Of a DNA stretch of 42,454 nucleotides, positions 1-42,454 are shown one piece after another. Source of the stretch: a virus; IMG/VR virus record IMGVR_UViG_3300027754_000182, positions 1 to 42,454 of that record. One strand, written 5' to 3'. The first letter of the stretch is position 1; the number at the start of each line of letters is the position of its first letter. The translations under genes were made by a program, and so were the position numbers. The notes under the pieces are model-generated. The model did no database searches, had not been told where the DNA came from, and was given only the letters and a program-made list of their open reading frames with translations.

Positions 1-111
1 AGCACAGTAACCACTGTCACTACTATTGAATCTCAATGATCTGGATATTTGTAAGCCACCAGCGGCGGCTGCCGTAGAGAGAAATAAAGAATTGCTTAAA
101 AGACCGCTCAT
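1..111 (-). CDS. N-terminus of a phage structural (fibre-like) protein, cut by the window edge
   Basis: An ATG at 109-111 (minus) opens a frame that stays open for 37 codons to the window edge. The visible peptide starts MSGLLSNSLFLSTAAAAGG and continues into ISRSLRFNSSDSGY. The SRSLRFNS.DS pattern is common near the N-terminus of phage tail-fibre and tail-tip proteins. It lies 12 nt downstream of the fibre gene at 124-852, in the same direction, so it should belong to the same operon. The rest of the protein lies outside the window. The assignment as structural is inferred from this pattern and the context. Confidence 0.6.
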   Translation of the reverse strand, partial: MSGLLSNSLFLSTAAAAGGLQISRSLRFNSSDSGYCA

Positions 112-123
112 TACTGATAAATC

Positions 124-852
124 CTAAGAAACGGTACCGGACCCGTAAGCTAGCGTAGCAACAGCAAGAATTCGTGCAGGATTAACTACATAATACGCAA
201 GTAAATCCACGCCGCTAGCCGTTGTAGTCAGAGTTGGCGCTGTGTTACTAGCAAAGCTCCAAGCACCGCTGTAAGCAACTAAACGTGTGCCTGTGTTGTC
301 TTGACGTAGTGTGATCGCTCCTGTTTGACCCCCACTAGCATTTACAGGAGTAGCAAAAGTAGAAGTTGCAGCGTTTAGAACAACTTCAAAATTATTACCG
401 GCACCAAAATTTAATCTACAAACGCCAGAACTAATTACATAAGTAGAAGGACCAATAGATTGAGATTGAACAACCACGGGGCCTGAAATTGCACCACCGA
501 CTTTGTCATATTTACTTGAGAGTCCAGTTAAGGCAGCATTACCTGATGCAAGTGCAGTAGCAGAGTTAGTTAGTGCAGCATTACCTGATGCAAGTGCAGT
601 CGCTGCATTTGTAATACCTAGATTACCTGAAGTTAATGCTTGTGATGCAACTACAAGACCAGCATTACCTGATGCAAGTGCAGTAGCAGAGTTAGTTAGT
701 GCAGCATTACCTGATGCAAGTGCAATCGCTGCTAAAACTAAGGCAGCGTTACCCGAAGCTTGAGCCGTAGAATCAACACCCGGAACTAAATCACCAGGAG
801 GTAACTCTGAGGAAACTCCACTAACTAAAACAATCGGTCTGCGCGTAGCCAT
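124..852 (-). CDS. Tail fibre-like protein with six 14-residue ASGN repeats
   Basis: 242 residues. After about 31 N-terminal residues come six tandem 14-residue units of the form ASGNAALTNSATAL (residues about 32-115), then a Gly/Ser/Thr-rich C-terminal domain with patterns such as GAWSFASNTAPTLTTTASGVDLL that look like a beta-rich phage fibre tip. Ala-rich repeats of constant length typically build a trimeric shaft. I infer that this is a fibre or appendage subunit exposed on the virion. The start ATG follows a strong GGAGG seven bases upstream (revcomp of 853-866). It sits first in a run of minus-strand fibre genes reaching the window start. No catalytic motif is visible. Confidence 0.75.
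   Translation of the reverse strand: MATRRPIVLVSGVSSELPPGDLVPGVDSTAQASGNAALVLAAIALASGNAALTNSATALASGNAGLVVASQALTSGNLGITNAATALASGNAALTNSATALASGNAALTGLSSKYDKVGGAISGPVVVQSQSIGPSTYVISSGVCRLNFGAGNNFEVVLNAATSTFATPVNASGGQTGAITLRQDNTGTRLVAYSGAWSFASNTAPTLTTTASGVDLLAYYVVNPARILAVATLAYGSGTVS
508..759 (-). repeat. Six 42-nt tandem repeats inside a fibre gene
   Basis: Six in-frame 42-nt units encode 14-residue repeats that begin ASGN or TSGN. Units 2, 5 and 6 are nearly identical at DNA level (for example the shared stretch gcattacctgatgcaagtgc on the plus strand), while units 1, 3 and 4 have drifted. Constant length with preserved frame indicates selection on the protein. The near-identical units suggest recent duplication or homogenisation, and copy number could vary between relatives. 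Confidence 0.9.
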
Positions 853-881
853 CAGAAAACCTCCGTTATTTAAGTATAACC

Positions 882-1385
882 CTAGTTGTTAAGGATCACT
901 GGTGATTCTATTTCTACTTCTAACTCAGAAGGACTTAAAGCTTGCCCTAAGTTTACCAACGCTGCATACCCACTGGCGCTTGTCACCAAACCAGAAGCGG
1001 TCGAAAAACGAGTTATTTTACCAGCGTATTTAGATAAGTAATAGTACTGGCCGGGGATCATTTGAGTCTCCCCTATTAAATTTACAGCAGACATTGTCGC
1101 AACATCATCCAAGATAACCTCTACGCCGCTTGCTGCTACAGCAGATGTAGCAGTGATGCCTATCGGATTATACCTTGTGGCGTCCACACCGCTCGCTGCA
1201 CTAGCTAATAAAGCATATACACCACTAACGTAAACAACATCTCCCTGTACTAGGGTTTGTCCTGCTGTCAATAACTGTGTTGTTATAGCAGTTGTAGTGA
1301 CACCAGCACCATTTACTAAATAAACTTCGGTGCCTGCCGGAGTATAAGACTCGTATTTCCTGTTAAATATGGTGCGAGTAGTCAT
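882..1385 (-). CDS. Small fibre/decoration-like structural protein (paralogue of 2980-3363)
   Basis: 167 residues, rich in Val, Ser, Gly and Ala, with no catalytic motif. It resembles short beta-structured capsid decoration or fibre proteins. Its C-terminal half, from MIPGQYYYLSKYAGKITR onward, ends in SPSELEVEIESPVILNN. The product of 2980-3363 has LTPGTLQYLSISSSGSLVD and ends SSSGISLEIEKPIYVTK, so the two are paralogues. Both lie on the minus strand on either side of the integrase. A GAGG precedes the start at good spacing (revcomp of 1386-1400). Role in the virion is inferred from composition and neighbours only. Confidence 0.6.
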   Translation of the reverse strand: MTTRTIFNRKYESYTPAGTEVYLVNGAGVTTTAITTQLLTAGQTLVQGDVVYVSGVYALLASAASGVDATRYNPIGITATSAVAASGVEVILDDVATMSAVNLIGETQMIPGQYYYLSKYAGKITRFSTASGLVTSASGYAALVNLGQALSPSELEVEIESPVILNN

Positions 1386-1414
1386 GGCAAAAATCCTCTA
1401 GGTAAACAAGTTAG

Positions 1415-2002
1415 TTAAAAAGTTAATGTTGAACTAGATGTAAACAAAGGAGCCGAAGTAACGAGTGAATTATCTGTCAGCAGAGAAGAAGAAGTACCAT
1501 AATTACTAAACACAACGCCAGAGGGATCAGGAGTTGGTGGAGTTGGAGGGTTTAGTTGTGGCCACACGGGGTATCCAGAACCAGTCACATAATTTGCTAA
1601 CTCTTCTGTGGTAGCCGTGCTTTGAAGACAACTTATCTTTTCTGAAGTAGCTTGACGTATGTTTTGACGCCAAGCGACAATCATAGGGTCTGCACGAGTG
1701 CCGTCGTCCATCTGACGTACTATCTGCCAATCCGTTGGCAACAAAAGAGTATATGCTGTCTGACTTGTCTGATCAGACCACCCAGAAACTAAAACTCCAT
1801 GATCTTTAGGAATTAGAGTACCGCTCGCCGTATATCCCCAATAAAATCTCTGATCATAAAATGGAGGATCTGGAACCTCAGTAATACCAATAGCTTCTCG
1901 TTCTGTTGGCGAAGCTAAGCGCAACCAATTTGCAGGGTAAAGAGTGTCGTTAGCTTCAAATGGAACATCCAAAGCAAGTGGTTTTCCGTTTAGAACAAAC
2001 AC
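1415..2002 (-). CDS. Tail fibre-associated protein, GTG start
   Basis: 195 residues. The central part (LLPTDWQIVRQMDDGTRADP, then W.Q.IR and a C-terminal WPQLNPP segment) matches the layout of small phage tail-fibre assembly proteins: a hydrophobic stretch, a conserved DW..R, an acidic turn, and R-x-x-R helices. This is resemblance by pattern only. The start is GTG at 2000-2002, with no ATG nearby that keeps the conserved-looking N-terminus. A TATAAT box lies 27 nt upstream (2029-2034) and a perfect 12-nt palindrome between them. It heads the minus-strand fibre run 2002 to 1. Confidence 0.5.
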   Translation of the reverse strand: MFVLNGKPLALDVPFEANDTLYPANWLRLASPTEREAIGITEVPDPPFYDQRFYWGYTASGTLIPKDHGVLVSGWSDQTSQTAYTLLLPTDWQIVRQMDDGTRADPMIVAWRQNIRQATSEKISCLQSTATTEELANYVTGSGYPVWPQLNPPTPPTPDPSGVVFSNYGTSSSLLTDNSLVTSAPLFTSSSTLTF

Positions 2003-2014
2003 TGTAAATTTACA
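2003..2014. promoter_or_regulatory. 12-nt palindrome, candidate operator
   Basis: TGTAAATTTACA is a perfect palindrome directly upstream of the GTG start of the 1415-2002 gene and within the divergent region shared with the integrase. It lies between the -10 box (2029-2034) and the start codon, where a bound repressor could block transcription. No regulator is linked to it by sequence. Confidence 0.35.
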
Positions 2015-2028
2015 ACTTGCACAACATA

Positions 2029-2034
2029 ATTATA
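2029..2034 (-). promoter_or_regulatory. -10 box of the minus-strand fibre operon
   Basis: The minus strand reads TATAAT, a perfect consensus -10 box, 27 nt upstream of the GTG start at 2002. No good -35 box is seen 16-18 nt further upstream. Confidence 0.4.
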
Positions 2035-2096
2035 TGCCAACTTCAGTCCAGAAGAAGCGATGAAAAAAAATAATTTAAGTATATATCATACCGTCG

Positions 2097-2990
2097 ATGA
2101 CCCCAGTATACTTTGAGGACTCTCTGTCCCTCCAGTCCGTGCAAACTCCTACAATTCAAGAAGCTTGGCAAAAATTCCACGCAGAACGAAGCGTTATCCT
2201 GTGCCCAACAAGTTTAGTAAGTGACTATAAACAGACTTTTAAATGGCTTAATCGATGTCCGGTAACTGATTTAGAAGAAGGCAGAGAACTAATGCGATGG
2301 ACCCTAGGACAACAACCTGTTAAGTCAGCTAGACGTGTTTGTATGTACATAAAAGCATTATATGCTTGGGCTTCCAGCGATGAGATAGGTTATCTGACAA
2401 AAAACCCAATAGCTAAATACAGAATGCCAAAACCACCGCAGCAGGATGAAGAAATTATTGTGATTCCCCGCAACGAAACTTCGATATTATTAAACACGTT
2501 TAAAGAAAGACAAAAAAAACAAAATTGGGCGGCTTATGCAGAATTCATGCTACAAACAGCTATGCGAACAGGTGAAGTAAGAGCAATACAGTGGAGTGAC
2601 ATAAAAGAAGATAAAATTTTAGTGCACTGCAATTACACACTTACACATGGTTTAAAAAACTCAACTAAAACCAATAAAAAACGACTTGTGCCTCTAAACA
2701 CCCGAACGCAAGCAATTTTAAAAGAACAACCTAAAATAGATGACTACGTATTTCCTTACAACAGATACGCATTCATGAGTTTTTTCTACGATCGCGCAAA
2801 AGAGTTACTAGAAGCTGGGTTAATAACTCACAGATACAGACCTTATGATTTGCGGCATACAGCAATCAGCCGTTGGTTAGAAGAAAAAATTCCTGTGGCA
2901 CAAGCAGCTAAGTGGGCGGGAAACAGTTCAGAAGTAATATGGAAACATTACGTAAATGTTACGCAGGATTATGAAATGCCTACTTTGTAA
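2097..2990 (+). CDS. int: Tyrosine recombinase / phage integrase
   Basis: 297 residues. An N-terminal SAM-like core-binding domain (about 20-115) is followed by the catalytic domain. Visible catalytic positions are Arg157 in TAMRTGEVRAIQW, a beta-hairpin Lys near 194-195 in TNKKRLVPL, Arg253 in YDLRHT, and the nucleophile Tyr285 in WKHYVNV. The usual box-II His is Tyr250 and the LGH His is replaced in KWAGNSS. This variant (DxRHT ... KWxGNSxEVIxKHY) is one I associate with cyanobacterial and cyanophage integrases. It should catalyse site-specific integration of the phage. It sits alone on the plus strand among minus-strand fibre genes, and its 3' end overlaps the opposing gene by 11 nt. No attP core could be identified. 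Confidence 0.92.
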   Translation: MTPVYFEDSLSLQSVQTPTIQEAWQKFHAERSVILCPTSLVSDYKQTFKWLNRCPVTDLEEGRELMRWTLGQQPVKSARRVCMYIKALYAWASSDEIGYLTKNPIAKYRMPKPPQQDEEIIVIPRNETSILLNTFKERQKKQNWAAYAEFMLQTAMRTGEVRAIQWSDIKEDKILVHCNYTLTHGLKNSTKTNKKRLVPLNTRTQAILKEQPKIDDYVFPYNRYAFMSFFYDRAKELLEAGLITHRYRPYDLRHTAISRWLEEKIPVAQAAKWAGNSSEVIWKHYVNVTQDYEMPTL

Positions 2991-3363
2991 CATAGATAGG
3001 TTTTTCAATTTCTAAACTTATTCCTGAAGAACTAACTGCGCGGCCCACGCTGGTTAAAAAAGCCCCCGAAGCTACTAGGGAATTGAACTGAGTTTGCCAG
3101 GTAGGATAATCTACCAAAGATCCTGATGAAGAGATAGATAAATACTGTAGAGTTCCTGGAGTCAATGTAAGCGAAGAGATAAAAACAGAATCTCCAGCAA
3201 CACTAACAAGGTTAGATGAATTAGCGGAATTCAACGCTAATCCGACAACAGCCGATTGGGTAAAGTTTGTTGCTATGGCTTTACCTAAAAATCCACTAGA
3301 AGTAAGGTAAACAGCATTACCTTGGGAAACAGCGTCAGTGGTCGTAAAGGAAGTAATAGCCAT
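2980..3363 (-). CDS. Small fibre/decoration-like structural protein (paralogue of 882-1385)
   Basis: 127 residues, starting MAITSFTTTDAVSQGNAVYL. It has a beta-rich look (alternating Val/Ser/Gly) and a C-terminal module shared with the 882-1385 product: an LTPGTLQYLS segment, a hydrophobic SLVASGAFLTSVG stretch, and an ending of alternating charged and hydrophobic residues (SLEIEKPIYV). The N-terminal QGNAVYL.SSG also resembles short decoration-type repeats. It is shorter by 40 residues than its paralogue. Convergent with the integrase, sharing 11 nt. Probably a virion surface protein, inferred from context. Confidence 0.55.
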   Translation of the reverse strand: MAITSFTTTDAVSQGNAVYLTSSGFLGKAIATNFTQSAVVGLALNSANSSNLVSVAGDSVFISSLTLTPGTLQYLSISSSGSLVDYPTWQTQFNSLVASGAFLTSVGRAVSSSGISLEIEKPIYVTK

Positions 3364-3398
3364 TTTAAATTTAAAAGATCACTAAATAACTTTAATCC

Positions 3399-3521
3399 TT
3401 ATTTTCCTTGTCCCCTTAGTTTTTTTCTACCGTGAGACGGGCGACTATGTAGACCTTGACCCTGACGAGTTCGTTTTGGCTTACTGTCAATTTTATTGAC
3501 TTTATCTTTCGGGTTGGCCAT
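3399..3521 (-). CDS. 40-residue basic protein
   Basis: A 40-codon frame begins at ATG 3519-3521 and ends at TAA 3399-3401. The peptide starts MANPKDKVNKIDSKPKRTRQ and ends GRKKLRGQGK. It has 13 Lys/Arg in 40 residues and is likely disordered. Short proteins with the KPKRTRQG ... SHGRKK.RGQG pattern are familiar from cyanophage structural regions, but I cannot name a family. It fills the gap between the genes at 2980-3363 and 3543-4433 in the same direction. A nucleic-acid-binding or capsid-lumen role would fit the charge and is an inference. Confidence 0.6.
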   Translation of the reverse strand: MANPKDKVNKIDSKPKRTRQGQGLHSRPSHGRKKLRGQGK

Positions 3522-3542
3522 AGTTCAAAAAATAATTATATT

Positions 3543-4433
3543 TTACACTGAAATCCAGTTGGAACCATCCCAAATAAGCAGACTTTGACTCGTAGTGTTA
3601 AACCAACCAGCGCCTGGAGTACTGTTAACCGAAGGTGCTGCAGCACCATATGCTGCTGATCTAACCGGTCCTGTTTCGTACCAACCACTACTAGTAGCAT
3701 CGTATACAAACAAATTACCCATTAACGTATTAAACCACAGCAGTCCGTCTCTTAAAGGAGCGTTTAGTCCTGCGCCTGAAGGAGGTGCGGAACTTTTATT
3801 CACTAACGCTTCAGCATTGGTCTGATACCAAGCGGGAGCGGAAACTCCGTTACCTGAAGCATAAACAAACAACCGTCCTTCGTTCGTATCAAACCAAAGT
3901 TGCCCAGCTCCGTACCCGGCTCCTGGTGCGCCAGAAATAATAGCGGCAGAGCCGCCAGCACTGGAACTTCCAGCACCACTAATTACCGCAAGACTTCCGC
4001 TATACAATACAGATACATTTCCTTGTCCGGTTGCAAAAAGATTAAAGGTTGTCCCGGCGTTACTAAGAAAAAGCCCAGAGCCAGCTGTGTAAGCAATACC
4101 TGAAGCTGATAACACAGTGGCGTTAATGACTTGAAAACTACCACTTTGAACAATATAAATACCTGAACCACCAACAATTCCACTAGCAGAGCCGCCGCCT
4201 CCACCTCCTTGTATACCACTTACAGTTGTATTTAAATCTTCTAATACGCGGACAACGCCTTCAAAATTAGAAGGATACCCGTAAGGGCAACGAGAATAGC
4301 TTACAGTTCCCACTCCGCTTACCGTCTCGATGAGGTTTGAAACAACAGTAACGATACCCTCAAAATTCTCCGAATGGAGTGAACGGGGTAACGAACCGTG
4401 AGTAGGGCATGAAGGGACGTTTAATTCGGTCAT
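3543..4433 (-). CDS. Tail fibre-like protein with WF-type repeats
   Basis: 296 residues. Two N-terminal copies of NFEG(I/V)V.V...L..TVSG flank a Cys-containing linker. A Gly-rich hinge (GGGGGGSASG, about residue 77) leads to Ser/Gly-rich sequence. The C-terminal third has three diverged copies of a G.LWF(D/N)T...LFVY....WY.T unit (GQLWFDTNEGRLFVYASG, then GLLWFNTLMGNLFVYDA, then GAGWFNTTSQSLLIWDG). Such WF/WD repeats are common in phage fibre and host-recognition proteins. No signal peptide or enzyme motif is present. The nearest GGAGG lies 18 nt before the ATG, which is far; an in-frame stop just upstream fixes the start. Confidence 0.65.
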   Translation of the reverse strand: MTELNVPSCPTHGSLPRSLHSENFEGIVTVVSNLIETVSGVGTVSYSRCPYGYPSNFEGVVRVLEDLNTTVSGIQGGGGGGSASGIVGGSGIYIVQSGSFQVINATVLSASGIAYTAGSGLFLSNAGTTFNLFATGQGNVSVLYSGSLAVISGAGSSSAGGSAAIISGAPGAGYGAGQLWFDTNEGRLFVYASGNGVSAPAWYQTNAEALVNKSSAPPSGAGLNAPLRDGLLWFNTLMGNLFVYDATSSGWYETGPVRSAAYGAAAPSVNSTPGAGWFNTTSQSLLIWDGSNWISV

Positions 4434-4507
4434 TTACAAACAAACGTAACCCCTCCTTAGCTCCCAGTTTAACTGAGTTCGACCGAAAAACAAAAGATCT
4501 TAGTAAT

Positions 4508-4678
4508 TTAAACTCTAACCTTGACTGGAGAAGAAGAACTTAGAACTAGTGTTCCGTCTTTTTGGTGGAAAGCCAGATCTTCAGCTAAGCGCCAGGCAGG
4601 CACACCGAGCAGCGTAGACCTGATCTTCAACTCTGTCCAAGAAGGATTGTCCAGAGGCTTGTCTATGATCTTGGACAT
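4508..4678 (-). CDS. Candidate 56-residue protein, unknown
   Basis: A minus-strand frame starts at ATG 4676-4678 and stops at TAA 4508-4510. It begins MSKIIDKPLDNPSWTELKIR and continues with STLLGVPAWRLAEDLAFHQ. Residue use is protein-like, with an amphipathic helix, two Trp and a balanced charge. A GGAGG exists but is about 30 nt upstream, and a stop two codons before the ATG rules out a longer protein in this frame. An overlapping plus-strand frame (4521-4787, TTG start) looks less like a protein. I do not recognise it and treat it as possible. Confidence 0.35.
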   Translation of the reverse strand: MSKIIDKPLDNPSWTELKIRSTLLGVPAWRLAEDLAFHQKDGTLVLSSSSPVKVRV

Positions 4679-4789
4679 AGATCAGTGTAGTGTTATTCAA
4701 ATTGTAACACCTCCGTTAAGGTTTGGTAGTCCACACTGGTTCTTCGGTAAACTAAAACCCAAAAAGTTTTTCTACGCAGCTCACTGACA

Positions 4790-5017
4790 CTCAAGTTTCG
4801 CGTAGTAAGGTACTTTAAATTAACTAAATTCGAGACTTATAAAGTAACTTAATACTTATCAGGTAAATAACAAGTACCAATTTTCGTTGCTTCGGAACTT
4901 TTTAAATACAGTTAAAGCCGCGCATATCAGTTGTCGACTCTTTTTAGTAATAGAAGATTAGATTTAATAGAATATTTGCACTTACCCCATAGACTATGAG
5001 CTTCAGAGCGTTCTGTG
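4790..5017. other. AT-rich non-coding stretch
   Basis: No convincing frame occurs on either strand. The stretch is AT-rich, with the imperfect repeats gtactttaaattaac and aagtaacttaatactt, and a spaced inverted pair GGTACTT / AAGTACC around 4808-4878. It separates the minus-strand fibre genes from the plus-strand HNH cassette. An attachment site, regulatory region or origin would be possible, but nothing here proves any of these. Confidence 0.4.
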
Positions 5018-5026
5018 TGCTATACT
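5018..5026 (+). promoter_or_regulatory. Extended -10 promoter of the HNH/wHTH/Dam cassette
   Basis: TGC followed directly by TATACT (5021-5026) forms an extended -10 element, 21 nt before the ATG at 5048. No good -35 box is present. The TGC-TAnnnT form recurs at several other starts in this window (10344, 38091, 38122, 39403, 40321). Confidence 0.45.
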
Positions 5027-5047
5027 CTACCCAAACACGTCTAACCT

Positions 5048-5740
5048 ATGGCGTTTTCCCAACGAGCTCTACTACTTCTAGGTTTACTGGAACTCTCAGA
5101 CGGTCACCCACTAACAGTTCCCTCAGTAAAGCCAGACCACACAGAACACAAAGGCCACTGGTTAATCCAGCACTACGACCACGTCGCTGTCTGGAGTTGC
5201 CTTTGCGGTCGTTCTGATCCTCTGGTCGTCCCTCAGAAGGACATGAAAAAAGTTCGACTACCAAATGATTTGATCCGCGCTTGCGAGGTCTGCCGTCAGG
5301 AGTTTGAATTTGCACGGGGTAAAACAGCACACCTTATGGCTTGGATCGAGCGGCACCGCTTTGTCTTAGACAAAAAAGAGCACCTGTACTTACCAGCTGA
5401 TCTAGGCTATTGTCGCGACCGGGACAACGAACGTTCTACAAGGACAAAACGATTTGTTTATGAAATTTTCTGGAAGAAAAAGTTAAAGGCTACAAACTTT
5501 GTTCGTTCGACTTGTTCTGATTCCAACTGCATAAATCCTTATCATCTATGCATAGCAGAAAGTCCAGCGGCAAAAATCACGAAACCAGTTCGGTTCTACA
5601 TCCAGAAATTAGCTGTTCAGGGAATTTCGGCAAAAACCACGCAGCGTCTATTGCACGATCAGCTCTCGCTCGAGCTGTCTCTGAGAGTAATACAGTTAAT
5701 AAGATCAGACGCCGAGAAATCCAAAAGCTTAGTTGCTTGA
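5048..5740 (+). CDS. HNH-type zinc-binding protein with C-terminal helical domain
   Basis: 230 residues. Two Cys pairs are visible: C.CGRSDPL at about 50-57 and ACEVCRQEF near 78-82. The region from about 131 (TRTKRFVYEIFWKKKLKATN) into STCSDSNCINPYHLCIA matches the C..CINPxHL core of HNH endonucleases of phages, whose His and Asn contact metal and DNA. Residues about 180-225 (KLAVQGISAKTTQRLLHDQL) look like a helix-turn-helix. This could be a homing-type nuclease or a DNA-binding regulator built on that fold; the catalytic first His of HNH is not obvious. It is the first gene of a plus-strand cassette. Confidence 0.6.
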   Translation: MAFSQRALLLLGLLELSDGHPLTVPSVKPDHTEHKGHWLIQHYDHVAVWSCLCGRSDPLVVPQKDMKKVRLPNDLIRACEVCRQEFEFARGKTAHLMAWIERHRFVLDKKEHLYLPADLGYCRDRDNERSTRTKRFVYEIFWKKKLKATNFVRSTCSDSNCINPYHLCIAESPAAKITKPVRFYIQKLAVQGISAKTTQRLLHDQLSLELSLRVIQLIRSDAEKSKSLVA

Positions 5741-5955
5741 TTGAGGAGCTACAGTATTTGCAACCCGCGAATATTACGGAGCTATCAACAGCACTAGGGC
5801 AGTCTACAAACACGACTAGGTCCCAGCTTAACAAGCTTCACAGGCTTGAGCTCGTAATCAAAACGAGTTTTGAACAACATTCTTTGTACTGTTTAAATGG
5901 CAACTTCAACTTATTTATCGGCCAAGTCCTCCAATTTCTCAACTACAGCGGATAG
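5737..5955 (+). CDS. Small winged helix-turn-helix protein, TTG start overlapping the HNH stop
   Basis: The frame encodes a compact winged-helix domain: IEELQYLQPANITELSTAL, then GQSTNTTRSQLNKLHRLELV, then a wing and a C-terminal helix. This is the layout of small MarR/DeoR-like DNA-binding domains. I place the start at TTG 5737-5739, which overlaps the upstream stop as TTGA and gives 72 residues. A longer frame opens at ATG 5548, but its first 60 residues would overlap the HNH gene by 193 nt and look like a shadow. A frameshifted fusion with the HNH protein is a further option. Likely a local transcription regulator. Confidence 0.5.
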   Translation: MIEELQYLQPANITELSTALGQSTNTTRSQLNKLHRLELVIKTSFEQHSLYCLNGNFNLFIGQVLQFLNYSG

Positions 5956-6364
5956 CCCACAGCCGCCAAAACCTTTTCTCTGGCCCGAAGAACAAAGAGT
6001 TCTAAGTTTACCGTTTTGGATTTATACGGATAACGAACCTCCAAAAACAATCCAAGAATGTAAAGCAATTATTAGTTCACTTGAGTTCATAGTTAAAGAT
6101 ATAGATTTACAGATTGAAATCAGAGAACTAGAGTTGCGCGGAGGTAATTCACGACACAACAGCAGCTTTGATTTTGAAAAATGGAAGACACAAGCTTTAA
6201 GAGCAAAGCAAACACACTATTATCTTCTAAACGCGCATAACTATTGGTTAATAAAGAACACACCAGAAAAACTTGACATGGATCAGAAACTGCATAAACT
6301 GATTAGGCTCTTAGCTGATGAACCAAAGGACTTTGTGACACAACTTGAATTACTTCTAGACTGA
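5897..6364 (+). CDS. Unknown protein, mostly helical
   Basis: 155 residues, not recognised. The first 30 residues are Ser/Thr/Pro-rich (SAKSSNFSTTADSPQPPKPF), then comes a Trp-containing segment, and residues about 55-150 are helical with many charged residues (IISSLEFIVKDIDLQIEIRE, LHKLIRLLADEPKDF). The start ATG lies inside the upstream winged-helix gene (59-nt overlap). It follows that gene in the plus-strand cassette and is probably co-transcribed with it. No catalytic motif or membrane segment is seen. Confidence 0.6.
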   Translation: MATSTYLSAKSSNFSTTADSPQPPKPFLWPEEQRVLSLPFWIYTDNEPPKTIQECKAIISSLEFIVKDIDLQIEIRELELRGGNSRHNSSFDFEKWKTQALRAKQTHYYLLNAHNYWLIKNTPEKLDMDQKLHKLIRLLADEPKDFVTQLELLLD

Positions 6365-6395
6365 AGCAGTCAGCGTGAAACAAGGGCCACGTTGG

Positions 6396-6419
6396 CACGA
6401 GGGGTGCGGCTCGTGTTTT
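6396..6419 (+). terminator. Weak terminator-like hairpin between 5897-6364 and 6501-6830
   Basis: CACGAG (6396-6401) and CTCGTG (6410-6415) pair around an 8-nt loop and are followed by TTTT. The six-pair stem and short T run make a weak intrinsic terminator or an attenuator in the leader of the next gene. Confidence 0.35.
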
Positions 6420-6454
6420 CGTCCTTTCCACACCGCAGCAATTCGCTTAAATTG

Positions 6455-6466
6455 CCTGGTACCAGG
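6455..6466. promoter_or_regulatory. 12-nt palindrome, candidate operator
   Basis: CCTGGTACCAGG is a perfect palindrome 34 nt before the likely ATG at 6501, within a 136-nt gap. Its position before an Xis/regulator-like gene fits a protein-binding site. No matching second copy was seen elsewhere in the window. Confidence 0.3.
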
Positions 6467-6500
6467 TGGTTTGAGGAGCCCCTCTATTTTTCTTTATCAC

Positions 6501-6830
6501 ATGGACTCTGCACTTCGAGAAATCAAACAGATACGAGACGCAATAATTAGTATTGATACGTCTCTGCAACTAATTGCGTTAAGTAAAAGTAGCGACAAAA
6601 GAACAACAGTTTTTGTTTCAAAAAAAGTTATTTGCCAACGTCTTAACGTACCGACAGTTACTCTTGATAAGCTAGTTTATCAAGGCATAACATCGGGAGG
6701 CAAATCTGGTTTAGTGCAGGGTACTCATTACTGCAAAACTGACCCAGCCGAACAAAACAGTTCAAAGTTCCTGTACGATCCACACGCCATTATCCAATCA
6801 GCCTGGAGCAACTTTCAAAACAATGACTAA
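6501..6830 (+). CDS. Excisionase-like HTH protein
   Basis: 109 residues from ATG 6501. A longer frame from GTG 6375 adds 42 Cys/Gly/Pro-rich residues that would be translated through the hairpin and palindrome, so I reject it. Residues about 39-55 (VFVSKKVICQRLNVPTVTLDKL) form a helix-turn-helix, followed by a Gly-rich turn and a wing ending in KFLYDPHAIIQSAW. The same order (HTH, Gly turn, wing, Y.(I/P)H, C-terminal helix) is seen in the 10387-10650 product, which suggests both are MerR/Xis-type winged-helix proteins. It could be a recombination directionality factor or a repressor. Ends by an ATGACTAA overlap with the next gene. Confidence 0.55.
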   Translation: MDSALREIKQIRDAIISIDTSLQLIALSKSSDKRTTVFVSKKVICQRLNVPTVTLDKLVYQGITSGGKSGLVQGTHYCKTDPAEQNSSKFLYDPHAIIQSAWSNFQNND

Positions 6831-7242
6831 TCTTTCAAAGAACGCAGCAATGTTGGTTAAACAACTGTTTCATGGAAACGAAACAGAAACAATGATTGCT
6901 GCGGGGGTGATGCGAACCATTCTGGCTGACATCACAAAAATTTATTTTGATAACAAGAAGTCTTTAGGCAAGGGCATCTTAGTTTTTAACCCTGAAGATC
7001 CACAAAAGAGTAAGTACCTAACGACAAAAGATCTGTATAGAGATCTAGCGTTAGCTGAAGAAATGATGCACAAAGAAGTTTGCCGAATGCTGAAGAAGGT
7101 AGATAAATTTATCGAAGAGCACGAGGACGAAAACCTAGCACTCGTTGCAATGATCCAACCTGAAGGAGTATCTCTACACCTTATAGATCCGCAACAGGTG
7201 AATAAACGTATAGACGAATTTTCTCGTGGTCTTATCCTCTAA
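6823..7242 (+). CDS. Unknown helical protein
   Basis: 139 residues, not recognised. It is highly charged and probably all-helical: an N-terminal helix (KNAAMLVKQLFHGNE), a Met-rich stretch (MIAAGVMRTILADI), and a long central helix with EEMMHKEVCRMLKKVDKFIE, which could be a coiled coil. The start overlaps the previous stop by 8 nt (ATGACTAAT), so translation should be coupled. It lies between an Xis-like gene and the Dam-like gene in the plus-strand cassette and may serve DNA metabolism, but nothing in the sequence shows this. Confidence 0.6.
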   Translation: MTNLSKNAAMLVKQLFHGNETETMIAAGVMRTILADITKIYFDNKKSLGKGILVFNPEDPQKSKYLTTKDLYRDLALAEEMMHKEVCRMLKKVDKFIEEHEDENLALVAMIQPEGVSLHLIDPQQVNKRIDEFSRGLIL

Positions 7243-7804
7243 AGATTTTGTTTCGCCGCCGGAATTAATTGCTCTTACAGCCGCGTTTTATGGTGGATCA
7301 ATTGATTTAGATCCAGCCTCCAGTGAACACGCAAACCAAGTTGTACAGGCTGAGCGATATTTTAACTGGCAAAATAACGGTTTAGTTCAGACCTGGAAGG
7401 CTAAAAATATTTATCTTTACCCTCCCAGAGCTGTTGCGCTAAAGCACGAGCAGCCAAAGCCAATTAAGTTATTTACAAAAAACAATCAATTTAAAAAATC
7501 AAACCAACGTATCTGGTTAGAACAAGCATATAGAAAATGGCTTCATAAAGAATTTGAGCAGGGAATTTTGTTTATAACTTCTACTGAGGTTGCTTTTATC
7601 TCGACGCAACGAATTAATTTTGATTTTCCTCTGTGTATCCTGAAAAATAAACCAAAATTGTTAATTGATGACGAAACTTTAAAACCTTTAAAAAACTGCA
7701 GGGTGTTTGGTTTTATTTACTACTTACCTCCTGTGACACAGTACGAATCAAGCGTTAGTAAGTTTCGTGAGATGTATAGTAGTCTGGGACGGGTTTATAC
7801 GTAA
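7226..7804 (+). CDS. Phage Dam-type N6-adenine methyltransferase homologue with altered catalytic motif
   Basis: 192 residues from GTG 7226, overlapping the previous gene by 17 nt. Residues 8-60 match the start of the phage DNA N-6-adenine-methyltransferase family (Dam, PF05869): FVSPPELIALTAAF, SIDLDPASSEHAN, AERYF, NNGLVQTWK. In that family the next segment holds the catalytic (N/D)PPY in the context W.NPPY. Here it reads YLYPPRA (residues 63-69), so both flanking catalytic residues are lost. Downstream ITSTEVAFI fits the family's later strand. It may be inactive or a DNA-binding remnant. Its end overlaps the opposing gene by 50 nt. Confidence 0.7.
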   Translation: MVLSSKDFVSPPELIALTAAFYGGSIDLDPASSEHANQVVQAERYFNWQNNGLVQTWKAKNIYLYPPRAVALKHEQPKPIKLFTKNNQFKKSNQRIWLEQAYRKWLHKEFEQGILFITSTEVAFISTQRINFDFPLCILKNKPKLLIDDETLKPLKNCRVFGFIYYLPPVTQYESSVSKFREMYSSLGRVYT

Positions 7805-8027
7805 TAGGTTCCTTAGTCGCCCACGAATCATCAGGGCCAAAAGAATCTCGATTACCAAAATTTAAACCGGAAGGTTTGCCTGTGTAGTTTGGTTCTCTCC
7901 TAGGCTTTAAGTTAAACAATTGTCCAGCAAATCTTAAAAAACGAGGTTCTCTGTCGACGTGCGATTCTCTTCGCGAACCAAAACTATCAGCACGTCTTTC
8001 TGCTCCTGTTTTACCTATAGCTCTCAT
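7755..8027 (-). CDS. Small basic structural-region protein
   Basis: 90 residues beginning MRAIGKTGAERRADSFGSRR, with many Arg, Pro, Asn and Gly and a Tyr-rich C-terminus; likely disordered. Start and upstream stop share TAATG at 8025-8029, which argues for coupled translation with the 8027-8827 gene. The N-terminal MRA(I/L)G also opens the 54-residue protein at 21476-21640. I do not recognise a family. It converges with the Dam-like gene and overlaps its 3' end. Confidence 0.6.
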   Translation of the reverse strand: MRAIGKTGAERRADSFGSRRESHVDREPRFLRFAGQLFNLKPRREPNYTGKPSGLNFGNRDSFGPDDSWATKEPITYKPVPDYYTSHETY

Positions 8028-8827
8028 TACCCGTAACTCATTAGATCATTAACGGCTTGGTTCCCAGCATAAAACTGTGCAAGATTAGCATTAGCCTCAG
8101 GTCGACCATAAATGTTTCTCTGACTTTGAGGGTCGCTGTAGTTGTACAGTTCACGGTTAGCGGGACTAAAACTCATAACATCTTTAATAGCCTGAGTATT
8201 AATAGAGGCAATTGCATCAGGGGCTTTATAAGCAGCTTGATACCGTGGGTTTAATAAAGTACTGTATTGTGTATTACTTTCATCTACACGATTTTTTAAA
8301 CGACCATATTCAGTTGCGATCTCGGGCGGTGTTGCTATTTGCGTCAAACCTTTTTGCTCAGCTTCAGGCATGTATTTGTTAAACGCTGCAATGTATTCGT
8401 TGACAGCACCGGGTATATTTTTTCCGGTTAAACCAGCGATCCTTTGAAAAGTTGCAGCTATCTGCTCCGTAGTATTTTTGCGTTCCGTGTTTATTTTATC
8501 TAAAGATTCTTGTGTTAATTGTTTGTTAAAAATACCTGGAGATTGTTGAGCTCCGACACCAGCAATATCTTGATAAGCCTTAGCAATATTAGTTACGCCT
8601 GGTATAAGCCTACCGAGACTGTCTACAAACTGACCAGCTTGATTAAAAAAACCACCGCCGCTTTGTGCCTTAGCAAAAGGATTATTGACACTGTAATTTC
8701 CATAGTTAACTCCTAAGTCACCCATAGAAAACCCACCTGAAAAGTCTCCAGTTGGATACGTAAACCCACCTGGGTTAACGCTATAGTCACCGTAATTAAA
8801 CCCTAAGTCACCTACAGAAAAACTCAT
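8027..8827 (-). CDS. Virion-region protein with FS.GDLG.NYG.YSVN duplication
   Basis: 266 residues. The N-terminus holds two copies of FS(V/M)GDLG(F/V)NYG(D/N)YSVN (about residues 3-17 and 32-46) joined by a Gly/Pro linker. Next comes GGFFNQAGQFVDSLGRLIPG, a module shared with the 13930-14538 product. The rest is helical (about 95-190) with QRNIYGRPEANANLAQFYAG near the end. No enzyme motif is present. Its place upstream of the lysozyme and among virion genes suggests a minor structural or ejected protein. This is inferred from context and from the shared module. Confidence 0.6.
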   Translation of the reverse strand: MSFSVGDLGFNYGDYSVNPGGFTYPTGDFSGGFSMGDLGVNYGNYSVNNPFAKAQSGGGFFNQAGQFVDSLGRLIPGVTNIAKAYQDIAGVGAQQSPGIFNKQLTQESLDKINTERKNTTEQIAATFQRIAGLTGKNIPGAVNEYIAAFNKYMPEAEQKGLTQIATPPEIATEYGRLKNRVDESNTQYSTLLNPRYQAAYKAPDAIASINTQAIKDVMSFSPANRELYNYSDPQSQRNIYGRPEANANLAQFYAGNQAVNDLMSYG

Positions 8828-8865
8828 CTTACTTTGCTGCGAGAGACAGTCATTTAAGTTTAACC

Positions 8866-9741
8866 CTAAATTACAGGTCTAGGAGTAGTAAAAGCTTGTT
8901 GTGCTTGAAGCATAAGTCTATTTAGTTTGTCTTGAGTTTCCGCTTGAGCACTTTCAGCAGACGCAATTGCTTGGTTTCGCGCTCGAAGTGCAGCCTTAGT
9001 CTCTTCATCTTCTTTAGCCTCCATAAGATACGATAAAACTTTATCGGAGGAAGCATCACCGTCCTCCTCTCCTTTAAACTCAACAAGCGGCGGACTAGAA
9101 AGTGTTGACCTTTCTAACTCTTTATTACCTTCTCCTGCTTGTTTTAAAAGTCCAGTAATTACACTTGCGACAACTGGATCATAGGCTCTATTTGTTGGTT
9201 GACCTTGAGTGCCACCAGGTTCACCGGTACCTTCAGGAGCTGCGTACCGGACTGAAGGATCATAAGAAACTGAAGCACCGCCGCCACGGTTCTGTACAAA
9301 ACGTTGAATATCGTTAAAAGATCTAACTGGCTGACCCCAATAACTTTTTCCTTGCAACGTAGGTAAGGATGCCCACTCAGGGGCAAGGCGAGCAATAGTG
9401 TTAGGTGAGATCGGATCGCGATCGGGATTAACTCCACGCATGCGAATTAACTGCAACGCCGCTAAGTCTTGAGATCGCGGCCCAAAATCTTTGGCCCCCA
9501 CCATAGGAGCTACCCTATTCCACGTCGTTGACAAAAATTGATACGCGCCCGCAGCATCACTTGTATGGCCTCCACTAGAAACTAAACGTCTGGGGTGGGC
9601 CACCAATTTATTAGTTATAGGTGTATACCCAAACGTAATGTCATACCGAGGTGTACCTTTAGGACCGAGGGTACCCTCAGCAAAAGAAATAATATCTAGA
9701 TAACGACGAGCATTCGGCGATATAAAGTCTTTATTAGTCAT
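8866..9741 (-). CDS. Lambda R-like peptidoglycan lytic enzyme (GH104 type) with C-terminal extension
   Basis: 291 residues from ATG 9741. Residues about 10-150 follow phage lambda endolysin R closely: YLDIISFAEGT (lambda FLDMLAWSEGT, with the catalytic Glu), YDITFGYTP, HPRRLV, AAGAYQFLSTTW, KDFGPRSQDLAALQLI..RG, PEWASLPTL. This family cleaves the glycan strand of peptidoglycan as a lytic transglycosylase. The remaining 140 residues are a Gly/Pro linker and a charged helical tail not found in lambda R, so the enzyme could be virion-associated. The ATG at 9741 has AGAGGAG five bases upstream and overlaps the previous stop by 8 nt; the frame's earlier start is less likely. Confidence 0.85.
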   Translation of the reverse strand: MTNKDFISPNARRYLDIISFAEGTLGPKGTPRYDITFGYTPITNKLVAHPRRLVSSGGHTSDAAGAYQFLSTTWNRVAPMVGAKDFGPRSQDLAALQLIRMRGVNPDRDPISPNTIARLAPEWASLPTLQGKSYWGQPVRSFNDIQRFVQNRGGGASVSYDPSVRYAAPEGTGEPGGTQGQPTNRAYDPVVASVITGLLKQAGEGNKELERSTLSSPPLVEFKGEEDGDASSDKVLSYLMEAKEDEETKAALRARNQAIASAESAQAETQDKLNRLMLQAQQAFTTPRPVI

Positions 9742-9985
9742 TAGGCTCCTCTTGGAATATATCAATATTAGTATCTATAGCCACGTCAAGCTCTTCTAAA
9801 ACAGATTTATACGCACGTTCTCTGCATACAAAATTATAAATAACTTTCCACATATACTGATCCCTCGCTTTTCCTTCCAAACTGATCGCCCTGTTCTTGA
9901 GTCTGGTCAGAACAAAATCGTCTTCGATTGTTAGACCAACAACCAACTGACTTCCGTGGTTTTTCATTGTATCCTCGAAGCTCAT
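9734..9985 (-). CDS. Small acidic helical protein, unknown
   Basis: 83 residues, not recognised: starts MSFEDTMKNHGSQLVVG, then helices with DDFVLTRLKNRAISLEGKAR and a C-terminal acidic end (DTNIDIFQEEPND). It overlaps the lysozyme start by 8 nt through ATGACTAAT, so it is translated just before the lysozyme and might be linked to it. There is no signal peptide or membrane helix, so it is not a typical spanin or holin. Confidence 0.6.
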   Translation of the reverse strand: MSFEDTMKNHGSQLVVGLTIEDDFVLTRLKNRAISLEGKARDQYMWKVIYNFVCRERAYKSVLEELDVAIDTNIDIFQEEPND

Positions 9986-10004
9986 TTAAGTTTAGCTCCA
10001 ATCG

Positions 10005-10253
10005 TTACCAAGATTTGCAAGCCCAATAACGAGCTTTTAATTTACTCCCAGGTGCATCACAATTATGACGTGCTCTGAAGTTAGCTCTTCGTTCTGGAAT
10101 GTGTTTTTTAATAGTCATATTAGGGTCACCAAAACGCACTAAACGCACAGTATCTCCTTCCTTTGCGGCCACGGCAAACTTTTTACCTCCATCAGAATCT
10201 CGACGAGGCTGATTATATCCTTTGAAGATTTCGCCAGCAAGACGAATCGTCAT
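10005..10253 (-). CDS. Small basic phage protein of the KARH..CxxPGSK..ARYWACKxW type
   Basis: 82 residues. It reads MTIRLAGEIFKGYNQPRRD, then EGDTVRLVRFGDPNM, then FRARHNCDAPGSKLKARYW. Short proteins with a 'GDT..L.RFGD' strand and a C-terminal 'F.ARH.C.....K..A.YW....W' motif are widespread in phages and found near structural genes; I recall the family but not a proven function. The Cys and His residues could bind a metal. It is the most upstream gene of the minus-strand run 10253 to 7755. Confidence 0.65.
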   Translation of the reverse strand: MTIRLAGEIFKGYNQPRRDSDGGKKFAVAAKEGDTVRLVRFGDPNMTIKKHIPERRANFRARHNCDAPGSKLKARYWACKSW

Positions 10254-10289
10254 GCGTCGTATTTCGACTACAATTTAGTCTACCGTAAC

Positions 10290-10319
10290 GATTATGAAAT
10301 TAAGATTAAAAGCATAATC
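10290..10319. promoter_or_regulatory. Spaced inverted repeat in the divergent region before the Xis/Dps pair
   Basis: GATTATG (10290-10296) and CATAATC (10313-10319) form a seven-base inverted repeat with a 16-nt AT-rich spacer. It lies between two divergent genes, just upstream of the -35 box at 10325. It may be an operator or a hairpin. Confidence 0.3.
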
Positions 10320-10324
10320 ATGGT

Positions 10325-10352
10325 TTGACTTACAGCTAATCCCTGCTAACGT
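10325..10352 (+). promoter_or_regulatory. Promoter of the Xis-like/Dps pair
   Basis: TTGACT (-35, 10325-10330), a 16-nt spacer ending in TGC, and TAACGT (-10, 10347-10352) form a sigma70-like promoter with an extended -10. The ATG at 10387 lies 34 nt downstream. Confidence 0.4.
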
Positions 10353-10386
10353 CGTTACGTCCACGACATTTACTTTCTGAACTCCA

Positions 10387-10650
10387 ATGGAGACTGCACG
10401 GCTCCTGACTATCGCTCAGACCGCAGAGCTGCTCAACTGCTCTGCTGGTTTTGTACGTAAACGTATCTCTCTTACCGAATCTAATCAGCCCGGTGGTTGG
10501 CCTAAGGGCATCTTCGTTAATCTTCAGCCAAACGGCGCGAAGTCTCTGTACCGTATTCATCAAGATTCTCTTCAAGAATATTTGAAAAGCGGAGCAGAAG
10601 TTGATAACGAAGAGGTTAATATAGAGGAAAGCGCCGTCTGCGCTCTTTGA
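10387..10650 (+). CDS. Excisionase-like winged HTH regulator
   Basis: 87 residues. The opening ARLLTIAQTAELLNCSAGFV is a MerR/Xis-type helix-turn-helix of the kind called helix_turn_helix_17 (LT..E.AELL..S...VR). A wing with PKGIFVNLQPNGAKSLYRIH follows, ending in a helix DSLQEYLKSG and an acidic tail. It could serve as a recombination directionality factor for the integrase, or as a transcription regulator of itself and the Dps gene behind it. The TGA stop overlaps a TTG codon (TTGA) opening the next frame. Plus strand, alone with the Dps gene between two minus-strand blocks. Confidence 0.7.
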   Translation: METARLLTIAQTAELLNCSAGFVRKRISLTESNQPGGWPKGIFVNLQPNGAKSLYRIHQDSLQEYLKSGAEVDNEEVNIEESAVCAL

Positions 10651-10661
10651 GCTTAAACCTA

Positions 10662-11198
10662 ATGACCTCCTCGATCACGGATATACTTCAGGCTGCCGTC
10701 GAGGCACCTAAGAAAGAAATGATCACCCAGGAGGTCATTATACAAAAAGATAACTGTGTAGACAATTTGATCTACAACATGGTTGCTTTAGCTTCTTATC
10801 TATACCAGCTAAACACGCAAGCGCATCTACTTCATCTAAACATTGAGTCTCCTCAATTTTTAGCTCTGCACGAATTTTTACAAAAACAATACGAACAGCA
10901 CACCACGGACTTTGATACAGTCTCTGAACTGGTCAGAAGCATGGATTACTTAATGCCTATGTGCCAGAACGGGCTACTAAGCGCCTATAAAAAGTTTCCT
11001 AACACCAAAACGTACGAAGCAAACGACAGTCTAGTAACTTATTTAAAAAATCTAGAGCAAGGCGGAATGTTAGGTAAAGCCGTCGTTGAAATGGCTAAAG
11101 AAGTTGAAGCTCCAGATGTAGAAAACTTTGTAGCTGAAATTGTTAACAATATGTTTAAGAGCGCGTGGATGCTCAAAGCAACTTTAAGAAACAGTTAA
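10662..11198 (+). CDS. Dps/ferritin-like iron-storage and DNA-protection protein
   Basis: 178 residues from ATG 10662; a TTG at 10647 would add five residues and couple it to the previous stop. The four-helix ferritin-like pattern of Dps is clear: LIYNMVALASYLYQLNTQAH, then HLNIESPQFLALHEFL, then DFDTVSELVRSM. Counting from the ATG, His58, His70, Asp85 and Glu89 match the intersubunit ferroxidase residues His51, His63, Asp78 and Glu82 of E. coli Dps with identical spacing. YKKFPN and the C-terminal W of SAWMLKATLRN also match. Dps dodecamers oxidise Fe(II) with H2O2 and can coat DNA. In a phage it may limit oxidative damage during infection, or be packaged; neither is shown here. Confidence 0.85.
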   Translation: MTSSITDILQAAVEAPKKEMITQEVIIQKDNCVDNLIYNMVALASYLYQLNTQAHLLHLNIESPQFLALHEFLQKQYEQHTTDFDTVSELVRSMDYLMPMCQNGLLSAYKKFPNTKTYEANDSLVTYLKNLEQGGMLGKAVVEMAKEVEAPDVENFVAEIVNNMFKSAWMLKATLRNS

Positions 11199-11818
11199 AC
11201 TAGAGCCCACCCGCCAGCAAAGGCTACGTACAACCCGCTAGGCGTTCCAGTGTTGTCGATTTTGTAGCGAAGGGAACCAGAGGGCCCAGTTCCAGTCAAA
11301 GATCCTGTATAAATATCGGAACAAGATACACCGGTTGCGGTAACGACTCCAGAAGCCAGCAGTGCACCACGAGAACCAGAAGCAAGAATTGCACCTAAGG
11401 CCCCAGAGGCAAGGATCGATCCAAACGAACCTGATGCCACAAGAGCCGAGTTTGCAAAGATAGCACCAGAAGCAATAGTGACATTTGCACTTCCAGCTAC
11501 ATCAGCAAAAGCCGCACCGACTTTTTGCCAAGCTGTGCCATTCCATACTTTTAAATAATACGTAGTCGTGTTGGAGTCTGTCCACAACTCCCCTAAGGAG
11601 TTACCCGCCAAACCCACGGGTACAGCGTTAGGAGCTACAGTGCCGTAAGCGGTGGGACCGATTTTTCGTATGCTGCCAGCAGAATCTTCGAAATAAACTC
11701 CAGGGTCTGCCGCACCAAAACTCAAAGCAAGCTCACCATTAACAATGATGTTGCCACTCGGTCTATCGGATGCGTTACCGGTTCTTTTAAGTAAAGAAGT
11801 AACTGGTGTTGAAGTCAT
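11195..11818 (-). CDS. Tail fibre-like protein with ASG repeats
   Basis: 207 residues. The N-terminal third (TSLLKRTGNASDRPSGNIIV, GELALSFGAADPGVYFEDSAG) is typical for phage fibre attachment regions (R....P....L..GELA.N....). Next is ELWTDSNTTTYYLKVWNGTAW, a fibre-type strand pair. A short-repeat shaft follows: ASGSFGSIL, ASGALGAIL and ASGSRGALL, nine residues each. The end is beta-rich (YVAFAGGWALV). It belongs with the virion surface proteins. Its stop shares TTAA with the opposing Dps stop. Confidence 0.75.
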   Translation of the reverse strand: MTSTPVTSLLKRTGNASDRPSGNIIVNGELALSFGAADPGVYFEDSAGSIRKIGPTAYGTVAPNAVPVGLAGNSLGELWTDSNTTTYYLKVWNGTAWQKVGAAFADVAGSANVTIASGAIFANSALVASGSFGSILASGALGAILASGSRGALLASGVVTATGVSCSDIYTGSLTGTGPSGSLRYKIDNTGTPSGLYVAFAGGWALV

Positions 11819-11819
11819 G

Positions 11820-13358
11820 TTAGTAGGTTCCTCCGTTTATAAATGTAGGAGGATAGCTCGGAGGCACAAGTTCACCATTAGTATACTGACCTCCGTCTAA
11901 AATATTAGAAGAGCTTGTGATAACAACACCATCAGAGTAAGTTCCACCATCATAAGTTTCTTGAGGCAAAGCAGCAGGATTTAAAGGATTGAAATCATTT
12001 ATTGTAAACAGTTGAAAATTTGTATCCTGAAGTTCTGTTAAGTCGTCTAGCTGTCCAAAATTTAGTGTTTTTGCAATCATATTATACTTATCAGCGTAAA
12101 GTAAATGCTTAGGTAACCCTCCAAGAGAAGGACTGTAGCGAGACCACCAAACAAGATCTTCCTCTCGTCTTAGAAAACTATTTTGTTTTGCTAAATCAAC
12201 TTCAAATTTCTCACGATAATATTCATCCAAAGGCTCATCATTTGGTTGAGGTAATCTTGAAGTTGTGACATTAAACAATCTAAACTTACGTTGCATGTCC
12301 CAAAAAGCAGCATAAATATGTTTACACCATTTAGGTTGAAAATAAAATAGAGAGGGATCTGAATAGACGGCTGCGTCTTCGTACGAAGGTATAGTGTAGA
12401 TTTTGTTTAGATAAATAAAACCAAAGGTTCTAGCGTACCCAGGATAGTCATTAGATGGACTTACTCGACCAGAAGCACTAGGACCTCCATCGAAAAAACC
12501 AGGATCGACGTTTAATATACTTGTATAGGGATACCGTTGTTTAACTGAGAGATTATAAAAATTAAAACCTTCTCTGTTTAAAAAATCTTGACAAGAGCAC
12601 TGAACTCTTATTTCTGTTGTAAGAAATTCACCAACTAATGGAGGACCTGTAGCAGGTACAACAATGGTCGTGGAATTAACCACGGACCAACTTTTATCAG
12701 CTGCAAACGATAAAAATAATGTATTGAAGTCTGGGTTTATTGATGGTTCTAAAATAACACCGTTTAAACCTACAGCTGTAACTGTGTAGTTACTATATCC
12801 AAATTGTTTTTCCGTACCGTCAGAATTAAACCTGTTCGACAACACCTCTCCGGTAAAATACGAAATAGGAGAGCCAAATCGTTGACTTAGGACTACGGCG
12901 TAAGTCGTTTCATCATATTGAGTTACAGATTGAATTGAAATACCAAAATCCAAGAAGTTAAAAGTATCTCGTGGACGAATACCGACCATGTGCATACGCA
13001 TATCGCTTCTGAGTGTCGGATATACAAAGAACAAGCCAGGTATATACCCACCTACACCGGCAGTGCCTGAGACGTAATATTTAAAAGACGAATAAATTAA
13101 ACCACTGTACGCTCCTTGTGCGTACATGCTAAGTTCATAACCACGGCGCCAACGTGACCAGAGAGAAGCATAATTGTATTCACTTACGACACTAAAATCT
13201 TTTGTATTGATTGCTGGTCTAAATCTACGCTTAAAAGGTAACGGACGTAAGAGCTGAGATTTTTTATCAGATCCAATAATATTTGAAATAGGTTTAAAAG
13301 AACCAAGTGGTCTTGGACCATTAGGCAAAAAATCATCAGAGCCCTTTTTACGAGCCAC
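11820..13358 (-). CDS. Large structural protein, unknown (tail or neck component candidate)
   Basis: 512 residues, not assigned to a family. The N-terminal 60 residues are basic (MARKKGSDDF, KRRFRP). The body is rich in Tyr, Phe and Trp (LWSRWRRGYELSMYAQGAYS), with many beta-type stretches and a DDLTELQDTNFQLFTI segment. The last 50 residues hold two copies of ILDGG.Y..G / FINGGTY-type Gly-Tyr motifs. Aromatic-rich, non-enzymatic proteins of this size are typical of podovirus tail tube or nozzle proteins, so this is a candidate, by context only. It is one base from the next fibre gene. Confidence 0.55.
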   Translation of the reverse strand: MARKKGSDDFLPNGPRPLGSFKPISNIIGSDKKSQLLRPLPFKRRFRPAINTKDFSVVSEYNYASLWSRWRRGYELSMYAQGAYSGLIYSSFKYYVSGTAGVGGYIPGLFFVYPTLRSDMRMHMVGIRPRDTFNFLDFGISIQSVTQYDETTYAVVLSQRFGSPISYFTGEVLSNRFNSDGTEKQFGYSNYTVTAVGLNGVILEPSINPDFNTLFLSFAADKSWSVVNSTTIVVPATGPPLVGEFLTTEIRVQCSCQDFLNREGFNFYNLSVKQRYPYTSILNVDPGFFDGGPSASGRVSPSNDYPGYARTFGFIYLNKIYTIPSYEDAAVYSDPSLFYFQPKWCKHIYAAFWDMQRKFRLFNVTTSRLPQPNDEPLDEYYREKFEVDLAKQNSFLRREEDLVWWSRYSPSLGGLPKHLLYADKYNMIAKTLNFGQLDDLTELQDTNFQLFTINDFNPLNPAALPQETYDGGTYSDGVVITSSSNILDGGQYTNGELVPPSYPPTFINGGTY

Positions 13359-13361
13359 GGA

Positions 13362-13919
13362 TCAATAGAAACCGCCTTGCGCAAAAATCGAGAGACCTGA
13401 CGCACTTAAGCCACCGGAGACAGCGGCGGGTCCGTTACCTAAGTAACCTACACACAAAATATATCCTTTCTCTAAATACAAAGCTTCAGACTTACCAATT
13501 TCAATCGGGCGGACTAAGTTAGTGTCCCCAGTTTGAGGTGTGGGGGCAACGGTTGCGGGGAGTTCTACACGTTGAATCAAACCTTCTGTGTCGCCGGATA
13601 GACCAACTTCAAACTTACTTATCAAAAGAGAAGCTGAGGTAGAAGGAGCAGCTTGGTTAGGTGCATAGATATAAACACCAAAAGCTGCAGATCGAACACC
13701 ACCTCTATTTGGGTAGCCTTCATTTGATACGACAAAAATATCCTCTACAAGAGCTCCGTCCTCTGAGGGAAGATCTCCAACGCGAACCAATTGAATTAAG
13801 TCACCAAAATCAGGACTACTTGTATTAGTTACAACAGTAGTTCCGTTATTAACTTTGGCGCCTCTAAGAAAAGGCCTATCAACCATTAAAGGTTGTTTGT
13901 TGGTGCTTGTAGAGCTCAT
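13362..13919 (-). CDS. Structural protein, beta-rich, unknown
   Basis: 185 residues. MSSTSTNKQPLMVDRPFLRG opens it, followed by alternating hydrophobic/polar strands (LIQLVRVGDLPSEDGALVED, AAFGVYIYAPNQAAPSTSAS, KGYILCVGYLGNG). It ends SASGLSIFAQGGFY. This looks like a jelly-roll or other beta domain. It sits three bases before the 512-residue protein, same strand. No enzymatic motif. Likely a minor virion or tail protein. Confidence 0.55.
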   Translation of the reverse strand: MSSTSTNKQPLMVDRPFLRGAKVNNGTTVVTNTSSPDFGDLIQLVRVGDLPSEDGALVEDIFVVSNEGYPNRGGVRSAAFGVYIYAPNQAAPSTSASLLISKFEVGLSGDTEGLIQRVELPATVAPTPQTGDTNLVRPIEIGKSEALYLEKGYILCVGYLGNGPAAVSGGLSASGLSIFAQGGFY

Positions 13920-13929
13920 GATTTAGATC

Positions 13930-14538
13930 CTAGGAAACAAGAGAAGAGTAGTAATCAGCCGGAAGTGCAGCGGTCTGAGACAGGTCCTCTGACCCAGCTA
14001 AAGCCACACTGGTACGAACTGGATCTATTGTAGAGGCAACCCCGCCAGTAAACAGCCGTTGCAAAGCAGTGGGTGATGCAATTGCCTCACGAAGAATAGC
14101 AGTGTTAAAGGGAGAAAAATCTGACCCCGCCACGGCCTGTGCTACGTCTCTTGCTCCTGGTAGTTCTCGCATAGGTTGATTTCGACGGCGATTTTCACGA
14201 TCAGCTATTACACGACCTAATCGATCCCCTGCATAACGAGTACCTTGTGGTTCAAAAGCAGGATTAGCAGGAAAACCCCTCATAGCCCTGTAAGCATTTG
14301 CTACACCTGGAGCTATGTTTCCAAGTTTATCTACAAAATTAAATAAACCAGACTCATCACGTCTAGCAACTCCAAATTCCGAGCCAGGAACCGGGAGCTC
14401 TACGTCTCGGAAAACGTCAGTTGTATAACCAAGAGGAGGATTGATAAAACGTTTGCCGGTATAGTCATTTATATTGCCCTGTAAGGGCCTGTTATAAGCA
14501 GTATCAAAACCATAACTAGGGGAGAAAGAGTAGCTCAT
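13930..14538 (-). CDS. Virion-region protein sharing a module with 8027-8827
   Basis: 202 residues, beginning MSYSFSPSYGFDTAYNRPLQ. The segment SGLFNFVDKLGNIAPGVANA matches FFNQAGQFVDSLGRLIPGVT of the 8027-8827 protein (shared FN, VD.LG, PGV.N, A), so the two share a module. The rest is Arg/Pro-rich (DRENRRRNQPMRELPGAR) and then helical. A GGAGG lies 6 bases before the ATG (revcomp of 14545-14549). Family unknown; likely virion protein. Confidence 0.6.
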   Translation of the reverse strand: MSYSFSPSYGFDTAYNRPLQGNINDYTGKRFINPPLGYTTDVFRDVELPVPGSEFGVARRDESGLFNFVDKLGNIAPGVANAYRAMRGFPANPAFEPQGTRYAGDRLGRVIADRENRRRNQPMRELPGARDVAQAVAGSDFSPFNTAILREAIASPTALQRLFTGGVASTIDPVRTSVALAGSEDLSQTAALPADYYSSLVS

Positions 14539-14573
14539 TAGATAACCTCCGAGAACAACATTTTAACTCGTTA

Positions 14574-16604
14574 TCAGTAATACATCATCTGATCACGCTG
14601 AGGAACACTTAAGCGCTGCAAGAACTCTTCAGCAGGAGTAAGTACAGGTTGTTCCATAGGTGTGGTGGCACTACGTAAGTCGAAACTTCCCTGAGTTGGA
14701 GCTACTGCACTTTGAGCAGTGGCTTCTGCGTTTCCAATGGCATTAGCCTGATTGTTTGTCCCCATTGGAGTTGTAATGGTCGTAGTCGTTACGGACTGTT
14801 GAGTTTGTTGGTTAGCTTCAGGGTTAACCATGCTGCGACGCTGCATTTCGTAAGCTAGAGCAGGGTAGCTTTGAGCCCACGTCCGCAAGGCAGTTGATTC
14901 AGCAGGACTAGAACCTGTTCCTTCTGCATACTTCATCAACGATTGCCTTACAGGAGCTTGATTCGCATAGGCAGCTCTCGCAGCGTAATAATCCTCTGCA
15001 CTTTTATACCTCTCAGGGCTACGGGGTTCCATAGCTCTATCTACAGCGGCGGCGCGAGGTGAATACTGAGCTAACTGCTCACGCATCTCACTTTTGCGAT
15101 CTCCACCTCGAGTAATTACAGGTGCTGGGGCAGTTGGATCTGGTCGACGAGGCATAGGTTGATTTTGTTCAAGATAACCTACGGAACCTAAGGGAGTGCC
15201 GTCATTATCAGCAAATAACACAGGGGTTTGTTCTGGTTGATTAATTCCGGTAGGAGTAACCACGGGCTCTCCAGGAGGAGTCCTTGTTTCACCTTGTAGA
15301 TCAAGAGGAGCCGAGCCTTCATCTCCGCGCCTCATGTTTACTATGACACTACTTAACCCAAAGCCAGCTAGACCAGCGCCTCCAAGAGCGCCGACACTTC
15401 TAATAGGATTATTACGTAATACGTCTATAAGTGTGTTTAAATCACTCATTTGAATGCCTCCTGAGGCATTACGTGTAGCTTGTGTAACAGGATCAACTAC
15501 AGCTTCAACCGCATCACCAACAACATTACCAGCCGTGTCTAAAACAACTCGACTTGTAGGATAAGGATTGATACGTGGATCTATTTCAATGCGACCGGTA
15601 AAAGGATCAGGTTCAGTAAAAAAAGATCCTCCGCGAACTTCACCGCCAGGTGCTCGGGGAGTAAGAGGAATACCTTGTTCAATGGCCTCCATGACATTAA
15701 GTCTATTTGGAGGAGGAACAGGACCTAGAAAAGCACCAATATTAGCTTCAACGCCCTCACCGTATGTAGTGTTACCAAGTTTTCCTCCTCCAACAGCTTG
15801 AGTACCTGCAGGGTACCTTAAAGGCATTCCATAACCTTTTACCTCACCCGGACCTGGTTTAAGAAATGTACCTTGTAAATATTCGGGAACAGAAGTAGGA
15901 ATATCTCTAGGTGAAGGAGCTTGTCCACGCAACCTATTAAAGAGAGCTGCCGCATCCTCGGGAGGAACTGAAATTTCCCCTCGCATTAACCTATCTGCAA
16001 GTTCTCGATCTGCTGATACAGGTAGAGCTACACGAGTATTAGGTAGAGCATCAGCCGCGAGTCGTTCTGCAACACGCATCATGCTTCCCCCTCCTTTGTC
16101 TTGCATTAACTGTCTAGTTAATTCATAATCTCGTGCATAAGGATCACCAGTTGGGACTGACTCAGGTATTAATCGTGGGTCTTGCCTTGTTACCGTTCGT
16201 CCAACACCAGGTGCTCTAAGTGCACCGCCAGCAGTTTGCGCAGTAATTGGAGGACGATTTGGAACTTCTCCAGCCATTTCTCGAATGACTCTATTTACCA
16301 TTCCAGCTTCAACCGCTCGTTGACGGTTTGTTTTCTCAGTAAGGTCGCTGACCAAACCCGTGGCACGGGCAGGAATATTACCAAATTTAGCTCCTGAAAA
16401 CTGAGGAGGAAGAGGTCTCCCTAAGACTCTTTCAGCTTCTCTTGCTAATCCTTTATAAGTTTGTGAATCAGTAATTGTATCTTGTGCACGTTCAACAAAT
16501 TCACGAGCTGGCTTAACCCCATATTGAAGCTCATTGAGTAATTTTTTGGCACCAGCCGAACCACCTTGAAGTACAAGATCCGTGAGTCCTCTTAGTATGC
16601 TCAT
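14574..16604 (-). CDS. Large Pro/Gly/Arg-rich internal virion-type protein
   Basis: 676 residues, second longest in the window. The N-terminal 110 residues are helical and charged, followed by long Pro/Arg/Gly-rich disorder. A hydrophobic stretch around 403-423 (VGALGGAGLAGFGLSSVIVNM) could insert into a membrane. Ala- and Gln-rich sequence follows with a C-terminal segment TALRTWAQSYPALAYEMQRR, whose pattern recurs at the end of the 39441-40160 product. Long proteins with one Gly/Ala-rich membrane-like segment are typical of ejected internal virion proteins. No peptidase or lysozyme motif was found. Function inferred only. Confidence 0.55.
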   Translation of the reverse strand: MSILRGLTDLVLQGGSAGAKKLLNELQYGVKPAREFVERAQDTITDSQTYKGLAREAERVLGRPLPPQFSGAKFGNIPARATGLVSDLTEKTNRQRAVEAGMVNRVIREMAGEVPNRPPITAQTAGGALRAPGVGRTVTRQDPRLIPESVPTGDPYARDYELTRQLMQDKGGGSMMRVAERLAADALPNTRVALPVSADRELADRLMRGEISVPPEDAAALFNRLRGQAPSPRDIPTSVPEYLQGTFLKPGPGEVKGYGMPLRYPAGTQAVGGGKLGNTTYGEGVEANIGAFLGPVPPPNRLNVMEAIEQGIPLTPRAPGGEVRGGSFFTEPDPFTGRIEIDPRINPYPTSRVVLDTAGNVVGDAVEAVVDPVTQATRNASGGIQMSDLNTLIDVLRNNPIRSVGALGGAGLAGFGLSSVIVNMRRGDEGSAPLDLQGETRTPPGEPVVTPTGINQPEQTPVLFADNDGTPLGSVGYLEQNQPMPRRPDPTAPAPVITRGGDRKSEMREQLAQYSPRAAAVDRAMEPRSPERYKSAEDYYAARAAYANQAPVRQSLMKYAEGTGSSPAESTALRTWAQSYPALAYEMQRRSMVNPEANQQTQQSVTTTTITTPMGTNNQANAIGNAEATAQSAVAPTQGSFDLRSATTPMEQPVLTPAEEFLQRLSVPQRDQMMYY

Positions 16605-16635
16605 GTGCTACAAATCGGTCGCTAATAAAGTAAGT

Positions 16636-17256
16636 CTACCGCCAATTTGCGTAAAAATAGAGTCTGTCTGCTCGTGAAATATCAGGTGGTCCAGGTATTG
16701 CTTGAATAAACTCTCCACCTGATCGTTCAAAGCGATATCTCGCGGCCACAGGGTCTCGATAGTTAGGCACATAAAGCTGCTGCGCTAACCTATCGCACTC
16801 ATACAAATAGTTTTCCCTCCATATGCGAGCTGTTTCACGTTTATCTTGAATATTAATGGAACGTGAAACGTCACCAAGAATTGTTTCTTGACGACTTGTA
16901 GCTCTACCGGTAGCAAGCTCAGTAAGACGCTCAGCTTCCTCACAGCGCTCAATTTGCTGAATTATCTTGTCGTAATAAAACTCACTAGGGATACTATTAC
17001 AAGCTTCGAGCAAACGAGCATAGTCACCCGCCGGAACAGTTGCGATGTTAAAGGCTAAGTGATAAGCAACACGGCTAAAGTTAAAATCGTCAAGGGCATA
17101 ACCAAAAACCTGAGCAGGATTTCTAGTTAATTGATTAACTGCGGCATAGACGACTTCTCTCTTGGTAGCATCAGTCGTTGTTGCCTGAAAAACAACCCCT
17201 TGTTGAGCTAAATACGATTGAATTTGCTCAAGTTCAAAAGTAGTTAGTTGGGCCAC
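16636..17256 (-). CDS. Helical virion-region protein (connector candidate)
   Basis: 206 residues, not recognised. Predominantly helical: MAQLTTFELEQIQSYLAQQG, then TKREVVYAAVNQLTRNPAQV, FGYALDDFNFSRVAYHLAF, later IWRENYLYECDRLAQQLYVP. Aromatics are frequent at the C-terminus (RADRLYFYANWR). A head-to-tail adaptor would suit this size and composition in a podovirus, but no family motif is seen. Confidence 0.5.
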   Translation of the reverse strand: MAQLTTFELEQIQSYLAQQGVVFQATTTDATKREVVYAAVNQLTRNPAQVFGYALDDFNFSRVAYHLAFNIATVPAGDYARLLEACNSIPSEFYYDKIIQQIERCEEAERLTELATGRATSRQETILGDVSRSINIQDKRETARIWRENYLYECDRLAQQLYVPNYRDPVAARYRFERSGGEFIQAIPGPPDISRADRLYFYANWR

Positions 17257-17278
17257 GGATACGAAAACTTATGTTCTT

Positions 17279-17749
17279 CTATTCTACGTATACACTTCCG
17301 GTAGCAAACACTTCATCCCAATCAACTCGTTTAATTGAGTTAAGTTGATCTAGTTTTATGAACTTTTCACCAGGTAAAGATTGACGTAGTTCAACAATTT
17401 CTTTAGCTGTCTTTAGTCCCACGCCTGGTAAGCACTGCGTAAGACCTTCGGGTGTCAGAGTATTTAAATTTATCCGAGTGTCCGCAGGTGGTAGAGGTTT
17501 AATTATCGGAGTTTTTTCAACCTCTGACTTCACATTTCGTCTGCTGCGCCTTGTACCTACATGGTTAGCACTTAAAGTTGGTTCATTTTCGTCAAGAAGT
17601 TCTCCAACTTGGTCTTTATGAGCAAAAAAAACTTTACCCGTGGTATTGGAACGCACCATAAAGTAATCACCCTCGTCATATGTCGAAAGTATCTCAATTT
17701 TTACGCCACTAGGTCTATAAACACTGGCTGTCATGGGCTGAGTCAACAT
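17279..17749 (-). CDS. Protein with SH3-like N-terminus and ComEA-type helix-hairpin-helix
   Basis: 156 residues from ATG 17749; Met6 (17734) is an alternative start. Residues about 15-50 (KIEILSTYDEGDYFMVRS, KVFFAHKDQVGELL) resemble a small beta-barrel. A basic linker (GTRRSRRNVKSE) leads to a helix-hairpin-helix at about 93-150: RINLNTLTPEGLTQCLPGVG and KTAKEIVELRQ, with the hairpin PGVG at 108-111. This is the NxNTA...LxxLPGIG form found in ComEA and other DNA-binding proteins. It should bind duplex DNA non-specifically. Its role between virion genes is unclear; a DNA-end or portal-associated role is possible. GTTTAGGCTAAAC (17760-17772), an inverted repeat, lies just upstream. Confidence 0.65.
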   Translation of the reverse strand: MLTQPMTASVYRPSGVKIEILSTYDEGDYFMVRSNTTGKVFFAHKDQVGELLDENEPTLSANHVGTRRSRRNVKSEVEKTPIIKPLPPADTRINLNTLTPEGLTQCLPGVGLKTAKEIVELRQSLPGEKFIKLDQLNSIKRVDWDEVFATGSVYVE

Positions 17750-17789
17750 GTGTACAGTAGTTTAGGCTAAACAACCGCAAAAACAAAGC

Positions 17790-18050
17790 TTATTGATCAC
17801 AAGTTTTTAGTTTTGGCGCAGATTTTTCAATAAATTCAGCTCGTTTCTCCCAAGTATCGCCTCCAACACGTCCTTTAGCTGGATTTATGCACTCAGAGGA
17901 GTCAGTTTGGTTACAAACCAAGCCCGCAAGGTCTAGTTCGCTACCTTTTGCCCCCGTACGCCAATAGTGAACGTTATTTAACCAAGTAGCGCCACATTTT
18001 TGGCACTCTTTTCGTTTAATTCCAAACTCTGAAAGCTTCCGGTCAGTCAT
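17790..18050 (-). CDS. Small zinc-ribbon-like protein
   Basis: 86 residues from ATG 18050; the frame also opens at 18059. An ECQKCGATW pair (C16, C19) and a later pair in GLVCNQTDSSECINPAKG give four Cys in a CxxC...C...C layout typical of a zinc-binding fold. The rest is rich in Lys, Gly and Trp (VHYWRTGAKGSELDLAG). I recall similar short proteins in cyanophages but no function. It lies between the HhH protein and the major structural block, same strand, downstream of a strong terminator. Confidence 0.65.
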   Translation of the reverse strand: MTDRKLSEFGIKRKECQKCGATWLNNVHYWRTGAKGSELDLAGLVCNQTDSSECINPAKGRVGGDTWEKRAEFIEKSAPKLKTCDQ

Positions 18051-18137
18051 AAAGACCACGCAAGAAACATATGCTTGATACTTTGCCAGTTAACGATTTA
18101 AAAAACGCTAAAAATTTTATTAATAATTTGATTCCAA

Positions 18138-18163
18138 AACAAAAACCCCTCCCGAAGGAGGGG
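18138..18163 (-). terminator. Strong intrinsic terminator after the 18191-19069 gene
   Basis: On the minus strand CCCCTCC (revcomp of 18157-18163) and GGAGGGG (revcomp of 18146-18152) pair around a TTCG tetraloop and are followed by TTTTTG. A seven-pair GC stem with a UUCG loop and U run is a textbook intrinsic terminator, 28 nt past the stop of the decoration gene. Confidence 0.85.
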
Positions 18164-18190
18164 TAGTTGTAAGAACCCTTACTGATTAGA

Positions 18191-19069
18191 TCAGGAAGGT
18201 GAAGTCGAAGTAAATATACTTGACTCGATAACACCACCGGGCTGCAGAGCAAGATCTGAACGCTCGGGGGGTTGGTCAGGAAGAATCCAGCAAACTTCGC
18301 AGATTGCCAGAGCCTTGTTTGCACCTGAAAGCCTTCCAGTACCAGCGCGAGGATCGTAAATACCCGAACCTTGAGCAAGACCAGAAGTAGCAGCACCACC
18401 AAGATTGGCAGTGGTGAAGAGTTTCCAGGTAGTAGCGTTAGCCAGAGCGGACAAGCTGCTGCTGTTGAAGATGTTAGTAGAAGCAAAGCTTCCGTTAACA
18501 ATCCGGCTAGTGGCGCCCGTAATGGAACAACCAAACTGACCAGAAACAACAGTACCGTTGTCACGCAGACCTTGAGCCACAGCAGGGATCAGAGAAACCT
18601 GTGGGGAAGCACTTCCACCGGCAACGCCGGAGCTAACGAGATCACCACCGTCAATGCGCAAGGAGGCACGATAAACGTAACCAGACGCAGGAACGATAAT
18701 GCCATTCGTGATATCTGCCCGAATATCCTTATGGAAATCAGGAGAAGGAATGATAACGTTAGCGTTGAGGAAGGGTTGCTGAGCAGCGTTTTGACCCGAA
18801 CCATAAGGTAGGGTGTAGTACTCAAGTTGATTGTTTGTACCAAGAGCTTGGTAGCTCAGGTCAACATAACCAACTGCTTGCTGAGCAATCCAACCAGGGC
18901 GGAATACAACACCAACAGGACCACCCACGGGTTGGTTGGTTAAGGTGGTGGAAACACCGTTCGCATTGTTATACTGAACGGTTTTTTCTTCGTACCAGTA
19001 ACGAAGAACGTTTGTGTAGTTACCAGGATAAATCTTGGAAACTGAGAGCTGGTTAGTAGCGATCGCCAT
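18191..19069 (-). CDS. Major virion protein candidate (capsid decoration or tail tube)
   Basis: 292 residues, beta-rich with repeated Ser/Gly and hydrophobic strands (WYEEKTVQYNNANGVSTTL, PGWIAQQAVGYVDLSYQAL, ASGYVYRASLRIDGGDLVSS). It starts 15 nt after the major capsid gene. It has the strongest ribosome binding site I saw, GAGGAGGTAAC before the ATG, and ends in a strong terminator. These features suggest a high-copy virion protein expressed with the capsid protein. A decoration (cement) protein or tail protein would fit. The proposed role is inference; no family motif was recognised. Confidence 0.65.
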   Translation of the reverse strand: MAIATNQLSVSKIYPGNYTNVLRYWYEEKTVQYNNANGVSTTLTNQPVGGPVGVVFRPGWIAQQAVGYVDLSYQALGTNNQLEYYTLPYGSGQNAAQQPFLNANVIIPSPDFHKDIRADITNGIIVPASGYVYRASLRIDGGDLVSSGVAGGSASPQVSLIPAVAQGLRDNGTVVSGQFGCSITGATSRIVNGSFASTNIFNSSSLSALANATTWKLFTTANLGGAATSGLAQGSGIYDPRAGTGRLSGANKALAICEVCWILPDQPPERSDLALQPGGVIESSIFTSTSPS

Positions 19070-19083
19070 TTTTAGTTACCTCC

Positions 19084-20199
19084 TCAAGCGTCGAAAGAGT
19101 AGGCAACGGTGACGAAGTCAGCGTTCAGAAGTTCGAAACCTGCGTACAGGCTCCAAATCATCATGATGAAACGGCTGAAGTCATCGTTGTTGTTGAGTAG
19201 CACTTGGGCGTTGTTACCGCCGATGCCAACTCCAGTGGACTGCGGACCAAAGAAGATACCAATCGCAGAGTTGTAACTCTGTGAACTGGATGCAATGGTA
19301 GCAGCCTGTGTTTGTGTAGGCATGTTGGTGCTTTCGAAGAAGCGCACACCTTCAAACACAAAGCCCGTGGGCATAATCGGTTCGCCAGCCACGAAAGTGG
19401 CTTGACCGAAGCCCTGACCCATGTACAGAGCAGCGTTAGGCTGCATGCCGGACATAAGTGGGTTGATTTGACCGTTGCCAGGGTAACGAGCAACTTCACG
19501 GAAGTCACTGTTCTGACGCAGGTGCATCAAGAAGGTAGGATCGCAAACACAGCGATAGAAACCATCTTGGAAGGTAGGAGTGTTCCTCTTACGCAGGCTC
19601 TTCACCACGCGCAGAAGGTCGTCCTTAACGTCGAATTTGGCTTGTTCGGCGTTGGTATAGGTGAGACTTCCAGTGGCTAGATCGCCAGGGAAGTAGTAAC
19701 CACCTTGGGTGTCAGAAGACTGACCCTTTGATACTGCTTTAAGGAGTTCATTGATGAACACCCGATCACGCCAACGACGATAGTCGTCGAGCAAAGTCAG
19801 GCTACCAATGGATTGGTGGAAAGTTGTGAGGCTGCCGGTATCCAGCAAAAGACGCTGGGCAGTGATCAGAGTCTCGCGAGCAATTTTGAAAGTGCTTGGC
19901 TGAGTTGGATCACTAGGGTCAGCAGGGCCGGTGTACTCCTTAAGAGTCACCTGAACCTTGTCCTTCACAATGTTGCGGCTGTTTGCAGTACCGATTGTTT
20001 GCTCGGCAGTGCGCTCGCGAGATTCTTTGGAGCCAGGGTTACCGAAGAAACGGTAACGATCAAGCTGCACAGTCTGTCCTGGCTGCTTACTGAAGTCATG
20101 TACTACCACAGGCTCCGCAGCCATCTCAACGATGTATGCGGGGTGAGGACGGTACAGCTCGGCACCAAGAATCTTCGGAAAATCATTATCGATAAACAT
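19084..20199 (-). CDS. Major capsid protein
   Basis: 371 residues. The layout fits phage coat proteins of the HK97 fold, and patterns resemble the N4-gp56-type family: an N-terminal arm (DFPKILGAELYRPHPAYIVE), a central long helix region (LLRVVKSLRKRNTPTFQDGF), then YRCVCDPTFLMHLRQNSDFR, a typical 'Y.c..hP....Lr.d..f' stretch, and a beta-rich C-terminus. The most Gly/Asn-rich part (FGPQSTGVGIGGNNAQVLLN) should be a loop. It follows the scaffold by two genes, and a high-expression gene follows 14 nt downstream. Codons look well adapted, as expected for the coat protein. Family naming is by pattern, not by search. Confidence 0.8.
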   Translation of the reverse strand: MFIDNDFPKILGAELYRPHPAYIVEMAAEPVVVHDFSKQPGQTVQLDRYRFFGNPGSKESRERTAEQTIGTANSRNIVKDKVQVTLKEYTGPADPSDPTQPSTFKIARETLITAQRLLLDTGSLTTFHQSIGSLTLLDDYRRWRDRVFINELLKAVSKGQSSDTQGGYYFPGDLATGSLTYTNAEQAKFDVKDDLLRVVKSLRKRNTPTFQDGFYRCVCDPTFLMHLRQNSDFREVARYPGNGQINPLMSGMQPNAALYMGQGFGQATFVAGEPIMPTGFVFEGVRFFESTNMPTQTQAATIASSSQSYNSAIGIFFGPQSTGVGIGGNNAQVLLNNNDDFSRFIMMIWSLYAGFELLNADFVTVAYSFDA

Positions 20200-20283
20200 C
20201 GATAAATTCTCGAAGAAACTACAAGAGTTATATTAACCTTTTATCCTGCTGATATAACTAAAACGTGTCGCAATCTTAGTGGT

Positions 20284-21099
20284 TTAACCAGCTACTTTAC
20301 GGATCATATTTCTAACACCTTCACCTAACACACCGTACACAGATCCGTAGTTAGGCACGTATCTTGTCGATTTACCTCGATAGCTAGTACGAGACACAAC
20401 ACTCATTTGACCCGGCAAATCACTACGAATTGCTTCCGTAAACACTTGACAATATACAGGAGGACTATAAACCCACGCAGCGCGAGAACCTGATGTGTCG
20501 TTCGTTGGGTTTGTCAAAGCAGGATAACGAACGCGTTGAAAAGATCCGGGACCGCCTGTGATCCCGTTACCTACAAAAGCACCTAAATCTGAATCGTATT
20601 CGTACGGATTATTACTGTTTGGTGTTTTAAAAGGATCATAATTTTGATTGTCAGGAACACTAGCTCCAAACCACGTATAGGTACCAAAATCTTTTAGTCC
20701 AGGTTGAGGACCTAAAGCTGTTTGGACAGTGCGACCAGCAACGCTGTACCTACCTTGAGCCCTAAAGCCAACATAGGTGTCTAATAAACCGGAAGCGTGA
20801 GGCAGTGTATTTTCATAATTAGTCCAGTAACCAGAAATAGCAGGTGGTACTGCCCTCCACTCCGTATTCAAGTACCCACTTATGTTTGGTGGCCCCACGG
20901 GGATTAAACCAAAGTCAGCGCCTTCAAGATTTACACCAAACCATGTCTGCTGAACTCCACTAGGCAGCATGTAGCCACTTGATAGTACTTTATATGTATC
21001 AGTTAAGTTTAAGTTATCCCCTGTACGCTGTGGTCCCGATTGTATTCGGTGATAAAGACTATTATCATAGCGCCAGTTTGTTAAAGGAGTGTAAACCAT
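20284..21099 (-). CDS. Structural protein, unknown
   Basis: 271 residues, not recognised. Rich in Tyr, Gly, Pro, Ser and Asn (NWRYDNSLYHRIQSGPQRTG), with TYTWFGASVPDNQNYDPFKT and GSRAAWVYSPPVYCQVFTEA, so it is probably beta-rich. It ends GVRNMIRKVAG. It lies immediately upstream of the capsid gene on the same strand, with an 84-nt gap that could hold a promoter. Position suggests a head or tail protein. Confidence 0.55.
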   Translation of the reverse strand: MVYTPLTNWRYDNSLYHRIQSGPQRTGDNLNLTDTYKVLSSGYMLPSGVQQTWFGVNLEGADFGLIPVGPPNISGYLNTEWRAVPPAISGYWTNYENTLPHASGLLDTYVGFRAQGRYSVAGRTVQTALGPQPGLKDFGTYTWFGASVPDNQNYDPFKTPNSNNPYEYDSDLGAFVGNGITGGPGSFQRVRYPALTNPTNDTSGSRAAWVYSPPVYCQVFTEAIRSDLPGQMSVVSRTSYRGKSTRYVPNYGSVYGVLGEGVRNMIRKVAG

Positions 21100-21161
21100 G
21101 TTGTTTTAGCGTATAAATTAATTCTACTCCTCTACAATCTGTAAAGAAGTTATCTATCCTA

Positions 21162-21524
21162 ATGGTCAACGCAGAAAGATTTCTAACAATATTTTTTGAA
21201 GACCCAGAAGCTTCGATAGCCTGTTTTTCGGGTTCTTTAACGGATTCTCTCGTGCACCCACAAAAGCGATCCAAACTTGTTGTGTACCTTGTTAAAACAA
21301 CTGTTGTCGGATTATTCCTAGCTACATTTATTAGTCCAGTTTTTCACGATAAATTTAAATTAACAAGAAATGAAGCCATCGCGGCCTCTTTTATCTGCGG
21401 TTATGCCGGAATTCGTATGCTTAACGCAGCTGAAAAATACTTTGAATACGAAATCCAAAAAAGATTACGTAAGCTTCAGCTGAGCTCCACAGATCCATCA
21501 AAATCAGACGACAGCTCAACTTGA
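21162..21524 (+). CDS. Holin candidate with two membrane segments
   Basis: 120 residues. Two predicted membrane helices are visible: KLVVYLVKTTVVGLFLATFI (about 38-57) and EAIAASFICGYAGIRMLNAA (about 71-90), with a short loop between and a charged C-terminal tail (EIQKRLRKLQLSS). Small phage proteins with this two-helix layout and a 'AAA/S-F-x-x-G-x-x-G' second helix are holins or holin-like. It could open the inner membrane so the lambda R-like lysozyme (8866-9741) reaches the wall. It is alone on the plus strand and far from the lysozyme. The role is therefore inferred. Confidence 0.6.
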   Translation: MVNAERFLTIFFEDPEASIACFSGSLTDSLVHPQKRSKLVVYLVKTTVVGLFLATFISPVFHDKFKLTRNEAIAASFICGYAGIRMLNAAEKYFEYEIQKRLRKLQLSSTDPSKSDDSST

Positions 21525-21640
21525 GCTTGGGGTGCAGGAGGAAGCACAGGAGTGACAACCTCAAGGGGTTGATTAACAACAACCTCTTGAACTTCTTTTT
21601 CTAAACTTGGCTTACGACGCAAGGTTCCTAAAGCTCTCAT
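21476..21640 (-). CDS. 54-residue protein beginning MRALG, unknown
   Basis: A minus-strand frame from ATG 21638-21640 to TGA 21476-21478 encodes MRALGTLRRKPSLEKEVQEV, then Pro/Val-rich sequence and an acidic C-terminus. Its first residues resemble MRAIG of the 7755-8027 product. No ribosome binding site is obvious and a terminator lies just upstream, so it would need its own promoter. Its 3' end overlaps the holin gene by 49 nt on the other strand. The frame has no internal stop and a plausible composition. Confidence 0.45.
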   Translation of the reverse strand: MRALGTLRRKPSLEKEVQEVVVNQPLEVVTPVLPPAPQAQVELSSDFDGSVELS

Positions 21641-21669
21641 AATTAATCAGTTGGTACTTGTACATTAGC

Positions 21670-21698
21670 AAAAAAAAGCTCCCCCGTTTCCGAGGGAG
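21670..21698 (-). terminator. Intrinsic terminator after the scaffold gene
   Basis: On the minus strand CTCCCTCG (revcomp of 21691-21698) pairs with CGGGGGAG (revcomp of 21679-21686) around a GAAA loop, with one G-T pair, followed by TTTTTTTT. It ends transcription 24 nt past the 21722-22639 stop. Confidence 0.85.
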
Positions 21699-21721
21699 AC
21701 AATTTCGACCATCTAACGTTA

Positions 21722-22639
21722 CTAAGAAGCATCCATGAACAGGAGCTTGCTGCGAAGAGCTTCGGGCCCAATTTGACTGAGATAACGCCAAGCGTTCTCT
21801 GGGCTGCGATTCATCACGTCACCAAAAGTCTCCCATTGTTGTTGAGGAGCTGGTGCCTGAGTAGACCCACCGGCATTAGCAGGGGGTGCGGGCATATCGT
21901 ACCTGGGCTGATAAGCCTGGGGAGCCTGTTGACCTTGTCCGGGAGAGTCAATGTCCACAGGATAGACTTCAGTGAAGAAGCGGTCAGTATAGTTGGCTAA
22001 GTGATCGGGATTGGTCAAGATAGTCTCCATAGCGTCGTGACGCAGTGCGAGATTATCCATACGACCCGCCTGATCCATCAGCATGTCCTCAAGAGCACAA
22101 GAGTACTGATTGAGAATGCCGGGAGCCTCGATACCGAAGTGGTTAACTACGGCGTGAGTTGCGGGGCTTAGACCGTGTGGGCCGCTTTGTGGGGCCGTAG
22201 AAGTCTGCGAGGAAACCTGGGTCGGTGAGACGCTGGTAGGCAAGGTCTGCGCTACCTGCTGTGCCTGGTAAGCCCAAGGTTGGACCTGTGAAGCCAGATT
22301 GCTCTGTTGAGTAACCTGCGGCTGTGCCACCTGGTAGGGCGACGGTTGAGCCTGGCTGGGGTACGGCGGGTTGATCTGCGTAAGCACCCGCTCCAGTGAA
22401 CCCATCGCTGCTTCCCACGGATTGTTGGGGGAGGACGGCGACGTTAACTGGTTGTACTGGCTGTTGGTAGTAGGCCCCGTAGTCGGTATTCCCGGCGACG
22501 GCAAGTGGGCTGTAGCTGCCGAAGCTACCGCCGGGGTAGGCGTTTGGGTTACCCACTGGGGGTAAGCGGTTGAGCCCTGGTCCGAGGCTACTGCCTGGGA
22601 GACCGGGCTCGGGGTCGAAGCTTGGATCTGCTGGCTCAT
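21722..22639 (-). CDS. Scaffolding protein candidate, overlapping the portal gene
   Basis: 305 residues. The first 165 are Pro/Gln/Ser/Thr-rich and apparently disordered (PVSQAVASDQGSTAYPQWVT). From about residue 165 a helical, charged segment follows: HAVVNHFGIEAPGILNQYSC, ALEDMLMDQAGRMDNLALRH. Then comes a Pro/Gln linker and a helical end FGDVMNRSPENAWRYLSQIG. Position directly after the portal, and helices joined by disordered linkers, fit a phage scaffold. The first 497 nt overlap the portal C-terminus in another frame. If the start were a later Met (for example Met79), the overlap would shrink to 263 nt. A terminator follows. Confidence 0.6.
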   Translation of the reverse strand: MSQQIQASTPSPVSQAVASDQGSTAYPQWVTQTPTPAVASAATAHLPSPGIPTTGPTTNSQYNQLTSPSSPNNPWEAAMGSLERVLTQINPPYPSQAQPSPYQVAQPQVTQQSNLASQVQPWAYQAQQVAQTLPTSVSPTQVSSQTSTAPQSGPHGLSPATHAVVNHFGIEAPGILNQYSCALEDMLMDQAGRMDNLALRHDAMETILTNPDHLANYTDRFFTEVYPVDIDSPGQGQQAPQAYQPRYDMPAPPANAGGSTQAPAPQQQWETFGDVMNRSPENAWRYLSQIGPEALRSKLLFMDAS

Positions 22640-24368
22640 AGCTACCCGAGTAGGTTAGTTCTTCCGCGAGATGGTCGAAAGTTCTATAGATTAGCGGAGT
22701 GATATTCAATCTCGGATCAGCTGCAAGCGGTTGGTTAGGCGCAAGCGGATGAGGAGATTGCAACATCTGGTTTAATAATACCAGAAATTGTTGCATAGCT
22801 GACTGAGTTTGTTGAACCATACGGAAAGGGAAACCCTTCAACATCTCAGCCCGTTCAGCATCAGTTTTTTCTGGAAATAAGAACTTCAACGCTTCTATAC
22901 TATCAACTCCCAGCTCTTGTAGGTTACGAACAACAATAGATTTTTGGTTTACATCGTAAGCGGTATCTTCATAAACATCACCTTGATATCTATAAGTAAC
23001 TGTACGATCACCATCCTCTGGTAGTCCAATAACCCCACGGGGTACTTTATTCTCTGCTAGAGCCATCTTCATCACCTGCTCTAACTTTCCTTCAAACTTT
23101 ACGTTTGCAGTTTGATACTTTTCAATTGCTTCGGGTGTTTGTTCTGTCGGAGGTTTTGGTTCTTTCAACCCGGAAGCAGCTACAAATGACTCTCGAAATA
23201 TTAATTCTTGGTGGTAAATCATCATTTCTAAAAGACGATTAAAGCCGTACACAAGGAATGATTTATTTTTTCTTAACGCCGTGGCCTGCGCTCGACCCAT
23301 CAAACCTTTAATTTCAGTCGCAGTAGCCCCGGCTGAAATTGAAATTTCGTCAACACCGCCAAGTGCAGTACGTATCTCTTCCCTTAACAACAGAAGATAT
23401 CTGCTCATGTCCCCGTTAACGGGGTCAGGTGTCATATAGCCCACACGGTCGGAAGGTTCTACGTTCGCAATAATTCGCGGAACACGCAGGCCACCACCCA
23501 TCGAGGCGCCGAAAGGTTCACTTACTCTTGTCGACGGGCTATCGACTCCAGAAAAACCACTCTGACTGCTGATCGTAGGTCTAAAAGTTGACTGACTATC
23601 TGACGCTTCGACAAGATCACTACGGGGACGGGAACTAATTAACGTTGGATTACCAAAAAATTCAATATTTTTAGAAATGTTCCGTGCAAGTTGATCGTGG
23701 AGAACAATCTGCTCCATAAAGGGATCAAACTCGCCTTCTCCTTCTGTCCCGCTTGCGTTTGGTTTGTTTAATACCTCAACAGCTGGTATAAAACCAAGCA
23801 TGTTAGGTCTTTTTTTACTTGGAGTTAAAATTGCACCTGGTTCAAGCTCAAAACTTAATTCACTATCAGTTTCGACCTCACTAATCTCCTCAGCTGTAAT
23901 AGAAAGTCGAACGTATCGTTTGTTTTGTCCATACGCATTACTAGGTAGACCTAAAGTACTGTTTTTAACTTTATAGCTGTAGATAATGATTACTTCTTCT
24001 ACTTCGCCGTTTACATCGTGATAAACGCGATATTGATTTTTGTTAAAAAAGTAAATCTGGTACTTTAACTTTGGGTCAGGGCGAAAATAAAAGAGACCAG
24101 CACCATCAATTAAGAAATTCCTGATAATCGAAGGAAATCGAATATCAATTTTATTCAGTTTTATAACGTTGTCTAGAAACTTTGAACGACTTTTATACGT
24201 ATCTTGATCACAGTAGAATGTTACACCCTTCTTAATCATAAGAAGAGTCATCTGCTGTAAATGGCTTAAAACAACCATCGTGGCCGATTGGTTGCTTCGA
24301 TCCTGGGTGCGTGAAGCCTCCAGAATCTCATTAAACCGTTTTCTGGTCTCAGTTGAGCTCGCAGACAT
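22143..24368 (-). CDS. Portal protein
   Basis: 741 residues, the longest in the window. The N-terminal half has the portal fold's mix of helices and strands: DNVIKLNKIDIRFPSIIRNF, LIDGAGLFYFRPDPKLKYQI, EEVIIIYSYKVKNSTLG, and a middle segment with ILTPSKKRPNMLGFIPAVEV, PSDRVGYMTPDPVNGDMSRY and DEISISAGATATEIKGLMGR, the last typical of portals (phage stem/wing, 'G.t..eik.l..r'). A long helical region follows. The last 165 residues are Pro/Gly/Ser-rich and overlap the scaffold gene in another frame. The portal forms the dodecameric DNA channel at the head vertex. Length is in the range for podovirus portals. Confidence 0.85.
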   Translation of the reverse strand: MSASSTETRKRFNEILEASRTQDRSNQSATMVVLSHLQQMTLLMIKKGVTFYCDQDTYKSRSKFLDNVIKLNKIDIRFPSIIRNFLIDGAGLFYFRPDPKLKYQIYFFNKNQYRVYHDVNGEVEEVIIIYSYKVKNSTLGLPSNAYGQNKRYVRLSITAEEISEVETDSELSFELEPGAILTPSKKRPNMLGFIPAVEVLNKPNASGTEGEGEFDPFMEQIVLHDQLARNISKNIEFFGNPTLISSRPRSDLVEASDSQSTFRPTISSQSGFSGVDSPSTRVSEPFGASMGGGLRVPRIIANVEPSDRVGYMTPDPVNGDMSRYLLLLREEIRTALGGVDEISISAGATATEIKGLMGRAQATALRKNKSFLVYGFNRLLEMMIYHQELIFRESFVAASGLKEPKPPTEQTPEAIEKYQTANVKFEGKLEQVMKMALAENKVPRGVIGLPEDGDRTVTYRYQGDVYEDTAYDVNQKSIVVRNLQELGVDSIEALKFLFPEKTDAERAEMLKGFPFRMVQQTQSAMQQFLVLLNQMLQSPHPLAPNQPLAADPRLNITPLIYRTFDHLAEELTYSGSYEPADPSFDPEPGLPGSSLGPGLNRLPPVGNPNAYPGGSFGSYSPLAVAGNTDYGAYYQQPVQPVNVAVLPQQSVGSSDGFTGAGAYADQPAVPQPGSTVALPGGTAAGYSTEQSGFTGPTLGLPGTAGSADLAYQRLTDPGFLADFYGPTKRPTRSKPRNSRRS

Positions 24369-24395
24369 TCAAGTTAAGGACAAAACGATTAAAGA

Positions 24396-24554
24396 TTACT
24401 TCTTGGCTGCCATCTGTTTGGCCTTACGGGCTTTTGCTAAAGCCCTCTTACGTGATTCTTCTTTGCCACGGGGTTCACCACCCTTTGATTCTTTGTCCCC
24501 TTGATTTTTCTCTTGAAACTTTTTCAAGAGCTCAGCGGGCATTTTATTAGTCAT
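24396..24554 (-). CDS. 52-residue Lys/Arg-rich protein
   Basis: A minus-strand frame from ATG 24552-24554 to TAA 24396-24398 encodes MTNKMPAELLKKFQEKNQGD, then a Gly/Lys stretch and RKRALAKARKAKQMAAKK. About a third of residues are basic, and it is likely a helix with a DNA-contacting face. The ATG overlaps the glycosyltransferase stop by 8 nt (ATGACTAAT), which is the same junction as at 9741 and 6823. It lies 27 nt before the portal. Candidate small head or DNA-associated protein. Confidence 0.65.
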   Translation of the reverse strand: MTNKMPAELLKKFQEKNQGDKESKGGEPRGKEESRKRALAKARKAKQMAAKK

Positions 24555-25356
24555 CTGGAAGAAGATACTTTCTGACTCTTTCCAGTGTAACCGCTTCTAG
24601 CGGTAAATTTTCCATTGGAAACGCAGTAAGCATATGATCTTCTCGACCCAACATGTCTATATTGCCAGGTACCGCTTCAAATGTCTTACAGGTCTCAACA
24701 ACAGTAGGCATATCGGTCTCCCAATGTGCGTAAGATTTAAGTTTTTTAAGTCTCCTTTCAGAGTCACCCATCCAACTTAAATGCCACCCAGCATCACGGT
24801 CTCCTATTACCTTACGTGTAGTCTGACGACGAACATTTGTTATAGATCCTAATGAAGCAAGTCTTCCTGCAGTGCAGATCGTTGCACAATGCCAGTGAAA
24901 AAGCTCACCAAGGGGAGTACAGAGCTGTAAATCTGCCCTCCCGTAGTGCATGGACATATCCAAACCTAAAATTGCATCAGGATTTGCCTCAAGTTCAGTT
25001 TTTATCTGTTCAAATTTTGCTGGGTTAGGGAGTTCGTCACAGTCAGAACAAATAAAAACAGCATTTTTTGGCATTTCTGCGAGATAAACGCCAAGGGCGT
25101 CACGTTGTCCACGCTCGCGAACCCAATGATCCGGTTCTTCGTCAACAGGCGGAAGTTTGACGTGGATAACCTCGATCAGATCAGCAGGTAAACCTAACTC
25201 CTTAATGGTTTCGGCACAAGTAAAAGCCTTTGGCTCTCCTCTATGAGTTCGGTCCGCATCTGCAATTAAAAAACCATCGACATGATCCTTTAATAAGGAA
25301 ATGCGTAATTCAAGTAACTCGCGTTCGTTAAAATAAGGAAAACAATCAATTAACAT
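24547..25356 (-). CDS. GT17-like glycosyltransferase, copy 2
   Basis: 269 residues from the Met that opens MLIDCFPYFNERELLELRIS at 25356; the frame's first 13 residues are out of register with the paralogue. The opening I.DCFP.FNE.(E/D)LLE.R is the signature of glycosyltransferase family 17 (beta-1,4-N-acetylglucosaminyltransferase-like). VFICSDCDELPNP carries the DxD-type metal/nucleotide-sugar site. GDRDAGWHLSWMGDSERR is the conserved later segment. The enzyme should transfer a sugar from a nucleotide donor; donor and acceptor are unknown. It overlaps its paralogue by 11 nt and the next gene by 8. Confidence 0.8.
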   Translation of the reverse strand: MLIDCFPYFNERELLELRISLLKDHVDGFLIADADRTHRGEPKAFTCAETIKELGLPADLIEVIHVKLPPVDEEPDHWVRERGQRDALGVYLAEMPKNAVFICSDCDELPNPAKFEQIKTELEANPDAILGLDMSMHYGRADLQLCTPLGELFHWHCATICTAGRLASLGSITNVRRQTTRKVIGDRDAGWHLSWMGDSERRLKKLKSYAHWETDMPTVVETCKTFEAVPGNIDMLGREDHMLTAFPMENLPLEAVTLERVRKYLLPDD

Positions 25357-26161
25357 TTTCAGGAAGGAGATAGGTTTTGACGCGCTCCAACTCAAATAAT
25401 TTTGAGGGCAGAGCGCTTAAAGGATAAGTGGTAATTAAGTGATCGTCACGCCCCAGCATATCGAGGTTTCCCTCTTGGGGTTCAAACATGTCACATCTGC
25501 GCTGTACGTCTGGTGTGTCCCACATATAGTACTCAGCAATAGATCTGAGTTTATTCTTTCGTCGGACACCGTCACCCATCCAACTTAAATGCCAACCAAA
25601 ATCTCTTTCACCTAGATACAGATTATCCTGGCTCTCTCTCATTACGGAGAGTGTGCTGTGTTTTTTTAAAAAACCAACCGTAGAAACAAAAGCTCGTTGC
25701 CACTCATGCAAAACACCATCAGGAGTTATTAACTGCCGATCAGCGCGTCCATAGTGCATAGACATGCTAGCCCGCACTACTTGCTTTGAAGTTTCAGCTG
25801 CGGTTTTTAGCTTATCTAATTTAAGAGGATTGACTAGCTCATCACAGTCGGAGCAAATAAAGAACGTTTCGTCTGAACACATATGAAGCCCAACACCTAA
25901 AGCATCGCGCTGGGCTCGCTCACGCAACCACGGATCTGGTGCTTCCTCAATAGAAGGTAGTTCAACGTGTAAGACTTGAACTTTACTGTCGTCGATACCG
26001 AGTTCTTTAAGAGTATCGACGCAGGTAAAAGGCTTTTCATCACCCCGATGCGTTCTGTTGGCGTCTGTTATTAAAAATCCGTCAACGTAATCTTCAAGAG
26101 TCCTGATACGGAGTTCTAGTAGTTCTTTCTCGTTAAAATACGGAAAGCAATCGATAAGCAT
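25346..26161 (-). CDS. GT17-like glycosyltransferase, copy 1
   Basis: 271 residues, MLIDCFPYFNEKELLELRIR at the start, TFFICSDCDELVNPLKL with the DxD-type site, and FGWHLSWMGDGVRR as the conserved late motif. It is a full-length paralogue of the next gene (24547-25356); the two share the N-terminal signature, the SMHYGRADLQL/RQL segment and the GNLDMLGRDDHL end motif, so they arose by tandem duplication. The pair could add two sugars in sequence, or the same sugar at different positions. It starts 32 nt after the 26193-26477 stop. Confidence 0.8.
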   Translation of the reverse strand: MLIDCFPYFNEKELLELRIRTLEDYVDGFLITDANRTHRGDEKPFTCVDTLKELGIDDSKVQVLHVELPSIEEAPDPWLRERAQRDALGVGLHMCSDETFFICSDCDELVNPLKLDKLKTAAETSKQVVRASMSMHYGRADRQLITPDGVLHEWQRAFVSTVGFLKKHSTLSVMRESQDNLYLGERDFGWHLSWMGDGVRRKNKLRSIAEYYMWDTPDVQRRCDMFEPQEGNLDMLGRDDHLITTYPLSALPSKLFELERVKTYLLPENVN

Positions 26162-26192
26162 AGATCGCCTGAGCGGGTGCCACTATAGTAGC

Positions 26193-26477
26193 TTAGCTCT
26201 GTCCTAGATATTTAGCTGCACGACGCTTAGCTCTTGTCAAAAGATTTACATCTGCGTTTGTATTTTGATCAAATTCTGAAGAATTTGTATCGGCAGAATA
26301 CCCACCGGGATTCAGAGATGGCTGTGGCTGACCTGTTAGTGACGTTTCATCCTCTGCCGACATTTCAGCAAATGCTGAATCAGCCGATTGATTGGCTCGA
26401 CGCTGCGCATCAGCGGCGTTCATTTGCTCTTGATAGTTTTTTGAAAACCCAAAAGCAGCGTTGTTAAAAGAGTTCAT
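26193..26477 (-). CDS. Small polar protein, unknown
   Basis: 94 residues: MNSFNNAAFGFSKNYQEQMN, Ala/Asp/Glu/Asn-rich, ending LTRAKRRAAKYLGQS with a basic helix. Disorder-prone, with no enzyme motif. The ATG shares TGATG with the stop of the 26477-26797 gene. Likely a minor virion-region protein in a coupled chain of short genes. Confidence 0.55.
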   Translation of the reverse strand: MNSFNNAAFGFSKNYQEQMNAADAQRRANQSADSAFAEMSAEDETSLTGQPQPSLNPGGYSADTNSSEFDQNTNADVNLLTRAKRRAAKYLGQS

Positions 26478-26797
26478 CAGTAGAAAACAATAACATTGTG
26501 AACAGTACCACTATGAATAGCTGTTATAGACATAGGTACAATTGACTCAGTATTCAACCGCACTAATGGGATCTGCTGACCGGGTGTATCAGTCATCTCA
26601 ACTGTTAGGTATTGATCTTGACCAGCATCAGTCATAATATAAAATCCACGGGCGGCAGAAAAACGTTTTAACCCACTTGCAGGCACATAATGAAAACCAC
26701 TTGCGTAAGGTAAGGTTGAAGATTGCCCGTATACAGATCCAAAAGCTCTAACGTCCATAACAACAAAAGTTTTTCTAAGTTTAATCGTATTTTTCAC
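26477..26797 (-). CDS. Small beta-rich structural-type protein
   Basis: 106 residues with a beta-strand pattern (TFVVMDVRAFGSVYGQSS, YASGFHYVPASGLKRFSAAR, FYIMTDAGQDQYLTVEM) and an ending of short strands (AIHSGTVHNVIVFY). It looks like a small decoration or connector protein. It overlaps the DUF3310-like gene by 17 nt and ends with TGATG. Family unknown. Confidence 0.5.
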   Translation of the reverse strand: MKNTIKLRKTFVVMDVRAFGSVYGQSSTLPYASGFHYVPASGLKRFSAARGFYIMTDAGQDQYLTVEMTDTPGQQIPLVRLNTESIVPMSITAIHSGTVHNVIVFY

Positions 26798-27062
26798 AAA
26801 TAATTATTAAACGTCTCAAATACCACGCGCATTTTTTTAAGTCCTCAACACCGTTTTTATGCTCAGTTCTCCACAAGTACTTCAAACAAGCTCCACGGCA
26901 GTACGCTTTAAACCCTTCAACACCTAAAGCAGACTCAATGGCATCAATACACTCGACAGCACCTTGTGTATAGTGCGATGGGCTGTTGACTGGATCTTCT
27001 GAAGTTTTTAGAGGTTCCATAGAATCAAATTCATTGAATAAGAAAGCATCGGATTGGGTCAC
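26781..27062 (-). CDS. DUF3310 (SaV-like) protein
   Basis: 93 residues from GTG 27062, which is just after the previous stop; Met15 (27020) is an alternative. The segment VNSPSHYTQGAVECIDAIES, then ALGVEGFKAYCRGACLKYLW, then NGVEDLKKCAWYLRRLI is the signature of the DUF3310/SaV-like family of phage proteins (PF11753), with conserved HY, ECID, G...G...KYLWR and KA.WYL. Family members are often annotated as nucleotide kinase-like without proof. Found mostly in phages, often among replication or accessory genes. Confidence 0.8.
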   Translation of the reverse strand: MTQSDAFLFNEFDSMEPLKTSEDPVNSPSHYTQGAVECIDAIESALGVEGFKAYCRGACLKYLWRTEHKNGVEDLKKCAWYLRRLIIICEKYD

Positions 27063-27065
27063 AGA

Positions 27066-27941
27066 CTACACGCTGAACATCTGAGTTATATCTAACAAAG
27101 ATAAATTTTCTGTAGACAAAACTTTACTGTATTTTGTGTCTAGGTGCTCAAGCAGCCCGCAGGGGGCTATGCGGATTTTACCTCGTTCCTTAGTCAAAGG
27201 CACAACACGGCGATGTTCCTGTTCAAAATCAAGTTTTTCAAAAGCAAGTCCCATAGAACTTCTGTCAGCGATCGGCCAACAACGAAATTTCGTCAAGTTA
27301 AAACTTTTTATAGGATCGCAACTGTTAGAAACAATGTATTCATCAGCCATATCCTGATCTAGTATCATCATTCCCATATAAGGATTACCTAGAGATACAA
27401 AACAAACAAAATCATCGCAAGGCGTTATGAAAGTTTGAGCTTTATACGGTCTTTCGCCCCACACGGATTTTGTAAGTCCGTTTAACTCCCATCTTCGGTA
27501 GTTATCAAAGGGTATGGAACGTTCATTAAAACGCTCAAAGCGACAAAAACCAGGTTCTAGGTTTAACTCCTTTAACTTATCTTTCCAAGACACCCAATAG
27601 TCAAAATGTTTATGTGTGAAAAGCATATCATTTTCTGTATATACATAAAAATCATGCGTTTTTGCTTGAACGGCTTGTATCAAAAGAGGTTTGTGCGCCC
27701 AAGTTAAACTAAAACCTGTGTATTCAGGTTCCGCAACAACGATATTTAAACCGCAAGCACCTAAATTAGGTTCGAGCAGGTCAAAAACTATATCTTTATC
27801 CTGCTTGTGTTCAAAATCGATAAAAATGTAAAAGTCTTTGTGCCCTGGAATTTTATTATAAGCTCGTAACGTCTCCAGAAGCACGTCAAACCGCTCTAGA
27901 GGATTATGTGCTGTAACAGCAACGAAAAATTTGTTTGACAT
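27066..27941 (-). CDS. Glycosyltransferase, GT-A type
   Basis: 291 residues. It opens FFVAVTAHNPLERFDVLLET, the usual first strand and helix of GT-A enzymes. VYTENDMLFTHKHFDYWV carries a DxD-like END site, and the surroundings (YTGFSLTWAHKPLLIQAVQA) fit. Later MGMMILDQDMADEYIVSN and RGKIRIAPCGLLEHLDTKYS are unassigned. It should transfer a sugar or related group from a nucleotide donor. Its ATG overlaps the TerL stop by TAATG, so it is translated with the packaging enzyme. Specificity unknown. Confidence 0.7.
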   Translation of the reverse strand: MSNKFFVAVTAHNPLERFDVLLETLRAYNKIPGHKDFYIFIDFEHKQDKDIVFDLLEPNLGACGLNIVVAEPEYTGFSLTWAHKPLLIQAVQAKTHDFYVYTENDMLFTHKHFDYWVSWKDKLKELNLEPGFCRFERFNERSIPFDNYRRWELNGLTKSVWGERPYKAQTFITPCDDFVCFVSLGNPYMGMMILDQDMADEYIVSNSCDPIKSFNLTKFRCWPIADRSSMGLAFEKLDFEQEHRRVVPLTKERGKIRIAPCGLLEHLDTKYSKVLSTENLSLLDITQMFSV

Positions 27942-29464
27942 TAGTACTCCATTTCAAAGTTACCGCGACGTTGAAGAAAACAAACTAAGTGAGTGTATGC
28001 ATCTAGTAAGTCGTCATGCGATGTAGCACCTATGTTAACTAGTTGGTCAAACAATAGATCAAATTTTCGATACCGATTAAATATCACTTTTTTATTTTCT
28101 AATAGACCTAATGTTCCCCTAAACCGAGACACCTTATCACCACGGAAACCTTTGACTTCGTGGATGTGTATGTTACCTAGTCCTTTATCAGTCAACATAA
28201 TGCGTCGAAGATCTGCAGCAAGCGAGGCTTGGTAAGCAACTGACTCAACAACCAGTGTACAAGTTGAGTAAGTCGGAAAAAACTCTCCTGCCGCATCTTC
28301 TGTAAGTATGCCCCATTCGACCAACATCTTACACAATAGATCTATCTTCTCAAGGTTTCCTATAGTCCGAATCTGATGTGCGTCAATAATATAATACTTA
28401 TCTTTTAACCTACCGCCCAAGACGAACGCAGTATAGTCTGATGTTTCACTCTTGCTAGCCGATAAATCCACACCGACCGCAAGTGAATCAAACTCAGTTA
28501 CAACATCACCTTTCACAAGTAAGTCTGGCGATAAGACTAGATCCGAAGTCATCACCGGTTGCTGTTGGTACTGATAAGCAAAAGCAACAGGATCAAGTTC
28601 TTTCTGTCCTAATAAATACTCAACACTCCACTGCTCTGGCCAATAACTTTCAGGTTCACTCTGGTCGTCATAAGTCAAAGCTTCTTGCGTGACTTGTTTC
28701 CACCCGCGATCCGGTACAAACATTGTTTTATGGATGTCTAGCGGATGAAACCTAGTTCCTAAACAGATGGCTCTGCCGCCTTCAAAAATAATAGGTGCAA
28801 TAACTGAAGACCAGTTATTGTTCATTTCTTCACGGATCACAGGATTTCGAATGTCCGCACTGCTTTTTATAGGGTCATCTATGAAGCACAGATGAGCACG
28901 TTTTGATGTGATTGAACCTCTAAGTCCTGCAGCGCGTAGTGTAAATTCTTCGTCACCTACTCGCGAGATACCCGCGTAGTCAAAATCAATCGACCAACCC
29001 ACATCGCTCTGCATACCTGGTTTGAGCCGACACGTGGGAAATACTTTTTTAAACTCAGTTGAATCAACAATTTGTTTAATAATTCGACTTTTAGGTATTG
29101 CAGTGTTGATATTGTAAGAAATGTAAATAATCTGAAGCGGCATTTTTGCTGCTGTATGGCGTCCTATACACCATGCAGTGAACATATTGAGCACGGTGGA
29201 CTTAGCTGAGCCTCTCGGGGATAGTATATCAAGGTTTTGTCCTGCAATATCTAATAAGTACTTATTACTCTGACCTGTGATCAAATGTGAGTACCACTCT
29301 AGCATGTGCTTTGCTGGTGGTTTATCAAGCAACGTACAGAACGTTTGAAAGTCGTTAGCTGCTCGCGTAAAAATAGTATCCAACACTGGAGTGTCGCTAT
29401 CAAACGCTTTCGCCGCTCGCATTTGTAGAGCGCGACGATAAGCAAAAGTTTCACGACTAGGCAT
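27941..29464 (-). CDS. terL: Terminase large subunit
   Basis: 507 residues from ATG 29464; a TTG at 29509 opens a longer frame, and ATG 29422 is another option. ATPase domain: DILSPRGSAKST is the Walker A-type P-loop (about residues 79-90), and HLCFIDDPIKSS is Walker B with acidic DD. Nuclease domain: VGVDLSASKSETSDYTAFVL holds the first catalytic Asp, ST.TLVVESVAYQASLAADLR and HDDLLDAYTHLVCFL the later acidic sites. It cuts the concatemer and drives DNA into the capsid through the portal. It sits back to back with a plus-strand glycosyltransferase and not next to the TerS-like gene. The start is uncertain. Confidence 0.95.
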   Translation of the reverse strand: MPSRETFAYRRALQMRAAKAFDSDTPVLDTIFTRAANDFQTFCTLLDKPPAKHMLEWYSHLITGQSNKYLLDIAGQNLDILSPRGSAKSTVLNMFTAWCIGRHTAAKMPLQIIYISYNINTAIPKSRIIKQIVDSTEFKKVFPTCRLKPGMQSDVGWSIDFDYAGISRVGDEEFTLRAAGLRGSITSKRAHLCFIDDPIKSSADIRNPVIREEMNNNWSSVIAPIIFEGGRAICLGTRFHPLDIHKTMFVPDRGWKQVTQEALTYDDQSEPESYWPEQWSVEYLLGQKELDPVAFAYQYQQQPVMTSDLVLSPDLLVKGDVVTEFDSLAVGVDLSASKSETSDYTAFVLGGRLKDKYYIIDAHQIRTIGNLEKIDLLCKMLVEWGILTEDAAGEFFPTYSTCTLVVESVAYQASLAADLRRIMLTDKGLGNIHIHEVKGFRGDKVSRFRGTLGLLENKKVIFNRYRKFDLLFDQLVNIGATSHDDLLDAYTHLVCFLQRRGNFEMEY

Positions 29465-29509
29465 AAAAGTGAAACTGTCTGTATACTGATAGCAAGATTC
29501 TAACCCCAA

Positions 29510-30682
29510 ATGGCGAAAATTCTGTGGTACGGTGATATCCTTTCAAATACTGGGTTTGCTAGAGTTACACACAGTGTTCTAGAGCATTTACAAAAAAACA
29601 ACGAGATTGTTGCTGTAGGAATAAATTATACGGGTGATCCTCATGATCTTCCTTTCAAGGTCTATCCTGCCGCAGCTAAAAACCCACAGGATCGATTTGG
29701 TATCGGACGACTACCTGAAATCATTACTGCTGAAAAACCAGATTTTATAATTTGCTTAAATGACATTTGGATTGTTAACCAAGTATGGGAGCGTGTACAT
29801 CTACTGCAAGCACAGTATAAGTTTAAGTTTATAGCTTATTTCCCATTGGACTCTCAGTGGTATATCGAAAGCCATATGCGATTTGTTAAAGATTGGGATT
29901 TCGCAATCACGTTTACAATCGAACAAGCGCAAAGGGTAATGCAGTTAGGCGTTAAACCTAAGATGCTCGGCGTAATACCACACGGTGTAGAAACAACCAA
30001 GTTCTATCCTCTAGACAGAGCACAGGTTCGTCAACAACTTCAATTACCAGAAGATAAATTCATTGTTCTAAACGCCAATCGAAACCAACCAAGGAAACAA
30101 ATAGACCTGACCATAAAAGCTTTTGCGGAATTTGCAATAGATAAAGAAGATACAATGCTCTATTTGCATATGAGCGAGAAGGATCTTGGGTGGGACATCC
30201 GTGCCTTGTTTGAAACCGAAATGAAACGACGAGGACTTAAATCAGACCAAAGGCTACTAATGACGGCAACCAATATTGATTACTGCAATGCGCCGCCAGA
30301 CGACGTACTTAATTTAATTTACAATGCTTGTGATATCGGAATCAATACAGCTAACGGAGAAGGCTGGGGCCTAGTTCCGTTTGAACACGCAGCTTGTAAA
30401 AAGCCTCAGGTACTACCAAACCACACGTCGTTTGCCGAAGTGTGGAAGAACAAAGCATTACTAGCTGACGTAGCAGCGTGGATATACGATAAAGACCTAG
30501 GTGTCGAACGAGGTATCGTAGACATTAAAGATATGGCCAACAAGATGGGGGACTTGTACAGAAATAAAGAATTTGCAGAGAAAGTAGCAAACGACTGTTT
30601 TGAAGTAACAACCAACCCTTCGTACCGTTGGGACAAAATTGCTGAAGGTTTCCAGAAAGCAATGGAGGAAATTTCGAAATGA
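29510..30682 (+). CDS. Glycosyltransferase, GT4-like (GT-B)
   Basis: 390 residues. GT-B fold: N-terminal domain with ILWYGDILSNTGFARVTHSV, then the linker, then the C-terminal domain starting at IPHGVETTKFYPLDRAQVRQ and FIVLNANRNQPRKQIDLTIK. The donor-site motif NGEGWGLVPFEHAACKKPQV holds the E-x7-E pair (E-GWGLVPF-E). This is the retaining GT4 type. It should build or modify a glycan, with unknown substrate. The start codon lies 45 nt from the TerL ATG in the opposite direction. It is coupled by ATGA to the GH130-like gene behind it, so the two likely act in the same pathway. Confidence 0.88.
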   Translation: MAKILWYGDILSNTGFARVTHSVLEHLQKNNEIVAVGINYTGDPHDLPFKVYPAAAKNPQDRFGIGRLPEIITAEKPDFIICLNDIWIVNQVWERVHLLQAQYKFKFIAYFPLDSQWYIESHMRFVKDWDFAITFTIEQAQRVMQLGVKPKMLGVIPHGVETTKFYPLDRAQVRQQLQLPEDKFIVLNANRNQPRKQIDLTIKAFAEFAIDKEDTMLYLHMSEKDLGWDIRALFETEMKRRGLKSDQRLLMTATNIDYCNAPPDDVLNLIYNACDIGINTANGEGWGLVPFEHAACKKPQVLPNHTSFAEVWKNKALLADVAAWIYDKDLGVERGIVDIKDMANKMGDLYRNKEFAEKVANDCFEVTTNPSYRWDKIAEGFQKAMEEISK

Positions 30683-31764
30683 GCTTACAGTTTCACCGCT
30701 ATCGTACGTATCACAACCGGGCTGTTAAGACTGTTTTTACCCCAACGACAAGTGGATACCCTTCTGTTTACGAACAAGCACGAAATATTGGTGGGACGTT
30801 TACACGGATAACCAATGGTTTGCCTGAGCGAAACGTAGCAAACTTCAGTCCCTGTATTTTAAAACACAAAAACTCCACTTTAATCGCATGGCGAACACAG
30901 CCTGAACCTTTTGTCTTCCGCCACGACAACAAATATTTTTACTATAACAACACGCCTACGGATCTTTATGTCGGAGAACTCGTAGGGGATGATTCAATTT
31001 GTGCGGCACGAAATTTACGACCGGCTAAACACAGACTTAGCTACGAAGATCCCAGGCTTTTTATAAGCCCTGACGATAATCTGCAGTGTCAATTTGTAAC
31101 AAGCACGTATGCAAGTAAATGGGACACAACAAAACACACGCTTATTAAGACTCCTAAAATCTGCGTCGGAAGCATAAACAAGTTTGGCAACCTAACCGAC
31201 TGCTTGTTTCCAGATATAGGCACTAATTTACAAGACGGAGGTTCCGAAAAGAACTGGTGTTTCTACACCGACAAATCAGAACTAAAGCTTTTGTACTCAA
31301 CAATCCCTTTAGTTATAAAGTCACCTGGAAAACCTGATAAAACTATTGACTCGTCTTGTCTAAAAACATTAACAGGCGAACACCCAACTTTTAACTCCAC
31401 GGCGCCTGTTCTTGTCGACGATGAGTGGCTTGTGTTTTTCCACTGGAAATACATGGTGTATGAATTAGATAAAAGACCTTACTTGCTTTACTCCTTGGGT
31501 GCATACACACTTGATGAGAAACAAACAAAAATTACACGCATGATGAAAGAACCTCTTTTTGTGGGTTCGACACGAGACGAACTTATAACTTGGACTGATT
31601 GTGTAGGCAACGATATATCTAATCAACCAGCTTGTATCCTGCCTTTTGGTTGTTTTATAGAAAATGAAGAAGAACTTGTGATGTCCTTAGGTGTGAACGA
31701 TTGCTTTATAGGTATTTTCAGAACACCCGTGGTTAACGTTTTGTCTTTGTTAAGTCCGGTTTAA
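30679..31764 (+). CDS. GH130-like five-bladed beta-propeller protein
   Basis: 361 residues. VANFSPCILKHKNSTLIAWR is the opening blade, and LSYEDPRLFISPDDNLQCQF is the typical ExDPR motif of GH130-type phosphorylases and related propellers (GH32/43/62/68-like fold). Other blades have WDTTKHTLIKTPKICVGSIN and DEWLVFFHWKYMVYELDKR. Known GH130 enzymes phosphorolyse beta-mannosides; whether this one is active cannot be judged. It starts by ATGA overlap with the GT4 gene, so the pair probably adds and trims the same glycan. Its stop shares TTAA with the opposing TerS-like gene. Confidence 0.7.
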   Translation: MSLQFHRYRTYHNRAVKTVFTPTTSGYPSVYEQARNIGGTFTRITNGLPERNVANFSPCILKHKNSTLIAWRTQPEPFVFRHDNKYFYYNNTPTDLYVGELVGDDSICAARNLRPAKHRLSYEDPRLFISPDDNLQCQFVTSTYASKWDTTKHTLIKTPKICVGSINKFGNLTDCLFPDIGTNLQDGGSEKNWCFYTDKSELKLLYSTIPLVIKSPGKPDKTIDSSCLKTLTGEHPTFNSTAPVLVDDEWLVFFHWKYMVYELDKRPYLLYSLGAYTLDEKQTKITRMMKEPLFVGSTRDELITWTDCVGNDISNQPACILPFGCFIENEEELVMSLGVNDCFIGIFRTPVVNVLSLLSPV

Positions 31765-32291
31765 GTTTTCTCTTCTCGTTCAATCGTGCTCCAGACAACA
31801 ATTGCAGCATCGTCAATCAAGGAGCTCATCGTGGGCTGGTCTTGAAAACTGTTAAGAAGTTCACGCAGGCAACGATCTGCTCCGGCAAGTAATAAACCTC
31901 GACGGTCAACGCCGTCCGTTAACTGACGAACAGCTTGAATGTGACTACGAAGTTCTTTTTGAAGGACTGCAATTTTCGTAGCAGCTGTGGCATAATCTAA
32001 CATACCTGCTACCGTCATTTGTCTGACGTTATCTAAGTCAACTTTTAACGCATCTATTTCAACTAATAGATCTTTACGTAAGTCGCTTTTAGGATATTTC
32101 TCTTGAACCCAAGCAGTTATGTCAGATATCGAGCCGGTGTAGTTGGGTGTTAAAAACCGAGCATAAAGATAAGCTTCAATATCGCTTACGCTGTTTTTTG
32201 CGTAGTACGTAAAAGAATCTCGTTGCGCTTTGTTAAGCGAAGTTAGCCACGAACCGACCGTGGTTGAGTCCCCAATAGTTGCTTTAATCAC
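31761..32291 (-). CDS. Putative small terminase subunit
   Basis: 176 residues, GTG start. Helical throughout: TIGDSTTVGSWLTSLNKAQR, EAYLYARFLTPNYTGSISDI, then a long helix DALKVDLDNVRQMTVAGMLD and KIAVLQKELRSHIQAVRQLT. An N-terminal helix-turn-helix-like part, a long coiled-coil core and a C-terminal tail match the small-terminase layout. Supporting this, it heads into a run of virion genes near TerL. The motif evidence is weak. Coupled to the upstream gene by GTGA. Start and stop fit a compact chain. Confidence 0.5.
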   Translation of the reverse strand: MIKATIGDSTTVGSWLTSLNKAQRDSFTYYAKNSVSDIEAYLYARFLTPNYTGSISDITAWVQEKYPKSDLRKDLLVEIDALKVDLDNVRQMTVAGMLDYATAATKIAVLQKELRSHIQAVRQLTDGVDRRGLLLAGADRCLRELLNSFQDQPTMSSLIDDAAIVVWSTIEREEKT

Positions 32292-33100
32292 GCGAAGAAT
32301 CGCTGTCCAGCTAAAGCTTGATTTGCTCCGAATTGTTTTATTGCAAGCTGCGCTTTGGTTTGAGCTTTAATCTTTGTAAGATCCCCAAGAGTTCTAGCTT
32401 GTTCCAGCTGCAACGCCGTTTCACGACCTTGTGACCCAAGAGCTAAGCTGCCTTCTGTATTGGCTCGAGTTTTGAAAGCACTAGCAACTGCACCTGCTTG
32501 TTGTGCAGCTATTTCAGCTCTTGTTTGTTCCTGTAGTGTTTTTAGCTCTATATTAGATTGCGCTAATGTTTTTGCTAGTTCATTTTCACCGGCAAGACTA
32601 GCAGACCCAGCTTGTGCTAAATAATTTGGCCCAGCTAATTCAGTTGAAAGCTTTGCAGCTGCAAGATTTTTTGCTGTGTCAATTCCAGCTCCAGCGGCGG
32701 CAGCTGTGATACTAGCTTGTGTTGCAGATTTTTTCTGAGCTTGATCTAGAGCTTCTTTTAAAACAGATAGTTGACTACTAGCAATCGTATTTCCTTCAAG
32801 ACCTAAAGCACCGCCATAGGCACCTGTTAGGGTCGCAAGACCTTGCATTGCTGCAGTCAGTGGATTATTTGCTGCTGCTGCTTGAGCTCCAAACAGTGCA
32901 TAGTAGTCTATGGGTGCAGCTGTAGCGCCTCCACCGCCACCGCCAAGTGCAGTTTGCGTGGCCATCCAATTTTGATCATATGTAGCCTGTTTGCTGGCCT
33001 TTTTATCGCCACCGCCACCAAACAAGCTTCCGAGTAGACCAATACCTCCAGAGGCTAGGCCTGCCCCTAAACCACCAGCAAGTGCAGGAAGAAAAGCCAT
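32288..33100 (-). CDS. Internal (ejection-type) virion protein with Gly-rich N-terminus
   Basis: 270 residues. The N-terminal part (ALAGGLGAGLASGGIGLLGS) is a Gly/Ala-rich hydrophobic segment of the kind that inserts into host membranes in ejected podovirus proteins, and a second Gly-rich part (ALGGGGGGAT) follows. Residues about 100-270 are Ala/Gln-rich helices without Pro (QEQTRAEIAAQQAGAVASAF), compatible with a T7 gp14 or P22 gp7-like core protein. It should travel with the DNA into the cell at infection. Assigned by composition and operon context. Confidence 0.6.
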   Translation of the reverse strand: MAFLPALAGGLGAGLASGGIGLLGSLFGGGGDKKASKQATYDQNWMATQTALGGGGGGATAAPIDYYALFGAQAAAANNPLTAAMQGLATLTGAYGGALGLEGNTIASSQLSVLKEALDQAQKKSATQASITAAAAGAGIDTAKNLAAAKLSTELAGPNYLAQAGSASLAGENELAKTLAQSNIELKTLQEQTRAEIAAQQAGAVASAFKTRANTEGSLALGSQGRETALQLEQARTLGDLTKIKAQTKAQLAIKQFGANQALAGQRFFA

Positions 33101-33102
33101 AA

Positions 33103-33747
33103 CTAGAAAACGGGTAATCCGGGTTTAAAGGCGGCAGTTGCCTGTTGTGAATAAGGAGCTAAAGCAGTTAAAACATTTGGATTAGGCATTCCTAATGTTG
33201 CACTTAAGTTCATCATGCCGTAAGCAAGTTGTGTATCCCTGTTTATGGTTGCTTCAGTTATTTTTTGCCACGCGAGAATTGTGTCTCGTTGGGTATCTCT
33301 AAAAGTTTTTTCTTGTGAAAGTCGGAATGCTTGTGGACCAGCAATATCTGCTTTTCTTTTGTAGTCTTGAAAATCATATTCAAGCTTTGTAGGATAAAAC
33401 TTTCTTGATTCTTCCGTTTGTCTCCTTGCCATGTCCTCGGCATACTTAAGCAGCGCAAGCTGGTCTGCTGTAGAACTGCCTCCAAGATCACCGGGGGGAT
33501 TATTTCTGTCCGGGGGAGGTAAATCTGGGTAAGGAGGAGGAACACTTCCTGCAGGTGGAACAGATCCCGTAGAAGATTCAGGTCCTACAGGAGGCACAGT
33601 GACTGTTGGTTTTGAAGGTTTTGCTTGTCCTTCAGCGTACTTAGAACCTAAATACCCACCAATTACAGGTATAGCAAAGCTTCCAGCAAGTCTAAGAAGA
33701 GGGCCCACAGCAGCTCCAACAGCAGGAAGAGCAGGAAGAGGAAACAT
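33103..33747 (-). CDS. Internal virion-type protein with hydrophobic N-terminus
   Basis: 214 residues. LPALPAVGAAVGPLLRLAGS and FAIPVIGGYLGSKYAEG form a hydrophobic Gly/Ala-rich N-terminal region. A Pro-rich linker (PPPYPDLPPPDRNNPPGD) leads to a helical C-terminal half (SQEKTFRDTQRDTILAWQKI). The order (hydrophobic, disordered, helical) matches the neighbour at 32288-33100. The ATG shares TGATG with the preceding stop. Likely ejected with it. Family unknown. Confidence 0.55.
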   Translation of the reverse strand: MFPLPALPAVGAAVGPLLRLAGSFAIPVIGGYLGSKYAEGQAKPSKPTVTVPPVGPESSTGSVPPAGSVPPPYPDLPPPDRNNPPGDLGGSSTADQLALLKYAEDMARRQTEESRKFYPTKLEYDFQDYKRKADIAGPQAFRLSQEKTFRDTQRDTILAWQKITEATINRDTQLAYGMMNLSATLGMPNPNVLTALAPYSQQATAAFKPGLPVF

Positions 33748-34298
33748 CAGATAGGCCTCGCGAGCTCAGCTAAAGACGGATCGACAGGTCTTCGGAGTAA
33801 CTCAGTGTCTATCGCTCGAGCAGCATCAAGCGCACTACCTATAGCCTGACGAGCTGTATCACCTTCAGCCCTTATTTGTGCTTCTTGAACACGACCCCTT
33901 GCCCCAACTTCTGCCAGCATACGTTCCCGTGCACCAGCTTCTTCCATTAATCGACGATTAGTGTATACCATATTGCTAATAATTTGATTAGCGTTTAAAT
34001 ATGTCTTAAAAGGTTCGTCTTGTCCTAACGCTTTAGCTGCTGCATTGGCCGATGCACGACGATAGTTCTCGTCATTTACTTCCCTTTCAATAGTTATAAT
34101 ATCAGGCGCAGTAAGATTATATTTAGAACCCTGTGCGGCAGGAATAGGAGGAGATACTAACCCTCCACCACCAGGGTTTATTACACCCTGCACAATGCCT
34201 CCTCCTACTTTATCAAGAATAAAGTCTGCAATAAAAGCATCAAGCAGACCACGCCCGGCACCACCACCGCCGCCGCCTGAACGAGCAGCTCTAGCCAT
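33747..34298 (-). CDS. Internal virion-type protein with Gly-rich tail at its N-terminus
   Basis: 183 residues. MARAARSGGGGGGAGRGLLD starts it, followed by a short hydrophobic helix (FIADFILDKVGGGIVQGVI), a Gly/Pro loop and a long helical region of charged residues (NQIISNMVYTNRRLMEEAGA, EVGARGRVQEAQIRAEGD). TAATG joins it to the preceding gene. Part of the same ejection-protein block; function by context. Confidence 0.55.
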   Translation of the reverse strand: MARAARSGGGGGGAGRGLLDAFIADFILDKVGGGIVQGVINPGGGGLVSPPIPAAQGSKYNLTAPDIITIEREVNDENYRRASANAAAKALGQDEPFKTYLNANQIISNMVYTNRRLMEEAGARERMLAEVGARGRVQEAQIRAEGDTARQAIGSALDAARAIDTELLRRPVDPSLAELARPI

Positions 34299-34540
34299 TA
34301 CACACCTCCGGGATTGTCGTACTGAGTTCCGCTGAGCGGTTTCTTCACTGATTTTAGCGGATTTTCCGGTTTAATATTCACTAATCCTAGAGCAAGTTGT
34401 TGCGAAGAAGGATACGCAACTGTCTGAGGAAAATTACTTTCTATGTACATGCTCATAAAAGCATTAGGATCTAATTCAGGAGCAAAGTTTCTAACATCAC
34501 GCTCCCGAAGTTGTTGTTGGCGAGGCGTTAGGTTTGTCAT
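34298..34540 (-). CDS. Small protein, unknown
   Basis: 80 residues beginning MTNLTPRQQQLRERDVRNFA, polar and helical at first, later Pro/Ser-rich. No motif. It overlaps the upstream stop by ATGA and the downstream start by TAATG, so it is part of a polycistronic run with one-codon junctions. Possibly a minor virion protein. Confidence 0.55.
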   Translation of the reverse strand: MTNLTPRQQQLRERDVRNFAPELDPNAFMSMYIESNFPQTVAYPSSQQLALGLVNIKPENPLKSVKKPLSGTQYDNPGGV

Positions 34541-35034
34541 GAAAGAGTTTGATATTCTTGCGAAGGAGGGATGTGGCTAGATGAAGGCGCATTCAACATC
34601 GAATAATTGGCGCCTAAATTAGGTGTATCGTATTCTGCAGGACGTTGACTGGACAACATATCCATGTGCTCATCAGACTGAGAAGCAAGTTTAACCAGCA
34701 AATCCATAATCAAGTCAAACTCTTCAGGATCTAGCTGAGAAATCAGCTCCATCAAGTAGTTATCTTCGTGCGGACGTTCGGGTTCTGTACGTAATCGCGA
34801 TGATAATTGAGCCCGGAGCATAGGCTGAGTGTTATTAGGGTATGCATTCAGCGAACGAGTAGCTCCTGTATACATTCCTTCTTCTTCCATCCCAGGCATA
34901 GGAGGAAGCCCACGCCCGAATTCACGAACAACTCGAGCCGTAATTGGTGCGGCTGCCGCCATTTCAGCAGGAGTTTGGGGTACTGGAAGCCCTAAAACTC
35001 GAGCAGCTAACTCGTAATCGGCTTGACTAAACAC
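34537..35034 (-). CDS. Acidic structural-type protein, GTG start
   Basis: 165 residues. Starts FSQADYELAARVLGLPVPQT, then Pro/Met-rich sequence and an acidic helical core (LMELISQLDPEEFDLIMDLL), ending Ser/Pro-rich (SSSHIPPSQEYQTLS). The GTG at 35032-35034 overlaps the XRE stop by 8 nt. No known family. Likely a head or internal protein, by position in the run. Confidence 0.5.
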   Translation of the reverse strand: MFSQADYELAARVLGLPVPQTPAEMAAAAPITARVVREFGRGLPPMPGMEEEGMYTGATRSLNAYPNNTQPMLRAQLSSRLRTEPERPHEDNYLMELISQLDPEEFDLIMDLLVKLASQSDEHMDMLSSQRPAEYDTPNLGANYSMLNAPSSSHIPPSQEYQTLS

Positions 35035-35305
35035 CTGAACACACTGCTACAGATAAGTCCATTTTACTGTGAATACCCAGTAAATCGCCAGGATTACAAT
35101 AAAGTGATAAACATAATTTTTCAAGCACATCCGGCGACGGTATATACTTTGTATCTGTGTAGATACGCCGTGTGGTTGTTGGTGACAAGTCAGCCGTTTT
35201 ACTAAGAGCAAACGACGAGATATTTTTTGCGTCTAAAACGGTTTTTAATTTATTGAAGAGACATCCAGCAGCCGGATGCGACGAATAAAAAGGCATTTTA
35301 AACAA
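35027..35305 (-). CDS. Small XRE-type (Cro/CI-like) HTH regulator
   Basis: 92 residues; Met4 (35296) is an alternative start. The core FNKLKTVLDAKNISSFALSK, then TADLSPTTTRRIYTDTKYIP and PDVLEKLCLSLYCNPGDLLG is a five-helix XRE domain (HTH_26-like), with the ending 'L..ALxCxPGDLL'. Such small repressors bind palindromic operators. It sits at the head of the ejection-protein operon, translated just before it. It could regulate this operon or lysogeny. No operator could be linked to it. Confidence 0.8.
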   Translation of the reverse strand: MFKMPFYSSHPAAGCLFNKLKTVLDAKNISSFALSKTADLSPTTTRRIYTDTKYIPSPDVLEKLCLSLYCNPGDLLGIHSKMDLSVAVCSGV

Positions 35306-35316
35306 AATAAGCTATG

Positions 35317-35994
35317 TCAATCATAAAACTTTAAACCCTCAGATATGTCAACTAAACCAGTACCTGAAAAATGACCGAAAGAAGTTAAATCAATTTTGGG
35401 ACTTTGAACCCTGCGCCAGCTAAGCATCTCAGAAGGGAAACGAATATCGTCTAAGAACAACCAACGAGGTTTTTTTGTAAGTTGCAAACCAGCTAGCAAC
35501 CTGTAGAATTTTTCTTCAAAAACACCATCTTTAGGTGCATCGCACATAATAAAATCAGCCTCATTCATAAGTTTTTTATGTTTTTCAAACGCCGCAACTT
35601 GACTTAAATCATCTAAGTACTGAACTACTCGACCCCCATTACTAACAAAATCGGCAGACGTTAAGTATGTAGTCTCAAATGTATCCCACGGGGCGAGATC
35701 AAACGTGTGAATATCAGCGTTAGGCGCGAAATCGCACATAACACGCGTTCCAGTAGCGTAGTGCGTTCCTATGTCTACAATACACTTAGGTTTAATATAG
35801 TGTAAGAGACCTGCCAACAAACGATAATGATCTCCAGGAAAAGCGTTTGCAAAAGGATTTGTAGATTTTAACTGCGTTTGCGAGGCAAACAACACGGCAC
35901 CGCAAACTAAAAGGTAATCATCAAAGCTCTGAGCCGCAGGATCGTCGTCAACTGACAGACAATAGCTTTCAATGTGGTGGCGAACATCAGGCAT
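35317..35994 (-). CDS. Class I SAM-dependent methyltransferase-like protein
   Basis: 225 residues. KCIVDIGTHYATGTRVMCDF is motif I (DIGT.Y..G), IHTFDLAPWDTFE carries the acidic end of strand 2, EADFIMCDAPKDGVFEEKFY is strand 4 with CDAP, and PRWLFLDDIRFPSEMLSWRR is the later DDI segment. This fits the Rossmann MTases of the Methyltransf_24 type, which modify sugars and natural products. It follows the GT2-like gene by one base pair, so it likely methylates the glycan that enzyme makes. The acceptor is unknown. Confidence 0.72.
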   Translation of the reverse strand: MPDVRHHIESYCLSVDDDPAAQSFDDYLLVCGAVLFASQTQLKSTNPFANAFPGDHYRLLAGLLHYIKPKCIVDIGTHYATGTRVMCDFAPNADIHTFDLAPWDTFETTYLTSADFVSNGGRVVQYLDDLSQVAAFEKHKKLMNEADFIMCDAPKDGVFEEKFYRLLAGLQLTKKPRWLFLDDIRFPSEMLSWRRVQSPKIDLTSFGHFSGTGLVDISEGLKFYD

Positions 35995-35995
35995 C

Positions 35996-36769
35996 TTAGA
36001 ACCCCAGGTATTTACGGCGGACGAAGTCTAGATCATAAGTAACGAAATCTACGGGAAACTCCGGGATATTAAACGGATTTTTGTAGGTTTCGCCGTCAAC
36101 GTGAGCTTGCCACGCTTCTCCCCATTTGGTGTGTAGATATCTCTTGTTTAACTCATGAGCAACATGAATAGCTTGCTCTAGTCGAGGCTCTGATCGCCAA
36201 GTTTGCGAACCATCGGAGTAGTCCTTTCGTCTGCCGTGGTAATAGTCAGTATCTAAAGACAGTACTCGTTTAACATCGTCATGAATAAAACGCATACCAT
36301 AATCCATATCCTCACAATACCCTGGGTATAGGTTCTCATCAAATAATCCATATCTCTGCACCATCCAATCTTTTAATAGAAAAATATCCCACCCACCGCC
36401 TTTGCCGTGAACTATACCGACTTCGTCGTCTTGTGCTTTCGTATTCATTTCTTCGAGAAACCCAGGTTCATACATCACGTCGTGATTAGAGATAACCCAG
36501 TACTTCGCTGTTATGAAGGATTTAATGATTAAATTCCATGCACCGGAACATCCAATGTTTGAAGGTAGATGCGTAACATAAACTTTTTTTACAAACGGAT
36601 TGGAACAATTACGGATATTGTCAACTGCTTCTGTTATCTGCCCGCGACCGTTATTGTTAAAAACAACAAAATTTTCGACTGGGTAGTCGATACTCATAAA
36701 CAAACGGTGTAACCAGTAAGGGTTGTTAACAATAGCCGTGCCTAATACGGGAATCGAGTCGCTCATCAA
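35996..36769 (-). CDS. Glycosyltransferase, GT2-like
   Basis: 257 residues. VLGTAIVNNPYWLHRLFMSI opens the GT-A fold, NFVVFNNNGRGQITEAVDNI strand 2, and YWVISNHDVMYEPGFLEEM holds the metal-site NHD. LYPGYCEDMDYGMRFIHDDV carries the ED motif of GT2 enzymes (G..ED.D...R), near the base-catalytic region. GDG... no other domain. It should transfer a sugar from a nucleotide donor; specificity unknown. Pairs with the methyltransferase 35317-35994. Met2 is an alternative start. Confidence 0.85.
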   Translation of the reverse strand: MMSDSIPVLGTAIVNNPYWLHRLFMSIDYPVENFVVFNNNGRGQITEAVDNIRNCSNPFVKKVYVTHLPSNIGCSGAWNLIIKSFITAKYWVISNHDVMYEPGFLEEMNTKAQDDEVGIVHGKGGGWDIFLLKDWMVQRYGLFDENLYPGYCEDMDYGMRFIHDDVKRVLSLDTDYYHGRRKDYSDGSQTWRSEPRLEQAIHVAHELNKRYLHTKWGEAWQAHVDGETYKNPFNIPEFPVDFVTYDLDFVRRKYLGF

Positions 36770-36878
36770 CAGGTCGTCTGTCCCAACATGTTAACACAAC
36801 AGCTCTACAAAAACACCGGGCACCAGAATAAAAAATTAGAAAATAAATTAGAATTTAGTGTACTTCGCAACAAGTCTC

Positions 36879-36977
36879 ATGGCTGGCATGACCAAAGCAG
36901 GTGGTAGCAAAGGCGGTAGTAAGGGTGGCGGTAAAGGCGGTAGTAAGGGTGGCGGTAAAGGCGGTATGAAAAAGTAA
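36879..36977 (+). CDS. 32-residue Gly/Lys/Ser repeat peptide
   Basis: ATG 36879 to TAA 36977 encodes a peptide built from the unit GGSKGGGK: it reads MAGMTKAGGSKGGSKGG and continues with GKGGSKGGGKGGMKK. An 18-nt unit (ggcggtagtaagggtggc) repeats exactly. It carries nine Lys, no acidic residue and no hydrophobic stretch. A perfect 13-base hairpin follows at 36990. The role is unknown; a DNA-binding or capsid-lumen peptide would fit the charge. It is the only plus-strand gene in its stretch. Too short to be sure by composition alone, but the repeat is in frame. Confidence 0.55.
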   Translation: MAGMTKAGGSKGGSKGGGKGGSKGGGKGGMKK

Positions 36978-36989
36978 AATCGAACCAGT

Positions 36990-37025
36990 AGCTTCATTCA
37001 AGTTCTAAAAAGCTTGAATGAAGCT
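36990..37025. terminator. Long perfect hairpin between convergent genes
   Basis: AGCTTCATTCAAG (36990-37002) and CTTGAATGAAGCT (37013-37025) form a perfect 13-base inverted repeat with a 10-nt loop (ttctaaaaag). It lies 12 nt after the Gly/Lys peptide stop and 37 nt before the end of the opposing gene. It has no clear T tract on either side, so termination would not be classic; an RNA-stability or protein-binding role is also possible. Confidence 0.55.
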
Positions 37026-37062
37026 GCCTCCACAGCTGGTTGGCGTTCGTTATCAAAAAAGA

Positions 37063-37692
37063 CTAAACAACTTCTTTTATGTCATAAATATAGTGATTAG
37101 AAGTCTCAAACGATCGAGTATTTTCAACTGAATACACAGTAGTGTCTATTTCATATCCAGGATTTGCAGAAATACGGTTAAAAGTCCAGGCACTGTCGTA
37201 CCACAAAACTCTATTGTTAGGGTAAGCATAATAATTTCCAGTCTCAACCTTGAATAAGTGAGCACACTTATGCTCTGGTGTTTCTGAATAGTTAAAATCC
37301 GTCATACCTTTGTTCTCAAACGCCCAGTCAAGCGTGAACATATAATCACCTTGGACTTTTGTGCCATCAGGACGGATAAGATCTGCTTTCAACCCAGCAA
37401 GGCGATTTCTTCGTTGAACGTCCACGTAGGAAGAAAAGCAATCCCAGTACATAATCTGATTAAGAGGCTCTATTACAGCATCAGGTCTCCAGCAAAGTGA
37501 ATGTAGTGGTCTACGAGTCCAATTTACTCCGTTCTCTAAGAAGCATTCAAACAAAGGAACTCTTTTCTCCATCGACGCAACGGAGTGAACGTCACAGCGC
37601 GACACCTCTCCTTGTCCTTTTTTATGGTTGTATAAAAATTCATTACGGATGTAACAGGACCAATCAGGTAAGTTGTGGTTCAAATAAGCCAT
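37063..37692 (-). CDS. Unknown protein, aromatic-rich
   Basis: 209 residues, not recognised. High in Trp, Tyr, Asn and Asp (MAYLNHNLPDWSCYIRNEFL, NWTRRPLHSLCWRPDAVIEP, DYMFTLDWAFENKGMTDFNY). His and Cys are frequent in the first 70 residues (SRCDVHSVASMEKR, LFECF). It looks like a single globular domain, with no clear metal site. It lies downstream of the divergent promoter region near 38100. Possibly phage-specific. Confidence 0.6.
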   Translation of the reverse strand: MAYLNHNLPDWSCYIRNEFLYNHKKGQGEVSRCDVHSVASMEKRVPLFECFLENGVNWTRRPLHSLCWRPDAVIEPLNQIMYWDCFSSYVDVQRRNRLAGLKADLIRPDGTKVQGDYMFTLDWAFENKGMTDFNYSETPEHKCAHLFKVETGNYYAYPNNRVLWYDSAWTFNRISANPGYEIDTTVYSVENTRSFETSNHYIYDIKEVV

Positions 37693-37731
37693 TTAGTAAC
37701 CAGGCCACTCAAAAGAGAACTCCTACTATAA

Positions 37732-38061
37732 CTAAGACTCTTTAGGTGTCTGCTCTGTCGCCCAGAGTGTACAGGTTCGTTCCGCATAAGAATTGAAGCT
37801 CCAGCTGTCAACCCCGGAACGACGTGAAATCGGTGTAGTAGCTTCTAGATGCAGCATGCATTTTGTATACGAGGTTTGCCATTTAGCCTCGTATATACTC
37901 CCTTTTTTATAATTTGGAATAATACTCACATGGAGAAAATATACAAGGCTAAAAAAACCAAACAGCATCATGAACGAAGAGATAAGCTCAGGTGCTTTCC
38001 AGAGTAAAGCAACGAGAGGAAGCTGAGGAGCGCCAGCAGTAAAGTTGAATTTAGAGTCCAT
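37732..38061 (-). CDS. Single-pass membrane protein, unknown
   Basis: 109 residues from ATG 38061. The frame also opens at 38097, but that start would lie inside the promoter at 38085-38113, so I choose 38061. It holds one hydrophobic segment (LISSFMMLFGFFSLVYFLHV, about residues 27-46), then a basic part (IIPNYKKGSIYEAKWQTS) and a polar C-terminal tail. It could sit in the host membrane. No signal peptide-like cleavage site is obvious. Function unknown. Confidence 0.5.
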   Translation of the reverse strand: MDSKFNFTAGAPQLPLVALLWKAPELISSFMMLFGFFSLVYFLHVSIIPNYKKGSIYEAKWQTSYTKCMLHLEATTPISRRSGVDSWSFNSYAERTCTLWATEQTPKES

Positions 38062-38084
38062 AGAACGCAGGTAGTGACACCTAG

Positions 38085-38113
38085 AGCATAGCATCACAAC
38101 TGTTGCGTGTCAA
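38085..38113 (-). promoter_or_regulatory. Consensus promoter of the 37732-38061 gene
   Basis: The minus strand reads TTGACA (revcomp of 38108-38113), 17 nt ending in TGC, then TATGCT (revcomp of 38085-38090). The -35 is perfect and spacing is optimal. The -10 lies 24 nt before the ATG at 38061, which fixes that start. Confidence 0.7.
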
Positions 38114-38130
38114 CAAAGTAGTGCTAGCAT
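38103..38130 (+). promoter_or_regulatory. Promoter of the 38152-39080 pair, overlapping the divergent promoter
   Basis: TTGCGT (38103-38108), a 16-nt spacer ending TGC, and TAGCAT (38125-38130) form a weaker promoter 22 nt before the ATG at 38152. It shares bases with the minus-strand promoter, so the two should compete or be co-regulated. Confidence 0.4.
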
Positions 38131-38151
38131 GCTGGAAACGCTCACTTTCCA

Positions 38152-38865
38152 ATGGCCACGAGTGCTAAGCCTTCCTTTAAAGAACTCATGTCTCAAATGA
38201 AACAAGAGACAACGGAAGCACCTCGTATCAAGATAGAAGGGAACAAGAAGAAACTAGATGATCGATATACTTTCAATCAGAGCTGGTATGACGCTCTGTT
38301 GAACACCGACATGGTGCTCTCAACCAACAACGAGGCAACAGGCTTAAAAATTGATCCGCTTGAGCAGCGCCAGATTGTTGAAATTGGTGTCTACGAAGGA
38401 GCTTCAACTGTTTTCTGGTCTGATTTTTATCTAGATCACCCAGATTCACGTTTGATTTCGATTGATCCCTTTACAGGAAGTGCGGAACACCACGCGGAAC
38501 CAGAAAAATACCCAGAATTAGCGAATATTGAGCTCACAGCAAGGTGTAACGCCGCCAAATCTGCCAACGCTGCAAAAATTGAAATAATCAAAGCCTACAG
38601 CTGGGGAGTTTTTCCTGAATTAATTCATCGATTCGGGCAAGATCGTTGGATTGACCTGCTTTATATAGATGGAGCACACGATCCAATCTCAGTTGCTCGC
38701 GATACGGCACTGTATTTACCCATGGTAAAACCCGGTGGCATTTGTATTTTCGACGATTTCGCTCACCCCGAAGTTAAACAAGGTGTTGAAGGTACACTAG
38801 CGGCAACAAATTGCATTGAGTTTGCACTCTTTACAGGTTGGCAGCTTGCTTGCAAAGTCAAATGA
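38152..38865 (+). CDS. Class I SAM-dependent methyltransferase (Methyltransf_24-like)
   Basis: 237 residues. After a basic N-terminus come RQIVEIGVYEGASTVFWSDF (motif I, E.G...G.S), SRLISIDPFTGSAEHHAEP (strand 2 with the acidic site ISIDP), IDLLYIDGAHDPISVARDTA (strand 4, YIDGAH) and LPMVKPGGICIFDDFAHPEV (KPGG.....D, motif after strand 5). This is the layout of Methyltransf_24, often O-methyltransferases of sugars, phenols or natural products. Acceptor unknown; linkage with the other glycan enzymes suggests sugar modification. It overlaps the next gene by ATGA. Confidence 0.85.
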   Translation: MATSAKPSFKELMSQMKQETTEAPRIKIEGNKKKLDDRYTFNQSWYDALLNTDMVLSTNNEATGLKIDPLEQRQIVEIGVYEGASTVFWSDFYLDHPDSRLISIDPFTGSAEHHAEPEKYPELANIELTARCNAAKSANAAKIEIIKAYSWGVFPELIHRFGQDRWIDLLYIDGAHDPISVARDTALYLPMVKPGGICIFDDFAHPEVKQGVEGTLAATNCIEFALFTGWQLACKVK

Positions 38866-39080
38866 AACACGAATTTGAAGAATACTTGGAGCTGGACTCT
38901 TCAGCTCCTAGCGGACTCAGGTGGACAAAACAAAACGGACGTATTAAACCTGGAGACACTGCAGGAACAATACACAAAAATAAAAGATACTATGTAATCC
39001 AGTACTTCGGAACTAAATATAACTGTGAGGATGTAGTTGCAGCTTTAAAAAATGGAGAGCTTAGCGAAGAAGACTATTAA
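38862..39080 (+). CDS. 72-residue protein resembling the N-terminal part of HNH/AP2-type endonucleases
   Basis: From ATG 38862 the protein reads MKHEFEEYLELDSSAPSGLR, then W..QNGRIKPGDTAGTIHKNK and RYYVIQYFGTKYNCEDVVAA, then LKNGEL. The pattern 'SGLRW......(V/I)KPGD.AG......Y..I...G..Y....V...L..G' is the N-terminal DNA-binding segment found before the HNH core in many homing endonucleases. No HNH core follows here. It may be a stand-alone DNA-binding remnant. A frame-start at 38838 adds eight unneeded residues. Its stop lies inside a 16-nt palindrome. Confidence 0.6.
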   Translation: MKHEFEEYLELDSSAPSGLRWTKQNGRIKPGDTAGTIHKNKRYYVIQYFGTKYNCEDVVAALKNGELSEEDY

Positions 39081-39092
39081 CCACGTGGTTAA
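39077..39092. terminator. 16-nt palindrome holding both convergent stop codons
   Basis: TTAACCACGTGGTTAA is a perfect palindrome. The plus-strand stop TAA (39078-39080) and the minus-strand stop TAA (revcomp of 39089-39091) both lie in it. A run of A follows on the plus strand, giving T after the hairpin on the minus strand. It probably works as a bidirectional terminator. Confidence 0.55.
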
Positions 39093-39376
39093 AAAACGGT
39101 TACACCTGACTCATCTTCTTCTTGATCAATAAGATCTTCAGCAAAAAGAACTTTAATTGTATCTAAAACGCGGTTTGTGTTAGCTAAATATGCTTGATAC
39201 TCCTCGTACAAGATTTCTTTTATATCTTCACTAAGTTGTTTAGTAAGCTGCTCGTCTCCGGTGTAGTCGAGAATGCTTTCCCTTAAGTTGTTCTTTACCC
39301 TCTTAGCATAATCAGCGTTAGGAAGCACAGAAGAATTGAAGTTAAAAATGTCGTCGCTATCGTTAGAGAAGAGCAT
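39089..39376 (-). CDS. Acidic helical protein, unknown
   Basis: 95 residues: MLFSNDSDDIFNFNSSVLPN, then helices with KNNLRESILDYTGDEQLTKQ and IKEILYEEYQAYLANTNRVL, ending EDLIDQEEDESGVTVF. Strongly acidic. AGGAG lies 7 bases before the ATG (revcomp of 39384-39388). An extended -10 (TGC-TAGACT) lies 27 nt upstream of the start. No recognised family. Confidence 0.55.
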   Translation of the reverse strand: MLFSNDSDDIFNFNSSVLPNADYAKRVKNNLRESILDYTGDEQLTKQLSEDIKEILYEEYQAYLANTNRVLDTIKVLFAEDLIDQEEDESGVTVF

Positions 39377-39402
39377 AATTAAACTCCTAGAGTGTCAGCG
39401 TA

Positions 39403-39411
39403 AGTCTAGCA
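39403..39411 (-). promoter_or_regulatory. Extended -10 of the 39089-39376 gene
   Basis: The minus strand reads TGCTAGACT (revcomp of 39403-39411), 27 nt before the ATG. No clear -35 is present. It fits the TGC-TAnnnT form seen at other genes. Confidence 0.4.
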
Positions 39412-39440
39412 GCAAGCTACTATTAAAGATGTGCGCTGCA

Positions 39441-40160
39441 TTACTGAACTAAAGATTCTCTACGCAACATTTCGCGATAGGCAACACCCGGATTACTACC
39501 AACCCAAGCCATAAAATCTTCAGGTGCCATACCAGCACCGCCACCGGCTTCGAACAGACGACGTTGAAGTTCGCCTCCTTCGCTCATTGCTTTACCTAAC
39601 AAATTTTGCTTGGTGTATTCAATAGCAAGTTCATTCTGTTCTTCTGGTAACGGTGTTGGACTTGCAGTTAAAGGAATTGAACGAGGCGGAGGTTGTTGAG
39701 TAGATAAAGCAGGTATATATGATGGAGCCGGAGCGGATACCTCGCGAGTTACAGGAGGAGCAGGCCTATCTACAACAGGAGGAACAGATCTATCTACAAC
39801 AGGGGAACGCGATAAAGCTTTAATTTCTGCAGGCGATAAAGCTTCAATTTCTTTTTGCCTTTGCATCCCACGTCGGATACGTTCAGACTCCTGAATTAAT
39901 TTTTGATCGTCTTGAGCATTAGCTGTACCAGCGTCAAGAATATTCGCAAGTATACCTACTTGTGGACCAAAACTAAAATACTCTAACCTTCGCTGAGTGT
40001 CTGCAGGTAAATACTTACCGGCAACCGCACGAATAGCTTCTTCAATTAAAAATGCCCTTGCATTAAAAGGATTTAAAGGATTAAGTGCCTTACCGACTCG
40101 ACCCAATTTTGTGGTAGGGGTACGAGATTTAAAAGGATTTAAATATGTGGGAATTCCCAT
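39441..40160 (-). CDS. Structural-type protein sharing a C-terminal segment with 14574-16604
   Basis: 239 residues. MGIPTYLNPFKSRTPTTKLG is basic, then helical (IEEAIRAVAGKYLPADTQRR). The middle is Pro-rich with a near-repeat RSPVVDRSVPPVVDRPAPPV. The C-terminal segment MAPEDFMAWVGSNPGVAYRE and MLRRESLVQ resembles TALRTWAQSYPALAYEMQRR of the 676-residue protein (shared W..s.P.(L/V)AY....RR). A consensus TATAAT lies upstream at 40186-40191. Likely another internal or structural virion protein. Confidence 0.55.
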   Translation of the reverse strand: MGIPTYLNPFKSRTPTTKLGRVGKALNPLNPFNARAFLIEEAIRAVAGKYLPADTQRRLEYFSFGPQVGILANILDAGTANAQDDQKLIQESERIRRGMQRQKEIEALSPAEIKALSRSPVVDRSVPPVVDRPAPPVTREVSAPAPSYIPALSTQQPPPRSIPLTASPTPLPEEQNELAIEYTKQNLLGKAMSEGGELQRRLFEAGGGAGMAPEDFMAWVGSNPGVAYREMLRRESLVQ

Positions 40161-40185
40161 TACAACCGAATGTTAGTCTACGTTT

Positions 40186-40191
40186 ATTATA
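40186..40191 (-). promoter_or_regulatory. -10 box of the 39441-40160 gene
   Basis: Minus-strand TATAAT, 25 nt before the ATG at 40160, with TTAGTA 17 nt upstream as a weak -35. A divergent promoter for the 40345 gene lies about 110 nt away. Confidence 0.5.
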
Positions 40192-40300
40192 TCGCTAGCG
40201 TAGCTCACTACTAAAAAATTTTTCAGGCAGAGAACCAAAATAGGCTGCCTAGACCAAACAACATTAAAGTTTTTTGAGTTTTTCCAAAAAACAATCTACT

Positions 40301-40329
40301 TTGACATAGATCCATTAGGCTGCTACAGC
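40301..40329 (+). promoter_or_regulatory. Promoter with perfect -35 before the 40345-40605 gene
   Basis: TTGACA (40301-40306), a 17-nt spacer ending TGC, and TACAGC (40324-40329). The ATG at 40345 is only 15 nt after the -10, so the transcript would have a very short leader and may be translated leaderless. Confidence 0.5.
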
Positions 40330-40344
40330 CCACAGAGTTCTAAC

Positions 40345-40605
40345 ATGCCTACCACATTCGACAATCCCCTTCAAACACAAGAGTTTAAACCTGCCCCAAC
40401 TACCCCAAACCCCCGATCCAGCGGAATTTCAACTGAGTATGGTATCGATCCCGATTTTTTTGGGGGCGAAGACCTAAAAGCAGCTCGCGACCAAGGTTTT
40501 ACTGACGAAGAAATAAAAGAGTTTTTGGACACCCACGACAAAGTACTTAGGGCACAAAACGTACCTGGTGGCGGTGGTATCTACGATCAACTAAAAGTCA
40601 ACTAA
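40345..40605 (+). CDS. Small polar protein, unknown
   Basis: 86 residues: MPTTFDNPLQTQEFKPAPTT, Pro/Ser-rich, then acidic FFGGEDLKAARDQGFTDEEI and EFLDTHDKVLRAQNVPG with a short helical end. No motif. It has its own promoter and lies alone on the plus strand. Its stop shares CTAA with the opposing gene's stop (40602-40605). Function unknown. Confidence 0.6.
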   Translation: MPTTFDNPLQTQEFKPAPTTPNPRSSGISTEYGIDPDFFGGEDLKAARDQGFTDEEIKEFLDTHDKVLRAQNVPGGGGIYDQLKVN

Positions 40606-41093
40606 ACAAGGGGCCCATATGGGATTCGTTCCCCATTTGGGCCTATTCTATCGTATGTAGGTGGGGGCCGAAAATTAGGGTCACCCGGTGGTTTAATCAT
40701 TGACGGATTCCACCCTGTGGCCGGTAGCTCAGTGTTCGGGCCCGAAGGAATTGTTGACATAAGTTGACCAGTTCGGGGATCTCTATAGTATTCCGGCTGT
40801 ACTGCAGAAGCTAAAGGTGAGCGTGGCCCCGTTAAAAATTTAAGTCGATCGATAGGCTCGTATGGTGCTCCCTCACCTGTATATCTAGTGGAATCATCAT
40901 CCAAATATTCTTGTAAATCAAGTTTTTGAGGATCTAGCACAGTGCCTGGCACAGGTCTGTTTTTTTGATATTCTATAAAATCACGTTCTTCAATACCCAT
41001 CGGAGTTAAAGCAGGATCATCGCGTAAATAAGCCAGCTTATCAATGTAACTATCCAGTAGAGCGCGAGATCTATCCTCAAAAGTGTCATACAT
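40602..41093 (-). CDS. Small structural-type protein, tandem paralogue of 41131-41466
   Basis: 163 residues beginning MYDTFEDRSRALLDSYIDKL, whose first 17 residues match MYDTSEDRTRALLDSYI of the upstream gene. The remainder (YQKNRPVPGTVLDPQKLDLQ, FLTGPRSPLASAVQPEYYR) is Pro/Asp-rich and differs. The 3' end (40612-40643) can fold into a hairpin of two near-inverted GGCCCA..TGGG arms. Function unknown; by context a virion protein. Confidence 0.6.
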   Translation of the reverse strand: MYDTFEDRSRALLDSYIDKLAYLRDDPALTPMGIEERDFIEYQKNRPVPGTVLDPQKLDLQEYLDDDSTRYTGEGAPYEPIDRLKFLTGPRSPLASAVQPEYYRDPRTGQLMSTIPSGPNTELPATGWNPSMIKPPGDPNFRPPPTYDRIGPNGERIPYGPLV

Positions 41094-41466
41094 AATTAGT
41101 ACTCTCCTCGTTGTTCATCAGGTGTTAAGTTCATACTCCCCTCATATACTGTTTGACAGTTATCGGTCCTAGACCAAAGGACCTTCGCAGTTCATTTACA
41201 CGTTTAACTTGCGTTTCCACAGGGGCTATAGGGTAATTACCTTTAACCGGTATATCATCAATCGGTATAGGTTTTGGTCCAATTTCAAATGAATTGGCAA
41301 TAGGTCCGCCCTGTTCTTGAGCATATTTATTCTCGAAACCAAACGAAGGAATATCTGTACCCTCCTGACTATAATCGTGAACTTTAAAACTAGGGTCTTG
41401 AGCAATTAGCTCACCAATGTAACTATCCAGTAGAGCGCGAGTTCTATCTTCAGAAGTGTCATACAT
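41042..41466 (-). repeat. Pair of near-identical 52-nt blocks spanning the starts of two genes
   Basis: 41042-41093 and 41415-41466 differ at three of 52 positions and include the start codons. The sequence before each ATG is also similar (GGAGAGTACTAATT and GGAAGATATTAGTT). The two genes therefore descend from one, with the 3' parts diverged or replaced. Confidence 0.85.
41131..41466 (-). CDS. Small structural-type protein, tandem paralogue of 40602-41093
   Basis: 111 residues: MYDTSEDRTRALLDSYIGEL, then Asp/Gln/Phe-rich sequence (FGFENKYAQEQGGPIANSFE) and a C-terminal RVNELRRSFGLGPITVKQYM. Only the first part is shared with the next gene. The GGAAGA ribosome binding site lies upstream of the ATG. 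Unknown function. Confidence 0.6.
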   Translation of the reverse strand: MYDTSEDRTRALLDSYIGELIAQDPSFKVHDYSQEGTDIPSFGFENKYAQEQGGPIANSFEIGPKPIPIDDIPVKGNYPIAPVETQVKRVNELRRSFGLGPITVKQYMRGV

Positions 41467-41468
41467 AA

Positions 41469-41720
41469 CTAATATCTTCCTAGCTCTCTATCAATAATCT
41501 CTTGTTTCCTACGAGTCTGCTCATTTAGCGCATCCTTAACTCGTTCAGCTTCATTTATTAGCGGTTGATAAGGACCGAAAGGAATATCCCTCATAGTAGG
41601 TCGCGGTTGGGGCACCGGATTACTGGGAGGAACATAGTTTGGTGAGCGTGTACCATAACGCTCCGTCAAACCAGTAAGTACGTTAACGATGGCATTGTTT
41701 AAAAACTCAAAAGGGTTCAT
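41469..41720 (-). CDS. Small Pro/Arg-rich protein
   Basis: 83 residues: MNPFEFLNNAIVNVLTGLTE, then YGTRSPNYVPPSNPVPQPRP and a helical end (NEAERVKDALNEQTRRKQEI). It ends 2 nt from the start of the next gene, in the same direction, so they form an operon with the two paralogues. Similar in style to the other virion-region proteins. No family. Confidence 0.55.
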   Translation of the reverse strand: MNPFEFLNNAIVNVLTGLTERYGTRSPNYVPPSNPVPQPRPTMRDIPFGPYQPLINEAERVKDALNEQTRRKQEIIDRELGRY

Positions 41721-41810
41721 ATGTTTTTACTGCCCGTCTAACAATACAACTTGAAGTAATTCTACTACAGCAAAAAGTTTTGCCCTCGTTTTCCTGCGTT
41801 GAATTTTTTT

Positions 41811-42416
41811 TTACATAGCCATACAGCGTTTTCCCTGGGGCTCAAGTTCCCATCCCTGACCAGAATAAAATTCAACTGCTTGCGCGTCAGCAAAGAGATT
41901 TACGTTCTCAACTTGCATTTGTCTTAGCCGCGTGGTCAAAATGTCCAGCAAACCTTTACCTAAACCATTGTGCTGATACAACGGGTGAATTACTAAATCC
42001 CAAATAGTTGCATTCAGTACACCGTCTCCCGTACAACGAGCAAATCCAATCAAATGCGGCGCCCAAATGTTGTGACGCCATAGGCCAAGGACCAATAACG
42101 AATTATTTAAAGCTTTTTTTGTACGATTTCGAGGTCTGCGACACCAACCCACGGTGTCAGCAAGCTGTTCTAGCTCAATAGGACTAACTTCGCGGTCAAA
42201 ACTCGCAATTATTTGTAGTTTTCTGCTGCTGCTCGGGAATTCTTGCCACTGGGTGCCGTAAAGTCGACTAAACACGGCTGTTACTATGTTGGCAGAACAC
42301 ATTTTAGCCTCAAAATACCCCGCTGTTACCAAAAACCTTCTCGCCACCGTCGTCACATAAGCTTGTATATTAAAAAAAAGGCAGCTTTTACACATTGCGG
42401 CAGGTTTGTGATACAT
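41811..42416 (-). CDS. GNAT acetyltransferase of the cyanobacterial/plastid SNAT-NSI type
   Basis: 201 residues from ATG 42416. A start at Met39 (42302) has GAGG at good spacing and gives 163 residues, closer to the family's domain, so it may be the real start. From about 80: VSPIELEQLADTVGWCRRP, then KALNNSLLVLGLWRH, HLIGFARCTGDGVLNATIWD and LVIHPLYQHNGLGKGLLDIL. The acetyl-CoA loop is QHNGLG (148-153). NVNLFADAQAVEFYSGQGWE and LEPQGKRC complete the domain. The pattern GFAR.T.D...NATIWD...HP.YQ..GLGK...LFAD...V.FY...G is that of cyanobacterial GNATs and the plastid SNAT/NSI enzymes. It should acetylate amines or protein amino groups. The gene is probably host-derived. Confidence 0.8.
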   Translation of the reverse strand: MYHKPAAMCKSCLFFNIQAYVTTVARRFLVTAGYFEAKMCSANIVTAVFSRLYGTQWQEFPSSSRKLQIIASFDREVSPIELEQLADTVGWCRRPRNRTKKALNNSLLVLGLWRHNIWAPHLIGFARCTGDGVLNATIWDLVIHPLYQHNGLGKGLLDILTTRLRQMQVENVNLFADAQAVEFYSGQGWELEPQGKRCMAM

Positions 42417-42454
42417 AGTGGCGCGGAATTGTTTATACTTTCCTGCCTGATGAT

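Follow-up and report, generated by a model that had tools for sequence, protein, structure and literature searches.

What does a phage gain from a Dps-like mini-ferritin that it encodes directly behind a gene for a small DNA-binding protein? This question is raised by a gene pair in an IMG/VR virus record which was analysed over its whole length of 42,454 bases and is called the window in the following. The window is a complete record of the class without end repeats, and it is therefore perhaps a fragment. Its head-gene region shares 69% DNA identity with the Synechococcus phage S-EIV1, the sole match among 50,697 phage records, and its Dps is 46% identical to the 'DNA-binding ferritin-like protein' of that phage (AHV82153.1, KJ410740; 4e-42). 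The window phage thus probably belongs to the S-EIV1 lineage, and the match of the head-gene region suggests a picocyanobacterial host. In cyanobacterial hosts, iron and oxidants are both abundant as a result of photosynthesis.

An earlier reading made from the sequence alone (the sequence-only reading) had called the second gene of the pair a phage-encoded Dps-like protein, and identity and phage origin are both borne out. The Pfam Ferritin profile (PF00210), which this reading had proposed as a check, matches with 41.3 bits (1.9e-10; cut-off 24.5), PHROG 3636 matches at 1e-20, and matches to the Dps equivalog models lie far under their cut-offs. Structure prediction, also proposed there, gives a monomer closest to solved Dps structures: the AlphaFold model, calculated for the monomer only with 30 window and viral sequences as input, reaches a pLDDT of 79.7, and its best 50 PDB matches are all Dps-type proteins (TM 0.65–0.87) at about 15–20% sequence identity. 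The model contains helices at 38-65, 71-98, 102-108, 125-152, and 156-180 in TTG-based numbering. By its profile matches and predicted fold, the open reading frame is a real Dps-type mini-ferritin. The plus-strand pair itself is likewise confirmed (10387-10650 and 10647/10662-11198). The proposed coupling of the two frames through a TTGA, with a start at TTG 10647 and a 4-nt overlap, has to be given up: the TTG is missing from one relative (L006), while an ATG 1–13 nt past the stop of the first gene is kept in nearly all of them, and the start is therefore placed at the ATG (Table 1). Residue numbers given here count from this ATG; the TTG-based numbers of the alignments and the model are five higher.

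Table 1. Features of the HTH-Dps gene pair; positions refer to the window.
Feature	Position	Strand	Remarks
Divergent intergenic region, probable promoter of the HTH-Dps pair	10254..10386	.	TTGACT-16-TAACGT (TGCTAACGT)
Small DNA-binding protein, 87 aa, partial HTH_17/excisionase-type N-terminus	10387..10650	+	First gene of the pair
Dps-like mini-ferritin, 178 aa from ATG	10662..11198	+	Pfam Ferritin, PHROG 3636, S-EIV1 homologue, AlphaFold model, conserved ATG
Ferroxidase ligands His58, His70, Asp85, Glu89	10833..10928	+	Gln74 and Leu59 for canonical Asp67 and Trp52
Hallmark RSMDYLMPMC (residues 92-101)	10935..10964	+	End of helix B and BC helix (model)

The canonical ferroxidase centre of Dps consists of five residues, two His and an Asp of one subunit together with a Glu and an Asp of the other (PMC6675082), and for E. 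coli Dps it is named as His51, His63, Asp67, Asp78, Glu82, and Lys48 (PMC9140674). The sequence-only reading had assigned a full ferroxidase set to the window protein. The four ligands and Trp169 indeed stand where it placed them, and the ligands align with those of Dps both in phmmer comparisons with solved Dps chains and in an alignment with 41 cyanobacterial Dps; the set is, however, not full, as four of the five canonical residues are present and the fifth, corresponding to E. coli Asp67, is replaced by Gln, with Leu at the Trp52 position. Among the phage relatives position 74 is Lys in 70 of 84 rows. This exchange of the second-site carboxylate and the loss of the Trp suggest that catalysis may be altered. 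Accepted Dps proteins such as NpDps4 deviate as well, with His78 replacing Asp and a non-ligand Asn67 (PMC6675082), and we therefore regard the window centre as a variant that does not exclude the protein from the Dps family. Assignment to the cyanobacterial 'His-type' class represented by NpDps4 was rejected, since the window protein retains the Asp that His78 replaces there. The residues present are consistent with iron oxidation at a centre with a modified second iron site.

The comparison with cyanobacterial Dps proteins (NpDps4, Thermosynechococcus DpsA, Synechococcus Dps) shows a common fold, the same two His, Asp, and Glu, and in the cyanobacterial proteins compared mostly a His at the position of E. 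coli Lys48. In contrast, the phage proteins carry Leu or Phe instead of the Trp next to the first His, which the hosts keep, and Gln, Lys, or Gly at the second-site position where most of the compared hosts have Glu or Met; moreover, they contain an additional His80, nearly invariant among phage Dps and mostly Leu in the hosts. In a tree built from the phage and 41 cyanobacterial sequences alone, the two groups come out on opposite sides of a single branch (100/100 support), each on a long stem. The phage branch is furthermore marked by the near-invariant motif RSMDYLMPMC, including a near-invariant Cys101, which is absent from the 41 cyanobacterial Dps in the alignment. Scanning 84,980 genomes of bacteria and archaea for the hallmark pattern yielded no relative; as the scan applied short exact patterns, it rules out close relatives only. 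Ordinary, distant Dps do occur in cyanobacteria according to profile searches. Recent capture from a cyanobacterial host is unsupported, given the full separation of phage and host Dps in the tree and the scores, with 52 bits for the best host protein versus at least 76 for phage members (76 belongs to a partial copy, the next lowest being 187).

At least 153 relatives of the window Dps are present in IMG/VR, and two search sets combined gave 161 loci encoding 98 distinct phage Dps proteins. The series H-H-H-D-E at positions 55, 58, 70, 85, and 89 is found in 88 of these 98 proteins, which also keep F66, K166, and W169. Close pairs of the window Dps show dN/dS values of 0.05–0.08, and the intact branch as a whole 0.01–0.08. 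Retention of all four window ligands in 88 of 98 homologues together with such values places them far beyond chance. The remaining ten proteins (18 loci) form one clade with N-S-S-N-E at the same positions (L045, L048, L319, L324, L325, L326, L328, L331, L338, L340), in which Phe66 and Trp169 are also missing and Lys166 is gone in most rows, while the hallmark motif is kept. That His55, Phe66, His58, His70, Asp85, and Trp169 are replaced together in these ten suggests that they form one working unit, which supports their assignment to an active site. Wherever dS can be estimated, dN/dS in the ligand-less clade amounts to 0.03–0.08, similar to the intact branch, and thus points to strong purifying selection there too. 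Iron oxidation therefore cannot be the sole function of the family; these substitution rates indicate a function under selection that persists in the absence of the ferroxidase site. Since one clade dropped nearly all ligands and yet kept a selected protein beside a dedicated regulator, S-EIV1-type phages might have turned Dps into a core component that functions without iron oxidation, for example as a late or virion cage, with the ferroxidase site being optional; we consider this rather unlikely.

The first gene of the pair had been described as excisionase-like, and the pair as belonging to the lysogenic state. Neither description is upheld. The HTH protein matches HTH_17 only partially (3.3e-5, 24.5 bits; cut-off 27), and the excise domain (TIGR01764; 5.2e-5, 23.5 bits; cut-off 28.8) also stays below its cut-off. 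About the first 66 residues are strongly conserved, and Cys18 and Cys85 are invariant in 19 relatives. An independent search with the HTH gene found Dps immediately downstream in 79 of 80 loci; the sole exception, on an 82 kb contig (L314, around 3001-3250), keeps the HTH gene with no Dps behind it. The pair as such occurs in at least 21 IMG/VR contigs. If it were a lysogeny module, the HTH protein would act as excisionase and Dps would be a lysogenic-conversion gene, in line with the weak excisionase similarity and with the tyrosine integrase gene that the window also contains (2097-2990, Pfam 7.4e-16). Against this, 20 of 21 related contigs (39–86 kb, which may be incomplete) carry the pair without a tyrosine integrase, presence of the integrase varies even between near-identical relatives, and no prophage copy was seen, the pattern scan of bacterial and archaeal genomes having returned no relative. 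A lysogeny module is thus highly improbable. The integrase gene (plus strand) lies amid opposite-strand virion-type genes and is found in L002 and not in most related contigs; it looks like a variable insertion.

With Dps as neighbour in 79 of 80 loci and an integrase in one of 21 contigs, the HTH protein is more plausibly a regulator than an excisionase, and in the simplest reading it is probably a local regulator of the pair; that it senses iron or redox state through its cysteines is speculation. The pair had also been credited with its own promoter. This is plausible, since an alignment of 31 upstream sequences shows, in most of them, a TG-n-TAA block some 30 nt before the HTH ATG, whereas a promoter consensus scan performed no better than shuffles. 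A link to defence systems was rejected, as PADLOC returned nothing for Dps and no more than a marginal match for the HTH gene.

The location of the pair between two minus-strand virion blocks, as described in the sequence-only reading, holds for one side. Downstream, a virion block follows with a minor-tail-like gene, the major head protein, portal, and terminase, whereas no virion function is known for the upstream flank genes at 9734-9985 and 10005-10253. The 82-aa product of the latter gene (minus strand), of unknown function and assigned to PHROG 7595, is 62–100% identical in relatives, of which IMG/VR holds at least 595; few neighbours of the pair are better conserved. A further gene at 7226-7804 (plus strand) shows weak similarity to phage N6-adenine methyltransferases, with a Dam match (4.5e-6) just under the Pfam cut-off.

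In S-EIV1-type phages the surroundings differ. The S-EIV1 protein belongs to the same phage clade as the window Dps and shares its ligands and hallmark region, but no HTH partner was found in phages of the S-EIV1 type. In many of these, the gene immediately upstream of Dps is a PHROG 1645 virion structural gene of the same strand, and Dps often abuts the gene that comes next. In S-EIV1 (L001) this next gene (20453-21919) is annotated as 'sulfate adenylyltransferase'; it has no Pfam or PHROG match, and the annotation is doubtful. The position behind a structural gene would fit a virion or structural role, in which a late cage is packaged or aids head or DNA maturation, while iron oxidation takes second place or can be dispensed with. 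In BFVD, the predicted structures of some uncultured phage proteins that bear the name 'prohead protease' (A0A6J7WPK9, A0A6J7XDU5, A0A6J7WIS1) include a matching fold of the Dps type; these proteins and the ligand-less clade, with its hallmark retained under purifying selection, point in the same direction. However, the window lineage encodes Dps together with an HTH gene of its own on the strand opposite to that of the virion genes, and most of the family has an intact ferroxidase site, so that we regard this role as unlikely.

The tails of the proteins bear on a further alternative, in which Dps coats or condenses phage or host DNA. DNA compaction is a known ability of Dps proteins, and the tails of the S-EIV1-type proteins, that of S-EIV1 among them, are Lys/Pro-rich with a net charge of 0 to +3 in most. 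The 33-residue tail of the window protein is, in contrast, acidic (−2; pI of the whole protein 4.9), as are those across the HTH lineage. DNA condensation, which the sequence-only reading had offered as one possible use, is hence disfavoured for the window Dps, and we judge a DNA-compacting role to be quite improbable.

Dps fold and family, conserved metal ligands, purifying selection, and fixed pairing with the HTH gene can be read from the sequences themselves, and the most likely role of the window Dps would be protection against oxidative stress through control of iron and peroxide in the infected cell. We favour, with reasonable confidence, a phage Dps cage that is made from the HTH-Dps operon during infection and protects both phage DNA and host. 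The two-gene operon, presumably regulated by its first product, the small HTH protein, would yield the phage Dps, which is expected to assemble into an iron-oxidising nanocage of 12 subunits. This cage would bind Fe(II) set free in the infected cell, use H2O2 or O2 to oxidise it, and keep the iron as ferric mineral. Fenton damage would thereby be reduced, and phage DNA as well as the still-working host may be spared during the infection.

Published phage Dps have been interpreted likewise, which supports the iron and peroxide reading: an oxidative-stress role was proposed for Dps of Lactobacillus myophages (PMC6669764) and for those of 'Gratiaviridae' and 36 other gut phages (PMC8008677). These proteins are phage-borne like the window Dps but belong to other hosts and contexts, and they are distant: a protein of the Lactobacillus phage Semele has 18% identity to the window protein in a structural match. 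In at least one lytic infection, the host's own dps undergoes strong induction (PMC7354516). Phage Dps as a kind is thus already known. For the S-EIV1-type family, its variant iron site, and its ligand-less sister clade, no description was found in a literature search that lay outside the S-EIV1 genome paper (ISME J 2015).

The window Dps accordingly belongs to a widespread, phage-specific Dps branch that counts at least 153 viral loci and combines a modified iron site with a dedicated regulator and a naturally occurring ligand-less clade. The intact and the ligand-less clades offer a natural comparison by which it may be judged whether phages keep Dps for the control of iron and peroxide or for something else.
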